Source: Candidatus Geothermocultor quzhuomuensis (GTDB lineage Bacteria > Actinomycetota > Aquicultoria > Geothermocultorales > Geothermocultoraceae). From it: DNA of 64,000 bases. The translations under genes and the position numbers were made by a program. The notes beneath the pieces are model-generated. The model was given only the letters and a program-made list of their open reading frames with translations, was not told the DNA's origin and made no database searches. This document shows positions 1 to 64,000 of this stretch, piece by piece; position 1 is the stretch's first letter; every line of letters starts with the position of its first letter. The stretch is from positions 1-64,000 of the forward strand of contig JACVJC010000005.1 in assembly GCA_015711795.1 (NCBI GenBank), read 5' to 3'.

Positions 1-113
1 TAAAGGGTCAAGCAGTAAGTGAAAATATAAAGATAATAGAAGCAAGAATGGAAAAAGAAAGCAAATTAAAAAGAGAAGTAGAAAATATAAAGAGGATAAT
101 AAATAAAAATTGA
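1..113 (+). CDS. C-terminal fragment of a possible IS200/RAYT-like transposase with a C-terminal HTH (partial, runs off left edge)
   Basis: Frame 3 reads KGQAVSENIKIIEARMEKESKLKREVENIKRIINKN*, resembling the C-terminal helical tail of Y1/RAYT-type transposases; followed by GTTTGACCCT, the inverse of AGGGTCAAGC at 4-13. Confidence 0.4.
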   Translation, partial: KGQAVSENIKIIEARMEKESKLKREVENIKRIINKN

Positions 114-381
114 AGGTTTGACCCTATCTATTGTTTCAATTCACCTCCTAAAATTAATAATCTTATCGCCCCTCTATTCCTTCGCAAATCAACCAAATCA
201 ACCTCCTCTCCCCTGAAGCTTCCAGGGAAAAGGTATCGTCAACAACTATGAATTGGCCGAGGTCGCACCTCGACCAGTCTTAATCCACCTCCCAACCTTG
301 TAATTTTTCGTAAAATTTCTTGTATTTCTTCCTCCAGCTCACCACCCCTGACGTAAGCGCCTAAAATTGGCGAGCCAAAGA

Positions 382-492
382 GTTTCAATCCTTGTTTTAT
401 GGTACTCTATTTTCAACTACAGAGCTAGAACATATTTTCATAACACCTTGTCCAAAGTTTCAATCCCTTAGAGGGGTTTTTCTTCTTATCTA
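382..492 (-). CRISPR. Degenerate two-repeat CRISPR remnant: 36-nt repeat at 457-492, 39-nt spacer, degraded repeat at 382-417
   Basis: GTTTCAATCCCTTAGAGGGGTTTTTCTTCTTATCTA (457-492) matches 3048-3083 at 34/36; the minus strand ends ...GGGATTGAAAC, the classic 8-nt crRNA handle. GTTTCAATCCTTG... recurs 75 nt upstream (36+39). Confidence 0.55.
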
Positions 493-660
493 CAATAATT
501 CTCAACAAGGTGCTTTTTCCGGAGCCAGAAGGCTCAACAATGGTGACAAACCGTTTTCAAAAAGGTCGAAGTCAAAGTCTTTTATTACCTGAAACCCTTT
601 TCCGTCTTCAATGAAAGATTTGCCTATGTGGATTACTTTGATAATGGCTTCTTTTTTCAT
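493..660 (-). pseudogene. NitT/TauT-type ABC transporter ATP-binding protein, N-terminal fragment, frameshifted and truncated
   Basis: Minus strand reads MKKEAIIKVIHIGKSFIEDGKGFQVIKDFDFDLFENG / frameshift / FVTIVEPSGSGKSTLLRII then runs into the CRISPR-like repeat; ATGA overlap with the upstream permease stop. Confidence 0.75.
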
Positions 661-2378
661 TCAATCTCCAGAGAAAATCTTTTAGCGGCAAAGCGATAAA
701 GTTTTTGCCATACAAGTCGATTAAGCACAATTATAATTAAAACTAAGACTGTGAGGGTAATAGCTATTTTTAATGGGTCACCATATTGGTAATTAGCTTT
801 ATCAAGTAAAGCACCTATGCCAAAAACCGAATAAGTCTGACCTTTGAAAACACCATATTCAGCCACCACTAGAGCATTCCACGAACCTCCCCAAGCAGCC
901 AGCGACCCAGTAACCAGGGCCGGGAAAGAACCGGGGATTAAAACTTTTTTTGCCAGGAAAGTGCGGGACTTTGTCAGAGCCATAATGCTTTCTTTTATTT
1001 CCTCTGGTATGTTTCGCATCAACCCAAGCACCGGGAAGAATATGTACCAGAAAGAAGTAGAAAAGATTACTAAAAAAGCGGTTAATTCTAAACCGAAAGG
1101 TATTTTGTTTTTTAACACCAAAGCTAAAAGAAGTGGGTATAAGGCGGTGCCTGGCAGCGAAGCCATCATTTGTAAAAAAGGAGTGAATTTTCGATAGGCT
1201 TTTTCATTGCTTACGAGATAAGTGGCTAAAAGAAGAGCGATGACCACACATATGATATAAATAAGTAAGATTCGAAAAAAAGAGGCAAAAGTGGCTAGTA
1301 TGGATAGAGCAAAGAAGAGCCAAGGGAAAGGTTTAGAAATTAAGTCAAGAAAAAAAGAGCGGTTAGTAAAAAGGAAAAGCAACAAAAGAAAAGCAAGAAG
1401 AGTAAAAAAAATAGAATTCGCTAATTCAAAAAGGCTTTTCCCTGATTTTGGTACTTTGGAAATTAGCTCTAAAGAAGATTTTTCCATGTTGAACAAAACT
1501 TTTTTTATAAGCTTGAAAACTTTGTTCAAATGAAAAAAAAGCAAAAGGTCTTTTATTTTAGAAAAGACAGTTGAATATTGAGTGGTTTCTCCTTCCGCGA
1601 CCATTTGATAAGAAAACTTTTTGGACCAGTCCGAAAGTGGCTCAAAGAGAAGTTTGTGCAGTATATAAATAATTAAAAATAAAACAGTTAAGGTGATAAG
1701 AGTTAGATGAAGGTCTCCTTTTTCTGAAGAAAGCCAGAGGAGATAACCAATTCCGGGTAGTTTAAACTCCTTAGCTCCTATGGCAAAGATTTCCGAAGAC
1801 ATTAGAAAAAACCAGGAGTTTGCCCAGGAGACCATTGAGTTGTAAGTTAAACTAGGGATACAGGCAGGAAAATATAATTTTTTGAAAGCGAGCCACCCCT
1901 TTAGCCCTAAGGAATTCGACAGGCGGCTTAAATCTTTAGGAATGGTAATTAGCGATTCATAAACTCCAAAAGCCATATTCCAAGCTTGAGAAGTAAAAAT
2001 TAGAAAGATAGCAGCTAGTTCAGTTCCTATGCGCTCTCCTTGAAAAAGTGAGACAAAAAGAGCTATTGCTACCGGGAAAAAGCCGACCACCGGGACTGAC
2101 TGCAGGACATCAAGTGTTGGCAGAAGCACTTTTTCGAATTTTTTATTGAAAGCGGCTGCAAAGCCCATTGAGACAGCAAAAATAAAAGATAGAACGTAAG
2201 CAGCCGCTATTCGACCAACTGAGAACAGGGAGTAACTCAAAAGCTTGTTCAGCGGCGACGGTAGCTGTAAAGTTATGAGATAAGAAATTAAGGGAATTGC
2301 AAAAACAATTAAAAGTAAAACAAGGTTTTTTAAGATATCTATTAAGTTGAATTTGATTTCCTGAGTTTGGGTCTTCAT
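657..2378 (-). CDS. ABC transporter permease with two fused permease domains (NitT/TauT-like)
   Basis: 573 aa with two BPD_transp_1-like halves (EAxxxxxG-like loops in both). Confidence 0.8.
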   Translation of the reverse strand: MKTQTQEIKFNLIDILKNLVLLLIVFAIPLISYLITLQLPSPLNKLLSYSLFSVGRIAAAYVLSFIFAVSMGFAAAFNKKFEKVLLPTLDVLQSVPVVGFFPVAIALFVSLFQGERIGTELAAIFLIFTSQAWNMAFGVYESLITIPKDLSRLSNSLGLKGWLAFKKLYFPACIPSLTYNSMVSWANSWFFLMSSEIFAIGAKEFKLPGIGYLLWLSSEKGDLHLTLITLTVLFLIIYILHKLLFEPLSDWSKKFSYQMVAEGETTQYSTVFSKIKDLLLFFHLNKVFKLIKKVLFNMEKSSLELISKVPKSGKSLFELANSIFFTLLAFLLLLFLFTNRSFFLDLISKPFPWLFFALSILATFASFFRILLIYIICVVIALLLATYLVSNEKAYRKFTPFLQMMASLPGTALYPLLLALVLKNKIPFGLELTAFLVIFSTSFWYIFFPVLGLMRNIPEEIKESIMALTKSRTFLAKKVLIPGSFPALVTGSLAAWGGSWNALVVAEYGVFKGQTYSVFGIGALLDKANYQYGDPLKIAITLTVLVLIIIVLNRLVWQKLYRFAAKRFSLEIE

Positions 2379-2380
2379 AC

Positions 2381-3021
2381 TTGGTTAATTTTAACTCTAA
2401 CCCTTATAATGTTGAAGAAAGAAAATTTAGAGAGAGGAGACCTTTCTTTAGTTTATTTATTACTTTTGAAAGGAGGATAAAAAATCTCCTTAATTTTCTG
2501 GTTTTTTGTTGCTTGGCTTTATTTGTTCTTGCTTTTCTTGCTTTAATACCTTTACTTTTTTACCTCTTTAGTTTAGCTAACGTTATTGCCATACCAACTC
2601 AGTTTGTAAGGCATTTTAAAAATAAAAAAGCCTGGCAAAATCACACTTTGGAGCACGCAACTATTAATATTTTGGAACAGGAATACGGGTACATTTGTTT
2701 GACTGGTCTTTCTTTTGAAGATGGTTTTTTTTATTTTTGGGATTGACAAGCAGACTTGATTTTAAAAGCGGCGCAAGACGGGCACGAACGTTTGCAAAAG
2801 GGCAAAAGAAAGTTGGCCTTGTATCGACAGTGTGGGGCTTCCACCGGAATTTTTTTGTTTGTATTTTCTCCTATTTTCTGGTTTTTTCCTCCTTTACTAG
2901 ATTGATTACCTAGTTTCCTTCTTTTTTTTTCTTGACATTAATTTTTAACCCCGCTCTTGATTTATTGGCTCAGCAGTTTTTAACTACTTCTTCTGATATG
3001 AGCGGTCTGGTGATTGCTTGA
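2381..3021 (+). pseudogene. DUF6391-like membrane protein, interrupted by in-frame TGA codons (2744-2746, 2903-2905) and a frameshift near a T9 run (2922-2930)
   Basis: HTLEHATINILEQEYGY...GFFYFWD(TGA)QADLILKAAQDGHERLQKGKRKLALYRQCGAS, continuing in another frame as LIFNPALDLLAQQFLTTSSDMSGLVIA. Confidence 0.55.
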
Positions 3022-3030
3022 TAGAACAGG

Positions 3031-3447
3031 TTATTCCAGCTGAAAAAGTTTCAATCCCTTACAGGGGTTTTTCTTCTTTTCTATTTTTGTGAAAATTGAA
3101 AGAAGCCTTGTCTCTTTTGTTTTTAAGCTCCCTTCTTCTTTATCAGATTCGAGCTCTATCCTCTCACCCGAAGACAACCAATCCGATAACTGCACAATTC
3201 TTTCATCAGGCTCAGTGGGCTCGTGATGATTTCGAATTATTCTTTGGATACTGTCAATTTGATCATATATAGCTTTAAATTTCCCTTTGTTCTTTTCCAA
3301 GAAAGCAGCTCCAACTCCAGCATGAGAGTAGGTAGTTCTAAACCAATTGCCAAGGTGAGTAATGTCATAATTAGCCCGCTGGAGTGGTTTTCCTATGTCA
3401 TGGAGTAAAGCTCCTAAATATACCTGCAATCGTTCTTTTGTCATCAC
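3031..3447 (-). pseudogene. cas10: Cas10/Csm1 N-terminal HD-domain fragment (truncated)
   Basis: YLGALLHDIGKPLQRA...SHAGVGAAFLEKN...IIRNHHEPTEPDERIVQLSDWLSSGERIE is a Cas10 HD signature; the reading frame then enters the CRISPR-like repeat (KKKNPCKGLKLFQLE) and no palm/GGDD domain follows. Confidence 0.75.
3048..3083 (-). CRISPR. Solitary 36-nt CRISPR-like repeat
   Basis: GTTTCAATCCCTTACAGGGGTTTTTCTTCTTTTCTA, 34/36 identical to 457-492; minus strand ends ATTGAAAC. Confidence 0.55.
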
Positions 3448-4198
3448 AGCCTCCGGGTCATACCCATCCCGTGGGTAGTTTTGCGCCCAGTGCCAGCGAA
3501 AAAGGCATAATCCGCTAAGAGATTTATCTGACGTTTTGCTTCTTTCTCGACACTATTCTTTATGATAAAAGTGACTTTTCCCACAAAGCCAGGAATGGTT
3601 ATTCTGCCATCATTAAAAGGAATTGTTTTTATGTCCATTTTTGAAATTCCTACTTCTCTTTCTATTATATCGAGTAGATTTAACATTAACCCATCAATTT
3701 CTGAAAATTTTTTCCACTTTTTATAATAACTTTGAAAAACGAGTCGAGGCAAAGGCAGTGGCAAGTCTAAGTCACTCTGCCGAAAAGCAGTGGGAGTGTG
3801 AAATTCTAAAGTAATTTCCTCAGTTGAACTTGCGTTTTTAAAAAGGTCTTTATGAGTAGAATAACCCCCCACTTGTTTTGTTTTACCCATATTTCTTTGA
3901 CTAAGAAATTGTTCTCTTTTAGAGAGAGCATGGGACAAGGATTTTCTATAAAATAAACGAAGAAAAGAGGAGAAATTTCATCGTCTAAGAGAGTTACTCT
4001 AAACCAGTGGTCTTTGCGGTATTTAAAAATAGGTGAGATTGTAAAAGCTTTTTGCCCAATGCTCTGGTGAATTTTTTTGCTTACCTCTGGGTTAACGGTC
4101 TCAAACAAATAAAGAATGGAGGCATGGAGATTTTTTGGGTTTACTTTCTGGTCATCCTCTAAACTTCCTTTGATAACACAGGCTAGAGGCATTACCAC
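3444..4198 (-). pseudogene. cas6: Cas6 endoribonuclease, frameshifted near 3935-3955
   Basis: N-terminal half on 4198..~3950 and C-terminal half on ~3938..3444 in different frames; C-terminal FAGTGRKTTHGMGMTRRL is the Cas6 glycine-rich motif. Confidence 0.7.
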
Positions 4199-4513
4199 TC
4201 TCCGCAGCTTTTAAAAATTTTAAAATCAACTTACTGGCTTGAGAACCTACCCCACAAGTTTACTTCCGTGGCTTCCCGTAAAAGAGGTAAACAATCTGGT
4301 CTAAATTTATCAAAGGTTACTACTTTTTTCAATATTAAATCAATTTTGACTTAATTACACACTAATCACGAGCCAGGAGCCAAAAACTAAGAGCCACTTT
4401 TCACTTTGCCTTTTGCACTTTACACTTTTATTTTTGACTTTCCCTCGCTTCTCGCTGCTCTCTTTTTCCTAATATTTTATCTATTATCTACCACCTATCG
4501 CTTTTCGGTCTGC

Positions 4514-5635
4514 TTACTGCTCATTATAGTTGGTGCGGATATAATTTTTACCTGGAGCTTGTCTAATGTAACCTTTTAATTCAAGCATTGTGAGCTGACT
4601 CAAGACAAAGGAAGGGTCTTCTGAAAAACTGCGAAGAATCTCATCGATATTTTTTGTTTCTTCCCCTAAAAAATCAAGAATTTTTTGTTCAAAAGGTTGA
4701 AGTTGGATAGGTTCTTTATCTCTGAGCTTTTTCTCTTTGAGAAAAGATACTAAACTTTTCAATCCTAAATTCTCAAGAACATCAGAGGCATCCTTGACCA
4801 AACAAGCCCCTTGCTTTATTAAATTATTAGGACCTGCGCTTAGTTTATTTTTAATACTCCCAGGGATAGCCATCACTTCGCGATTTTGGTCAAGGGCAAA
4901 AGATGCTGTTATTAAGGCACCACTTTTTTCGCCTGCCTCAATAACCAAAACCCCTAAAGAAAGTCCACTAATAATTCGGTTGCGCCGAGGAAAATTTTGC
5001 TGAAAAGGTGGAATTCCTGCTAAAAATTCCGTAACTAAGCTCCCTTTCTCTGCAATTTCCCGATAGAGCTTTTTGTTTTCTCGTGGATAGATAATGTCTA
5101 TTCCACAACCCAAAACCCCAATTGTTTTCCCTTTCTCTTTTAAAGCTCCTTGATGAGCTGATGTGTCAATTCCTCTTGCTAAACCACTAACAATAGTCAC
5201 ACCAACTGAAGAAAGTTCAGTTGCAATTTCTTCAGCAATCACTTTTCCGTGAAGAGTTGCTCTTCTCGAGCCAACAATGGCTACACCATATTCATATTTT
5301 TTTATCAAATCTCCTTGATAGAAAAGAAGAGGTGGTGGATAAGGTATTTCTTTTAATAATTTAGGATATTGCGGGTCACTCAAGGTCAATATGCCTATTT
5401 TTTCTTCCTTTAATTTTTTTAACTCAAAGCTTAAATCAATTTCCTTTCTTCTTCTGATAATTTTTTCAATAGAATTATCATCAAAAAGATTAGTTTTGGC
5501 TAAATCTTTTTGACCTGCCTTCCAGATAATTTGAGGTTCTTTAAAAATATCCAAAAGAAACCAGATTTTCTTATCTATCTCTGGAATTAATTTACATCCC
5601 AACCAATATTTTTCATCGCTCAATTTAACACTCAC
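4514..5635 (-). CDS. dprA: DNA-processing protein DprA
   Basis: VGSRRATLHGKVIAEEIATELSSVGVTIVSGLARGIDTSAHQGAL Rossmann-like DprA core. Confidence 0.95.
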   Translation of the reverse strand: MSVKLSDEKYWLGCKLIPEIDKKIWFLLDIFKEPQIIWKAGQKDLAKTNLFDDNSIEKIIRRRKEIDLSFELKKLKEEKIGILTLSDPQYPKLLKEIPYPPPLLFYQGDLIKKYEYGVAIVGSRRATLHGKVIAEEIATELSSVGVTIVSGLARGIDTSAHQGALKEKGKTIGVLGCGIDIIYPRENKKLYREIAEKGSLVTEFLAGIPPFQQNFPRRNRIISGLSLGVLVIEAGEKSGALITASFALDQNREVMAIPGSIKNKLSAGPNNLIKQGACLVKDASDVLENLGLKSLVSFLKEKKLRDKEPIQLQPFEQKILDFLGEETKNIDEILRSFSEDPSFVLSQLTMLELKGYIRQAPGKNYIRTNYNEQ

Positions 5636-5795
5636 CTCACTCTACATAAATGCTCATCGGAAAAGGATAGAAACTTGTTTGCAAGTCCCAGTTTCTAAAC
5701 TCCAACATATTTCATTTTGTTTTAAGTCTTTGAATTTCAGTCATTTTGCTTGGTTAGAAATTAGTATTTTCTGCTAAGAATTCACATATTGTGGT

Positions 5796-7328
5796 TTATA
5801 CCCACAAATTCCTATCTAAACTTCGATATTGAATGGCTTCAGCGATATGCCCAATTTCAATAACCTCTTTTTCATCTAAATCAGCAATGGTTCGAGAAAC
5901 TTTTAAAATTTTATCGTAGGAACGGGCTGAAAGCCTCAGCTCTTCTATTGCTTTTTCAAGGAGATTACAAGCATCTAAGGTCAGACGGCAAAAATTTTTA
6001 ATTTGTTTTGGCTTCATTTGAGCATTGCAAGTTATCTTTAACCCTTTAAAGCGTTCTCTTTGAATTCTTCTCGCTTTTTCAACTCTCTCTTTGATTTCTT
6101 TCGATAGTTCTCCTTCAGAAGCCCTGGTTAGTTCTTCCTTGGTTAATCTAGGAACTTCAACATGAATATCAATTCGGTCCATTAAGGGTCCCGAAATTTT
6201 CCCTCGATATTGATTAATTTTACTTGGAGAACAAAGACACTCTCTCAAGCGGTCACCAAAATATCCACAAGGGCAAGGGTTCATTGCTCCAATTAAAGTA
6301 AACATAGCGGGATAAGTTATAGAAGTGGAAACTCGAGAAATTGTAACTTTCCCATCTTCCAATGGTTGGCGCAAAACTTGTAATGCATTTTTGGGAAATT
6401 CAGGAAACTCATCGAGAAAAAGAACTCCTTGATGGCTTAGGGAAATCTCTCCAGGACGAGGATATTGACCGCCACCAGCTAGACCAGCTACCGAAATAGT
6501 GTGATGAGGTGACCTAAATGGCCTCCTCATAACTAATGGTGAATTATGGGGTAATAACCCTGCAACACTATAAATCTTAGTAACCTCAATTGATTCTTCT
6601 AAAGATAAATCAGGTAAAATAGTTGGTAATCTTTGAGCAAGCATTGTCTTTCCCGAACCAGGTGGACCAATCATTAAAACATTATGCCCGCCTGATGCAG
6701 CAACCTCTAAAGCTCTTTTAACATGCTCCTGCCCTTTTACCTCAGAAAAATCAAGCTCATACTGAATATTACCGGAAAAAATTGATTCGAGATTAAATTG
6801 GACTGAATTAATTTCTTTTTCACCATTAAAAAATTCAAGAGCCTCTCTTAAATGGTTAACTGGTTTCACCTCTAAACCATTAACTATTGCTGCCTCAAGA
6901 GCATTTTGAGCAGGAAGAACAATCCCTTTAACTCCCTTTTCCTTTGCTTGTAAAGAGATAGGAAGGGTACCATCAACTTTTCTCAGTTTTCCATCTAAAG
7001 AAAGCTCTCCTAATATTAAATAATCTTTAATTAAATTGGTTTTTATTTGTCCAGTTGCCTTTAAAATTCCTAAGGCAATTGGCAAGTCAAAGGATGGTCC
7101 TTCTTTTCTAATGTCAGCTGGGGCTAAATTGACAACAATTCTCTTTAGGGGAAATTCAAGTTCAGAATTAATAATGCTAGAGCGAACTCTCTCCCTTGAT
7201 TCTTGAATAGCAGTATCAGGTAAACCTACGATAATAAAGTTGGGTAAGCCTGAAGAAATATCAACCTCAACTTCGACTTGATAACTCTCAAGTCCATAAA
7301 CAGCAGCGCTCCTTACTTTGGCATACAT
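5796..7328 (-). CDS. YifB/ComM family Mg-chelatase-like AAA+ ATPase
   Basis: GPPGSGKTMLAQRLPTILPDLS, full-length ComM architecture. Confidence 0.95.
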   Translation of the reverse strand: MYAKVRSAAVYGLESYQVEVEVDISSGLPNFIIVGLPDTAIQESRERVRSSIINSELEFPLKRIVVNLAPADIRKEGPSFDLPIALGILKATGQIKTNLIKDYLILGELSLDGKLRKVDGTLPISLQAKEKGVKGIVLPAQNALEAAIVNGLEVKPVNHLREALEFFNGEKEINSVQFNLESIFSGNIQYELDFSEVKGQEHVKRALEVAASGGHNVLMIGPPGSGKTMLAQRLPTILPDLSLEESIEVTKIYSVAGLLPHNSPLVMRRPFRSPHHTISVAGLAGGGQYPRPGEISLSHQGVLFLDEFPEFPKNALQVLRQPLEDGKVTISRVSTSITYPAMFTLIGAMNPCPCGYFGDRLRECLCSPSKINQYRGKISGPLMDRIDIHVEVPRLTKEELTRASEGELSKEIKERVEKARRIQRERFKGLKITCNAQMKPKQIKNFCRLTLDACNLLEKAIEELRLSARSYDKILKVSRTIADLDEKEVIEIGHIAEAIQYRSLDRNLWV

Positions 7329-7416
7329 TTTTGCCCCTCCTTTGCCCGTCTCCGGCAGACTCCTATTTACTGTTTACTTGACTATTCACAATTTACATCT
7401 TAAAAATTCTATCAAA

Positions 7417-7770
7417 CTAACTAAATGCATTTTCAATATGAATAAGCTCTTCAGGATTATCATCGAGACTTAATATCAAAGAAATAACATCAAAGCGGAT
7501 ATCTTTGCCTCTCCTTCCATGTTTCTGGAGATAAATTTGGGCTATTTTTTTAATTGTTTTTTGCTTTTTTAAGGTCACAGCTTCAAAGGGCTGTCCAAAT
7601 TTTTTATCCTTTCTTGTTTTAACCTCACAAAATATTAACACACCTTTCTTCTCAGCAACAATATCAATTTCTCCAAGTTTTGAATGGCGAAAATTTTGAG
7701 TTAAGATTTTGTAACCTTTGCTTAATAAAAATTGAGCGGCAATCTTTTCTCCTGCTCTTCCAATAGACAT
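7417..7770 (-). CDS. YraN family endonuclease-like protein (UPF0102)
   Basis: GRAGEKIAAQFLLSKGYKILTQNFR...GEIDIVAEKKGVLIFCEVKTR. Confidence 0.9.
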   Translation of the reverse strand: MSIGRAGEKIAAQFLLSKGYKILTQNFRHSKLGEIDIVAEKKGVLIFCEVKTRKDKKFGQPFEAVTLKKQKTIKKIAQIYLQKHGRRGKDIRFDVISLILSLDDNPEELIHIENAFS

Positions 7771-7907
7771 ATTTGACCCCGCTTAATCCTTCACCTTTTC
7801 CTTCGAGACGCCTACCTGCTAGTAGCGCGGGAGGGAGAGAGGGCAAAATCTTCTCCTTTAGCCCCGCTGTTGGCAATCCTTTAATTACTTTTGCCGTTCA
7901 TTTTTAC

Positions 7908-8510
7908 TTAAAACAAGGTCGGATTGATTACTCGATTAAAACTTTGACGATGAATTGGTGATGGACCAAAGTTTCTCAAAGCCTCAAGATGATAAGTGGT
8001 TCCATACCCTTTATTCTTAGCAAAGTCATAAAGAGGGTATTTTTGGTCTAATTCCTCCATTAAATTGTCTCTTTCTACTTTAGCAACAATCGAGGCAGCA
8101 GCTATTGAAAAACTCGTCTTATCACCTGAAATAATGCTAATTGAATTTTCGAAAGGAAGGGAGTAATAATCGCACAATATATATTCAGGAAAAGGATTTA
8201 ATTTTCTTACTGCTTCACTAAGAGCTTTTATGTTAGCATTTTGTAATCCTATTTCATCTATTTCTTGAGGAGAAACATAAAAAACACTGTAACAAATTGC
8301 TCTTTTAATAATTTTTTGATAAAGGTTTTTCCTTTCAGCAATTGTAAGTTGCTTTGAATCTTTCAAGCCCGAAATTCTTAAGTCAACTGGTAAGATTACA
8401 GCAGCAGCTACCAAAGGACCAGCTAAAGCTCCCCTCCCTGCTTCGTCAACACCAGCAATTAAATTAAAACCTTTCTTTCTCAATCCTTCTTCAAAAAAGG
8501 TATTCATCAA
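7908..8510 (-). CDS. rnhB: Ribonuclease HII
   Basis: IAGVDEAGRGALAGPLVAAAVIL, AAASIVAKVERD. Confidence 0.95.
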   Translation of the reverse strand: MMNTFFEEGLRKKGFNLIAGVDEAGRGALAGPLVAAAVILPVDLRISGLKDSKQLTIAERKNLYQKIIKRAICYSVFYVSPQEIDEIGLQNANIKALSEAVRKLNPFPEYILCDYYSLPFENSISIISGDKTSFSIAAASIVAKVERDNLMEELDQKYPLYDFAKNKGYGTTYHLEALRNFGPSPIHRQSFNRVINPTLF

Positions 8511-8584
8511 AAAGTTATTTTAGCAATAAATGATTACAATTTCCTTCTTTGCGAAAAAATTTTAAAAGTGCTAATCTGAAGCTA

Positions 8585-9682
8585 ATGAAGAGGGGAAGCT
8601 TAAAAGTTATATTTTCTTTTCCTATCTTTCTTGCCTTGCTTTTTCTTTCTTTCAACTTTTCCTATGCTAACTTTCAAGACCAAGATAGTATCATAATCAC
8701 TGCAGTAGGAGATATAAATTTAGGAGGGAAAGTTGGTAAAATTATTGCTCAGCGTGGTGTAAACTATCCATGGGAAAAAGTTCGTCATTTATTTTCCTTA
8801 AGTGACATTAACTTTGGCAATCTTGAATGTTCAATTTCAAATCGAGGAAAGCCTCTCAAAGGGAAAAAATATACCTTTAGAGGTAACCCCCAATTTCTAA
8901 AAGGTCTTTCTCAAGCAGGTATTAATTTTCTTTCACTCGCTAACAATCATACTCAAGACTATGGCAGAATCGCTTTTCTTGACACTATGGAGAGTTTAAA
9001 AAAGGAAAAAATCATATATGCTGGGGCTGGAAAAAACAACAAGGAGGCTTACTCCTTAAAAATAATCGAGGTAAAAAAGGAAAGAATTGGTTTTCTCGCC
9101 TATTCAGGCATTCTCCCCCCTGGTTGGGAAGCAACAGCTAAAAAACCAGGTATAGCCAGTGCCAAAAATATTTCTTCAATTATTGGTTCAATAAAACAAG
9201 CTAGGGGTCAAGTCAATTACCTTATTGTTTCTCTTCACTGGGGTAAAGAAAATTCTCCCGCTCCCTTATCTTCTCAAAGAAAACTAGCCAAATTAATTAT
9301 TGATGCTGGTGCCTTGATTGTTTTGGGTCATCACCCTCATGTCATTCAAGGATTTGAAAGATATAAAAGAGGATTAATTGTTTATAGCTTAGGTAATTTC
9401 ATTTTTAGCCCGGGCAGTTCAAAAGGTCGATATTCAGCAATCTTACAACTCAAACTATGTTCCGGTGAGTTAAAAGAAATAAAGGTTTTTCCTATTTACA
9501 TTAAAGATGCTCAACCTCAATTAATGAAAGATAAAAAGGGAAACTCTTGGCTGGTTGAGATTCAAAAAAGGTCACTTAAGCTTAGAACTAATTTTAAACT
9601 TTTTTATAAAGAAATTTTTCTTCTCCACACTATCCCTTCACTAAAAACTAGTAATTCAAAAATCAGCTTATTACCTCTTTAA
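8585..9682 (+). CDS. CapA family (poly-gamma-glutamate synthesis-like) secreted metallophosphoesterase
   Basis: VGDINLGGKVG, NLECSIS, SLANNHTQDYG, LGHHPHVIQGFE; N-terminal signal peptide. Confidence 0.88.
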   Translation: MKRGSLKVIFSFPIFLALLFLSFNFSYANFQDQDSIIITAVGDINLGGKVGKIIAQRGVNYPWEKVRHLFSLSDINFGNLECSISNRGKPLKGKKYTFRGNPQFLKGLSQAGINFLSLANNHTQDYGRIAFLDTMESLKKEKIIYAGAGKNNKEAYSLKIIEVKKERIGFLAYSGILPPGWEATAKKPGIASAKNISSIIGSIKQARGQVNYLIVSLHWGKENSPAPLSSQRKLAKLIIDAGALIVLGHHPHVIQGFERYKRGLIVYSLGNFIFSPGSSKGRYSAILQLKLCSGELKEIKVFPIYIKDAQPQLMKDKKGNSWLVEIQKRSLKLRTNFKLFYKEIFLLHTIPSLKTSNSKISLLPL

Positions 9683-9718
9683 CCCTTGCGAGATTGTTAT
9701 TTTCTGGCATAATAAATA

Positions 9719-12700
9719 ATGATGATTTCTAAAAAAGCAACAGAGTGTCCTTCTTATCATAAATTTACTTTTCCTATCTTAATTTTAATCATCTCTTTTT
9801 TCTTCTTTCTTAGTTTCTCTTTCCTCTTTGCTAAACCCTCCTTTGCCTCAGTCTCATCTTACCTCAGTATCCTAAACCGTCCTTATCAAGCTAAACCTGA
9901 TTGGGTTAAAAATCCCGCAAGCAAATACAGTTTAGAATCCACTAGGGGTGTGCTTCGCTTTAAAATATCTGAGCCGCAAAAGGCAATGAAATGGCTTTGT
10001 CTCTTTCCTGAAAACCAGCTAATTCACCCCTATATTACTCCCTTTCTAGCACTAGAATATCGAGCTAATAATCTCTCACCAGCTTCTCAAGAATACTTAA
10101 TTTGCGCAGTTACTCAAAAAGGTTCAAAAGTTCTCTTACTCCACCACCAAATTTTTATCGATGGTGAGTGGCATAAAGTTGTATTTGACCTTCCGAGGCT
10201 TGGGGTTAACACTTTTATTAAAGGATTACTGATTCAAATCCAATCTTCAAACTTTGAGCCTCAATTTTTTGAAAATTATGAGATAGGCAACTTAGAATTT
10301 ATCACCTCTGAAGCTCAATTGGAGATAAAAAGGCTTATTTTTCTCCCCTCTCCCCCTGAAAGCTTCAGTTTTTTCCCAAAATTAAAAACAGAAGAAGTCT
10401 GGATTGATGACTTTGATACTCTCAACTGGATAGAGAAACCTGAATGGCTCGGAAACGCTTCTGAGGATAGCTATATCACTCCAACTCTCCAAGGGACTAA
10501 GTTTGTTTGTAATGGTGTCAGTCGAGGAATGAAATGGTCTAAAAATTTTGACCAAGAAATTGACCTTTCATCTTATTGTAACCTTGCAATACGATATCGA
10601 GCAGCTGGCATTAAACCATTCCCTGACTACTTTTTGCACTTCTCTTCGCTAGAAGGAAAATCAGCTATTCCTTTAAGACTAAATGAACTTAATGATGATG
10701 GAAGATGGCATCTCAAAGTTGTCCCTCTAAAAATTTTTTTTAAAACAAATGTTCTCAATGTTCACCTTCAAACTGACGCTCCTTCTGCTTATGTTGAAAT
10801 TGACTTCATTCAGTTGCTCCCTTATAAAAAAAGGTTTCCTTTTGATGAAGTTATTGACTATCAAATAGGGTGGCCTTCCAACCTTGGTTCATATTCACCG
10901 GTTCCCCTCCCCAATTGGAGAGATGGAAGAGCTGAGGTTTTCCTTGATAATTTAAACGGATGGTTTAATAGTCAAACTATTCAAGTTAATAACATCCCTT
11001 TTCGAGTCGGTTCACCTAAACATCTTCCCCATACCAGCTTACTTGAGAAAGGAAAAGCTATTGTTCCATTGACCTTCTCTGGCTCAGTAAGCGAATTTTA
11101 TCTTCTTTTGGCAGCCAGATTACCCGAATATGAAGTACCTTTCTCGGTTATGAATACAGCAAAAATGGGATACGGGTTACTTTCAAGTGTCGAAACCTTT
11201 TATATCGAAATTGAATATGAAGACAAGCAAAAAGATAAAGTTTTCCCTTATCATATACCCAGTCTTGAGCCGAAGATATCAGATGGACTTGAACTTTATC
11301 TTCTTCCCGTTCCCCAAACGAAAAAAGTGAAAGCCCTACGTTTTAAAGATAACCTAAGAACTGGTGGATTTGCTATTGTTGGCTTAACAGCTAATCGAGG
11401 TAAAAGAAACTTTTCTTTAGATAAAAATACAAATAAAATTCCAACTTTGCCCAAAATAAAACCAAGAAGAAAGAAACCCTTACCGCTACCACCTGATAAT
11501 TTGGTCTCCTACCAAAGTAATAGCTTTCTTTTAGCTCTCAACCCTAATAATGCTCAACCCCTTCTTTTAGGCTCTACTTACATTTCTTTAAGAAACTCAA
11601 GTTATGACCCAATATTTCAAGTTCTAAATGAAGCGAAAGAACCAATTGGCCTACCTGAATTAATTCAATATCAAAAAGATAAAACCCTTAATATTGAGTA
11701 TCTCTTTAAAGAAAAAGAAATTAAAGCCACTCTCACCATCGATAAAAATGAAGATGAATTAATCTTAAAGTTGAAACTGAAAAATTTATCCCCCTCAGGT
11801 TTAAAATTAAGGCTCCTTTTCCCTGTCTTTAAAAACTGCTCAATTGCTGACCCTGTTGATGATTACTATTTTGACTCTGCTCGAATTACCTATATTTCCC
11901 AAAAACCAGTTAAGCTTTCGACCCCATATGGAGGTTCTCACCCTCTTCAATTTATGGGCTTATTCGATTCAACTGGTTCTTTTTACCTTCGAATTCTCGA
12001 TGTTAAAACAATTTACAAAATTTTCAACCTTTCAAAAAGAACCAGCGGGGGGACTGATTTTTCTGTTGAATATCCCTACATTTATTTAAGTTCTGGTGAA
12101 ACTTATGAATTGCCCCCTGTTGCCCTAGCTACTACCAATGGAGATTGGAAAGACACTTTTCAAAAAAATAAAGTCTGGCTTCAAAGAGTTGCTCGACCTG
12201 TTACTTTCAGAAAAAGCTGGTTTAGAAAAATCTTTCATTTCCATCAACACCGTTTTAATGAAGGTTTTTTTAAAAACGGGCGCTTCTATCCTAACTTTTT
12301 AATAAATGAAGATAAAACTACATTTGGAAGTGCTCAAATATTCCACTTTATTGATTGGTCTGAATCTAAAAACTATGGGCGAGTTGGCGATTATGGTCAC
12401 TATGAAGAACGTGGTGGGTTAGGAGCTTTCCAGAAAATAATTCAGTATTTAAGAAAATTAGGGGTTCGAGTTGGACTTTACTTTGAAGGAAGATTAGTTG
12501 ATTCTCGTTCCGAAGCAGGAAGTCAAAATCTTGAAAATTGGGTTCAAAAAAATAAAAATGGCGAGATGATGAGATGGCCTAATGCTCCCACTGAATTTTT
12601 CGTTTGTCCAAACTCGATAAGTTGGCGTAACTACTTGAAGAAAACAATAAGAAGAGTAGCAGCCGAAACAGGTGCCGATGCTTTTTATATCGACCAGTTT

Positions 12701-13444
12701 GGTTTTGGAGATACCCTTTGTTACAATGACTGGCATGGGCACATAATCCCTTACCCTACCTTAACAGGTGAAATTGCTTTCCTTAAAGAATTAAGAGAGA
12801 TTACTCCTCCTTATCTTGCTCTCTATACTGAAGAGGCTCCTTCAGATATCGCTACTGCTTATTTAGATGGCTCTTTCACTTATGCTCTCTGGAATTGGAA
12901 TGAAAGCTTAAGCCCTATTCCTCTCTCCCTGCTTAGATTCTCCGCTCCTAGCTTCAAAACTTTTCAGATAATTTCTTATTTGCCAGCTTCTGAAAAAAGG
13001 TTTCTTACCCTCGCAAAGTTTGCTCTTTTTAATGGAGAGGGATTATGGCTTCAAGGAAGAGCTAAGTCCTATTCAAGAGTTACCAAACAAGAGCTAAAAA
13101 GGATTTTTTCTGTGATGAACAATCATGCTGATGCATTTGGCGGAGATATTGCTTCACCGCTCGTAGATACAATGGTTAATGGGGTCAGTGCAAACTTATT
13201 TGCTAGTAAAAATAAGCGTGTTTACACCTTATATAATAGCTTATATCGAACACTTCGAGCTAATGTTTTAGAAATTCCCCATGTTAATGGAGCTACTTAT
13301 CTCGATGCCTGGAATGGTAAAATTCTTACTCCAAAGATAATTGGTGGAAAAGCAATTATAAATTTGGAATTAAACCCCCGCGATATTGGCTGTGTCGTCC
13401 AAATTCTCTCACCCCCAGCTCCTTTAAAAGGAAAAAGACCCTAA
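9719..13444 (+). CDS. Large secreted glycoside-hydrolase-like protein (DUF6259-like TIM-barrel region)
   Basis: 1241 aa with signal peptide; beta-rich N-terminal half; C-terminal GRVGDYGHY, LGVRVGLYFEGRLVDSRSEAG, GADAFYIDQFGFGD, LALYTEEAPSD. Confidence 0.6.
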   Translation: MMISKKATECPSYHKFTFPILILIISFFFFLSFSFLFAKPSFASVSSYLSILNRPYQAKPDWVKNPASKYSLESTRGVLRFKISEPQKAMKWLCLFPENQLIHPYITPFLALEYRANNLSPASQEYLICAVTQKGSKVLLLHHQIFIDGEWHKVVFDLPRLGVNTFIKGLLIQIQSSNFEPQFFENYEIGNLEFITSEAQLEIKRLIFLPSPPESFSFFPKLKTEEVWIDDFDTLNWIEKPEWLGNASEDSYITPTLQGTKFVCNGVSRGMKWSKNFDQEIDLSSYCNLAIRYRAAGIKPFPDYFLHFSSLEGKSAIPLRLNELNDDGRWHLKVVPLKIFFKTNVLNVHLQTDAPSAYVEIDFIQLLPYKKRFPFDEVIDYQIGWPSNLGSYSPVPLPNWRDGRAEVFLDNLNGWFNSQTIQVNNIPFRVGSPKHLPHTSLLEKGKAIVPLTFSGSVSEFYLLLAARLPEYEVPFSVMNTAKMGYGLLSSVETFYIEIEYEDKQKDKVFPYHIPSLEPKISDGLELYLLPVPQTKKVKALRFKDNLRTGGFAIVGLTANRGKRNFSLDKNTNKIPTLPKIKPRRKKPLPLPPDNLVSYQSNSFLLALNPNNAQPLLLGSTYISLRNSSYDPIFQVLNEAKEPIGLPELIQYQKDKTLNIEYLFKEKEIKATLTIDKNEDELILKLKLKNLSPSGLKLRLLFPVFKNCSIADPVDDYYFDSARITYISQKPVKLSTPYGGSHPLQFMGLFDSTGSFYLRILDVKTIYKIFNLSKRTSGGTDFSVEYPYIYLSSGETYELPPVALATTNGDWKDTFQKNKVWLQRVARPVTFRKSWFRKIFHFHQHRFNEGFFKNGRFYPNFLINEDKTTFGSAQIFHFIDWSESKNYGRVGDYGHYEERGGLGAFQKIIQYLRKLGVRVGLYFEGRLVDSRSEAGSQNLENWVQKNKNGEMMRWPNAPTEFFVCPNSISWRNYLKKTIRRVAAETGADAFYIDQFGFGDTLCYNDWHGHIIPYPTLTGEIAFLKELREITPPYLALYTEEAPSDIATAYLDGSFTYALWNWNESLSPIPLSLLRFSAPSFKTFQIISYLPASEKRFLTLAKFALFNGEGLWLQGRAKSYSRVTKQELKRIFSVMNNHADAFGGDIASPLVDTMVNGVSANLFASKNKRVYTLYNSLYRTLRANVLEIPHVNGATYLDAWNGKILTPKIIGGKAIINLELNPRDIGCVVQILSPPAPLKGKRP

Positions 13445-13629
13445 AATTTACTTATTTTCCCTTTAAGGTTTAAGAACAACATTTAATTAAAAACTGAAAC
13501 CTACTGGAAATCTTAAAATAAAATCAGTGGATGAAAAATATAAAGGTGTTTATCGTTAATCGACCCAACCCCTCTCATTCTCAAATTCTTAAGAACATTA
13601 GAATAGAATTAGAATTGGTTTAGTTTGCT

Positions 13630-14157
13630 TTAGATAATTTCGGCGTTGTAAACCTCTTTCATTTGGCGCAATGCAAAACGGTGCATTTCAGGGTCAAGGC
13701 CAGCAACGCAATCTTGAGGCACAATTATCTTGTAGCCTCTCATTGCAGCATCATTAGCTGTTGCCAAAACGCAAATATTGGTCACAGTCCCAGTTAAAAC
13801 AAGAGTATTAACTTGATTTTCTTTTAAAGTAAGACCAAGACTAGTTCCAAAAAAAGCGGAATATCTCCTTTTAGGTATAACATAATCATCTAGAGAAGGA
13901 GTCAGTTCATCGATAACTTTTGCTCCCCAAGTTCCTTCTACAGCATGAACAGGCCAGCGCTCGAACTCGGTATCCTTTGGGTGATGGCTATCGCAAATAT
14001 AAACAACAGGATAACCTTCTTCTCTTGCTTTGTTAATCTCCCTCTTAATGTTATCAATTATCCCCTTGGTATCTGGAACAACCAAAGCCCCCCCTTCCTT
14101 AACAAAGTCGTTGAGCATATCAATGATTAAAAGTGCTTTTTGACCCATTAAAATCAC
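13630..14157 (-). CDS. Isochorismatase/nicotinamidase-family cysteine hydrolase
   Basis: ALLIIDMLNDFV, LVLTGTVTNICVLATANDAAMRGY. Confidence 0.9.
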   Translation of the reverse strand: MILMGQKALLIIDMLNDFVKEGGALVVPDTKGIIDNIKREINKAREEGYPVVYICDSHHPKDTEFERWPVHAVEGTWGAKVIDELTPSLDDYVIPKRRYSAFFGTSLGLTLKENQVNTLVLTGTVTNICVLATANDAAMRGYKIIVPQDCVAGLDPEMHRFALRQMKEVYNAEII

Positions 14158-14221
14158 CCCCTTAAGAAGAATATAAAATAAGATCGGAAAAATTCAAGAA
14201 CAAAAATAATCTCAACTAAAT

Positions 14222-15088
14222 TTAAGCGGGAACAATGATTTTTAAACGCTTAAGAAATAAAGTGAAATGGAACCTATCCCCTTTAAATATCTCACCATCG
14301 AGATGAACATAAGTATTAGGAGATTCGACTATTACCTCTTTAGCCCGATAAAATCGAATCCTTTTTAAAAATTTTCCATGCACCCCTTTAATGACAAAAG
14401 GTAAGTAATAAAGAATTCGCCACTTAGCAATATCTTCAATAAAACAAATATCAAAGAAGCCATCAGCAAGGTTAGCTTGAGGAACAATTTTAAATCCGCC
14501 ACCATATTGAGGACAATTTCCTATCGCTACAACCAACCCTTTTTCTTTCCTTTCTTTCCATCAAAAGTGAATGTGAAGTTGTGAGGAGAAGCTTCCTTAA
14601 GAACCTTAAATAATGAAAATAAATAAAGAAAAGGTCCGGTTAAACTTGGATTCTTGTTTGTTTCATAAGCTGTCTCACCATCAAGTCCTACCCCAGCTGA
14701 ACTAACAAAAAAGCGTTCATTCATTTTAGCAAGGTCAATTTTTCTTATCTTACCATTTAAAATAACATCACAAGCTTTAAAAATATCAGGTGGGATACCA
14801 AGAGAGAAGCTAAAATCATTGCCTGAACCAACTGGGATAACCCCAAGAATAATCTCTTCACTGCCAGCCACTCCATTAACAACCTCGTTGACTGTCCCAT
14901 CACCTCCAACTACAATGATTTTTTTAAATCCTTCTTTTAGGCTTTCTTAGCTAACTCCGTTGACTCCATAGGATGGCTAGAAAGCGCAATTGAAAAATCA
15001 ATCTTCCTTTCCTGAAAATATCTTTCAATCTGAGAAAGAACTTTTCTCCCTTTGCCTTTTTCCGCTTCAGGATTAACAATGATTTTCA
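14222..15088 (-). pseudogene. Diacylglycerol/lipid kinase (YegS-like), disrupted by a TAA nonsense codon and a frameshift
   Basis: MKIIVNPEAEKGKGRKVL...LAKKA(TAA)KKDLKKIIVVGGDGTVNEVVNGVAGSEE...FDGKKGKKK / frameshift at ~14527-14560 / WLVVAIGNCPQYGGGF. Confidence 0.8.
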
Positions 15089-15481
15089 TTACTTTGTTTC
15101 AATTAAATGAATTAATTTAATTAAGAGCTTGCCAAAGAGAAAAAGAAGAATTAGAGCAATTATTGAACCACCCTCAAGAATTGATGAGTTAGAAACGAAC
15201 AAAAGCTGAGGGAATAAATTTAAAAAAGGTTTAACTAAGGGTTCAGTTATTAAGTAGAGGAGACCAGCAAAGGGGTTGGTTACCTCAATTCCCAAAAATT
15301 TTAAGGCGACTCGAAAGGCAACAACATTTAAGGTAAGAACGAAAAATAAATCAACAAAAATTTTTAGATAGAATACTTTTGACTTCTTCTCAACAATTTT
15401 TTCTTCAACCCCATACTGACCCACCGATTCTTCAACTTTTTTTTCTTTTTGATTCAAGCTATTTGTTTTTTCTTCGTTCAT
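15089..15481 (-). CDS. Small membrane protein, YggT-like
   Basis: Hydrophobic segments, VTNPFAGLLYLITEPLVKPF pattern. Confidence 0.5.
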   Translation of the reverse strand: MNEEKTNSLNQKEKKVEESVGQYGVEEKIVEKKSKVFYLKIFVDLFFVLTLNVVAFRVALKFLGIEVTNPFAGLLYLITEPLVKPFLNLFPQLLFVSNSSILEGGSIIALILLFLFGKLLIKLIHLIETK

Positions 15482-15620
15482 AAAATTTCTCCTTATCCAA
15501 ATTTTTTAAAGTAATCCCATTATATCAAGGACTGCAACAAGTAAAAATTTAAATAAATCAGGAAGTTAAAGAGAAAAATACTTGCCACTTAATCAAACAT
15601 CTTGTATATTTCAAATAACT

Positions 15621-15809
15621 ATGGGATCAAAGCTTTCTACTTTAATTCAACAAATTGCCACAATGGTCATCCTAGTGGCAATACTCGTTTTTGCTTTTTG
15701 GGCATATCGAGAATCAAAAGAGTATCACGCTAGCCAAGAGATAAGCCCAAGAAAAGGCTTAAAAGCTAGTCGCCAACGGAAAAAGTCGTCTCAGTCAAAG
15801 AAGGGGTAA
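15621..15809 (+). CDS. Small single-pass membrane protein (hypothetical)
   Basis: MGSKLSTLIQQIATMVILVAILVFAFWAYRESK then a basic tail; 3' end overlaps the VanW gene antisense. Confidence 0.35.
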   Translation: MGSKLSTLIQQIATMVILVAILVFAFWAYRESKEYHASQEISPRKGLKASRQRKKSSQSKKG

Positions 15810-17601
15810 AAGTAGTCTCAGCTGTTCCTGAAACTACTTTTGTCCCCCTTAAAACCAGTTCTTTTTTCGGTCGATAGCGACTGAAAAACTTGTCCTTTCT
15901 AACAATAACTCCCTTTCTTTTTACAATTCGATATACAGTTATGTCTCTCCCTTCAATCCCTCTATCTTTGATTTTTTCTTGACCCAAGGGTAAGTTAGGA
16001 TCATCAATATATTCAACTTTAAATGGTTTAAAATTGGTAAAGGGAGAAGTGCGATAGCTTACTTCTGTTCCAAAATCAGTCCCATAAAAAGCAAAAGTAA
16101 CCGTGCTTTTAGAATACCAGGCTTTTAAAAGAACATAAGCAGGGGTATCGTTACGAAACTTTAAATCAAGGCTTCCATAAGAGAGAGTTGCATCACGACC
16201 AGGTGGATAATGGCTAATGTAAAAGCTGTGATTAGTCCGCTCGATCACAGGAAAACCAGCAAAAAAGACAGCGTTAAAAAGTGTTGTTCCTACTTGACAA
16301 GCTCCACCTCCAATAGATGGAACAAGCTCACCATTTATTATAACTGGAGCTTCTTTATAACCTTTTTCAGCTGTTCTAGGTCCTACTTTCTTGTTAACTG
16401 AAAAAACTTCACCAGGGGCAATAATTGAACCATCGAGAGCTCGAGCGAGTAAATGAATATTGTTAACCCGATTAGTTTGTCTCGGATTAAAGCTTGTTGT
16501 ATAACTCGAAATTCTTTCCTTTATTCCCATCGCTCTGGCTTCTTCTGTACTTAACTTGGGAGCAACTAACTTATCATTAAGGATAATTTCACGAGGTGGT
16601 TCCATCTTCACTATTTTATAAAGTTCTTTATATGCTGCATCTAAATCAATTTCCTTGCCATCTCGACTTGGCTCAATTTCAACTCTTTCCCCTTTAACTT
16701 TAAATTCTGCATCCTTAGGTTCTATTCGAAACTCATCGGTAAATTTTGATAAGTGCTTTTTAAACTTTTCTTTATTAAAAATAGGTTTTAAAATTGGGTC
16801 TACCTCAAACTCTATCCACCTACCAATCTCTTCTGGCTCAACTTTCCATGAGTACTTGTCATATTTAAAAATTAGAGGGGAACTTAAAATCATCTTAATT
16901 TCAGTTATCATTTTTTTAGCATCTGCCTCACTCACTTTAGCTGGAAGAATATTAACGGGCAAATCAAATTGCTTTTTTTTGAGAGCAATCATCTTTTCAA
17001 CTAAGGCAGCATATGCCTTTTTATAATCAACTTCAAAACCTATTTTACTTGGTAAAATTTTTATTGAGGTTCCTTTAATCTTAAGAGTAGCATTTTGAGG
17101 CGCACAATTTACTTTTTGAGCAATTCTTCTCAATCTCTTCTCGACCCGTTTTTTATCTAATTGATAAGTGACTGAAATACTTATTGGTTCTCGATAAAGA
17201 GATAATCTCCTAATTATCTTTTTCAAAATATTTCCTTCTCTTCCAATATAAAATGCTTTTTGGACTGTGTCCTTTAAATTAATTTTTAATCTAACTTCAT
17301 CTGGATAAAAAAGCCAAGTTTTATTCTTGTATTTGATTTTTACTGGTTCTTTGAGAACTTTCTGATAGGATAAAGAAAGAAGGTTTTCTGCTTCTTGAGG
17401 GGTTAGCCCTCCAACTTTTAATTCTCCAACCTTTAATCCATAATGAATCTTTCCAAGATGAACGAGAAAATCAACCACAATCAAAAGAGCAAATACCAAT
17501 AAAATTATCCCTGCCCAAAAAGTTATTCTTTTCAGCCAAGGAATAAAAACCTTCTTGGTTAGAAGTAGCTTTAAGGGTTTAATCCTTTTTTTCTTTGGCA
17601 A
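15766..17601 (-). CDS. VanW family protein with peptidoglycan-binding-4 domains
   Basis: VNNIHLLARALDGSIIAPGEVFSVNKKVGPRTAEKGYKEAP...GGGACQVGTTLFNAVFFAGF. Confidence 0.92.
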   Translation of the reverse strand: MPKKKRIKPLKLLLTKKVFIPWLKRITFWAGIILLVFALLIVVDFLVHLGKIHYGLKVGELKVGGLTPQEAENLLSLSYQKVLKEPVKIKYKNKTWLFYPDEVRLKINLKDTVQKAFYIGREGNILKKIIRRLSLYREPISISVTYQLDKKRVEKRLRRIAQKVNCAPQNATLKIKGTSIKILPSKIGFEVDYKKAYAALVEKMIALKKKQFDLPVNILPAKVSEADAKKMITEIKMILSSPLIFKYDKYSWKVEPEEIGRWIEFEVDPILKPIFNKEKFKKHLSKFTDEFRIEPKDAEFKVKGERVEIEPSRDGKEIDLDAAYKELYKIVKMEPPREIILNDKLVAPKLSTEEARAMGIKERISSYTTSFNPRQTNRVNNIHLLARALDGSIIAPGEVFSVNKKVGPRTAEKGYKEAPVIINGELVPSIGGGACQVGTTLFNAVFFAGFPVIERTNHSFYISHYPPGRDATLSYGSLDLKFRNDTPAYVLLKAWYSKSTVTFAFYGTDFGTEVSYRTSPFTNFKPFKVEYIDDPNLPLGQEKIKDRGIEGRDITVYRIVKRKGVIVRKDKFFSRYRPKKELVLRGTKVVSGTAETTFTPSLTETTFSVGD

Positions 17602-17619
17602 TTTTTAAATGATTTCACC

Positions 17620-18333
17620 TCACTCCTTAATCGGCTTTCCATATTTTAATTTTCTAATCTTGGTAGCTGGTAAAGCTATTTCAGATTCACGACTAATAAT
17701 TAAATTAACACCTGGTAAAGGAGAAAAAGTATCGATAACTCCACCTGGTATAGATAAAGATTGATAAAGAACTTCGGGGTCACCAAGGACAATAATTTGA
17801 TAAGGTGATTCTATTACCTCACCATTAAGATAAACTTTTCCTTCAGCGTCTTTAAAAAAACTCCATAATTTTAAACGATGATTGTTGACAGCAATTGCTT
17901 CTGCTCCAGCTGATTTCAATTCATCAATTAACTCTAAAAAATCATATCCTCTTAAAGTATTTTCCTCATCAATAATGGAAACTTTTATCCCAGGTCCTTT
18001 AACCTTGGCTATCCCAGCAAGGATTTTCATAGTCTGAAGATCTTGAACTGCCTGATTAAGCACACTACGCTGAGTTGCTTCCTTTCTCTCATAGTCATAA
18101 AGTCTAACTTGAAGATTAAATATTTCTTTTCTTAAAGCATCTGTTTCTAAAGTTAATTCCCTAATTATCTGCCCTAAATCCTGTTCAGAAAGACTAGCTA
18201 GTTTTTGGGGTGTGCTTTGAACTTTAAGCTGAGTTACAACCAAAAAACCAAGGAGGATGAAAATAACCATAATCAATGTATCAGTCGATTTTAATTTTAA
18301 ACTAGTAATGATAGAGTTTGTTTTCATTCCCAT
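17620..18333 (-). CDS. DUF881 family protein
   Basis: GPGIKVSIIDEEN...LIDELKSAGAEAIAVNNHRL. Confidence 0.88.
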   Translation of the reverse strand: MGMKTNSIITSLKLKSTDTLIMVIFILLGFLVVTQLKVQSTPQKLASLSEQDLGQIIRELTLETDALRKEIFNLQVRLYDYERKEATQRSVLNQAVQDLQTMKILAGIAKVKGPGIKVSIIDEENTLRGYDFLELIDELKSAGAEAIAVNNHRLKLWSFFKDAEGKVYLNGEVIESPYQIIVLGDPEVLYQSLSIPGGVIDTFSPLPGVNLIISRESEIALPATKIRKLKYGKPIKE

Positions 18334-18668
18334 CTTCGACTTTGAAAAATGTACCTTCTGATGAGTGTAAGGTTTTGAAACATGCGGACACCAAAAGCAA
18401 CGATTGCTGCTAAGGCTAGATCGACCCCCACCCTATCACCAAGAAAAGTGATAAATGTAGCCAACAAGCTATTGGTAAAGAAACCAGCGATAAAAAGGCG
18501 TTCATTAAAATTTTTTTCATAGAGAGAACGAATGCCTCCAACAACACTATCCAGGGCAGCCAAGATAGCTATCCCAAGATAACGACCATAAATTGGGGGC
18601 AAAGGCACCTTAAAAGTCAAACCCATAACTATTCCTAATAAAAATCCCAAAAGGACAATCCAGGACAT
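18324..18668 (-). CDS. sbp: Small basic protein (Sbp, DUF1290)
   Basis: YLGIAILAALDSVVGGIRSLYEKNFNERLFIAGFFTNSLLATFITFLGDRVGVDLALAAIVAFGVRMFQNLTLIRR. Confidence 0.9.
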   Translation of the reverse strand: MSWIVLLGFLLGIVMGLTFKVPLPPIYGRYLGIAILAALDSVVGGIRSLYEKNFNERLFIAGFFTNSLLATFITFLGDRVGVDLALAAIVAFGVRMFQNLTLIRRYIFQSRRWE

Positions 18669-19408
18669 TAACTTCCCTCCTCTAAACTTTTTGCATATTT
18701 AACATTTAAGCTTCCAGAATATCCTGGAATCCTTAAAAATTTCTTTTCTTCTATCTTCAACAAGAGACCATAATTAGGAGCATATTTTTGGCAAAGCAAA
18801 GAAGCGTCTCGATTTGTTTCCAAAGCATTTTTTAAATTTTTAAAATCTCCAATTGCTTTAATCTCGTAAGGAGAAACCAGCCTTGTTGAATTAACTAATA
18901 TGGTGCTTCCAGCACATCTGATAGCGCTAGTAAAAATAAGTCTCTGATTATTTAAAGCAATCGCCTCTGCTCCACCTTCCCACAAAGCATTGACTAAAAC
19001 CCTTAAGTCATAATCATGAATGATATAATTATTGGGGTCTTCTCCTGGAGGAACATTAGAATTATCTCCAATAGTTACGATTATTCCAGGACCCTCTAAA
19101 CCCATTAAACCTAAAGCGAGCTTGGCTTCCTCTAAGTTACTTGAATAAGATGTAAGCACCCCTTCTTCTTTTGCTGCAATTTTCTCAATTCGAGTTAATT
19201 TCTTTCTTAAATTTTTTAATTCTCCTTTTAAGCTTTCTCTTTCCTTCTCTAAATTCCTAACTACTTTGACTAACTCTCTTTTTCTTAACTGAGGAGTGCG
19301 TGAATAAATTGATTGTTGGTTGGTAATAGCAAAAGAAATTAAAAAGCCAAGAATTAGTGAAACCATTGCTAAAGAAAAATAAAACCCTTTTTTATTTTGG
19401 GTCTTCAT
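18668..19408 (-). CDS. DUF881 family protein
   Basis: GLEGPGIIVTIGDNS...VNALWEGGAEAIALNNQRL. Confidence 0.88.
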   Translation of the reverse strand: MKTQNKKGFYFSLAMVSLILGFLISFAITNQQSIYSRTPQLRKRELVKVVRNLEKERESLKGELKNLRKKLTRIEKIAAKEEGVLTSYSSNLEEAKLALGLMGLEGPGIIVTIGDNSNVPPGEDPNNYIIHDYDLRVLVNALWEGGAEAIALNNQRLIFTSAIRCAGSTILVNSTRLVSPYEIKAIGDFKNLKNALETNRDASLLCQKYAPNYGLLLKIEEKKFLRIPGYSGSLNVKYAKSLEEGS

Positions 19409-19480
19409 ATAAAATCCCCTTAAAATTTTTAAATAGTATATCTAAATCGAGAGGTTTTGAAAAGGATTGAAGAGGTCTTC

Positions 19481-20890
19481 TCAATAGTTAATAAGGTGAT
19501 AAGCAAAACTTTCTAGGTCTTTAATTTTTCCCTTTGATGAAGCTTCTAAATAGACTCTTACTAAAGGTTCCGTTCCTGAAGGACGAATTAAAATCCAGGA
19601 ACCATCTTTAAGAAAAAGTTTTACTCCATCCCTCGTTTCGACTTTTTCAACCTTTAAATCATTAACTTTTACTGGTGGGGAGCTTTCTAGTTTGGATATA
19701 ATTTTTTCTTTCTCCTCAAGTGGCAACTTAATGTCTAATCTCTTAGTAAAAAAGTGACCATATTCTTGATAAATATCTTCCATTAGTAAAGAGAGAGGGC
19801 GCTTATAGTAAGCAAAAATTTCGGTCAAAATTAAATCAGCTAAAATTCCATCTTTTTCAGGAATATGATTTTTTATACTTAGCCCCCCACTTTCCTCCCC
19901 TCCTATAATTACTTCATCTTTTAACATCTCCTGTGCTATATACTTAAAGCCTACTGGGGTTTCAATAACTTCAACCCCAAATGATTGGGCAATCTTATCG
20001 AGAAGATGAGTAGTTGCTACAGTTCTCACCACTTTCCCTTTCTCCCTTTTAACCTTAAGTAAATAGTAAGTGCAAAGAGAGATTGCTTGATTAGGAGTGA
20101 GGTATTTGCCTAAAGAATCAACGACCCCAAATCTATCTCCATCACCATCTAATGCTAATCCAAGGTTAGCTTGCCTTTTTAAAACGAGTCTCGTTAATTC
20201 TTTTAAATTTTCTTGAGACGGATCAGGAAGAAAATTTCCAAAATAGGCATCACGGTAATTATGAATTGGAATCACCTTTACCCCATTTTGCTCTAAGATC
20301 CTTTCTAATATTCCTTGGCCTGCTCCGAACATTGAGTCAATAATAACTTCAAGCATTGATTCTTTAATTAGATCAAAGTCAATTATCTTCTTTAAATGAA
20401 TTGTATAATTGTGAAAGGGATTTATTTTCTTCCAGCTCTTTTCATTGAAATTGCCTTCCACAGGCTTTTCTTTTAATCCTTTTTTGATGTTCTTCTCAAT
20501 TTCTGATGTAATGCTTGGGAAAGCGGGGCCAGCATATTCAGGGATAAATTTAATCCCATTATAAAAAGGTGGATTATGACTAGCTGTAATCATTACTCCC
20601 CCAGCTGCCCTAAGAAACTTGACAGCAAAAGCAGTTAAGGGTGTTGGTAAAAAAGTCTCTCCAATAAAAACAGGAATCTTAAAAGTTGAAAAAACTTGAG
20701 CACAAGTACGAGCAAACTCTTCAGAAAAGAAACGGGTATCATACCCAATAACCACACCCTTTTTGCTGATCTTGTGATTTAAGAGATAATTAGCAATAGC
20801 TTGAGCTACTATCCTTACATTGTTAAGAGTAAAGGTGTCACACATAAGGGCACGCCAGCCATCAGTTCCAAAGCTAATTTTCTTATCCAT
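19481..20890 (-). CDS. Phosphoglucomutase/phosphomannomutase family protein
   Basis: FGTDGWRALM, MITASHNPPFYNGIKF, LALDGDGDRFGVVD, RPSGTEPLVRVY. Confidence 0.93.
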   Translation of the reverse strand: MDKKISFGTDGWRALMCDTFTLNNVRIVAQAIANYLLNHKISKKGVVIGYDTRFFSEEFARTCAQVFSTFKIPVFIGETFLPTPLTAFAVKFLRAAGGVMITASHNPPFYNGIKFIPEYAGPAFPSITSEIEKNIKKGLKEKPVEGNFNEKSWKKINPFHNYTIHLKKIIDFDLIKESMLEVIIDSMFGAGQGILERILEQNGVKVIPIHNYRDAYFGNFLPDPSQENLKELTRLVLKRQANLGLALDGDGDRFGVVDSLGKYLTPNQAISLCTYYLLKVKREKGKVVRTVATTHLLDKIAQSFGVEVIETPVGFKYIAQEMLKDEVIIGGEESGGLSIKNHIPEKDGILADLILTEIFAYYKRPLSLLMEDIYQEYGHFFTKRLDIKLPLEEKEKIISKLESSPPVKVNDLKVEKVETRDGVKLFLKDGSWILIRPSGTEPLVRVYLEASSKGKIKDLESFAYHLINY

Positions 20891-20897
20891 CGTCCTT

Positions 20898-23396
20898 TTA
20901 ACTTAAAATAAGTCGATTAATATAAGAAACCATATCTTCCACTTTAGCTAAAGCATCGCGATTTGAGAAAGATTCTGCAAAAACTCTAATTAAAGGTTCT
21001 TCAGGGTCAGGAATAATCAAAACCCACTTATTCTGATCAAAAATCTTTATTCCATCAAGAAGCTCGATATTCTCCCCTTTAAATTTCTCAATTAAATTTC
21101 GCATTAATAAACCTTTTTTCTCCCAAGAACAATAAATAATTTTGTGAGCAAGATAATATTTGGGCAATTTTTCAACTAAAAGAGATAAAGGCTGCTTAGC
21201 TAAAGCTAAATACTCAAGGAGTTTACAAAAACTTAAAATGGCATCATAACCATAGATAAATTGAGGGAAAATAAATCCTCCACCTTGAGCACCGCCAAAA
21301 ATAACATCTCGCCGCGAACAAGCTTCCATTAAACTCCTCTGGGAAACTCTAGTTCTCACTACTTTTCGATTATATTTTTGAGCAATCTGCTCAACAACAG
21401 AAGAAACACTCAAGGGAACAGCTATTTTTCCTTTTCTTTTTTCAAATTGGCAAACAAAATCAACAAAGAGGTGAAGAAGCGTGTCTGGTGAAATTTTTCT
21501 CCCTTGGTCATCAAGGACAAAAATTTTCTCGCAAGCACTATCAATTAAAATGCCAAAATCTGCCTTATAAGCTAAGATAAGATGAGTTAATTGATTATAA
21601 GCTCTTTCGAGTTCCTCTTGAGGAAGAGTTGTTTTTGCCTCATCAGTATAAGCATTTAAAGAAATTGCATTGCATTTAAGTTTACCCAAAAGATATGGCA
21701 TTACTAAACAGGAGGTACCAAATGAATGGTCAATAACTACTTTTGGTTTTGATTCTTCAATTGCTTTACAATCAACAACCTTAAGTAAGGCATTAACATA
21801 AAATTCAACAGTCCTTGCTTGATATTCAATTCTTCCAATTTCATTAAAAAAAGCTCTTCTAAAATCTTCTCTAAAGTAAAATCGCTCAATTTTCCTTTGT
21901 TCTTCTTCTGAAATATCAATTCCTTGAGAATTAAAAAAATTAATTTGAAGAGATTGAGGGTCAAAGGGAGAAGTTCTAACATGAATACCGCCTGCGCTAT
22001 GAGAAATTGATACATTAAATCGATTGACTGGAGCTGGGCAAATTCTTAAATCTCTAACATTTACCCCTGAAGCCGTTAAACCGGCAATGATTGACCTTTT
22101 TATCATCCTAGAAGCTAAGTTAGAGTCACGACTACAGACAATAAGAGAATTTTTCGGTAAAGACGAGCCGTAAGCCATTGCCAAGCGAAGAGCAAGCTCT
22201 GCGGTAATATCAACATTAGTTAGCCCGGAAACACCTTGCTGTCCAAAAAGAGTTTTTACTCCCCTTGGTTCCCAAACAATACTAGTGTTAATAGTTGAGC
22301 CAGCTTCAATAGTTTTAAAGGGATAAATTTTAACATCATGATTAATAATAGAGTCCTCTCCAATGATACATTCGTCACCAATTACAACTCGTTCGTTAAT
22401 TCTTGTTCCCTTTCTAACATCACAGTTCCGCCCAACTATACAATTATGAAGAGAAACACGAGTGCCAATAAATGAGTTGTCCATCACAATAGCTCGGTGA
22501 ACATGCGCCCCAGATTTAACAACAACATTACTTCCAATTATGGAATATTCTCCAACCTTAGCATCAGCTTCAATTCTCACATGCTGACCAATCACGGTGG
22601 GGCCCTTAATTTGAGCTTTAGAATCAATAATTGCTCCATCACCCACCCAAGTATCTCCTCGCATTTTATTTCCAGGTGGATCAAATTTAAGACGACCTAA
22701 AAGGATATCCAAGTTTGCTTTCATATACTGCTCAATATTTCCAATATCACACCAATAACCATCAACAACAATGGCATAAAGCGGCTTTCCTTCCTTCAAA
22801 AGAAGAGGAAAGAGATCTTTGCTAAAATCAAAGGGAACACCTTTGGGAATATAATTAAAAACCTCGGGTTCGAGAACATAAATACCAGTATTTACAGTAT
22901 CACTAAAGACCTCTCCCCAACCTGGTTTCTCTAAAAATTTCTCAACTTTTCCTTCTTCATTAACAATAACAATCCCATACTCAAGAGGATTTTCTACCCT
23001 TTTAAGAGCAATTGTAGCTAATGCCTTCTTTTCTTTGTGAAATTTAATCACCTTCGATAAATCAATATCAGTTAAGGCATCTCCACTAACTACCAAAAAG
23101 GTTTCTTTGAGGTACTCCTCAGCATTTTTTATACTTCCGGCTGTTCCTAATGGTTCTACTTCTGTCACATAACTTATATTGACTCCAACTTCAGCTCCAC
23201 TGCCAAAATAATAACTCACCATTTGAGGTAAAAATTGAAGGGTCAAAATAATGTCATTAAGACCATGGGATTTTAAAAGCTCAATGGTGTATTCAAGAAC
23301 TGGTTTGTTGGCTACTGAAATCATAGGCTTTGGTTGATTACTTGTTAAAGGGCGAAGTCTTGTACCTTCTCCACCAGCCATAACCACTGTTTTCAA
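20898..23396 (-). CDS. Mannose-1-phosphate guanylyltransferase-like / phosphomannomutase-like fusion
   Basis: MKTVVMAGGEGTRLRPLTSNQPKPMI nucleotidyltransferase, left-handed beta-helix repeats, then a PGM-like C-terminal half. Confidence 0.92.
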   Translation of the reverse strand: MKTVVMAGGEGTRLRPLTSNQPKPMISVANKPVLEYTIELLKSHGLNDIILTLQFLPQMVSYYFGSGAEVGVNISYVTEVEPLGTAGSIKNAEEYLKETFLVVSGDALTDIDLSKVIKFHKEKKALATIALKRVENPLEYGIVIVNEEGKVEKFLEKPGWGEVFSDTVNTGIYVLEPEVFNYIPKGVPFDFSKDLFPLLLKEGKPLYAIVVDGYWCDIGNIEQYMKANLDILLGRLKFDPPGNKMRGDTWVGDGAIIDSKAQIKGPTVIGQHVRIEADAKVGEYSIIGSNVVVKSGAHVHRAIVMDNSFIGTRVSLHNCIVGRNCDVRKGTRINERVVIGDECIIGEDSIINHDVKIYPFKTIEAGSTINTSIVWEPRGVKTLFGQQGVSGLTNVDITAELALRLAMAYGSSLPKNSLIVCSRDSNLASRMIKRSIIAGLTASGVNVRDLRICPAPVNRFNVSISHSAGGIHVRTSPFDPQSLQINFFNSQGIDISEEEQRKIERFYFREDFRRAFFNEIGRIEYQARTVEFYVNALLKVVDCKAIEESKPKVVIDHSFGTSCLVMPYLLGKLKCNAISLNAYTDEAKTTLPQEELERAYNQLTHLILAYKADFGILIDSACEKIFVLDDQGRKISPDTLLHLFVDFVCQFEKRKGKIAVPLSVSSVVEQIAQKYNRKVVRTRVSQRSLMEACSRRDVIFGGAQGGGFIFPQFIYGYDAILSFCKLLEYLALAKQPLSLLVEKLPKYYLAHKIIYCSWEKKGLLMRNLIEKFKGENIELLDGIKIFDQNKWVLIIPDPEEPLIRVFAESFSNRDALAKVEDMVSYINRLILS

Positions 23397-23397
23397 C

Positions 23398-23910
23398 TTA
23401 AATCCTCCCTCGAGCTAATTTTAATTGAACAAACCCTTTTTTAATGTATCCAATTGCAGAAATTAAATAGAAAATTAAAGCTAAATAAAAAAGGAGCAAT
23501 CCCAACTTTATGTTTGCAATTAAAAATATGAAAGCGATAAAAATAAATAAAGTAGCAATTTTGCCAAGCAATGAAACTTTTGTCTCTAATTTTTCCCTTT
23601 TTAACTCAACATAACCTAACATAATTATAACATCTCGACTGAATATTAAAACTAAAGCCCAAAGGGGAAGGCGTTCTTTTAGGTAAAGAGCAAAAATTGC
23701 AATCAAAATTAAAATTCTATCAATAAAAGGGTCAAAAAACTGACCAAAAGCAGTAACTTGATTAAGCTTCCTGGCTATTAAGCCATCAAGCCAATCTGTC
23801 AAAATAGCTGCTATAAACACTAGCAAAGCTAAAAGGTCACCCTTAAAAAGAAATAAATAAAGAAAAAGAGGAATAAGCAAAAGTCTGATAAAAGTGAAGA
23901 AATTAGCCAT
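23398..23910 (-). CDS. CDP-alcohol phosphatidyltransferase (PgsA-like)
   Basis: MANFFTFIRLLLIPLFLYL...DWLDGLIARKLNQVTAFGQFFDPFIDRI. Confidence 0.93.
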   Translation of the reverse strand: MANFFTFIRLLLIPLFLYLFLFKGDLLALLVFIAAILTDWLDGLIARKLNQVTAFGQFFDPFIDRILILIAIFALYLKERLPLWALVLIFSRDVIIMLGYVELKREKLETKVSLLGKIATLFIFIAFIFLIANIKLGLLLFYLALIFYLISAIGYIKKGFVQLKLARGRI

Positions 23911-23943
23911 TTTCCTTCTTTCCTTTCAATTTTTACTTCTTTT

Positions 23944-24903
23944 TTACCACCACTTTTTAACTCGGAAGTAGACAAGCAAAAGAATACTAACAACAAACAT
24001 CAAACCAAGGATAACAAAGTATCCATAAGTCCATTTAAGCTCAGGCATATATTGAAAATTCATTCCATAAATTCCAGTTATTAGGGTAAGAACAGCAAAG
24101 ATAGTAGCTAAAATTGTTAACTTCTTCATCATTTCATTAAGGCGATTTGAAACAATGCTTAAGTAAATATCAATAGTCCCGCTGATGACATCCCTTAAGG
24201 TATCGATTAAATCTGTAATTCGGATGAGGTGGTCATAAATATCTTGAAAATAAATGATTGTTTCTGTCTTTATCAATGGAGAACCGTATCTTGATAAAAG
24301 ATTTAGAATTTCCCTTTCTGGTGCTACCACTTTTCTAACTAATAGTAACTTATGTTTGAAATTAAAAAGCTCTTTGATGTGTCTTTCTTTAAATTCTTTA
24401 AAAATTTTGTCCCCTAAAAGATCAATAGCGTCACTTAATTGGTCAATAAAACCAAAATAATCATTGACCATGCTATTTAAAAGATAATAAAGAACCCAAT
24501 CGGTTCCTTTCCCGATAAACCCATTCTCCAGGCAAAGTTGATAAGCTTGCTCAAGCTCCTCTATTTCACCTTTGTGGAGTGTAACTAAGTAATTTTCCCC
24601 TAAAAATATATCTAATTCAGTTAATTTAAGCTTATCTTCATTGGTCTTAAGGTCATTCCAGACTAAGAAAAGATAATCCTTATAATCATCAAGCTTAGGA
24701 TAGTGAAAAGCTTGAGCAGAATCCTTTAAAGCTAGAGGATGAAAGTTGAAAGTTTCTTTTAAAAATTCAAAATCTTCATTGGCAGGAAAAGGAATATCCA
24801 CCCAAACCAATGTGCCTTTTTGTTTTATTCTCCGAGCAACCTCTGATTGCTTTAAATCTTTTTTGACACCGATTTTTGGTTGATAACAAAGAGACCGATA
24901 CAT
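23944..24903 (-). CDS. corA: CorA-family magnesium/cobalt transporter
   Basis: C-terminal GIYGMNFQYMPELKWTYGYF (GMN motif); likely start ATG at 24903. Confidence 0.93.
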   Translation of the reverse strand: MYRSLCYQPKIGVKKDLKQSEVARRIKQKGTLVWVDIPFPANEDFEFLKETFNFHPLALKDSAQAFHYPKLDDYKDYLFLVWNDLKTNEDKLKLTELDIFLGENYLVTLHKGEIEELEQAYQLCLENGFIGKGTDWVLYYLLNSMVNDYFGFIDQLSDAIDLLGDKIFKEFKERHIKELFNFKHKLLLVRKVVAPEREILNLLSRYGSPLIKTETIIYFQDIYDHLIRITDLIDTLRDVISGTIDIYLSIVSNRLNEMMKKLTILATIFAVLTLITGIYGMNFQYMPELKWTYGYFVILGLMFVVSILLLVYFRVKKWW

Positions 24904-25090
24904 TACCAACCTCCTAAAATATTTTAACCTAAATTTTGCAATATCAAAATTTGCCTGAAAAAAGATTGCCTTTAATAGGCATCCAGAGAAAAAGATTTTT
25001 CTAAGCAAAAGTTCTAAAGCAAGTGAACAGTGTGGTCACTTTTGCGATGTCAAAAATAGAGTTGCGAGGAAAAGCACTAATAGGTGAAGT

Positions 25091-25312
25091 TTAGGCTGCT
25101 TCTTCCCACTCTAAAAGGGCAATACTTTCAAGAGGAACGATAATTACCCTGTTCCCATTCTTAACAATCAAGCCGTAATCATCATAATCTGTAATAATTA
25201 CATTTATTTTTTCTCCATCCATTAAGGTAATGGTAACAAGCCTTTTTGAGCTAATAAGATGGCGAATATGAGAAAATAACCTTAAATTTTCAATCACGCT
25301 TGGCATCACCAA
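25091..25312 (-). CDS. Small Sm/Hfq-like fold candidate protein
   Basis: SSKRLVTITLMDGEKINVIITDYDDYGLIVKNGNRVIIVPLESIALLEWEE resembles an LSm/Hfq beta-strand order. Confidence 0.45.
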   Translation of the reverse strand: MVMPSVIENLRLFSHIRHLISSKRLVTITLMDGEKINVIITDYDDYGLIVKNGNRVIIVPLESIALLEWEEAA

Positions 25313-25442
25313 TCACCTCATTATTAATATCGGAAAAAATGGAGAGAAAATTATAGCCTTTAAAGCGCTAAAATATTTCAAATTGAATCATATTGTCCTA
25401 CAAGCTATAATTTATTTATCTCTTATTCAGCTCTTCATGGTT

Positions 25443-25521
25443 CGGGGCGTAGCGCAGTTTGGTTTAGCGCACCAGCATGGGGGGCTGGAGGTCGCCCGTT
25501 CAAATCGGGTCGCCCCGACCA
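25443..25521 (+). tRNA. tRNA-Pro (anticodon GGG)
   Basis: Acceptor CGGGGCG/CGCCCCG, anticodon arm CCAGC-ATGGGGG-GCTGG, T arm GCCCG-TTCAAAT-CGGGT, encoded CCA. Confidence 0.95.
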
Positions 25522-25529
25522 GAAACAAA

Positions 25530-25570
25530 AAAGGACTCGAATGAGGGGGTGAGCTCTCAACGAGTCCTTT
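25530..25570 (+). terminator. Hairpin downstream of tRNA-Pro (AAAGGACTCG...CGAGTCCTTT)
   Basis: Perfect 10-bp inverted repeat with an inner TGAG/CTCA pairing. Confidence 0.6.
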
Positions 25571-25616
25571 ATAAACTTTAACAACCGGGTATGACAATTT
25601 TTAGCTCTTAAAAAAT

Positions 25617-25681
25617 GAGGATCCGGAAACGATAGGGGGCACTATCCTTAGAGACCTTTGTCTCTTAAAAACCGGATCCTC
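25617..25681. ncRNA. Structured three-way-junction-like element, function unknown (possible bidirectional terminator)
   Basis: Outer stem GAGGATCCGG/CCGGATCCTC encloses GATAG-GGGGCA-CTATC and AGAGAC-CTTT-GTCTCT; T-runs on both sides. Confidence 0.45.
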
Positions 25682-25758
25682 TTACTTTTTAAACGAAAAA
25701 AAACTAATTTTAAAACTATCTTTAAGCTGGAGAAGTAATAAAAGTTGGCTCACTAAAA

Positions 25759-27192
25759 TTAACGAACAACATAAACTTTAGCTCCAATAGGAGTTGATTT
25801 ATAAATTTTTTCAGCTGGTCCAATTCCCAACCTGACACATCCATGAGACGCACGGCGTCCTAAGGAACGAACACCCATTCGTCTCCCGCTCCGTCCAATT
25901 GGCAACTCGTGAATGGTGTAATCTGGTCCCCAAAAAACTAAACAATAAGGCATCCAAGCATGGTACTTCTTTGACCATGCCATTCTATATTTACCACTTA
26001 CACGAAATGAACCAAGAGGCGTTGGATGACTTCGGGTGCCTGTTGAAACAGGAAACTTATAAATAACATCACTGCCGTTATAAGCAGTTAAAGTTTGAGA
26101 AGAAATTGAGATAACAATCTTTTCAATTCTCACACTTTTTCCCTTGGGAGGCAGCCCTTTAGCTGGAGATGGTGGGGGAAGAACTCCTGTCTTAATCCAT
26201 TGCTCTATTTCAGAAGATACAATTTCTTTACCCCCAATGATAAGAACAGAACCGAAAGAAGAACGCTTTTTATTCATCCAAGCTTGTAATGCATCAGGTA
26301 TTGGGGCTTTCCCAGGAACAAGAAGTAAAGGAAAAGAGTTTTTGCCTGCTAAAACTCCTCCTGCTAAAGCACTAGACAAATCGTCACTAGCCACTACATA
26401 AACCTTGTCACTGGAAAAACCGACCCCTAAAGAGTAATCGATTATTTTAGTTGCAATTTCGTATCGGTCTTTGCCAGATAATCTCATAGGTTGAGGTAGT
26501 AATTTTTCAATTGAGGAAGATATAGTCTCTGTTTCACCTATCAAAATTGTTCTTGAGACTCCAAATTCATTAAGAGCATTTTTAGTAAAATCAGGCAGAG
26601 AGTCTTTTAAAGTTAAAAGGATAGGATACCTTTTGTTTGAAGCAAGAGGAGAAATAGCTAAAGAATTAGTGAGGCTTATTCCATTAACAAGGAGAGCAGT
26701 TCCATCTGGTATCTCACCACCTAAAAGGCTTTTTGTTTCTTCAGCAATCCTGACAGCAGTTTCAAATCGATTTTTCCCAGAAAATCTGATTACATTTAAC
26801 TCCATTTTATTCAGCTCATCTTCGATGTTTTGAGAAATGACACCTTCCCCACCAATAAGATAAACATTTTTTACACCTAATCGTTGAATTTCCGTTTTAG
26901 TTACACTTGGTAAGGCATCTTTCTTAGTAAGTAAAATGGGCGCATTAAGAATTCCTCCGAGCGAAGAGGCAGGAATAGCATCAATAAGCCCTGAGGTTGA
27001 AACAAGTATTGCAAAATCCGCAGTTAACCAGCTTTCTTTGGAAATTTGAACAGCTCTTTCAAATTCATCCTTACCTGATAAACGAGAAGTTGGTAAATCA
27101 GTAGCTTGAGCAAGGGACAAAGGTAAAACAAATAAAAATGTTAAAATGAAAAAAAATATTAACTTTCCTATCTTCTCTTTTATAAACTTCAT
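25759..27192 (-). CDS. L,D-transpeptidase (YkuD) with cell-wall-binding repeat 2 (CWB2) domains
   Basis: Signal peptide, three RLSGKDRYETA-like repeats, C-terminal HASHGCVRLGIGPAEKIY. Confidence 0.93.
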   Translation of the reverse strand: MKFIKEKIGKLIFFFILTFLFVLPLSLAQATDLPTSRLSGKDEFERAVQISKESWLTADFAILVSTSGLIDAIPASSLGGILNAPILLTKKDALPSVTKTEIQRLGVKNVYLIGGEGVISQNIEDELNKMELNVIRFSGKNRFETAVRIAEETKSLLGGEIPDGTALLVNGISLTNSLAISPLASNKRYPILLTLKDSLPDFTKNALNEFGVSRTILIGETETISSSIEKLLPQPMRLSGKDRYEIATKIIDYSLGVGFSSDKVYVVASDDLSSALAGGVLAGKNSFPLLLVPGKAPIPDALQAWMNKKRSSFGSVLIIGGKEIVSSEIEQWIKTGVLPPPSPAKGLPPKGKSVRIEKIVISISSQTLTAYNGSDVIYKFPVSTGTRSHPTPLGSFRVSGKYRMAWSKKYHAWMPYCLVFWGPDYTIHELPIGRSGRRMGVRSLGRRASHGCVRLGIGPAEKIYKSTPIGAKVYVVR

Positions 27193-27429
27193 TGAAAAAC
27201 TCTTTGATAAACTAATAAAATCTTTTAAGTTTGTCAACTATAGATAGTGAATGGTGCTGGTAAGATAATAAACTGAAGTTATTAAACTAAAGACGGGAGT
27301 TGAAATTTTTTAATTTTTTAATTAAATCCTTCAGCTCTTCTAGCTCTTCAAGTCAAACCTTAGAATTTTTGTTTACTTTCGAGGTGCCATTGAAGTAAAG
27401 AATTTAGTCCTGATAAACAATAAATTCGC

Positions 27430-27825
27430 TTATTTGCCTAGCGCTCTTTGCATGTAAACTACTATATAAGGAGCAATATCAGTAATCGAGACTATTCCGA
27501 CTAATTTATCATTTTCAACAACTGGCATCCTTCGAAACTTCTTCTGCCTCATTATCTGAATAACTTCCAATATGCTGGTATCAGGTGAAGTAGTAACAGG
27601 GTTTTTAGTCATTATTTCTTTAACAGCCATCTTCTCGAAATTTTTCTTGAGAGCTCCCTTCAAAACGATATCACTATCAGTCACAATTCCAACTACCCTT
27701 TCTTTCTCATCGCAAACAACACAACAACGGATATTTTTTTGATGCATCAACTTCATTGTCTTTTCAATATTAGTTTCGGCATTTACATAAACAACTTTTT
27801 TCCTCATAACCTCACTTACTTTCAA
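27430..27825 (-). CDS. Tandem CBS-domain protein
   Basis: MKVSEVMRKKVVYVNAETNIEKTMKLMHQKNIRCCVV...VGIVTDSDI...IMTKNPVTTSPDTSI. Confidence 0.92.
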   Translation of the reverse strand: MKVSEVMRKKVVYVNAETNIEKTMKLMHQKNIRCCVVCDEKERVVGIVTDSDIVLKGALKKNFEKMAVKEIMTKNPVTTSPDTSILEVIQIMRQKKFRRMPVVENDKLVGIVSITDIAPYIVVYMQRALGK

Positions 27826-28034
27826 TTACTTCACCTCCAATTGAAAAATCTAAATTCTTTTGAAATTCTATCAGTTTTTTGTTTAAAGTTATAGCAATTT
27901 TTATTCACAACTTGGAATGTTTAAATAAGCTTTTCTAAAATTTTTTCTTTTAAATGTCACATCCCACTTTTAAAATATTACCTAGAATATTTAGCAAAAC
28001 TCTTATCATAAAAAAAATTAGGGAGGGATAAATT

Positions 28035-29159
28035 TTGAGATTAAGTTATTCTTCAATTTCGACTTATCAAAATTGTCCTCTTTCGTTTAAGTTTATATAC
28101 ATTGACCGACTACCAATTGCTAGAACCCCAGCTTTAAGCTTCGGAAACAGTTTGCATAGTGCTTTAAGGGAATTTTACGATGTTCCTCTCCCATCCCCCC
28201 CAACCCTTGAAGAATTTTTAGGGTTCCTCAAGAAAAACTGGGAATCCCTTGGCTATCAAGATAAGGCAGAAGAAGATTCATATTTTGAGCAAGCCCAAAG
28301 AATTCTTACGCAGTTCTATCAATCAAATGTAGCTGATTTTAAGTTACCTGTTGCCTTAGAGCATCGGTTTGAGCTTAACTTTGATGGTTTTACTCTAACA
28401 GGAGTGATTGACCGAATAGATAAACTGGAAAGTGGCCGATTTGAAATAATTGACTACAAAACCACTCGACGTCTTCCACCTCGTTCAAAAGTCGATTCCG
28501 ATTTACAACTTTCTATATATCATCTTGCAACTGAGGAAATATGGGGATTTCCACCCGAAAAATTAACCCTTTATTTTCTCGTTCCCAATGTCAAAATAAG
28601 TACTACCCGCTCGCAGGAAGACATTGAAGAAACAAAAAGAAAAATCAAAGATACTCTTTCGGCTATCTCTGAAAAAAAATTTGACCCCCGCGAAAATGCT
28701 CTTTGCCCTTATTGTGATTTTCAAGAAAGGTGTCCTCTCTTTAGTCAAAAATTTACTAAAGAAAAATTTGCTGATCAAAACCTTAAAATCGAAGAGGTTA
28801 TCGATGAGTTTGCTGAATTAAGAAAAAGTAAAAAGGAAATTGAGAAAAGGCTTAATGAACTAACTGAAATTATTCATAACTACTGTGAAGAACATAATGC
28901 AACTAGACTCTTTTCAGATAACTTTATAATTACTCGTGGTCGAAGAGTAATTCAAAACTATAATGTCGATAAATTGAGAGAGATATTAACCCCTCTTGGG
29001 CTTTGGGAAAAAATTATAACAGTTGATAGTCAACTTTTAAAGGAACTTCTAAACAGTGAGCAGATAGAAGATGAAATAAAAAAAGCAATTGAAACTGCCA
29101 AAGAAGTCGAAGAAATATCTTATGCTCTTTATGTTCGCGAAATTCAGCAAGAACCCTAA
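28035..29159 (+). CDS. PD-(D/E)XK (RecB/Cas4-like) nuclease
   Basis: SYSSISTYQNCPLSFKFIYIDRLP, GNSLHSALREFY, TGVIDRIDK...FEIIDYKTTR, CPYCDFQERCPLF Fe-S cysteines. Confidence 0.88.
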   Translation: MRLSYSSISTYQNCPLSFKFIYIDRLPIARTPALSFGNSLHSALREFYDVPLPSPPTLEEFLGFLKKNWESLGYQDKAEEDSYFEQAQRILTQFYQSNVADFKLPVALEHRFELNFDGFTLTGVIDRIDKLESGRFEIIDYKTTRRLPPRSKVDSDLQLSIYHLATEEIWGFPPEKLTLYFLVPNVKISTTRSQEDIEETKRKIKDTLSAISEKKFDPRENALCPYCDFQERCPLFSQKFTKEKFADQNLKIEEVIDEFAELRKSKKEIEKRLNELTEIIHNYCEEHNATRLFSDNFIITRGRRVIQNYNVDKLREILTPLGLWEKIITVDSQLLKELLNSEQIEDEIKKAIETAKEVEEISYALYVREIQQEP

Positions 29160-29346
29160 CAACGGACTGAAGTTATTAAACTGAAGACTAAAGCACTGAA
29201 GCTTGTCCTTAACCTTAAGCAACGGAGCTAGAGAGGTAGTAAAGAATAAAATAGCAAAGACAAAGGTAAAAATAGCTCTTAGTTCTTGGCTCTTAGTTAA
29301 AAGCGTGAACTAGGAGCATTGAGGGAGAGCAGTGTAATAGATTGAG

Positions 29347-30216
29347 TTAAGGAGAGAAAACAGAGAGAGATTTAGGAGTAATACCAAAAGACATTGGAGT
29401 TTTTCCCCTTAATTCTCCATCGCACTGAACAAAAACTGGTGGAGTAGAACGAATAAAAACTTTCTTTACTTTAAAATACTCAACATCGCTATAGGAAACA
29501 TGAGACTTAGTCAAAACTCCAGTAACATATTTCATAAAATCAGAAATAGTGTTACCAGTAAAAATACATACGTCTAACCAACCATCATCAATACGGGCAT
29601 CAGTGGTAATGGTATATTTGCCAGCGTAAGAGCGAGCATTTCCAATCACCACAAATGAGCCTTTTCTTGTCATTCGCTCATCTAAGGTTACTTCCATTGA
29701 AACAGGCTTATAATTAAGTAAAGCTCTAGCCCCAGCTACAACATAAGCTAAGTTTTTAAGTAAATTTTTTACTTCAGGCTTAATATCAGAAACTACTTGA
29801 GCGTCAAAGCCTATCCCTGCCATTAAAACAAAAAAAGTTTCATCGGCAGTTCCAAGGTCAATTAACCTTTTCTTTTTTTGAAGAATGACTTCAATTGAAG
29901 CCACTATGCTTTTAGGGATATTGAGTTCGGTTGCTAAAACATTAGTTGTGCCACATGGAACTATCCCTAAAGGAATATTGCTTCCCACCATTCCATTAAT
30001 AACCTCAGAAACTGTTCCGTCGCCACCAACTGCTACAATTACATCAGGTTTAAAGGTTATAGCCTGACGAGCAGCTTTAACCGCATCCTTTTCGCCTTTA
30101 GTTTGATAAGTGTAAATTTCGTAACCACTTTTTTTAAATTTTTCTTTAATGGTAAGTAAATTTTTCTTTGCTTTTCCCTGTCCCGCTACCGGATTTACAA
30201 TCAAAGCTGCTTTCAA
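29347..30216 (-). CDS. Diacylglycerol/lipid kinase family protein (intact paralog of 14222-15088)
   Basis: AALIVNPVAGQGKA, VAVGGDGTVSEVINGMVGS. Confidence 0.9.
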   Translation of the reverse strand: MKAALIVNPVAGQGKAKKNLLTIKEKFKKSGYEIYTYQTKGEKDAVKAARQAITFKPDVIVAVGGDGTVSEVINGMVGSNIPLGIVPCGTTNVLATELNIPKSIVASIEVILQKKKRLIDLGTADETFFVLMAGIGFDAQVVSDIKPEVKNLLKNLAYVVAGARALLNYKPVSMEVTLDERMTRKGSFVVIGNARSYAGKYTITTDARIDDGWLDVCIFTGNTISDFMKYVTGVLTKSHVSYSDVEYFKVKKVFIRSTPPVFVQCDGELRGKTPMSFGITPKSLSVFSP

Positions 30217-31154
30217 TCTCTCTCACCTTCCCTTAAGTATTTTAAAACTTTTTTTAAATCACATGGTAATTCATCTTGAAAAAAAAGCTTTTTACCTGTT
30301 CTTGGATGTAAAAATTCTAATCGATAAGCATGTAAAAATTGCCTTTTCATCCCAAGCTCTTTTCCTTCCTTCCTTCCCCCGTAAATGAAATCACCAACAA
30401 CAGGATGGCCAATAAAGCTTAAATGAGTTCGTATTTGATGAGTTCTCCCCGTTTCCAAGTTTATCTCAAGCAAAACATATTTATCAAATCTTTCTAAAAC
30501 CTTAAAATGAGTAATTGCTTCTCTCCCCCTTGGAGTAACTTTAATCTTCTTCCGGTTACGAAAGTCCCTCCCTAATGGTGCTCTAATTGTACCATAATCA
30601 GGTGAAATGTTACCGCAAACAAGAGCTAAATAAGTCCTTTTAACTTTTCTCTCTCTTAAATCTTCAACCAACCTTAAGTGAGCATAATCATTTTTAGCGA
30701 TAATTAAAAGTCCTGAGGTATCTTTATCCAACCGATGGACTATCCCTGGTCTCTTAGGACCCCCAACTTGAGATAAATTTTTAGTATGAAAAAGAAGAGC
30801 ATTGACAAGGGTATCCTGATAATGACCATAAGATGGATGAGTTACCATCCCAGCTGGTTTTGAAACAACTAAAATATCACTATCTTCAAAAAGAACTTTA
30901 AAAGTAATGTTTTGAGGTATAACCTGAGGCTCTTGAGGAGAAGGAATTACAACTTTGATTATTTCCCCTTTCTTTACTCGATAATTCTTGGGGCGGTGTT
31001 TACCATCAACCCAAACTAATTTTGCCTTTATTAATTTTTCAGCAAGTGAGCGAGAGTAAATTTCCTTATATCGCGTTAAATAAATATCGAGGCGTTCGCC
31101 TCCCTCTTTAACTTCACCTTTTATTAATTTTTCTTCTTTTAAGGTTTTCATCAA
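30213..31154 (-). CDS. RluA/RluD family pseudouridine synthase
   Basis: S4 domain plus GIVHRLDKDTSGLLIIAK. Confidence 0.93.
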   Translation of the reverse strand: MMKTLKEEKLIKGEVKEGGERLDIYLTRYKEIYSRSLAEKLIKAKLVWVDGKHRPKNYRVKKGEIIKVVIPSPQEPQVIPQNITFKVLFEDSDILVVSKPAGMVTHPSYGHYQDTLVNALLFHTKNLSQVGGPKRPGIVHRLDKDTSGLLIIAKNDYAHLRLVEDLRERKVKRTYLALVCGNISPDYGTIRAPLGRDFRNRKKIKVTPRGREAITHFKVLERFDKYVLLEINLETGRTHQIRTHLSFIGHPVVGDFIYGGRKEGKELGMKRQFLHAYRLEFLHPRTGKKLFFQDELPCDLKKVLKYLREGERD

Positions 31155-31157
31155 AAC

Positions 31158-31901
31158 CTAAACTAGCTTCTTTTTATAAAATAAAAAGCTTAGATAAATA
31201 AGGGAAATAAGAAAAAGAATTACACTAATCACTTGTGAACCTGATAACCCTAAAACAAAATCAGGGTTTTCTCTTAAAAATTCATTAAGAAAACGAGCGA
31301 GAGAATAAAGGAAAATAAAAATAGCAAAGAGAGCTCCGTCCTCTTTAATCTTTGAGCGCACTAACCAAAGAAAAACAAAAATGGCGAAGGCATAAAAGAG
31401 CTCATAAATCTGAGTTGGATGGCGAGGTAAATTTCCTAGGGAAGGAAAGATAACGCCCCAAGGGAGAGAAGTAAAGTGCCCATAGCAACAACCATTTAAA
31501 AAGCAACCAACACGCCCAAAAGCTAATCCTAAAGGGAGAGAAAGCCCTGCAATATCAGCTACCTTTTTTACAGGTAAGTTTTTGAAATAAATGACGCCAA
31601 TAACAGAGGTAAAACCACCAGCTAATCCTCCATAAAAAACTAACCCTGGCTTCCAAAAGGCTAAAGCTTCTAAGGGGTTTAAGTAAAATAATTCCCAGTT
31701 ATAAGCAGCATAAAAAAGACGAGCACCAATTATTCCTCCAATTGCTGCCCAAATCACTAAATCATAAACAATATCAGGGTCAAGCCTCTTCCTTTTAGCT
31801 TCATTTCGACCAACTATTGTTGAAAATAAGAAGGCTAAAGCGAGAAAAAAACCATAAGAATAAAGAGTCACTAGACCGATTTTAATTAAAATGGGATGCA
31901 T
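31158..31901 (-). CDS. lgt: Prolipoprotein diacylglyceryl transferase
   Basis: GRVGCFLNGCCYG, RHPTQIYE. Confidence 0.94.
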   Translation of the reverse strand: MHPILIKIGLVTLYSYGFFLALAFLFSTIVGRNEAKRKRLDPDIVYDLVIWAAIGGIIGARLFYAAYNWELFYLNPLEALAFWKPGLVFYGGLAGGFTSVIGVIYFKNLPVKKVADIAGLSLPLGLAFGRVGCFLNGCCYGHFTSLPWGVIFPSLGNLPRHPTQIYELFYAFAIFVFLWLVRSKIKEDGALFAIFIFLYSLARFLNEFLRENPDFVLGLSGSQVISVILFLISLIYLSFLFYKKKLV

Positions 31902-32358
31902 TTAAATTACCCCCTGGAGAAATCATCTTAAAATATGATAAAATAATTAAAAATAAACCAAAAACAAGAAAGCTATCAGCTAAATTAAAAACAGGCCAAA
32001 ATCGAAAATCAAGAAAATCAGTTACCATTCCATCTCTTAATCGGTCAATTAAATTGCCTAAAGATCCTCCTAAAGTTAATCCTAGCCCAACTTTTAAAAG
32101 AAGATTTCTTGGCTGAGAAAGACGATAATAAAAAAGAATTAAAAGAACAACAATCAGTGTAATTAAGATAAAAACTCCATAAAAACCAGGAAAAATTCCA
32201 AAAGCAGCCCCTTTATTTTTTAAATAAGTAAGATAAAAAAACCCTGGAATAACTGGAATTGATTTGCCCAATGGAAGGTTATTTTGAACAATAATCTTAG
32301 TTATTTGATCAGCAATAACTACCAAAGCAGCAATTATTATTAATATCAAAAGGTTCAC
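31882..32358 (-). CDS. lspA: Signal peptidase II
   Basis: LTYLKNKGAAFG, GGSLGNLIDRLRDGMVTDFLDF, FNLADSFLVFG. Confidence 0.94.
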   Translation of the reverse strand: MNLLILIIIAALVVIADQITKIIVQNNLPLGKSIPVIPGFFYLTYLKNKGAAFGIFPGFYGVFILITLIVVLLILFYYRLSQPRNLLLKVGLGLTLGGSLGNLIDRLRDGMVTDFLDFRFWPVFNLADSFLVFGLFLIILSYFKMISPGGNLNASHFN

Positions 32359-32363
32359 TCCAA

Positions 32364-32756
32364 CTAGCGAAGCTTTTCTTCTTTCTTTTTACACTCAATA
32401 CATAAATCAGCATATGGTAAAGCCTCTAATCTTTGAAAGCCAATTTCCCTCCCGCAGTGACTACAAATACCAAAATTTCCTTTTTCAATTTTATTTAAAG
32501 CAATTTCAACCCGTGATAATAAATCACGAACATTTCTTTCAAGAGAAAGGTCTCTTTCCCTTTCAAAAGTTGCAGTTCCACTGTCCGCATAGCTATCTTC
32601 ATATGCATTTTCCCCAGCAGCTTCGGATTGAGCTACCCTCATTAATCCAATTTCAATTTCCTTTAATTCTTTTTTTAATTTTTCCCTTTCTTCTTCAAGC
32701 AACTTTTTAAAAAATTTCAACTTAGACTTGCTTAAAGCAACTTTTTTGGGTGACAT
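32364..32756 (-). CDS. TraR/DksA-type zinc finger protein
   Basis: GNFGICSHCGREIGFQRLEALPYADLCIECKKK. Confidence 0.92.
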   Translation of the reverse strand: MSPKKVALSKSKLKFFKKLLEEEREKLKKELKEIEIGLMRVAQSEAAGENAYEDSYADSGTATFERERDLSLERNVRDLLSRVEIALNKIEKGNFGICSHCGREIGFQRLEALPYADLCIECKKKEEKLR

Positions 32757-35569
32757 TAAGAACCTCCCTTTACCTTATCAAGTTTTTCTATTACTCTTAT
32801 GCATTCACTGCAAAGAGAAGGGTATTGGGGGTTTTCCCCAGTTGACTTTCTGTAATTCCAACACCTTTCACATTTATTTGTTTTAACCCTCGCCACCATT
32901 ACAACTAAGCCTTTCAAGGTTTCACTGTGATAAATTATTTTATTTAAATTTTCCTCTTCAGTAAAATCGGCATCTTGAGCTAATAAGTTTACTTCAGAAA
33001 CGATAAAAATGGTAGGTAAGAGAGCACAATAGTCTTGAATTAATTCCCCTTGGCTTCCCTCAGCTTTCAAAATAATACTCGCTTCTAGTGAATCCTTTAT
33101 TATTCCATGGTCGCGGGCTCTTTCCAAAGCTTTTAAAACCTCACTTCTAATTGAAAGCAGTTTCTCCCACCTTTCCTCAATAACCTTATCAAGATATTTG
33201 GAATTTACAGTAGGCCACTTACTTAAATGAACACTCTTTGCTCCCTCTTTGACTTCTTCAGGCAAATGCTGCCAGATTTCTTCGCAGGTAAATGTTAATA
33301 TAGGTGATAAAATTTTAGTTAAGTTTACAAGAATTTCTAACAAAGCAGTTTGAGCAGATCTTCTCTCCTTTGAGGAAGGTAAAGTAGTATAAAGGCGATC
33401 TTTTAAAACATCAAAATAAAATGCACTTAAGTCATTAGCACAAAAGAAATTAATACTCTGAAAAACAAGGTGAAAGCGATATTGGCGATAATAATTATCG
33501 ACTTTATCGATAAGACGATTGATCTTAAGAAGAGCCCATTTGTCAATTTCCTCCATTTCTTGATAAAGAACTGAGTCTCTTTTAAGGTCAAAGTCATACA
33601 AATTACCTATGATAAACCGAGCAGTATTTCGAATGCGCCGATAGACCTCAACTAATCTTTGAAGTATCTCATTGGAAACAGCAACATCAGAAGAGAAATC
33701 AGAGGAAGCAACCCAAATTCTAAGAATATCAGCCCCAAGTTTTTTTATTACTTCTAATGGATCAATTACATTCCCTAAGGATTTTGACATCTTCCTTCCT
33801 TCTTCATCGACGACAAAACCGTGAGTTAAGACGGTACGGTATGGTGGAGCATTTTTACACCCAACAGAGGTCAAGAGTGACGATTGGAACCAGCCTCGAT
33901 GCTGGTCACTTCCCTCAACATAAAGGTCAGCTGGCCAAGATAATTCCTTCCTCTTTTCTAAAACTGCAGCATGACTAATACCTGATTCAAACCAAACATC
34001 AAAAATATCAGTTTCCTTGGTAAACTTGTTACCACCACAATTTGTGCAACTAATTTCAAAACTTAAAATCTCATCGGCTTTCTTGCGAAACCAAGAATCA
34101 GCTCCTTCTTTCCTAAACAATTCAGCAACAACTGCTATTGTTTTTTCCGTTATTAATTCTTTACCGCAACTTTCACAGTAAAAAATGGGAAGAGGTACCC
34201 CCCAAGAGCGCTGACGAGAGATGCACCAATCTGGTCTTTCCTCAACCATAGAGGTAATTCGATTGATGCTCCATTCAGGGATCCATTCTACCTCCTTAAT
34301 AGCTTGAAGTGTTTTTCGGCGAAGATTGAATTCTTTATCCATAGAAATAAACCATTGTTCAGTAGCTCTAAAGATAACTGGATTTTTACAGCGCCAACAG
34401 TGGGGGTAAGAATGGGTCACTTGCTCACTTCTAACTAACAATTCTCTCTTTTCTAAGTCATCAATAATTAAATCATTAGCCTTGTAGATATGATTTCCTT
34501 TGAACTTCCCAGCTTCTTCAGTAAAATAACCTCGATTATCAACAGGCATAGGGGAAGGGAGATTGTACTTTAAACCAATTTGGTAATCTTCTTCGCCATG
34601 ACCAGGAGCAATATGAACACAACCAGTTCCTTCATCTAAAGAAACAAAATCAGCTAAAATAACTTGTGAAGACTTTTCCTCAAAAAGAACATGAGTGCAA
34701 TGTAATCCTTCTAGCTCTTTACCTTTAAAATCTCTAACAACCTCGTATTTCTCAAAAAATTTATCCACAAGGTTGTAACCTAAAATAAAAATTTGGTTCT
34801 CTACTTTAATAGCTTGGTATTTTGCCTCTGGGTGAAGAGCAATAGCAACATTAGCCGGTAAGGTCCAAGGGGTTGTAGTCCAAATGAGAAAGTATGAAGA
34901 GCTCCCACTAAACAGCTCGTCTTTTAAAGGGAACTTAATAACAATTGAAGGTGATAATTTTTCACTATATTCAATTTCTGCTTCAGCTAATGCTGTCTCG
35001 CAATGATAGCACCAGTAAATTGGTTTTCTTCCTTTATAAATAAGACCTCTTTGGTAAAGTTCTCCAAAAACCTCAATATTAGTAGCCTCGTATTCAAAAT
35101 CTAATGTCAAGTAAGGTTTCTTCCAATCCCCAAAAATTCCCAGCCTTTTAAATTGTTCCTTTTGCCTCTCGACAAAATGAAGGGCATATTCCTTGCACTT
35201 TTTGCGAAATTCCTCTTGATTTACCTTCCACTTCTCGATCCTAAGCTTCTTTTCAACTTCATATTCAATTGGCTGTCCATGGCAGTCCCAACCTGGTACA
35301 AAGGGAACAAAATGGCCTTTGAGGATATTGTATCGCACAATAAAGTCTTTTAAAACTTTATTAAGAGTCGTCCCAAGATGAATATCTCCATTAGCATAAG
35401 GAGGGCCATCATGCAAAATAAAAGGTTTTCCTAACTTATTTTGCTCAATGATAAGTTTATATAGGTCGATTTCTTCCCAAAATTTTAAAAATTCAAGCTC
35501 ACGAAGAGCTAAATCTGCTTTCATAGGAAAATCAGTTCGAGGAAGATTAAGTGTTTCTTTGTAATTCAC
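32756..35569 (-). CDS. ileS: Isoleucyl-tRNA synthetase
   Basis: HDGPPYANGDIHLGTTLNKVLKD, KMSKSLGN, C-terminal zinc site. Confidence 0.97.
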   Translation of the reverse strand: MNYKETLNLPRTDFPMKADLALRELEFLKFWEEIDLYKLIIEQNKLGKPFILHDGPPYANGDIHLGTTLNKVLKDFIVRYNILKGHFVPFVPGWDCHGQPIEYEVEKKLRIEKWKVNQEEFRKKCKEYALHFVERQKEQFKRLGIFGDWKKPYLTLDFEYEATNIEVFGELYQRGLIYKGRKPIYWCYHCETALAEAEIEYSEKLSPSIVIKFPLKDELFSGSSSYFLIWTTTPWTLPANVAIALHPEAKYQAIKVENQIFILGYNLVDKFFEKYEVVRDFKGKELEGLHCTHVLFEEKSSQVILADFVSLDEGTGCVHIAPGHGEEDYQIGLKYNLPSPMPVDNRGYFTEEAGKFKGNHIYKANDLIIDDLEKRELLVRSEQVTHSYPHCWRCKNPVIFRATEQWFISMDKEFNLRRKTLQAIKEVEWIPEWSINRITSMVEERPDWCISRQRSWGVPLPIFYCESCGKELITEKTIAVVAELFRKEGADSWFRKKADEILSFEISCTNCGGNKFTKETDIFDVWFESGISHAAVLEKRKELSWPADLYVEGSDQHRGWFQSSLLTSVGCKNAPPYRTVLTHGFVVDEEGRKMSKSLGNVIDPLEVIKKLGADILRIWVASSDFSSDVAVSNEILQRLVEVYRRIRNTARFIIGNLYDFDLKRDSVLYQEMEEIDKWALLKINRLIDKVDNYYRQYRFHLVFQSINFFCANDLSAFYFDVLKDRLYTTLPSSKERRSAQTALLEILVNLTKILSPILTFTCEEIWQHLPEEVKEGAKSVHLSKWPTVNSKYLDKVIEERWEKLLSIRSEVLKALERARDHGIIKDSLEASIILKAEGSQGELIQDYCALLPTIFIVSEVNLLAQDADFTEEENLNKIIYHSETLKGLVVMVARVKTNKCERCWNYRKSTGENPQYPSLCSECIRVIEKLDKVKGGS

Positions 35570-35802
35570 TTTGCCTCCAATTTAATATGACTGAAACATC
35601 ATAATTTCTTTAGTGAGTATATAAAAGTGGAAAAACTTTGGGAAAAAGCTATCACAGCTAAAGAAAGTTGTCAATCCATTGCACTGATATCAAACCTTGA
35701 TTTTGAAGAAAAGTTTGAAAAAAGTTAGAAGAGAATTTTTTGTAAGAATTATTTTTTCTCCTTTTCTCACCTTTTATTATTCCAATAGAATTTTTCTTGA
35801 CC

Positions 35803-36510
35803 TTACTCTTCTTTATCCCCCATACTCTCTTGGTTCTCACCCTTTTCTTCTCTTTCTTCCTCTAATAATTCTTCTTCACCTTCCCACTCTTCAATCTCAC
35901 CTTGAGATTCTTCTAGTGACTCTTCGTTAATTATTCCTTCTTCTAAAGCTACTTCCTCAGACATCTCCCCAATAATTTCTGGTACTTCTTCTGTCTCTCC
36001 TTTTTCCTCCACTGAGACTGGAACTTCTGCCTTTTCTTGAGGAAGAACTGGTAATTTCTCAGCTTCTCTACTAAGCTCTTCCGCTGATGAGGCATAACTT
36101 TCTAGCAAAGTGTGAAATCTCTCCTTAAAATCATTAGCCAGCTTTTTGAGTGAATTTATTTCTGCTTGCTGTTCTTGTTTTTGAGTAAAAGCTTCTTGAA
36201 TAATTTCCTTAGCTTTCAGTTCAGCATCTCGAATAATCAACTCGGCAGCTCTTCGCGCATTATTTTGAATCTCCTCAGCAGACTTTTGAGCAGCCAACAT
36301 AGTGTCTTGGAGGGTTTGCTCAAAATTTTCATATTGCGCCAGCTTTTTCTGCAACCTTTCTACTTGTTCCTTCAAATCAATATTTTCTTGAAATAGTCTT
36401 TCAAATTCAGTAGCAACCTCATCTAAGAAAGAATCAACTTCTTCCTCATTGTAGCCACGAATTCCCCGCCTAAATTCTTTTTGATGAATATCCAAAGGGG
36501 TTAACCTCAT
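35803..36510 (-). CDS. DivIVA-domain cell division protein
   Basis: MRLTPLDIHQKEFRRGIRGYNEEEVDSFLDEVATEFE. Confidence 0.93.
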   Translation of the reverse strand: MRLTPLDIHQKEFRRGIRGYNEEEVDSFLDEVATEFERLFQENIDLKEQVERLQKKLAQYENFEQTLQDTMLAAQKSAEEIQNNARRAAELIIRDAELKAKEIIQEAFTQKQEQQAEINSLKKLANDFKERFHTLLESYASSAEELSREAEKLPVLPQEKAEVPVSVEEKGETEEVPEIIGEMSEEVALEEGIINEESLEESQGEIEEWEGEEELLEEEREEKGENQESMGDKEE

Positions 36511-36523
36511 CTTTAACCTCCTC

Positions 36524-36805
36524 TCATAAGCTCAACAATAATCTGACAAGAAAATTGTGAAGAATTTCTAAACAAACTAGGGCAATAAAAGGGGTAAGAT
36601 CTAAGCCAATGCCTCCCAATTCAACAATAGGGATATAACGGCGGAAAAAGGAAAAGATTGGATCAGTGACATCGTAAACAAAATCTAACACTTTTCCAGC
36701 TCCACCTCCTAGAGAGATAGGAACCCAAGAATGAATTACCCTTACCAATATCATTAGGTACATCAACCAAAATATAACATCGACGAATGAGATTATCAAT
36801 TTCAA
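36524..36805 (-). CDS. YggT family membrane protein
   Basis: LMILVRVIHSWVPISL...DFVYDVTDPIFSFFRRYIPIVELGGIGLDLTPFIAL. Confidence 0.92.
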   Translation of the reverse strand: MKLIISFVDVIFWLMYLMILVRVIHSWVPISLGGGAGKVLDFVYDVTDPIFSFFRRYIPIVELGGIGLDLTPFIALVCLEILHNFLVRLLLSL

Positions 36806-36817
36806 TTTTTACCACTC

Positions 36818-37615
36818 TCATCCCATTTCTTTAGCTCTTTTAATTGCTTTTTTAACCCCTTTAAAAATCGCCCTTTTTAAACCCTCTTCTTCAAAAGCTT
36901 CTAAAGCAGCGATGGTTGTCCCACCTGGAGATGTCACCATGTCAATTAACAAAGCAGGATGTTTTCCTGTCTCCTTTAACATGTAACCAGCTCCAATTAA
37001 AGTTTCAACTACTAACTTAGTAGAAATTTCCCTTGGTAGACCAGCTTTTAAGCCTGCCTCAACTAAACTCTCAACAAAATAGTAAAAGTAAGCTGGTCCG
37101 CAACCACTTAAAGCCATAGCTTCATTTTGATACTTCTCATCAAGAAAAATAACCTCCCCAACTGCCTTAAAAACTCTCTCCACTACATCTTTTACTTGAG
37201 AAGAAACATTTTTGCCTAATGAAATAACAGACATCCCACGACCAATAAGAGCAGGTGTATTGGGCATAACTCGAACCAACTCAACTTCTTCCCCCAACTT
37301 CTGACAAAAATAACTAGTAGGAATACCCGCCACAATAGAAACTAAAATCTTTTTCTTAAAATCAGCCGAAGTTATTTCTTCCAAAACATCATTAAGTTGC
37401 TGAGGTTTAACTGCAAAAATAATGATGTCGCCTTTCTCAACAGCTTGGATATTGTTTTCAGCAGCTTCAACTCCGTAAGCTTTTTTAAGAAAAGAGGTTC
37501 TTTCCCTCCGAATATCACTAACCATAATTTCACTGGGATTAAAAGCTCCACTGGCTATTAATCCTTTAGTTAGTGCTTCTCCCATCTGGCCAGCACCAAT
37601 GATTGAGACTTTCAT
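36818..37615 (-). CDS. proC: Pyrroline-5-carboxylate reductase
   Basis: GAGQMGEALTKGL, VRVMPNTPALIGRGMSV, SPGGTTIAALEAFE. Confidence 0.95.
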   Translation of the reverse strand: MKVSIIGAGQMGEALTKGLIASGAFNPSEIMVSDIRRERTSFLKKAYGVEAAENNIQAVEKGDIIIFAVKPQQLNDVLEEITSADFKKKILVSIVAGIPTSYFCQKLGEEVELVRVMPNTPALIGRGMSVISLGKNVSSQVKDVVERVFKAVGEVIFLDEKYQNEAMALSGCGPAYFYYFVESLVEAGLKAGLPREISTKLVVETLIGAGYMLKETGKHPALLIDMVTSPGGTTIAALEAFEEEGLKRAIFKGVKKAIKRAKEMG

Positions 37616-37678
37616 CTTTTCTCCTTTTTAAAAGAACTAATCTTAACTATTCCCATTCAAAGAGAGTCAATTCTTTGA

Positions 37679-38119
37679 TTAAAATTGGTTAAAAATTTTT
37701 TCTTGAAGTTTCCTCTTTTCTTCAGGACCAATTTCAACATTTTTTGGGGTAATGACAAATACTTTATTAGCAATAGGAGTAATGGCACCATTTAAGGCAT
37801 AAACAATACCACTAGCAAAATCAACAACCCTTTTAGAAACTTCCTTATCTGTATCTTGAAGATTTATTATCACTGGAATGCCCGCTTTAAACTTATCAGC
37901 AATTGATTGAGCATCATTAAAAGTTCGAGGTTCAACAATGTGAACTTGCATAGAAACTGGCACTGGCTGGAGATTCCTTCTCTCCCGATAATACTCCCGA
38001 TTAATCTTCCGAACCCGAGCAATTCCCTCTTCAACTAGCTCCTCGTCTTCTTCCTCCTCAACTAAGCCTAAAAAAGAAAGGGTTTTTTGTAAAAAATCTT
38101 TCATTTTAAACTCCTCCAA
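37679..38119 (-). CDS. sepF: Cell division protein SepF
   Basis: VHIVEPRTFNDAQSIADKFKAGIPVIINLQDTDKEVSKRVVDFASGIVYALNG. Confidence 0.93.
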   Translation of the reverse strand: MEEFKMKDFLQKTLSFLGLVEEEEDEELVEEGIARVRKINREYYRERRNLQPVPVSMQVHIVEPRTFNDAQSIADKFKAGIPVIINLQDTDKEVSKRVVDFASGIVYALNGAITPIANKVFVITPKNVEIGPEEKRKLQEKIFNQF

Positions 38120-38786
38120 AAATTGCTCTCCCCAAACGAATCATATTAGAACCTTCCTCAATAGCAACCTCAAAATCATTACTCATTCCCAAAGAGAGAT
38201 ACTTTATCTCAAAATTTTCTCCCTTTATTCTTTTTGCTTTTTCAAACAATTCTCTCATTTTTCTAAAATAAGGTCTAGTTTTCTCCGGTTCAACAAAGGG
38301 TGCAATAGCCATAAGCCCCATTATTTTGAGGTTTTTGTAAAATGCCAAGCTTTTTAAAAAAGAGATTGTCTCTTCTTCTTTTACTCCATATTTGCTTTCT
38401 TCGCCTGAAATATTGACTTCTACTAATAACTCTTGCACTTTACCAACCTTCTTTGCCCTTTTATCAATCTCCTCAGCCAGTTTTAAATTATCTAAAGAGT
38501 GAATGAGGTCAATTGAGTTAACAATATACTTAACCTTATTGCGTTGAAGGTAACCTACAAAATGCCATTTTATTTTCTCCTCTTTTAAGAGGGGATACTT
38601 TTCGAGAAATTCCTGAACTCGATTTTCTCCTATCTCAGTTATCCCTTCCTCAATAGCTTCTTTAATTTTAAGAACAGGTACATTTTTAGTCACTGCGATT
38701 AGTCTTATTTCTTCTGGTTTTCGTCCTGCTTGTTTTGCCGCTTTATTAATTATCTCCCTTACCTTAAGGATATTTTCTTTTATCAT
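38106..38786 (-). CDS. YggS/PLPBP family pyridoxal phosphate homeostasis protein
   Basis: IRLIAVTKNVPVLKIKEAIEEGITEIGENRVQE. Confidence 0.93.
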   Translation of the reverse strand: MIKENILKVREIINKAAKQAGRKPEEIRLIAVTKNVPVLKIKEAIEEGITEIGENRVQEFLEKYPLLKEEKIKWHFVGYLQRNKVKYIVNSIDLIHSLDNLKLAEEIDKRAKKVGKVQELLVEVNISGEESKYGVKEEETISFLKSLAFYKNLKIMGLMAIAPFVEPEKTRPYFRKMRELFEKAKRIKGENFEIKYLSLGMSNDFEVAIEEGSNMIRLGRAIFGGV

Positions 38787-38826
38787 TTCTCAATGAAATT
38801 TTAAAGCTACCCTTTTCTTATTAATC

Positions 38827-39483
38827 TTAATCAAACTCCTTAAATTCTCCTGTAACAAGATATGCAACCCTCTCACCAATATCAACTGCATGATCAGCAA
38901 TTCTCTCTAAATATCGAGAAATCAAAACCATAGTAGTTGCCCAATCCAATGAATGTTCCTCGGCTGAGCAACGAGCCAACGCCTTAAAGAAATCTTTAAA
39001 AAGACCATCGATTGGTTCGTCCAGTTTGGGCAATTCTTCAGCCAACTTAAGGTCATTTTTTTCAAAGGCTTCAATACTTGCACTGACTACCTGACGAGTG
39101 TGTTCACCCATTTTAGAAATAAGCTCAACTAAAGAGTTCTCTCTTTCACTCGGTATCTTAGTTAAATGCTTTACTGCTTTAGCCATATTAAAAGCCAAGT
39201 CACCCATTCTCTCTAAATGTATTGAGATGAAAAGAACTGAATGAATTAATCTTAAATCTCTAGCAACCGGGCTTTGAGTAGCAACCAAACTAATTCCTTT
39301 TTCTTCAATCTCTATTGTTTTCTTGTCTATTAAATCGTCGTTTTGGAAAACAGCATTTGCTTTTTCTGCGTTTCCTTCAATAACTGCTTCCAAAGCTAAA
39401 GCAATTGATTTTTCAACCTGTTTCCCAACCTCCACTACCTCCTTCTTTAAATCTTTCAGCTCCTCATGAAAACTTTTTCTCAT
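38827..39483 (-). CDS. phoU: Phosphate transport system regulator PhoU
   Basis: HEELKDLKKEVVEVGKQVEKSI...ERIADHAVDIGERV. Confidence 0.93.
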   Translation of the reverse strand: MRKSFHEELKDLKKEVVEVGKQVEKSIALALEAVIEGNAEKANAVFQNDDLIDKKTIEIEEKGISLVATQSPVARDLRLIHSVLFISIHLERMGDLAFNMAKAVKHLTKIPSERENSLVELISKMGEHTRQVVSASIEAFEKNDLKLAEELPKLDEPIDGLFKDFFKALARCSAEEHSLDWATTMVLISRYLERIADHAVDIGERVAYLVTGEFKEFD

Positions 39484-39497
39484 CTTTCATCCTCCAT

Positions 39498-40274
39498 TTA
39501 TCCAAATCTTCCAGTAATATAATTTTCGGTTCTCTTATCTTTTGGATTAGTAAAAATAACCTCAGTTGAATCATATTCAATTAATTTAGCCGGCCCGTTA
39601 GTATTTTCAGCAAGAAGAAAAGCTGTAAAGTCAGAAACCCGAGCTGCTTGCATCATGTTATGGGTAACAATGATTATTGTGTAGCTTTGCTTTAATTCAT
39701 CTATTAAATCTTCTATTTTTTGTGTCGAGGTAGGGTCGATAGCCGAACAAGGCTCATCCATTAAAATTACTTCAGGATTAACCGCTAAAACGCGAGCAAT
39801 ACAAAGTCTCTGCTGTTGACCTCCAGAAAGAGAAAGGGCTGGCGTGTGAAGTTTATCTTTTACCTCTTTCCAAAGAGCAGCTTTATCCAAGCTCTTCTCA
39901 ACAATCTCATCCAACCTTTTTTTATCTTTTATCCCGTGAATCCGTGGACCGTAAGCTACATTTTCATAAACTGACATTGGAAATGGATTGGGATGTTGAA
40001 AAATCATTCCTACTCTTCTTCTCAAATCAGCAACATTTACTTCACCACTATAAATATCTTCTCCATCGAGGAAAATTTTTCCTTCTATCCGAGTTTCTTC
40101 TATCAGATCGTTCATCCGATTAAGGCACCTTAAAAAAGTTGATTTACCACATCCAGATGGACCAATAAAAGCCGTTACTTTATTAGCACTTATGTCAATA
40201 GTTATGTTCTCTAACGCTTTAAAGGTTCCATACCAAAAATCTAAATTTTGAACTTTAAAAGTTACCTTAACCAA
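39498..40274 (-). CDS. pstB: Phosphate ABC transporter ATP-binding protein
   Basis: [36 protein letters not shown]. Confidence 0.96.
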
Positions 40275-40290
40275 TTTTTTACCTCTCCTT

Positions 40291-41106
40291 TTAAATTCTT
40301 CTTACAAACAATCGGGCTGTTAAATTAAATCCCAATATAAATAAAAGTAACAAAAAGGAAGTCCCAAAAGCAATGTTTAAAGAAATTCCCTCAGTTGCTA
40401 AGAGGTAAAGGTGCAAAGTCATGGTGCGACCAGGGTCAGTTGGAAAAATTGGAATGTTAATTGCCATACCAGCTGTAAACATTACGGCTGCAGTCTCTCC
40501 AAAAGCTCTTCCTATCCCAAGGATAATCCCTGTTAATATTCGGCCGCTTGCAGCAGGTAAAATAATATTTTTAATAGTTTGCCACTTAGTTGCACCTAAA
40601 CCATAACTCCCCATGTAATAACTTTTAGGGACGCTTAAAATTGCCTCCTCTGTAGCTCTCATAACTATGGGTAAAATCATTAAAGCGAGAGTTAAAGCAC
40701 CAGAAAGCATTGAGAATCCCATCCTTAAAACTTCAACAAAAAAAGCCATTCCAAATAAGCCAAAAACAATAGAAGGAACAGAGGCTAACGAATCAGCCCC
40801 AAATCGAATTAACTTTACTACTTTTCCTTCATGTGCGTACTCCGTAAGGTAAATTGCTCCGCCAATAGCAATTGGAGAAACAATAATCCCAGCCAGAAGG
40901 GTAAGATAAAAAGTGGCAACAATAGTGGGGAAAATGCCCCCTTTCATTCTAATTCCCTCTGGAGAAGAAAAAATAAATTTTAAGCTTAAGGCAGGAGCCC
41001 CTTTAATGAAAATATAAAGAATTAAGATGAGTAAGATGATAACAACGGCTAAAGCTGAAATCCAGAGAATCAATAAAGCAATTTGATTTGCTAATCTTCT
41101 ATTCAT
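40291..41106 (-). CDS. pstA: Phosphate ABC transporter permease PstA
   Basis: Follows pst[28 protein letters not shown]. Confidence 0.95.
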
Positions 41107-41948
41107 CAGGCTCTTTTCCTTAAAGAAAAAAATCTAACAAAAGCCACTAATAACATTGAGATTAAAAGGAGAACCAACCCCATTGAAAAAAGAGCAACTT
41201 GATGGTCGCCAGACGCATAAGACATATCCAAAGCAATGATGCTAGTTAAAGTGCTTACTCCATCCTTTAATGAGGTTGGAATAACTGGAGAATTGCCAAG
41301 AACCATTAAAACAGCCATTGTTTCACCAACAGCTCTCCCCAAGCCTAAAATAATAGCTGTAATAATTCCTTGAGAAGCAGCTGGCAAAATTATCTTCCAA
41401 ATAGTTTGCCAATGAGTCGCACCTAAAGCCATTGAGCTCATTTTAAATCCCTTAGGAACTGAAGAAATAGCATCTTCAGAAATTGTGGTAATAGTGGGAA
41501 GAATCATAATAGCTAAAACTATCCAGCCAGTGGCTAGAGAAAATCCTGAACCTCCAAAAATTTTACTGACAATAGGAACCAAAATAACAATGCCAAAAAA
41601 ACCATATATCACAGATGGAATCCCAGCTAAAAGTTCAACAGCGGGTCGGATAATTTTTTTAGCCTTTAAGGGAGCTATTTCAGCTAAAAAAATTGCTGTA
41701 GCTAAAGCTAAAGGTGTTCCAATTAAAAGAGCACCTAGAGTAACTAAAAAACTTCCAACAATAAAGGGAAAAATCTCAAACTTTCCTTTAGAAGGAATCC
41801 AGTTTGTTCCGAAAAGAAATTCAAGTAAATCAACCTTTTGAAAGATTGGAAAACCCTTAAAGCCTACGAAAAGGAAAATCATAAAAACACCAAGGATGGC
41901 AATTAAGGCTGAAAAAAGAAATAAAAAGTAAAGTATTTTCTCTTTAAT
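41106..41948 (-). CDS. pstC: Phosphate ABC transporter permease PstC, probable ATT start at 41948
   Basis: IKEKILYFLFLFSALIAILGVFMIFLFVGFKGFPIFQK is a PstC-like TM1; in-frame TAA at 41954-41952; AGGAGGG SD at 41961-41955. Confidence 0.9.
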   Translation of the reverse strand: MKEKILYFLFLFSALIAILGVFMIFLFVGFKGFPIFQKVDLLEFLFGTNWIPSKGKFEIFPFIVGSFLVTLGALLIGTPLALATAIFLAEIAPLKAKKIIRPAVELLAGIPSVIYGFFGIVILVPIVSKIFGGSGFSLATGWIVLAIMILPTITTISEDAISSVPKGFKMSSMALGATHWQTIWKIILPAASQGIITAIILGLGRAVGETMAVLMVLGNSPVIPTSLKDGVSTLTSIIALDMSYASGDHQVALFSMGLVLLLISMLLVAFVRFFSLRKRA

Positions 41949-41959
41949 TTTTTACCCTC

Positions 41960-42772
41960 CTAAGGAGTAATAATTGGAACATATTCTCTGCTAACAATTT
42001 TATTTTGGACAGTTGAGCTTAAGACAAAATCGATAAAATCTTTAACCAATCCTTTTGGCTTTCCCTTAGTTAGAAAATGCAACTTTCGATAAAGTTCATA
42101 TTCCCCTTTCCTGACTGCTTCTCTAGTCGGATAAACTCCATTATATTTAATAACCTTAACTTCTTTGGTAACGTAGCTCAAAGAAATGTAGCCAATTGCT
42201 CTAGGGGTACGAGAAATAATAGAACGAACCTGCCCCGTGCCTGATTGAATTACTGCTTTCCTTAAAAACTCTTCTTCCCCCATCACTAATTTAGAAAAAG
42301 CCTCCCTCGTTCCAGAAGCTTCATCTCGATTTACTACCAATATTTCTTCATCATCACCACCAAATTTTTTCCAGTTGGTAATTTTTCCAGCAAAAATAGC
42401 TTTAACTTGTTCCTTATTTAAGCTTTCAACAGGATTAGATTTATTAACAATGATAGCAATGGCATCAATAGCCACAGGGATATCTACCAGACCAAGATTT
42501 TTTTCCTCCTCTTTTAACTCTCGAGACGAGGTTCCAATGTCAACTACTCCTCTAGCGACTGCTTCAATTCCAGCACTTGAACCACCACCTTGAACATTTA
42601 TTTTTATACCACCATGCTTTTTCATATAAACTTCAGCAACTCCTTGAGTTAAAGGAAGAAGAGTGGTTGAGCCAGCTATATTTAATGTATTTACCCTTCT
42701 TTCGCTCATACATCCATAATTAAAGAGCAAGAAAGATAAAAATAATAGATAAAATATTCTTCTCTTCCTCAA
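41960..42772 (-). CDS. pstS: Phosphate-binding lipoprotein PstS
   Basis: Lipobox LLFNYGC; NIAGSTTLLPLTQGVAEVYMKKHGGIKINVQGGGSSAGIEA; probable TTG start. Confidence 0.93.
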   Translation of the reverse strand: MRKRRIFYLLFLSFLLFNYGCMSERRVNTLNIAGSTTLLPLTQGVAEVYMKKHGGIKINVQGGGSSAGIEAVARGVVDIGTSSRELKEEEKNLGLVDIPVAIDAIAIIVNKSNPVESLNKEQVKAIFAGKITNWKKFGGDDEEILVVNRDEASGTREAFSKLVMGEEEFLRKAVIQSGTGQVRSIISRTPRAIGYISLSYVTKEVKVIKYNGVYPTREAVRKGEYELYRKLHFLTKGKPKGLVKDFIDFVLSSTVQNKIVSREYVPIITP

Positions 42773-42789
42773 AGTTAAATCACTCCATA

Positions 42790-43581
42790 TTAAATCAAAA
42801 AAATAATTGCTGCTTGTCTTCCTGTTCTGCCTTTGTCCCTTCGGTAAGAATAAAATAAATCTTTCCGACAAGATGTACAAAATTCACTTATCACAATCTT
42901 ATTTTGTTGGATACCAATCATCTTAAGCTGTTCCTGACCAACTGCTTTTAAATCAAGAAAAATTTTTGATTTCTTTGATTTTAACAAGTGAGGATAACAT
43001 TTCTCAAATTCTTGAGCAACATCTTTCCCAATTTCATAGCAACAAGGTCCAATTGAAGGACCAATAAAAGCATAAAGTTCTTGAGGTATAGATTTAAACA
43101 ATAACTCCATTTTTTTAAAGAGCTCTTTAACAACACCTAAAAGTAAACCGCGCCAACCACCATGAGCTATCCCTACTGCCTTATTCTTTGGATCAACCAA
43201 CAAAATAGGAAGGCAATCAGCAAAAAACATTGCTAGAGGAACCCTTTTAAGCTTTGTAACTATCCCATCTGTTTGACTAAGCTGATTCTCTGGATTTTCC
43301 CCTCCCTTTCCAATTAGCTCTTTCTTAACCTCCAAAATTTTTGCCCCGTGGACCTGTTCGGCACAGGTTAACTTCCTCAAAGAAAAACCAAGATTCTCAC
43401 CCACAATTCTTCTGTTTTTAAGAACATTTAAAAAGGCATCACCAGAATGAAACCCGAGATTTAAACTATCAAAGGGTGGCTTGCTCACCCCACCCAAACG
43501 AGTTGTAAAATAAATCGCTACTGATACCTTCTCCTTTAACTCAGGTGAGGTAAAGACATATATGTTCTTTTTTTTAATCAA
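42790..43581 (-). CDS. pgeF: Peptidoglycan editing factor / polyphenol oxidase (YfiH-laccase domain)
   Basis: EQVHGAKI, DCLPILLVDPKNKAVGIAHGGWRGLL, GPSIGPCCYEIG. Confidence 0.93.
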   Translation of the reverse strand: MIKKKNIYVFTSPELKEKVSVAIYFTTRLGGVSKPPFDSLNLGFHSGDAFLNVLKNRRIVGENLGFSLRKLTCAEQVHGAKILEVKKELIGKGGENPENQLSQTDGIVTKLKRVPLAMFFADCLPILLVDPKNKAVGIAHGGWRGLLLGVVKELFKKMELLFKSIPQELYAFIGPSIGPCCYEIGKDVAQEFEKCYPHLLKSKKSKIFLDLKAVGQEQLKMIGIQQNKIVISEFCTSCRKDLFYSYRRDKGRTGRQAAIIFLI

Positions 43582-43750
43582 TTGGAAAGAAAAAATAAAA
43601 AATCCTCCAAAAACTTCTTAAAAATTTGAACTTCAAGGATTTTAACAATTATTGAGACTAGATTGAAGAGTGCTCTTCTCTTAAGGCCAAATTGATTTAA
43701 AGAAAAATTAGAATAATTTTAGATTTAGAATAATTCTCATTACCTAATTG

Positions 43751-45883
43751 CTAAGAGAAAAATCTCTTTGGATTTACCTCTTTCTTTAAAACCTTTAAAA
43801 AAGCATCAACTATTTGTCGGTCAAATTGCTTCCCTACATTTGCTTTAAGCTCTTTAATTGTTTCCTTCAAAGAAAAAGCTGGCCGATAAGGTCTTTCAGA
43901 AACCATGGCATCAAAAGCATCAGCTACTCTGATAATCTTGGCTTCTATAGGAATTTCTTCATCTTTTAAACCATTGGGGTAACCAAGACTATTTACATCC
44001 TCATGGTGATGCCGCACTGCCCTCACTATCTCTTGAGAAAAGCCAACTGGTTCAATTATCTTTAAGCTAGCTATCGTGTGATTTTTAATTATTTCATACT
44101 CCTCTTTTGAAAGTTTGTCAGGCTTAAGGAGTATTTGCTCACTAATTCCAATTTTTCCAACATCATGTAAGAGAGCAGCAATTTGAATTTTAGAAATTTG
44201 TGATTTTGTTAAACTTAACTCTTCAGCGATCTTAACTGCTAAATCAGCTACCCTTAAAGAATGACCTTTAGTATATGGGTCTTTTGCCTCTACTGCCGCA
44301 ATTAAAGCTTGAACTGTCTTTAAATAGTATTCTTTTAAGTCCTCATAAAGCTTAGCATTTTCAACTAAAATGCCAGCTTGATTTGCCAGCGACGCCAATA
44401 AGTTTAGCTCATCTTGACTATAACGATAATAAGGAGTATGAATACTTAAAGCACCAATTAATTTATCTTTAACAACTAAGGGAGCTATAACCAATTTATC
44501 AATTCCTTTTTCGCGATAAAACTTACTATGGGCAGGTTTAAAGCCTGAGGAGCAGGGAATTACAACTGGACTCTTCTGACTTAACAAGTATTTAAGAGGT
44601 TCGGGCTCAAGCTTAAATTTAGGAACTTCTTGAGCAAGCTTTGGGTCTAAACCATAAAAAGCATTAAGATGAAATTCATCAGTATTTTCATCAAAAAGCC
44701 ATAAAGTAGAAAATTGAGCATTCATTAAATGAGTAGCTCCTTCAACAACAGCTTTTAAAACCTCCTCCAACTCAAGGGAAGAAGCAATGTACTTGCTTAA
44801 CTGAAGTAAGCCAGAAAGCTCAGTCACCTTTTTCTCTAAACCCTCATGCAACTTTACATTTTCAATAGCAACTGCCACTTCGGAACCGATTAAGGTAAGA
44901 AGCTTGACATCGTGAGAAGTAAAAGATTCCCCCGAAATCTTGTCACTAATATTTAATACCCCCAGCATCTTGTTTTTCACTTTTAAGGGAACGCAAACAG
45001 CCTCCTTCACTTCCCTTCTCTCTTTACCAAAAAGGGAATCTTTTGCTCTTCCTCTCAAAATAAGTGGTTTCCCCTCTTTGCTAACCTTTCCAGAAATCCC
45101 TTCACCTAATTTAACCCTTGTCTTTTTAATTACTTCCTCACTCAAACCTTGAGCAGCAATTATCTTTAAATCTTTTTCTTCCTCATCCAAAAGCATAAGG
45201 GAGCTGGAATAAACCTCAAATAATTGATTAACATACTTAAGAGCCAAATTTGATAAACTTTCAATACTTAAAGTAGAACTAATTGCCTTACTTAATTCGG
45301 AAAGAACCGATAATCCCTTAACCTTTCGTTTAGCATCTGCAGCTTGGAGAGCCAATCTTAAAAGAATCTCAGCTGCTAAAGAAAGTAAATTAGTAGCTGA
45401 ATATAGCTTTCTCCGAGACAAAATCTTTATTTTTCTTGCTCCTTCCATCAATTTTTCTTCATCAATTTTTAAATCTTTAGCTAACTGATTAACTTTTTTT
45501 ACTTCAAGTGACTTAACACCAATTCCACCTGCTAAAACAACCCCAACAATAATGCCTTTTAAAAAAATAGGAGAAGCAACATGGGCCAAACCAGCACGGC
45601 AAAAATAAAATGAAGGCTTCCTTTCTTCCACAACCTTTTGGATAACCCTTTTATCAGAAAAATAACACTCTTTTTCCCTTTTGGTTGCAAGCCTTATTAA
45701 CCGACAAAAATCACTTAAATTGCTAGTTTTAGTGAGAGAATTGCCATGAAGGTCAGAGATGCGGAGAGCAACCCCCATATTTTGGGCAAACTGATCTTGA
45801 AATTCCTGAATAAGCGGTAAATCTAAAATCTTAGCGATTTGAGGAACATCATTAAACTTTTCATTAAACTTTTCCTTTTCCAA
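43751..45883 (-). CDS. PocR-GAF-GAF-HD-GYP domain protein (c-di-GMP phosphodiesterase-like)
   Basis: N-terminal PocR sensory domain, two GAFs, HDVGKIGISEQILLKPDKL...RHHHEDVNSLGYPNGLKDEEIPIEAKII. Confidence 0.9.
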   Translation of the reverse strand: MEKEKFNEKFNDVPQIAKILDLPLIQEFQDQFAQNMGVALRISDLHGNSLTKTSNLSDFCRLIRLATKREKECYFSDKRVIQKVVEERKPSFYFCRAGLAHVASPIFLKGIIVGVVLAGGIGVKSLEVKKVNQLAKDLKIDEEKLMEGARKIKILSRRKLYSATNLLSLAAEILLRLALQAADAKRKVKGLSVLSELSKAISSTLSIESLSNLALKYVNQLFEVYSSSLMLLDEEEKDLKIIAAQGLSEEVIKKTRVKLGEGISGKVSKEGKPLILRGRAKDSLFGKERREVKEAVCVPLKVKNKMLGVLNISDKISGESFTSHDVKLLTLIGSEVAVAIENVKLHEGLEKKVTELSGLLQLSKYIASSLELEEVLKAVVEGATHLMNAQFSTLWLFDENTDEFHLNAFYGLDPKLAQEVPKFKLEPEPLKYLLSQKSPVVIPCSSGFKPAHSKFYREKGIDKLVIAPLVVKDKLIGALSIHTPYYRYSQDELNLLASLANQAGILVENAKLYEDLKEYYLKTVQALIAAVEAKDPYTKGHSLRVADLAVKIAEELSLTKSQISKIQIAALLHDVGKIGISEQILLKPDKLSKEEYEIIKNHTIASLKIIEPVGFSQEIVRAVRHHHEDVNSLGYPNGLKDEEIPIEAKIIRVADAFDAMVSERPYRPAFSLKETIKELKANVGKQFDRQIVDAFLKVLKKEVNPKRFFS

Positions 45884-46013
45884 ATATCCCTCCAGCCCAA
45901 AGTAAATTACCCCTCCTTCTTCCCAAATTGGGAATTTTTGTAATTTCCGCTAAGATATTACTAAAAAATTGACAATAAATCTAGCTTTTTTATTTTTTAA
46001 ATTAAGAACTAAA

Positions 46014-46610
46014 ATGAATATTTGGGAAGCAATTAAAAAAAGAAGAAGTGTTCGTTCTTATCAAACTAAGCCAATCCCAGAAAAAATTATTTACCAGCTT
46101 ATTGATGCTGCTCGTTGGGGACCAAGTGGAGCTAATTTACAACCTTGGAAATTTATTGCCATCACTGATCCTGAAATAAAAAAAGAGATTGGAAAATATG
46201 CCCGTTTTTTCTTTATCAAGTCTTATCATATAGCAGAAGCTCCCTTGGTTATTGCTGTTTTGGCTGATTTAAATAAGAGCAAATGGGCAGTAATTGATTC
46301 CTCTATGGCAGCTCAAAACCTTATGCTCGCTGCTCATTCCCTCGGTCTTGGAAGTTGTTTTGTTGGTTACTTTGCAGAAGAAAAAATTAAAAAAGTTTTA
46401 GCAATACCGGCTAATTTCAAAGTAGTTGGACTTATTACCGTAGGATTTCCAGCTGAAAAACCCTCCATTCCAAAAAGATTAGACGTAAAGGAAATTTTAT
46501 TCTTTGATAAATTCGGTAAAATCTCTATGACCCGTAAAATTCTTGAATTCCGAAAAAGTGGACCCCTTACCATCTTTAAAAAAGTGCTTAAAGTAATCTT
46601 TAGGGTATAA
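46014..46610 (+). CDS. Nitroreductase family protein
   Basis: MNIWEAIKKRRSVRSYQTKPIPEKIIYQLIDAARWGPSGANLQPWKF. Confidence 0.94.
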   Translation: MNIWEAIKKRRSVRSYQTKPIPEKIIYQLIDAARWGPSGANLQPWKFIAITDPEIKKEIGKYARFFFIKSYHIAEAPLVIAVLADLNKSKWAVIDSSMAAQNLMLAAHSLGLGSCFVGYFAEEKIKKVLAIPANFKVVGLITVGFPAEKPSIPKRLDVKEILFFDKFGKISMTRKILEFRKSGPLTIFKKVLKVIFRV

Positions 46611-46660
46611 AATTAAGTCTTGCTTGACCTTAACTCACTTAAAATTTATCATTTAGAGTA

Positions 46661-47047
46661 ATGATGAAAAAGGGATTTTTTTTATTTCTGGTTTTCTTAA
46701 TAATTCTAACTATTGCTTGTGCACCGAGCATTGAAGTTAAAGAAGAAACCACTTCAGGTTCACAGATAACTGGTAAACCTACAGTGATTGAATTTTATGC
46801 TGATTGGTGAGGTGCTTGTCGAGAAGTTGCTCCTACCGTGAGTAGAGTTAAGGAAAGATACAAGGATAAAGTTGATTTCCAATTTCTTAATGTTGATTTA
46901 AATGAAACAAGGGAAAAAGCAGATAAATATAGGATAAGAGCTATTCCAACTTTTGTTTTTATTAATAAATCGGGTGAAGTAACCGATACATTTGTAGGTG
47001 TTATTAAAGAAACCTTCTTAGTTAAAAAGATAGAGGAACTTTTTTAA
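46661..47047 (+). CDS. Thioredoxin-fold lipoprotein; predicted selenoprotein with in-frame TGA (Sec) at 46808-46810
   Basis: MMKKGFFLFLVFLIILTIACAPS...GKPTVIEFYADW-U-GACREVAPTVSRVKERYKDKVDFQFLNVDLNETREKADKYRIRAIPTFVFINKSGEV; TGA replaces the first Cys of WCGxC. Confidence 0.85.
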
Positions 47048-47091
47048 GCGAAAATTTGGGACAAGTTACTAAAATTTAAAAAGGGGGAAAA

Positions 47092-47331
47092 ATGGGAAAA
47101 AAAGTAAAAATTTTTACTACCTCTACCTGACCTTACTGCCACCAAGCGAAGAAGTTTCTTCAAGATAGAAATGTTGAGTTTGAAGAAATTGATGTCTCCT
47201 CAGACGCTAAAGGACGACAAGAAATGATAGAAAAAACAGGGCAAATAGTCGTCCCTGTTATCCTTGTAAATAGTGAAATTGTTATTGGTTTCGACCAAAA
47301 ACGTTTAATTAGCCTTTTAGAATTAAAATGA
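47092..47331 (+). CDS. YruB-like glutaredoxin; predicted selenoprotein with in-frame TGA (Sec) at 47128-47130
   Basis: MGKKVKIFTTST-U-PYCHQAKKFLQDRNVEFEEIDVSSDAKGRQEMIEKTGQIVVPVILVNSEIVIGFDQKRLISLLELK*; TGA replaces the first Cys of CPYC; terminal TGA overlaps the trxB ATG. Confidence 0.87.
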
Positions 47332-48236
47332 AGTTGTATGACTTAATCATTATTGGAGGAGGGCCAGCCGGTTTAACAGCTGCTGTTTATGCTGCCCGAA
47401 AAATGATGAAAACCTTGCTGGTCTCTGAAAATATTGGTGGACAGCCCCTCAAAAGCTCAGCCATTGAAAACTACCTCGGTTATTCTTATATCAGTGGAAT
47501 CGAGTTAGTTGCCAAATTTACAGAACATGTTGAGAAGTTTTCTATTGAAAAAGAATTGGCAAAGGTCAACAAAGTCACTAAATTAAATAATGATTTTAAG
47601 GTAATAGCTAAAGATAAAACCTTTAAAGGAAAGACAGTAATCATTGCTTCAGGAAAATCACCCAGATATTTGAATGTCCCTGGAGAAAAAGAATTTTTTG
47701 GTCGGGGAGTTACTTACTGTGCCACTTGCGATGCCCCCCTTTTTAGCGGAATGGATGTTGCTGTAATTGGTGGAGGTAACGCAGCTCTTGATGCAGCTTC
47801 CCAACTTGCTCTTATTGCTTCCAAGGTTCATATCATCTCTCTTAGCTCATGGACTGGTGACCCCATAACCCAGAAAAAGATAAAAGAATTTAAAAATGTC
47901 CATCCTTGGATTGGCTATCAAACTCTTCAAATTGAAGGAGATAAATTTGTTCAAGGAATTGTTATTGAGAAAATTGAATCGGGCGAGAAAAAGAAAATAC
48001 CACTTCAAGGCATCTTTGTTGAAATTGGCTCCATTCCTAACTCCCAAATTGTTGAGGGACTAGTTGAGCTAAATGAGCAAAAAGAAATTATCGTCAACTG
48101 TAAATGTGAAACTAATGTTCCTGGTCTTTTTGCCGCTGGAGATGTGACTAATGTTCCAGAAAAACAAATAATTATTGCTGCTGGTGAAGGAGCTAAAGCT
48201 GTCCTAAGTGCTTCTAAATATTTATTAGAAACTTGA
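47328..48236 (+). CDS. trxB: Thioredoxin reductase
   Basis: IIGGGPAGLTAAVYAAR, GRGVTYCATCDAPLF, GLFAAGDVTNVPEKQIIIAAGEGAKA. Confidence 0.94.
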   Translation: MKLYDLIIIGGGPAGLTAAVYAARKMMKTLLVSENIGGQPLKSSAIENYLGYSYISGIELVAKFTEHVEKFSIEKELAKVNKVTKLNNDFKVIAKDKTFKGKTVIIASGKSPRYLNVPGEKEFFGRGVTYCATCDAPLFSGMDVAVIGGGNAALDAASQLALIASKVHIISLSSWTGDPITQKKIKEFKNVHPWIGYQTLQIEGDKFVQGIVIEKIESGEKKKIPLQGIFVEIGSIPNSQIVEGLVELNEQKEIIVNCKCETNVPGLFAAGDVTNVPEKQIIIAAGEGAKAVLSASKYLLET

Positions 48237-48260
48237 GGTCAAAGCTTATTTAAAAAAGAA

Positions 48261-48965
48261 TTGTTTAAAAAAACACTGGTTATTTTCGCTAAAGAACCCC
48301 AACTAGGTTTTGTAAAAACCCGGCTTTCGCCTCTTCTTTCTCAAGAAGAAATACTTGAACTTTATCGAAGTCTTCTCCTCGATAAAATTGAGCTAGCCAA
48401 AAAATTAAAAGGAGTCCACTTTTACCTTGCCCTTTATTCCCCAAAAGAAAAAAAGAGATTAAGTGGAATTGTCTCAAAAAACTTTAAAATCATCCATCAA
48501 AAAGGAAAAGACCTTGGGGAAAGACTTAAAAATGTTTTCTTTCAACTTTTTGAAGAAAAATGCTCTTTGGTTTTTACTGACACTGATACCCCCACCTTAC
48601 TCGAGAGTGAGTTAGAGCAATCTTTTGAACTCCTTAGTAAATTTGATGTAGTCATCGGGCCTTCTCAAGATGGAGGTTATTATCTCATTGGTCTGAGAAC
48701 CTTTTGCCCGAGTCTCTTTGATAATATCTCTTGGGGCACTCCTTTAGTACTTAAGCAAACTTTAACTCAAGTCAAGAATTTAAAGCTAAAAGTTAAGTTG
48801 CTCTCAAGAAAGTATGACTTAGACAGACCTGAGGATTTAAAGAAAGCTCTTTTAGAAATAAATAAATCGTCTTGTAATATTAAAATTTCAGCTCCAAGAA
48901 CTTTTAAATTCCTTAGTCAAATTCGCCCTTCTTTGGCTAGTCGCTTAAACCAAATCGAAATATAA
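48261..48965 (+). CDS. TIGR04282/DUF2064 glycosyltransferase-like protein
   Basis: LVIFAKEPQLGFVKTRLSP, FTDTDTPTL, GPSQDGGYYLIGL. Confidence 0.85.
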   Translation: MFKKTLVIFAKEPQLGFVKTRLSPLLSQEEILELYRSLLLDKIELAKKLKGVHFYLALYSPKEKKRLSGIVSKNFKIIHQKGKDLGERLKNVFFQLFEEKCSLVFTDTDTPTLLESELEQSFELLSKFDVVIGPSQDGGYYLIGLRTFCPSLFDNISWGTPLVLKQTLTQVKNLKLKVKLLSRKYDLDRPEDLKKALLEINKSSCNIKISAPRTFKFLSQIRPSLASRLNQIEI

Positions 48966-49136
48966 AGCAGAAAATTCGAAATACGAAACGAAATTTTAAA
49001 TTACAATGTCTTAAAATTATTTCCAACATCTTTGTTTAAAAAATTGAAGAATTAAAATTTGCCTCCCGGCAAAAAACTTCCTCTATAAAGAGTGAAGATT
49101 TTAAACTATAGGATTAATTTAAAGGTTTAAAGTAGC

Positions 49137-49838
49137 CTATGGTTTTAAAGCTTCAACAATAGTTTGACCAAACCTGTAAGCAGCTTGAGAACCAGAAGCA
49201 GTTATAATATTTCCATCTTTAACTACATCTTCAGCCACGTAAATAGCCCCTTTGTTCTTAATCTCATTTATCTTAGAAGAAAATACGGTTGCTCGCTTTC
49301 CTGCTAAAACACCAGCATTAGCTAAAGTCACTGGTGCAATGCAAATAGCCGCTAATATTTTGTTAGAATTTGCTGCTTCCTTTGCGATTGAAAGAGCACT
49401 AGAGTTAGTATAGTACTCATCAGCACCAGAGCCACCTACAAATACAATTGCTGCATAATCTTCTACTCGAACCTCATCTACCAAAATATCAGGTTTAACA
49501 GTCATACCTAGCATCCCTCTAGCAATATCGAGACTTGATGATGCAACTACTACTTCCATCCCGTTAGCTTCGAAGATTTCCCTTGGCCTTTCATACTCTT
49601 CATCACGGAAGTTGTTGGTGGCAATTATCATCAAAACCTTCATTTTTTCCGAAACCTCCTTTTGCGGTAAAGTTTCCTCAGGCGTTTCTTTAGCTTTTAT
49701 TTCCTTAGTCTCCTCCTTGGAAGGATAAGGTTCCTTTTCCCCTGGAGAAAGCTTTTGCTCAGTAGAAGCGCCCTGACAACCCATAAATAATGAAACAACT
49801 AAAAAAACTACCAAAACTATCAATATTTTTTCCTTCAT
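49137..49838 (-). CDS. DJ-1/PfpI family protein with lipoprotein signal peptide
   Basis: VVSLFMGC lipobox; FVGGSGADEYY, LAAICIAPVTLANAGVLAGKRATVF. Confidence 0.88.
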   Translation of the reverse strand: MKEKILIVLVVFLVVSLFMGCQGASTEQKLSPGEKEPYPSKEETKEIKAKETPEETLPQKEVSEKMKVLMIIATNNFRDEEYERPREIFEANGMEVVVASSSLDIARGMLGMTVKPDILVDEVRVEDYAAIVFVGGSGADEYYTNSSALSIAKEAANSNKILAAICIAPVTLANAGVLAGKRATVFSSKINEIKNKGAIYVAEDVVKDGNIITASGSQAAYRFGQTIVEALKP

Positions 49839-50016
49839 AACCTCACCCCTTACTATTTTATTTCATCCTTGCCATATTTGCCAATAATTTCATTTTGCGA
49901 TTTTTAGGACTACTGGCCAAAGTCAGTGAAAAAATTTTTCTTGAAAAGAAAAGAGCTAAATGATATTATTGGCAACGCTTATGGTCTAGGAGAAGATTCT
50001 AAGCTAGGAGGTTGTA

Positions 50017-50208
50017 ATGGCAAGAAGATGTGAAATTTGTGGAAAGAGACCAATGAGCGGGAGTCAAGTTAGCCACTCCCATCGAGTGACTAAAAGAAAG
50101 TTTAATCCCAACATCATAAAAGTTAGAGTTCTCGTCAACGGTTCTCCTAAGAAGATAAATATCTGCACAAAATGCCTGAAAAGTGGAAAAGTAACTCGGG
50201 TAATATAA
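50017..50208 (+). CDS. rpmB: 50S ribosomal protein L28
   Basis: MARRCEICGKRPMSGSQVSHSHRVTKRKFNPN. Confidence 0.96.
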   Translation: MARRCEICGKRPMSGSQVSHSHRVTKRKFNPNIIKVRVLVNGSPKKINICTKCLKSGKVTRVI

Positions 50209-50219
50209 AAAAACTATGG

Positions 50220-50774
50220 TTACGGGTTAATAGTTAAAGAGTTAAGGGTTTCTCCTTTCTCTAAGCTAACTATTCTTACTCCTTCATCTTCAATTAAAGC
50301 AATTGAGGCAATCTCATCTCCTTTGGGTAAAGAAGGGCTTCCTGGATTTAAAAGAATCATCTTTCCTTCTTTTTTTAGCTCTCTTACGTGAGTATGTCCG
50401 GAGATAACTAAATTAACTTGATTTTTATTTCCCCATTTTAAAATCTTTTCTTGGCTTAATAAGTGTCCATGATGAACAAGAATGTTGTAGTTCTCCAAGA
50501 TTAAATGGAGGTAAGGACTTTCAATGGGATAATCAAGAGCTAGAGTGTCAACTTGGGAGTCACAATTTCCTTGAGCAAAAAAGATGGGAATTGAAGAATT
50601 GTTTAGCTCTTTCGCTAATTCTAAAGGATTATAGGTAGGCAAGATAGGATTGAAAGCTCCATGATATAAGATGTCGCCAGAGTGTAAAATCAACTGGCAT
50701 CCTTGAAAAAATTTTAAGGCTTTTCCCCAAGCTGCTACATCTCCGTGGGTATCGCTAATAACACCAATTTTCAT
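50220..50774 (-). CDS. YfcE/MJ0936-type metallophosphodiesterase
   Basis: GVISDTHGD, GNCDS, SGHTHVRELKKEGKMILLNPGSPSLPK. Confidence 0.93.
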   Translation of the reverse strand: MKIGVISDTHGDVAAWGKALKFFQGCQLILHSGDILYHGAFNPILPTYNPLELAKELNNSSIPIFFAQGNCDSQVDTLALDYPIESPYLHLILENYNILVHHGHLLSQEKILKWGNKNQVNLVISGHTHVRELKKEGKMILLNPGSPSLPKGDEIASIALIEDEGVRIVSLEKGETLNSLTINP

Positions 50775-50844
50775 TGTTTACTCCTACCTTTCATCTTAAT
50801 TTCCATAATTCAAATCAGGTGATACTGCTCACTACTTACTGTTT

Positions 50845-51642
50845 TTACATTACTATCTGGCATCTTCCCTTGCCAATCTGTCTAGCTTTCCTAATTTCTT
50901 TCTCTACATATTTCTTGGCTCTTTTAAAACTTTCAACCATGCTCAGCCCTTGAGCCAATCCAGCCGCTAAAGCTGAAGAAAAAGCGCATCCTGTTCCTCT
51001 TACTTCCTTACTCACTCTGGGTGAAGATAACTCAATAAATTTTTTTCCATTAAACAATAAATCAATTGCTTCTCCCTCAAAATGTCCCCCCTTTATTAAA
51101 ACATATGGGCTCCCCAACTTAATAAGCTCAATTGCAGCTTCTTTTGCTTCATCTAAGCTCTTAGGGTAAATTCCAGTTACTATTTCGACTTCTTTAAAAT
51201 TATAGGTAACCACATAAGATAAAGGTATAATTGATTTAATTAAAAACTCTTCACCCTCTTTTTCTAAGAGTCGAGTCCCATCTGAAGCAAAAATAACTGG
51301 ATCACAAACAATTTTCTCTAACTTATACCTAATAATGGCTTTGAGAATAACCTTTCCTACGCCCACAGAGCCAAGGAGACCAATTTTTAAAGCATTTACT
51401 TGGGTGATATCTTCAATTATAGTGTTAATTTGACTCTTTATTATCTGTGGAGAAACAACTTTAATTTGGTTAACCCTTTGGCTATTTTGAGATGTTAAAG
51501 CAGTTGCTACTACATAGGGAAAGACTCCAAAGTTTAAAAGAACTAAAGAATCTAAGAGAATCCCTGCTCCTCCACTTGGGTCAAGACCTCCAAAGACTAA
51601 AACTTTTTTAATTTCTTTTTCGTTTAAATAGTTAGAAACCAT
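50845..51642 (-). CDS. thiD: Hydroxymethylpyrimidine/phosphomethylpyrimidine kinase
   Basis: VFGGLDPSGGAGILLD, DPVIFASDGTRLL, GTGCAFSSALAAGLAQG. Confidence 0.93.
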   Translation of the reverse strand: MVSNYLNEKEIKKVLVFGGLDPSGGAGILLDSLVLLNFGVFPYVVATALTSQNSQRVNQIKVVSPQIIKSQINTIIEDITQVNALKIGLLGSVGVGKVILKAIIRYKLEKIVCDPVIFASDGTRLLEKEGEEFLIKSIIPLSYVVTYNFKEVEIVTGIYPKSLDEAKEAAIELIKLGSPYVLIKGGHFEGEAIDLLFNGKKFIELSSPRVSKEVRGTGCAFSSALAAGLAQGLSMVESFKRAKKYVEKEIRKARQIGKGRCQIVM

Positions 51643-51729
51643 TAAAATTTTACCAAAATTTGGGAAAATTTGCTCTTGATTTAGGCATTAATAAACTATT
51701 AACATTAATTTTAAAGGAAAACAAAAAAA

Positions 51730-52119
51730 ATGGAATGCCCTTACTGTGGCTTCAAATTTAGAGCTAAAAAGAGAGAAATCTGTATTAACTGCGGAAAACC
51801 CCTTCCTCAAAAAAAGCTCAGTCTCTTTTCATTAAAACCAATTGAAGAAGCTCCACCTATTAAACCAGCAACAAGAAAACACCGCCCTTTTAAAAAATGT
51901 CCCCTTTGTAGCTACGAAAATCCAGTTCACCAGCGCTTTTGTAAAAAGTGTAACTTTGACTTCACCGCGGCTGCTATGGAAGAAACGGAAAAAAAGAAAA
52001 AATTCCTTTTTACCCTTCTAGTTGGAGTTGGTGGTGGAGGAGCTTTACTTATTATCATCCTTTGGCTATTTTGGTTTTTTATTTCCTTTCTTTTCTTTAG
52101 TTCACCTTGGGTTAAATAA
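51730..52119 (+). CDS. Zinc-ribbon membrane protein (hypothetical)
   Basis: CPYCGFKF..CINCGKPL, CPLCSYENPVHQRFCKKCNFDF, C-terminal TM. Confidence 0.75.
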   Translation: MECPYCGFKFRAKKREICINCGKPLPQKKLSLFSLKPIEEAPPIKPATRKHRPFKKCPLCSYENPVHQRFCKKCNFDFTAAAMEETEKKKKFLFTLLVGVGGGGALLIIILWLFWFFISFLFFSSPWVK

Positions 52120-52121
52120 AG

Positions 52122-52649
52122 CTAATACTCAATTCCTTTTCTTGCCTTCATCCCTTTTCGATAATCATGTTTAATTTCTTTCATTTCTGTCACCAAATCA
52201 GCCATCTCAATTATCTTTTTAGGAGCATTGCGACCAGTTAAGATTAAATTAACATCTTTTGGTCGATTGTTAATTAACTTGATAACTTCTTCCATCTCAA
52301 TTAAACCTTTATCAAGAGCAAAATTGATTTCATCGAGAATTACTAAATGATACTCTCCGCTTAAAATTAAATCTTTAACTTTATCATAAGTTTTCCCAAT
52401 AACCCCCTTCTTTTTTAGCTTTATCCAATCTTCAACTATGTAATTAGGACCGCTTTGAATAATTTTCACATTATTAAAATGTTTTAAAGTCTTTATCTCT
52501 CCATATAAACCTTTTTTAAGAAATTGAATTAAGAGAACCTTCTTCTTCCAACCTAAAGCTCTAATTGCCTGTCCAATGGCCGCAGTCGTTTTCCCCTTGC
52601 CGTGACCAGTGAAGACTTGAACAATTGCTTTCTTCATTAAAAACCTCAT
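52122..52649 (-). CDS. cobO: Cob(I)yrinic acid a,c-diamide adenosyltransferase
   Basis: VFTGHGKGKTTAAIGQAIRALGWKKKVLLIQFLK, LVILDEINFAL. Confidence 0.94.
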   Translation of the reverse strand: MRFLMKKAIVQVFTGHGKGKTTAAIGQAIRALGWKKKVLLIQFLKKGLYGEIKTLKHFNNVKIIQSGPNYIVEDWIKLKKKGVIGKTYDKVKDLILSGEYHLVILDEINFALDKGLIEMEEVIKLINNRPKDVNLILTGRNAPKKIIEMADLVTEMKEIKHDYRKGMKARKGIEY

Positions 52650-52688
52650 TAAACAAGTTAACTTTATTTTGAAGTAAGGCTACCTAAA

Positions 52689-52958
52689 TTATGACCTAAA
52701 AAAACTTCTTGTTAAAAGTTCCAGCTCCCTGGAATTAGCTGTCACATTGTAAACAAAGAAATTGGCTTTACACTTTCTTCCACCATTTCTGGCTAAAATT
52801 TCCCTTAGTTCTTTCTGCAACTTACTGGCACGACCAATTTGAACTACTCTAGTAATCGAGGTTTCTTCTTTAGAGCCTAATAAGTAAACTCCTTCTTCAT
52901 TTGGTACCTTCTCTACTTCATCTGGTATTAATTTAATCCAGTTCTGCTGAAAAGTCAC
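52689..52958 (-). CDS. Small GIY-YIG-like protein
   Basis: VPNEEGVYLLGS...RVVQIGRASKLQKELREIL resembles a diverged GIY-YIG fold. Confidence 0.45.
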   Translation of the reverse strand: MTFQQNWIKLIPDEVEKVPNEEGVYLLGSKEETSITRVVQIGRASKLQKELREILARNGGRKCKANFFVYNVTANSRELELLTRSFFRS

Positions 52959-53264
52959 TCTTTCACCTCCTTTCTCATTTCTTTCCCTCCCCCATTGTTC
53001 TATATTTTGTATTGTTTAAAAATGATAACACATTATTTAGTATCAATCAAGTTTTTCTAACTAAATACGGAAAGAAATTTTTTATAAGTTCAATATATAG
53101 TAGTAAAGATTAAACATAAATCACCCATGGTAAAAATCCCAAACACTAAGCACGAAATATGAAATAAGCTGAAATTCCAATGCTTCAAATTATCAAACTC
53201 ATTAAAGTTTGGAATTGAGAATAATATTAGAATTGAAGTTCTACTTCTAGGTTATTAAATATTC

Positions 53265-54011
53265 CTAAACGAATAAGAAAACCATTAGGATAACAAGTTC
53301 AGCAATTTCTAAAATTGCACCTAGAACATCTCCTGTTAAGCCACCTATTCTTTGATAAACGAAATAAGCTAATAAAAAGAGAGGAGTAAGTGTTAAGGAG
53401 CAAAGCCATCCAACAAGAGTGGGAACTAAGAATAATAAAGGTAAAGTGAGAATGGTCGCAATAATTAATTCTTTTTTCCCGGTGGAAGAAATAATTATAA
53501 AGCCTAGACCTTCCTTCTTAGCTGGGGGGAAAACTAAGGAAAGGGGGACGATAAAAAAACGAGCAATAACAACCGATAACAACAGAGATAAGCCTAAAAC
53601 TTTAGGCTTAAGAGATAAAAGAAAAGCAAGTTTCCCTGCAAGGAGTAAAAAAATAGCCGTTGCTCCAAATGCTCCTATATGTGGGTCATCTAATATCTCT
53701 AGCGTCCTAGTTTTATCTTTAACAACGATAAAGGCATCGGCGGTATCAGCTAGTCCATCAAGATGAAACCCCCAAGAAAGAGTTTCCCAAACTAAAAGAA
53801 TTATGAAAGCTCGAACAGGTTGAGGTAATTCTAAAGTTAAAGAGGAGATAAGGAAAAGTATCCCACCAAAAGACCAGCCAACTAAAGGAAAAAAAGAAGA
53901 ACAACCCTTTACCTCACCCTTAATTTTTAAAGGAACGATTGAAAGAAATTGAAAAGCTCCGAAGATTTTTTTCATATTAACCTTTATTTTAACCTTAAAT
54001 GAATTCCACAA
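53265..54011 (-). CDS. cobS: Adenosylcobinamide-GDP ribazoletransferase
   Basis: FPLVGWSFGGIL, WGFHLDGLADTADAF, DPHIGAFGATAI, GGLTGDVLGA. Confidence 0.95.
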   Translation of the reverse strand: MWNSFKVKIKVNMKKIFGAFQFLSIVPLKIKGEVKGCSSFFPLVGWSFGGILFLISSLTLELPQPVRAFIILLVWETLSWGFHLDGLADTADAFIVVKDKTRTLEILDDPHIGAFGATAIFLLLAGKLAFLLSLKPKVLGLSLLLSVVIARFFIVPLSLVFPPAKKEGLGFIIISSTGKKELIIATILTLPLLFLVPTLVGWLCSLTLTPLFLLAYFVYQRIGGLTGDVLGAILEIAELVILMVFLFV

Positions 54012-54496
54012 ATAATCAAAAAAACCTGGTCAGAAAGGGAAGCTACCAATTGATTAATCCGCCCCAATGTATCTTGAAATTCTCTCCCTAAAGAAGTTTC
54101 TGGTACCAACCCCCACCCAACTTCATTGCTTACCATTATGGCAAGTTTAAAATTAACCTTAATTTTTTCGATTGCCTTTTTCACTTCCTTAAGGATTTTT
54201 TCTGGAGAAATCTTTTCCGTTAAGCGTCGAGAGACGTATAAGGTCAAACAGTCAAGACACAGTATTTCCCCTTGCTCTGGAATAAACTTCTCCAATGATC
54301 CATGGGTGGCTTCTACTGTTTCCCAATGAAAAGGGCGTTTAGCTTGATGTTTTTTAATTCTCTTCATCATCTCTTCGTCTATAGGAAGAGCAGTCGCAAC
54401 AAAAAGAGTATCTCCAGACTGCTCCAGAGCTAACTTTAAAGCAAAGTCACTTTTTCCACTTCTCACTCCCCCTGTAATAAAAATTATTTCTCCCAT
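53984..54496 (-). CDS. cobU: Adenosylcobinamide kinase/guanylyltransferase
   Basis: FITGGVRSGKSDFAL, CLDCLTLYVSR, VSNEVGWGLVPETSLGREFQDTLGRINQ. Confidence 0.95.
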   Translation of the reverse strand: MGEIIFITGGVRSGKSDFALKLALEQSGDTLFVATALPIDEEMMKRIKKHQAKRPFHWETVEATHGSLEKFIPEQGEILCLDCLTLYVSRRLTEKISPEKILKEVKKAIEKIKVNFKLAIMVSNEVGWGLVPETSLGREFQDTLGRINQLVASLSDQVFLIICGIHLRLK

Positions 54497-55695
54497 TTCC
54501 TTAATTTCTCAACCATCTCTTCAATCTTTGAAAAATAACTTATGCCTGGCAAATTAGAGATAATTTCCTTAGCTCTTCCGGTGAAATCTCGTTTTTCTAT
54601 CCCTTCGATTACCCAAACTAGTTTACCCATTTTAACTGCTTCTTTAATTGCTTCAAGATTTTTAATATTACCAAAACCCAAAGGAACATCAGTAAAAATG
54701 ACTAAATCAGCTTGTTCCATCAATCTTAAATTTTCTTCAAAGACCTCTTTGGTAATGGCAGTAAAAGGAGCTTCCACAGCCATAGAGAGACCAAGTTCTC
54801 TCCCTGTTACTTCATCGGTATCAAGGGCATTTATGGCACCAACTGAAACTTGAAAACCTAAATCAACCAATTTTCTTATTAAAAAAGAACCTGTCCCGCC
54901 TCCGCAAACAACATGAATTTTTGCTTTTTCTTCACCAGTATAGCGAGGCGAAAAGGTGAGAAAAATTCGACCAGCATGGCGATGAACGAAAGTTTTAACT
55001 CCATAAATAACTTCTACCTTTTTAGAGTTTAAAACATCTTCAGCCTGACCAAAAGAGACCAATCTTCCTTCTGAAAGTAATAAAAGTTTCCCAAAGTATA
55101 AAAGAGCTAAATTTAAGTCATGGATAACGCAAAAAATTGTTACCCCTTCTTGATTAACTTGTTTTAACAATTGAAATAATTTTAGCTGGTGAGAAATGTC
55201 AAGATGGGAAGCCGGCTCATCAAGAAGTAAAAGCTCGGGTTGTTGAGCTAAAGCTTGAGCTAAGACTACCATTTGTTTTTCCCCTCCAGAAAGTTGAGGA
55301 AAAAGTCGCTTTTCTAAATGACTAATTTCCAATTTATCAAGTAAATTTGACAAATTAAAAATAAGATCCCTTCCACCCCTTCGTGAATACCTGCCCATTT
55401 TCACCACTTCGCCAACGGTGAAAGAAAAGTCAAGATTAAAATTTTGAGGAACCAGAGCGATTTCCTGGGCTAAATTCTTTCGGGTATAGCTTTTAACTGG
55501 TTTTCCTTTAAATAACACATTACCCTTCTCAGGAATAAGTATCCCATCAATTATTTTTAAAAGGGTGCTTTTCCCACTGCCATTAGGTCCAACCACCCCA
55601 ATAAAATCTCCTTTATTAAAAGAAAAAGAAATATCCCTTAAAGCAGGAACTCCATTATAAGAAAAGCTCACTTCTTCGAGTTTAATAACTTCCAC
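54484..55695 (-). CDS. FecE/BtuD-type ABC ATP-binding protein with an extra C-terminal domain
   Basis: GPNGSGKSTLLKIIDG, QLSGGEKQMVVLAQALAQQPELLLLDEPASHLD, then ~150 aa VVCGGGTGSFLIRKLVDLGF...; probable GTG start. Confidence 0.9.
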   Translation of the reverse strand: MEVIKLEEVSFSYNGVPALRDISFSFNKGDFIGVVGPNGSGKSTLLKIIDGILIPEKGNVLFKGKPVKSYTRKNLAQEIALVPQNFNLDFSFTVGEVVKMGRYSRRGGRDLIFNLSNLLDKLEISHLEKRLFPQLSGGEKQMVVLAQALAQQPELLLLDEPASHLDISHQLKLFQLLKQVNQEGVTIFCVIHDLNLALLYFGKLLLLSEGRLVSFGQAEDVLNSKKVEVIYGVKTFVHRHAGRIFLTFSPRYTGEEKAKIHVVCGGGTGSFLIRKLVDLGFQVSVGAINALDTDEVTGRELGLSMAVEAPFTAITKEVFEENLRLMEQADLVIFTDVPLGFGNIKNLEAIKEAVKMGKLVWVIEGIEKRDFTGRAKEIISNLPGISYFSKIEEMVEKLRKWEK

Positions 55696-56689
55696 TAAAA
55701 CTCCTCTTTTTTCGAAGAAGATAAAGAAAGAAAGGTGCACCAAAAAAACTGGTAACGACACCAACAGGCATTTCAGAAGGAGCAAAAATTACTCGAGCAC
55801 ATAAATCAGAAAGTCCCATTACTGAAGCACCTAGAAAAATAGATAAAATAAAAACCTTTCGATGGTCGGGCCCAAGAATCAAACGAGAAATATGAGGAAC
55901 GACAAGACCAATGAAACCAATGATGCCAGCAGCAGCCACTGCAACAGCTGTTAAAGAAGAAGCAATAAAAAAAAGGATTTTCTTAACTTTTTCCACTTCG
56001 ACACCGAGTTCGAGTGCTCTTTCTTCCCCCTGTAAAAAAATGTTAAGTTCATCCACGAAAAAGAAAGAAGCAAAAAGTAAAGGAAAGGCAAAAAGAGAAA
56101 GCTTAACATCGGCCCAACTTCGACCTGAAAAGCTTCCCATTAGCCAAAAAACGAGAGCATGTAAATCTTTGCCCGCTTTCACCATTAAAACTGCGATTAA
56201 AGAGGAGAAAAAAGCAGAAACAGCCACGCCACCAAGCAATAAAAGATAAATATTTACTATCCCTTTCCTTCTCGCTAAAAAGTAAACAAAAATTAAAGTA
56301 AAAAAACCACCGATGAATGCAAAAAAAGAAAGCCAAGGGATAGGTGGGAGGTGGAAGAAAAAGGCAAAAGTTGCCCCAAGAGCAGCACCAGAAGAAACTC
56401 CAGTTACATAAGGGTCAGCTAGAGGATTGAGAAAAAGTCCCTGGAGAATGGCACCAGCTAGGGAAAGAGAAGCTCCTATTAAGAAAGCTAGCAACACCCG
56501 AGGTAACCTTATTTGCCAAAAAATTGTGCTGGCAGCGGTTGATGTTGATGGTCCTTTTAATAAAGCTTTTTTCATTTCCCTAAGTGATAAAGGAGAAGGT
56601 CCTAATAAAATTGAGACTGAGAAAGATAAGAAGAAGAAAAGTAAGATTGAGATAATAAAGATAACTTTAAGCCTTGACTCGCTGCTCAT
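55682..56689 (-). CDS. FecCD/BtuC-family ABC permease
   Basis: RLPRVLLAFLIGASLSLAGAILQGLFLNPLADPYVTGVSSGAALGA. Confidence 0.94.
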   Translation of the reverse strand: MSSESRLKVIFIISILLFFFLSFSVSILLGPSPLSLREMKKALLKGPSTSTAASTIFWQIRLPRVLLAFLIGASLSLAGAILQGLFLNPLADPYVTGVSSGAALGATFAFFFHLPPIPWLSFFAFIGGFFTLIFVYFLARRKGIVNIYLLLLGGVAVSAFFSSLIAVLMVKAGKDLHALVFWLMGSFSGRSWADVKLSLFAFPLLFASFFFVDELNIFLQGEERALELGVEVEKVKKILFFIASSLTAVAVAAAGIIGFIGLVVPHISRLILGPDHRKVFILSIFLGASVMGLSDLCARVIFAPSEMPVGVVTSFFGAPFFLYLLRKKRSFSGSY

Positions 56690-57734
56690 TTTTTCTAGCC
56701 ACACCAGCTTTCTCAAAAGTAGCCATTTCATTTAAGATTTTGAGAGAAGCCTCAATTATGGGAAAAGCTAAAACTGCTCCCGTCCCTTCACCCAAGCACA
56801 TGTCAAGATGAATAAAAGGCTTCAAGCCCAATTTAGCTAAAACTATCCGATGACCTGGCTCTTGTGAAAGATGAGAAGGCAAAAGATAATCTTTAACTAG
56901 GGGACAAAGTTTATAAGCAAGTAAAGCAGCAGCACTAGAAATAAATCCATCAATCACAACAGGTACTTGCATTAAAGCGCCACCTAATATCACACCAGTT
57001 AAAGCACCAATCTCAAGCCCGCCAACTTTAGCTAAAGCTTCTATTGGTTTGTAAGGTGATGGCTGATTTAAAGCTAATGCTTTCTCAATTACTTTTACTT
57101 TTTGTTCAAATCTTTCATGACTAATACCAGTCCCCTTTCCTGTAACCAAGTGAGGAGAAAATCCAGTTAAAGCGGAAATTAAAGCACTTGAAGCAGTGGT
57201 ATTGGCAATTCCCATATCACCGGTGGCGATGATGCCGGCTCCTTCCCTTACTTCCCGTTGAGCAAGCTCCATTCCAATCTCTATGGCTTTTTCAGCTTCC
57301 TGGCGACTCATTGCAGGTCCTTTGGTAAAATTAGCTGTTCCATTCCTTATTTTCTTAGATAAAATAAAAGGATGACTAACCTCTCCTTTTACCCCAACAT
57401 CTACTACCACCACTTCAGCCCCGAGATATTTTGAGAGAACATTAATGGCTGCTCCACCTTGGGCAAAATTAAGAAGCATTTGAGCTGTAACATCTTGGGG
57501 ATATGCACTCACCCCTTCTTCAACAACACCGTGGTCTGCAGCACAAAGAATTACGACTTTTCTCCCAAGCTCAGACGGTATCTTCCTTTTAATGCCACAT
57601 ATTTTTATTGAAATTTCCTCTAAATAACCTAAGCTTTTAGTTGGCTTAGTCAAGCTATCCTGCCGAAGGCGAGCCAGTTTCATTTTCTCGGTATCTAATG
57701 GTTTTATCTTCTTTAATATCTTTTTCAAACTCAC
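56667..57734 (-). CDS. cobT: Nicotinate-nucleotide-dimethylbenzimidazole phosphoribosyltransferase
   Basis: AADHGVVEEGVSAYPQDVTAQMLLNFAQGGAAINVL, GDMGIANTTASSALISAL. Confidence 0.96.
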   Translation of the reverse strand: MSLKKILKKIKPLDTEKMKLARLRQDSLTKPTKSLGYLEEISIKICGIKRKIPSELGRKVVILCAADHGVVEEGVSAYPQDVTAQMLLNFAQGGAAINVLSKYLGAEVVVVDVGVKGEVSHPFILSKKIRNGTANFTKGPAMSRQEAEKAIEIGMELAQREVREGAGIIATGDMGIANTTASSALISALTGFSPHLVTGKGTGISHERFEQKVKVIEKALALNQPSPYKPIEALAKVGGLEIGALTGVILGGALMQVPVVIDGFISSAAALLAYKLCPLVKDYLLPSHLSQEPGHRIVLAKLGLKPFIHLDMCLGEGTGAVLAFPIIEASLKILNEMATFEKAGVARKNEQRVKA

Positions 57735-57802
57735 CTTATTCCTTCTTTTTTAAATTATTTAATTGAGAAAGCAAAGGGATAAAGATTATTTTTAATCCTA
57801 AA

Positions 57803-58762
57803 TTACTTAAACGCTTCAGGATGAATAGCCTTAGCGACCTCTATCAATCCTTGAGCTAATCTAGGCCCCGGTCTTGTAACTAGATTATCATCGACTACAT
57901 AAACCTTACCTTTTTTAACTGCCTTAAGATTTGCGTAACCAGGTCGCTTGGTTAACTCTGCTGGATTGCCCATACTCATTTTTACTGCGATGTAAACATC
58001 GGGATCCTCTTTAACTAGTTGTTCTTCGCTAAACTGAGGGAAACCTTTTCCAGCTAAAGCTCCAACATTTATACCTCCAGCCAGATTAATCATTTCATCA
58101 ATAAATGTATCAGATCCAGCAGTCATTAAAGGCTGACTGTATATTTCAAAGAACACCTTAACCTTAGGTAAACTTTTGGTTCTTTTCTCAACTGCCTTCT
58201 TTTGACTCTGAATCTTTTTAATTAATGTTTTCGCTTCTTTCTCAACTTTTAAAATCTTCCCTAGCTCTTCGAGGTCAAGAAAGAGCTGAGAAAAATTTTT
58301 AGGATCAATAACAAAAACTTGAGTTCCTAACTTTTTTAGCTTCTCAACTATTCCTTCTTGAATGCCACCAGCAGCTAAAATTAAGTCTGGTTTTAAGGCT
58401 GCAATTTTCTCGACATTGGGAGTGGCAAAGTCTCCAATCTTTTCAATTTTCTTTGCCTCTTCTGGATAATCACAAAAAGTAGTAACCCCTATTAGCTTTT
58501 CTTCAGCCTTTAAAGCAAAAATTATTTCAGTGTTAGCTGGGGCTAAAGAAATAATTTTTTGCGGTTCAGAGCTAATTATAACCTTGTTTCCCAAATCATC
58601 AATGAAAGTCATTGGATAGCTAGCTACTTTTCCTTGTTTAGCTGTTTTAAGCGCTTGCTTTATTTTAGGTTGGCAGCCAAAAGAAAAAGTTAAAATTGAA
58701 ATGACTATCAAGAAAAAAATGACCAAAATTTTTCTCATTTTCCTTAAAATAATTTTTATCAT
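57803..58762 (-). CDS. BtuF-like ABC substrate-binding lipoprotein
   Basis: Lipobox FSFGC; KIISLAPANTEIIFALKAEEKLIGVTTFCDYPEEAKKIEKIGDF. Confidence 0.9.
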   Translation of the reverse strand: MIKIILRKMRKILVIFFLIVISILTFSFGCQPKIKQALKTAKQGKVASYPMTFIDDLGNKVIISSEPQKIISLAPANTEIIFALKAEEKLIGVTTFCDYPEEAKKIEKIGDFATPNVEKIAALKPDLILAAGGIQEGIVEKLKKLGTQVFVIDPKNFSQLFLDLEELGKILKVEKEAKTLIKKIQSQKKAVEKRTKSLPKVKVFFEIYSQPLMTAGSDTFIDEMINLAGGINVGALAGKGFPQFSEEQLVKEDPDVYIAVKMSMGNPAELTKRPGYANLKAVKKGKVYVVDDNLVTRPGPRLAQGLIEVAKAIHPEAFK

Positions 58763-58854
58763 TTAAACCATCCCTTCCCTTTTTAACTAAGAAATTTAAG
58801 AAATCAGGAATTTAAGTCCAATCTTAAAATCGGGCATTCAAGAAGAAAAATTGC

Positions 58855-58887
58855 AAGAAAAAAATCTCCAAGTTTTTCTTGGAGATT
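58855..58887 (-). terminator. Intrinsic terminator between riboswitch and btuF-like gene
   Basis: AATCTCCAAG-AAAAA-CTTGGAGATT followed by a T-run on the minus strand. Confidence 0.8.
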
Positions 58888-58942
58888 ATTAACTGGTCTC
58901 ATTTATCATCCTGACCACCTCACTCCTCGAAGGCACTAGGTT

Positions 58943-59149
58943 TCTTTCAGGCAGGTCTCCTGGCTTCCCTGTTGTCCTAATTCGCCTTCCCACCTTAACA
59001 TTCAAGGCAGTGACTTTAGAGCCTATGGCTCTTATTGGGACTTTTACATTCTCAATCGAGAATGTCAGGGTTACAGTGGCGGGTCCGCGCCGGACTCCTC
59101 CCGCTCAAGAGCAAGGAGCCACCGGTCTTCCCTTTATAAACCTGAAAGA
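58943..59149 (-). promoter_or_regulatory. Cobalamin (AdoCbl) riboswitch
   Basis: P1 TCTTTCAGG/CCTGAAAGA; GCCACTGTAACCCTGACATTC core; AGCCAGGAGACCTGCCTG B12 box; upstream of B12 transport and salvage genes. Confidence 0.93.
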
Positions 59150-59207
59150 TTTAAAAATTAAGCAAATTTTAACAAAAATTAAAATTTAATTCAAACAACG
59201 ATACTAT

Positions 59208-60257
59208 CTACTTCTTCCTCGATGAAGATCTTGGTTTTGCTTTCACCTTGGATTCAGAGCTTGCTTTAGCTTTTATTGAAGCTGGTTTTGATTCCACTCC
59301 CACCTTTTCTTTCCCTGAGAGCCTTTTAAGTAAATCATAAAGTTCCTCAAGTTGAAGTAAATCCATATTGTTTTTTACCCGCATCAAAAAGAGCATATAT
59401 ATAGCAAAAACAAGACTGATAAAAAGGACCTTTAAAAAAAGGCGGGAGAAAGGTCCAGTAGAAAAATCAATTATCATTTGATTGAAATTGGGAAGATGGG
59501 AAAAGACCAAAAAGATATTTATAGCAACGAGGCTAGCAGCCGCAACTTGGATTGTCCAAGCAGAATAAGAAATAAATCCGCTCTTCTCAGCCATCCGTAA
59601 ACTTTCCACTCTCTCACCTATGACTGTAGAAAGAACTACTTTAATCCGGACTATTTCAGATTGAACCAGCCTCAAAAGTTGATAACAACCAATTCCCAAA
59701 TATCCAAAGAGGACAATGAGCAAGAAAAGAGAAAGAGTAGAAGTAGCAGAAAATGGTGAAGGATAAAATGTAAGAACAACCCCTAAAATCGCCATTAAAC
59801 CAAGAAGGGTAACACTATGAGTCAAGTAACGGGTATAAGTATCTTGATAATGAGAAAGGCGATCAAACCATGAATGAACCTCTCGGTCGATGATTTCTTT
59901 AGAAGCTGGTTTTAATTTGCCTAGCAATGTCTTAACCTCATCAAAAGCTTGCCAAAGTTCTTTTCTGGTTTCAATTTTTTTCTCAGGCCAAAGAAGTCTG
60001 GGGTCACAAGACGGACAAGCATCTAAATATTCCAACATAAAATGCTTTTTTCTTGGGCATCGAATAAGTTTTCCTGAAGGACGGAAAATAAGATAATAAA
60101 TTAAATAAGGAATCCAAAGGCCAATTATTCCGATAATTATAATGACAAAGGGATGATAATAGTAACTTTTCATACAACGAGCTCTAGCATCAAAAAAAAT
60201 CCAAACACCAATTAAGACAGAAATAATAAAATTAACTAATAAAAGATAAATCATCAT
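59208..60257 (-). CDS. Multi-pass membrane protein (hypothetical) with CxxC element
   Basis: CPRKKHFMLEYLDACPSC plus several TM segments. Confidence 0.6.
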   Translation of the reverse strand: MMIYLLLVNFIISVLIGVWIFFDARARCMKSYYYHPFVIIIIGIIGLWIPYLIYYLIFRPSGKLIRCPRKKHFMLEYLDACPSCDPRLLWPEKKIETRKELWQAFDEVKTLLGKLKPASKEIIDREVHSWFDRLSHYQDTYTRYLTHSVTLLGLMAILGVVLTFYPSPFSATSTLSLFLLIVLFGYLGIGCYQLLRLVQSEIVRIKVVLSTVIGERVESLRMAEKSGFISYSAWTIQVAAASLVAINIFLVFSHLPNFNQMIIDFSTGPFSRLFLKVLFISLVFAIYMLFLMRVKNNMDLLQLEELYDLLKRLSGKEKVGVESKPASIKAKASSESKVKAKPRSSSRKK

Positions 60258-60381
60258 CCACTCCTTTCCTAATTCTTTTAATTCTTTGAGACTTCAAAAT
60301 TAAAGTATTTCCATCTTCGATAGATTTTAACACTTTCTTCAGTTAACTTTCCTGATTTTTAAAAAATTTTTTTTAACTATT

Positions 60382-61155
60382 TTAACAGAAAACCTTATTC
60401 TTTTTAAAACTTTCCCTTTGTTCTAATCCAACTGATTTTTTTAAAAGTTTTATTTCCTCACTTGTTAAATAACGATACTTACCAAGAGGAAGTTCTTTTA
60501 AGATTATTGGCCCAAAAGCAATTCTTTTTAACCTCACTATGGGATGACCAATTTTTTCAAACATTCTTCTGATTTGACGTTTTTTTCCTTCCTTCAAAAC
60601 TACCTGGAGTTTAGTTGTTTTTTCCAGTTTTTCAATTAAATTCACCTCGCAAGGCTGAGTGACTCCGTTTTCTAGCTCGATGCCAAAACTTAACTTATCA
60701 AGCAACTTTTTGCTTGGCTTACCTTTAACTTCAACTTGATAAACCTTCTTAACCTTAAATCGTGGATGGGTTAGACGATAAGCTAAGTTCCCATCATTCG
60801 TAATTAAAAGAAGCCCTTCAGAATTTTTATCTAGCCTCCCTACTGAAAAAAGATGAACCTTTTCCTTCTCAATTACTTTCTTAATTAAAGAAAAAATAGT
60901 TTTCCGACCAAATTCATCCTTAGCAGTGACTAAATACCCTTTAGGTTTGTTCATGACAAGATAAATAAGTTTTTGAGAAAGCTCTAGTTTCTTTCCATTA
61001 ATCTCAACAATATCTCGTTCCGGGTTAATTTTTTGGCCTATTACTGCTTTTTCCCCATTAACCTTTACTTTCCCTAAAGCAATTAATTCCTCAGCTTGGC
61101 GACGAGAAGCATAACCAACCCTTGAAATAAATTTTTGGATTCTTTCTAGCTTCAT
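60382..61155 (-). CDS. RluB/RsuA-family pseudouridine synthase
   Basis: S4 domain; GRLDKNSEGLLLITNDGNLAYRLTHPR. Confidence 0.94.
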   Translation of the reverse strand: MKLERIQKFISRVGYASRRQAEELIALGKVKVNGEKAVIGQKINPERDIVEINGKKLELSQKLIYLVMNKPKGYLVTAKDEFGRKTIFSLIKKVIEKEKVHLFSVGRLDKNSEGLLLITNDGNLAYRLTHPRFKVKKVYQVEVKGKPSKKLLDKLSFGIELENGVTQPCEVNLIEKLEKTTKLQVVLKEGKKRQIRRMFEKIGHPIVRLKRIAFGPIILKELPLGKYRYLTSEEIKLLKKSVGLEQRESFKKNKVFC

Positions 61156-61156
61156 T

Positions 61157-61702
61157 TCAACCTTTTAAGTTTGCGTCATCTTGAGCTGAAGAGAATTCCT
61201 CGAGCGGAGGTAAATCCTTAATGCTTTTTAAGCCAAAAACCTCGAGAAAATATGGGGTAACACCATATAAAATTGGCTGACCTGTTCCTCCTCTTCTCCC
61301 AATTTCCTTAACTAGCCCGCGCTCAATTAAAGTATTAATCGTAGCTTCTGAATTAACCCCTCTAATAGCATTAATTTCACTCTTGGTTATCGGTTGCTTG
61401 TAAGCAATAATAGTTAAAGTTTCAATCGCTGCTTGAGTCAACCTTTTGTATTCTGTACTTAAGATAAATTCCTCAATGTAAGGAGCATAAGCAGGATGAG
61501 AATAAAAGCGGTAGCCCCCAGCCACCTCTAAAAGCTGAAAGCCTCTTTCCCTCTCCTCATATTCTTTTTTAAGCTCTTCTATTGCTTTTTTAACTACTCC
61601 AGTGGGAATTCCGACAACATCAGCAATTTTCTTAAGAGAAACAGGTTCATCAGCCACAAATAAAATTGCTTCTATGATAGCTTTGAGATTGAGATTTTCC
61701 AT
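61157..61702 (-). CDS. scpB: Segregation and condensation protein B
   Basis: IEAILFVADEPVSLKKIADV, AIETLTIIAYKQPITKSEINAIRGV. Confidence 0.94.
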   Translation of the reverse strand: MENLNLKAIIEAILFVADEPVSLKKIADVVGIPTGVVKKAIEELKKEYEERERGFQLLEVAGGYRFYSHPAYAPYIEEFILSTEYKRLTQAAIETLTIIAYKQPITKSEINAIRGVNSEATINTLIERGLVKEIGRRGGTGQPILYGVTPYFLEVFGLKSIKDLPPLEEFSSAQDDANLKG

Positions 61703-61712
61703 CCGATTACTT

Positions 61713-62462
61713 TTATGTCATTTTAATTTTTATTTTAATATCTTCAAAAGCTCCATTTTGCTCTAACTCAATCTTCCCTTTTCCAAAAAGTTCTAAGAGG
61801 GCGAGAAAAGCAGTTATTACTTCAATTCTTTTCCGATAATGACGAGTTAACTCTTTAAATGTTAACTTCTTCTTTCGCTTTACCTTATTAAAAATGATTT
61901 TAATTTTCTCTTCAACGCTTAAAGGTTGAGGAATTATATGGACGGATTCGATTAGCTGATGGTCATCTTTTCTTAAGAGAATTCTACCAAAATTCCTGAG
62001 GTCTTCTAATTGAACAAACTCTTTGAGGTCAGGGAGGAGCCGCAAATATCTCTCCTCAAGTTCGACTTTCCGAGGATAAAATTTACTTTGTGACTCAAGC
62101 CGAGCTCTTAACTCAAGACCAGCTCTTTTGAACTTTTTGTACTCAACTAAACGCTCTACCAGTTCTTCTTTGGTCATTGGTAAAGATAAATCCTCAGAGC
62201 TAAGTTTTTCCTTCTCATCACTAGCAAAAAGGCTAACTGCTTTAATTTCAAGAAGAGTGGCAGCAACTACCAAAAATTCAGAAGCAATTTCTAAATCCAA
62301 ATCCTTCATCTTGTTTAAATAACCAATATAATCATGGGCAATTTCGGAAACAGAAATTTCATGGATATTGACTTTTTTTCGAGCAATTAAATCAAGAAGG
62401 AGATCAAAAGGTCCCTCATAAACTTTAAGTTTAACTTGATAGCGATTCATTAATGGCAGCAT
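61713..62462 (-). CDS. scpA: Segregation and condensation protein A
   Basis: YEGPFDLLLDLIARKKVNIHEISVSEIAHDYI. Confidence 0.94.
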   Translation of the reverse strand: MLPLMNRYQVKLKVYEGPFDLLLDLIARKKVNIHEISVSEIAHDYIGYLNKMKDLDLEIASEFLVVAATLLEIKAVSLFASDEKEKLSSEDLSLPMTKEELVERLVEYKKFKRAGLELRARLESQSKFYPRKVELEERYLRLLPDLKEFVQLEDLRNFGRILLRKDDHQLIESVHIIPQPLSVEEKIKIIFNKVKRKKKLTFKELTRHYRKRIEVITAFLALLELFGKGKIELEQNGAFEDIKIKIKMT

Positions 62463-63446
62463 TTATTTCTCCAGAGAAATTAATTTCCTAACTTGAGCCA
62501 ATGTCTCTGCCATTAAAGGCTTAACTGATTGAGCTCCTTTAGTCAATATCTCTTCAACTAGCCCTTTCTCCTTTTCTAACTCCTTTCGCTTACTTTGAAA
62601 AGGAGCTAGATAATCACTGATATTTTGAGCCAAGATGTCTTTGCATTCAGTACAACCTCTCAGTGCTTCTCGGCATCCCTTTTCAATTTCCTCAATAAGG
62701 GAATGACTATATATTTGGTGTAAAGAAAAAACGCTACAAACCTCAGGATGACCTGGGTCTTTGAGATAAACCCTTTGAGGGTCAGTTATCATTGACCTAA
62801 CCTTTTCCTTAATAATATTGGGTGACTCATTTAAATAAATAGCATTTCCATAACTTTTGCTCATTTTTCGCCCATCAATTCCAGGCACCCTTTTGGCTCC
62901 AGATAAAAGAGCTTGGGGTTCAGGAAAGTAATTGCCGTAAAGATAATTAAAGCGACGGGCAATTTCCCGAGTAAGCTCAAGGTGGGGAACTTGATCCTCA
63001 CCAACTGGAACTAGCTCACTTCGAACAACTAAAATGTCAGCAGCCATCAAAACAGGATAACCAAGAAAACCATAAGTTGCTAGTTCTCTCCCTTTAAGTT
63101 CTCTCAACTGCTCCTTATAAGTAGTGCAGCGCTCAAGCCAAGGGAGAGGAGTTATCATCCCAAAATAAAGAGCCAATTCAGCAATCTCAGGGCAAGAAGA
63201 CTGGCGATAAAGAGTGCATTTTTTGGGGTCTAAGCCAAAAGCAAGCCAATCTAAAATCATATCCTCAATATATTGAGGTATCTGAAATGGCTTTTCATAT
63301 TCAGTAGTTAAAGCATGCCAGTCAGCAACGAAGAAAAAACATTCATATTTTTCCTGTAAATTAATCATATTTTCTAAATTTCCGTGAAGATGACCCAAGT
63401 GAAGGGTTCCACTTGGTCGGTAACCACTTAACACTCTCTTGCTCAC
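62463..63446 (-). CDS. trpS: Tryptophanyl-tRNA synthetase
   Basis: RVLSGYRPSGTLHLGHLHG, GRKMSKSYGN. Confidence 0.96.
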   Translation of the reverse strand: MSKRVLSGYRPSGTLHLGHLHGNLENMINLQEKYECFFFVADWHALTTEYEKPFQIPQYIEDMILDWLAFGLDPKKCTLYRQSSCPEIAELALYFGMITPLPWLERCTTYKEQLRELKGRELATYGFLGYPVLMAADILVVRSELVPVGEDQVPHLELTREIARRFNYLYGNYFPEPQALLSGAKRVPGIDGRKMSKSYGNAIYLNESPNIIKEKVRSMITDPQRVYLKDPGHPEVCSVFSLHQIYSHSLIEEIEKGCREALRGCTECKDILAQNISDYLAPFQSKRKELEKEKGLVEEILTKGAQSVKPLMAETLAQVRKLISLEK

Positions 63447-63621
63447 CTTAAACCTCCCCCAATTTACTAAATTTTAATTTTCCAACTTCTTAAACAAAAA
63501 ACATCTGAAATTTTAGAATATTTTAATTCCGCATTTCATATTTTTGGTGCTTGGCATTTAGAATTTCTCACCATTACTTACTGGTTTATCTTCTCTTATT
63601 ATCTTATTATTTTTGGCTTTC

Positions 63622-64000
63622 TCAACCCCAGCTAAAAAATTTGATTAAAAAATTTATTAAAGGACCGATAAAAAACCAAAAAAATGAAGAAAAAATAGTT
63701 AAAAGTAAAATTAAAATTAAGAAACCGTAAGGCTCAATTAACCCATATTTGTAAGCAAGTTTAGGAGGGAGAAGAGCTTTCAGCAATCTTGAGCCATCTA
63801 ATGGAGGAACAGGAACCAAATTAAAGACACCTAAAACAACATTAAGGGTAAGAATATATTTAAAAATAAAAATACCAGGCAAAGAAAATTGAGAAGAAAG
63901 TCTTAAAAGGAAGCCAGCTAGGGCAGCAAGTAAGAAATTAGCTGTAGGACCAGCAATTCCAACATAAGCCATATCTCTAATTGGATCTTCAAAGTTACTC
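63622..64000 (-). CDS. Site-2 protease/M50 family membrane metallopeptidase (partial at right edge)
   Basis: SNFEDPIRDMAYVGIAGPTANFLLAAL...NLVPVPPLDGSRLL; frame open to window end. Confidence 0.9.
   Translation of the reverse strand, partial: SNFEDPIRDMAYVGIAGPTANFLLAALAGFLLRLSSQFSLPGIFIFKYILTLNVVLGVFNLVPVPPLDGSRLLKALLPPKLAYKYGLIEPYGFLILILLLTIFSSFFWFFIGPLINFLIKFFSWG

Follow-up and report, generated by a model that had tools for sequence, protein, structure and literature searches.

Probable relict CRISPR repeats at gene breakpoints in a likely scar of a type III-A CRISPR-Cas locus of Candidatus Geothermocultor quzhuomuensis

Results

The window, i.e. the whole stretch of DNA that was analysed, comprises the first 64,000 nucleotides of contig JACVJC010000005.1 (here C5) of Candidatus Geothermocultor quzhuomuensis, and its start is base 1, thus one end, of the contig. 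The features found close to this end are listed in Table 1. Read along the minus strand, a frameshifted cas6 is followed by the 5' part of csm1/cas10, a repeat copy (R2), a 2.5-kb piece with a DUF6391 pseudogene, a permease gene and the stub of an ATPase gene, a second copy of the same repeat (R1), a 39-nt gap, a different repeat (R') and the remnant of a further gene. Both copies of the shared repeat, R, adjoin broken genes. A sequence-only reading of this DNA had reported that the fragments of an ABC ATPase gene and of cas10 end in the same 36-nt stretch, and the coordinates, the identity of 34 out of 36 positions and the gene names were all confirmed; R' and the gene remnant beside it had escaped that reading.

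Table 1 Features at the start of contig C5 (window coordinates)
Feature	Position	Strand	Basis or remark
C-terminal remnant of a frameshifted gene without family match	131..381	-	Adjoins 3' end of R'
R', second, different CRISPR-like repeat, GTTGAAAATAGAGTACCATAAAACAAGGATTGAAAC	382..417	-	Shares GGATTGAAAC end with R
Spacer-like gap between R1 and R', 39 nt	418..456	-	By length
R1, very probable relict CRISPR repeat	457..493	-	36 nt common to R2; 37-nt unit inferred from the G006 repeat
ABC transporter ATPase, 5' stub, frameshifted	494..660	-	tblastx and nucleotide comparison with intact paralog on C3
ABC transporter permease, intact ORF, 573 aa (BPD_transp_1)	657..2378	-	About 55 % identical to C3 paralog over best stretch
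DUF6391 pseudogene, stops and at least one frame change	2381..3047	+	Pfam PF19928, E=1e-25 on read-through
R2, second very probable relict CRISPR repeat	3048..3084	-	Differs from R1 at 2 of 36 positions and at first base of 37-nt unit
csm1/cas10 5' fragment (HD domain), cut at or near R2	3085..3447	-	TIGR02578, E=5.7e-18, positions 2-102 of 753; PADLOC Cas10; class Csm1 alignment
cas6 pseudogene, frameshift giving two overlapping ORFs	3444..4198	-	Pfam PF19308 and PF10040 on the two pieces; PADLOC Cas6

Exactly two matches to R are present in the window, compared to none expected from shuffled sequences. The 36 nt common to both lie on the minus strand at 457-492 and 3048-3083, and when the two stretches are compared within the window the identity runs over 39 nt (454-492 and 3045-3083). 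The copies are 2591 nt apart, and regular spacing with unique spacers was not seen. No further copies were found in the 1.76-Mb genome of 38 contigs when up to 3 mismatches were allowed. Comparison with the array repeat of a relative from the same class (genome G006, see below) suggests that R is a 37-nt unit, GTAGATAAGAAGAAAAACCCCTCTAAGGGATTGAAAC, which in R1 would extend over 493-457 of the minus strand. The first base of this unit is A in R2, and the differences between R2 and R1 include bases 1 and 6 of the unit.

The 2.5-kb piece between the two copies has a GC content of 36.6 %, compared to 35.4 % for the rest of the window, and its contents, an ABC transporter and DUF6391, look chromosomal, with no recognised phage or plasmid gene. 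Contig C3 carries an intact pair of paralogs of the ATPase and permease genes and contig C6 an intact paralog of DUF6391, which indicate the former shape of the broken genes. The ATPase stub stops just past the Walker A motif, at the edge of R1: it can be aligned with the C3 paralog up to ...GKSTLLRII (window position 494), after which the C3 protein reads AGIDASTSG. The intact C3 gene does not contain the repeat. The permease gene has remained intact between R1 and R2, although both of its neighbours are decayed. The DUF6391 homology is clear only to about position 3015 and the remainder up to R2 is ambiguous, so a spacer-length remnant between DUF6391 and R2 is possible.

The csm1/cas10 fragment encodes approximately 120 N-terminal residues, i.e. 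about the first sixth of the gene, and a search of the assembly did not reveal the remainder of cas10. There is no second cas10/csm1 in the genome, where TIGR02578 otherwise gave a single weak match, to the HD part. For cas1, the family PF01867 matched 9 of 14 control genomes but nothing in this genome. With no cas1 and no second csm1 beyond the weak HD match, the locus is dead for adaptation and, on the genes tested (cas10, cas6 and cas1), dead for interference as well. As cas6 and cas10 are broken, we do not propose a present function for the repeats.

R' occurs as a single copy in the genome (at most 3 mismatches) and is separated by 39 nt from R1, from which it differs in sequence. The 39-nt gap was also searched for a target that it might have had as a spacer, but none of its matches to phages was convincing, and IMG/VR contained no exact match to its core. 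The translation of the remnant at 131-381 begins FGSPILGAYVRGGELEEEIQEILRKITRLGGG... and had no Pfam, NCBIfam, PADLOC, phage or plasmid match and nothing significant in PHROGs; among 36 genomes of the class it matched only itself. It was rejected both as a Cas protein and as the missing half of the ATPase, with no family match and, by eye, no likeness to the C-terminus of the C3 ATPase. A lone degenerate R'-like element, with 26 of 31 aligned bases identical and a local score of 21, was seen near gatA on another contig (G000:C9:7607-7643, L053 1608-1644), and may be a further relict CRISPR repeat. At the very start of the window (1-118) the contig opens within the lysine- and glutamate-rich tail of an ORF, with GGGTCAA near the start and TTTGACCC right after the ORF; possibly this is the end of a mobile element where the assembly broke. 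Elsewhere in the window a cobalamin riboswitch is encoded on the minus strand at 58933-59160 (Rfam RF00174, 72 bits).

With a length of 36-37 nt and the 3' end GGGATTGAAAC, R has a typical CRISPR repeat length and a GAAA(C/G) end, in which many CRISPR repeats terminate (PMC1896005). Five intact csm1 genes were found in the class, and the one of G006 shares its contig with an array of three repeats. The repeat of this array, GTAGAAAGAGATGTAATACCGGAAACGGGATTGAGAC, and R1 have 22 of 37 positions and both ends in common. An equally good match to it was given by only 3 of 127,926 37-mers of the window, and when R1 or R2 was shuffled, no shuffle out of 5000 could be aligned to it equally well. The ends GTNGA...GGATTGA(A/G)AC are common to R, R' and the G006 repeat, apart from the first base in R2, and the folds of R1 and R2 contain a short hairpin close to the hairpin position in the G006 repeat. 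Based on the GGGATTGAAAC end, the cas6 and csm1 remnants alongside and the likeness to the G006 repeat, R is very probably a CRISPR repeat.

No array with R was found in the genome itself, the class, 397 genomes of the phylum, GTDB or IMG/VR, collections from which records of near relatives may be left out. A full array elsewhere was further sought by a scan for spaced TTTCAA, which gave numbers near those of the backward control (74 compared to 72 forward, 70 compared to 62 reverse), and there was no array among the places listed. R and R' also matched plasmids, but these matches were short and due to chance. According to the sequence-only reading, absence of the repeat from any CRISPR array of the genome or its relatives would count against breakpoints at CRISPR repeats. 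R is indeed absent in the literal sense, a result softened by the related repeat in the G006 array; the assignment, which we still regard as very probable, is one of form, neighbours and the 22 of 37 match to the repeat of a relative.

The conserved LRIIAG allows the ATPase break to be placed at most about 1 nt from the leader-side (5') edge of the inferred 37-nt repeat: position 493 is the first base of the unit by the G006 comparison, and thus the ATPase homology stops at the base adjoining the repeat. If breaks fell evenly over a 75-nt period of repeat plus spacer, the chance of a break within 1 nt of this edge would by our own estimate be about 4 %. We also considered that the ATPase might read on through R1, where GIETLDKVL in another frame is loosely like GIDASTSGKIL of C3; the likeness ends there and was taken as chance. 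The cas10 break can be placed only to a few codons, the conserved Csm1 sequence stopping around SIFTKI. It is less certain because the Csm1 proteins of the class are weakly conserved after SVF/SIF, because inclusion of the residues encoded by the repeat increases the cas10 profile scores by 1.8-3.6 bits, and because the differences of R2 from R1 at bases 1 and 6 of the 37-nt unit could be cas10 sequence. No ATPase or cas10 sequence was recognised beyond the far side of R1 or R2.

Discussion

The region is probably the scar of a dead type III-A CRISPR-Cas locus in which the repeats were left behind by deletions and recombination. The remaining cas genes, the leader and most of the array would have been lost through events ending at or in repeats, with lone repeats staying behind at the junctions. 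Since similar repeats recombine, an exchange between them may have placed the 2.5-kb piece between two direct copies. Recombination between CRISPR repeats has been described, as has the possibility that an array collapses until only one repeat is left (PMC8047081), and chromosomal targeting by type III-A systems drives large deletions (PMC5687920). A link of CRISPR repeats to chromosomal rearrangement is also cited in PMC1896005. With repeat recombination and array collapse to lone repeats already described, the breaks flanked by R are mostly ordinary, the one mildly unusual feature being the position of the ATPase break right at the edge of R1. Homologous recombination alone, however, does not explain a break at the edge of a repeat, as it needs a repeat already beside the gene.

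The proposal that genes broke at CRISPR-type repeats is supported by the CRISPR-like form of R, by the dead III-A setting and by the C3 paralog, which is without the repeat. Recombination or deletion between arrays, one of the two routes put forward earlier, fits in outline, but no array with R is known from any of the collections searched. The other route, insertion of repeats into genes, finds no backing, as neither gene was recognised to continue past its repeat. Nor do the missing gene halves lie beside other repeats: the genome holds no other copies of R, and the rest of cas10 is absent from the assembly.

Two direct copies around the 2.5-kb piece are also the product expected if a circular DNA with one R recombined into a remnant array to give R-segment-R; such a circle could, for example, be a piece excised between two repeats at an earlier time, or a mobile element that carries a solitary repeat unit. 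Viral genomes have been proposed to enter CRISPR arrays via solitary repeat units (PMC8616872). We consider such an origin unlikely here, as the piece, in which no phage or plasmid gene was recognised, contains chromosomal transporter genes and has a GC content close to that of the rest of the window, and as R would need to have been joined to the ATPase stub in the circle beforehand.

The draft state of the assembly and the contig end leave some room for a chimera. The genome is a draft of 38 contigs with a contamination of 2.41 %, and the locus is at the very start of contig C5, where reads from separate CRISPR contexts might have been joined at a shared repeat. Against this, the two copies of R differ, and all flanks are distinct and similar in GC content. 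Assembly word sizes are usually longer than 36 nt, so that a 36-nt repeat falls below them, and an artefact appears improbable.

The position of the ATPase break allows a more specific mechanism to be formulated. The bond at the leader-side edge of the repeat is the target of Cas1-Cas2 attack, and this is the edge that the ATPase break approaches to about 1 nt. The order of repeat, long DNA and repeat, in a leader-proximal position, is moreover the layout of a spacer insertion. In place of a short prespacer, Cas1-Cas2 could have taken the 3' end at a chromosome break and ligated it at the leader-repeat junction, the 2.5-kb piece being an oversized spacer accompanied by repeat duplication. Known prespacers are, however, tens of bases long, and cas1 is absent today. 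The cas10 break and the border between R2 and DUF6391 lack single-base placement, which leaves one resolved break, the edge match of which could be chance. We therefore hold this mechanism to be very unlikely, and give just as little credence to the wider notion that the adaptation machinery made both the gene truncations and the oversized spacer, with the damage helping to kill the locus.

That the shared stretch is no CRISPR repeat, being instead native cas10 coding sequence copied beside the ATPase stub, would agree with the gain in profile score and with the alignment of TIGR02578 to position 147 across three stops in the genome scan, but it is hardly credible, as the gain is small and lysine-rich, intact Csm1 proteins of the class have no such sequence at this place, R', at a distance of 39 nt, has the same GGATTGAAAC end and the array repeat of a relative is similar to the unit as a whole.

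Parallels to the decayed locus have been described. As in lone repeats after array collapse or decay (PMC8047081), one or two repeats remain by broken cas genes with neither array nor cas1; here, in contrast, a 2.5-kb chromosomal piece is bracketed and a gene is broken at the repeat edge. In Thermotogales, CRISPR sequences were likewise tied to rearrangement (DeBoy et al. 2006, as cited in PMC1896005), reportedly in the form of large inversions between genomes, whereas here there are small deletion or insertion scars in one dead locus. The solitary repeat units of viruses (PMC8616872) are also single CRISPR repeats outside arrays and were proposed to serve integration by recombination, but at the present locus no viral gene was recognised and the repeats lie beside cas remnants.

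Very probably the repeats are relics of CRISPR that mark the scars of rearrangements, while the specific mechanism by which the scars arose is offered as a proposal. The locus provides a readable case of CRISPR-Cas decay that leaves repeats at scars, and taken alone it is one more CRISPR graveyard. If exact joints at repeat edges recur in other dead loci, breakage of the chromosome by the adaptation enzymes would become testable.
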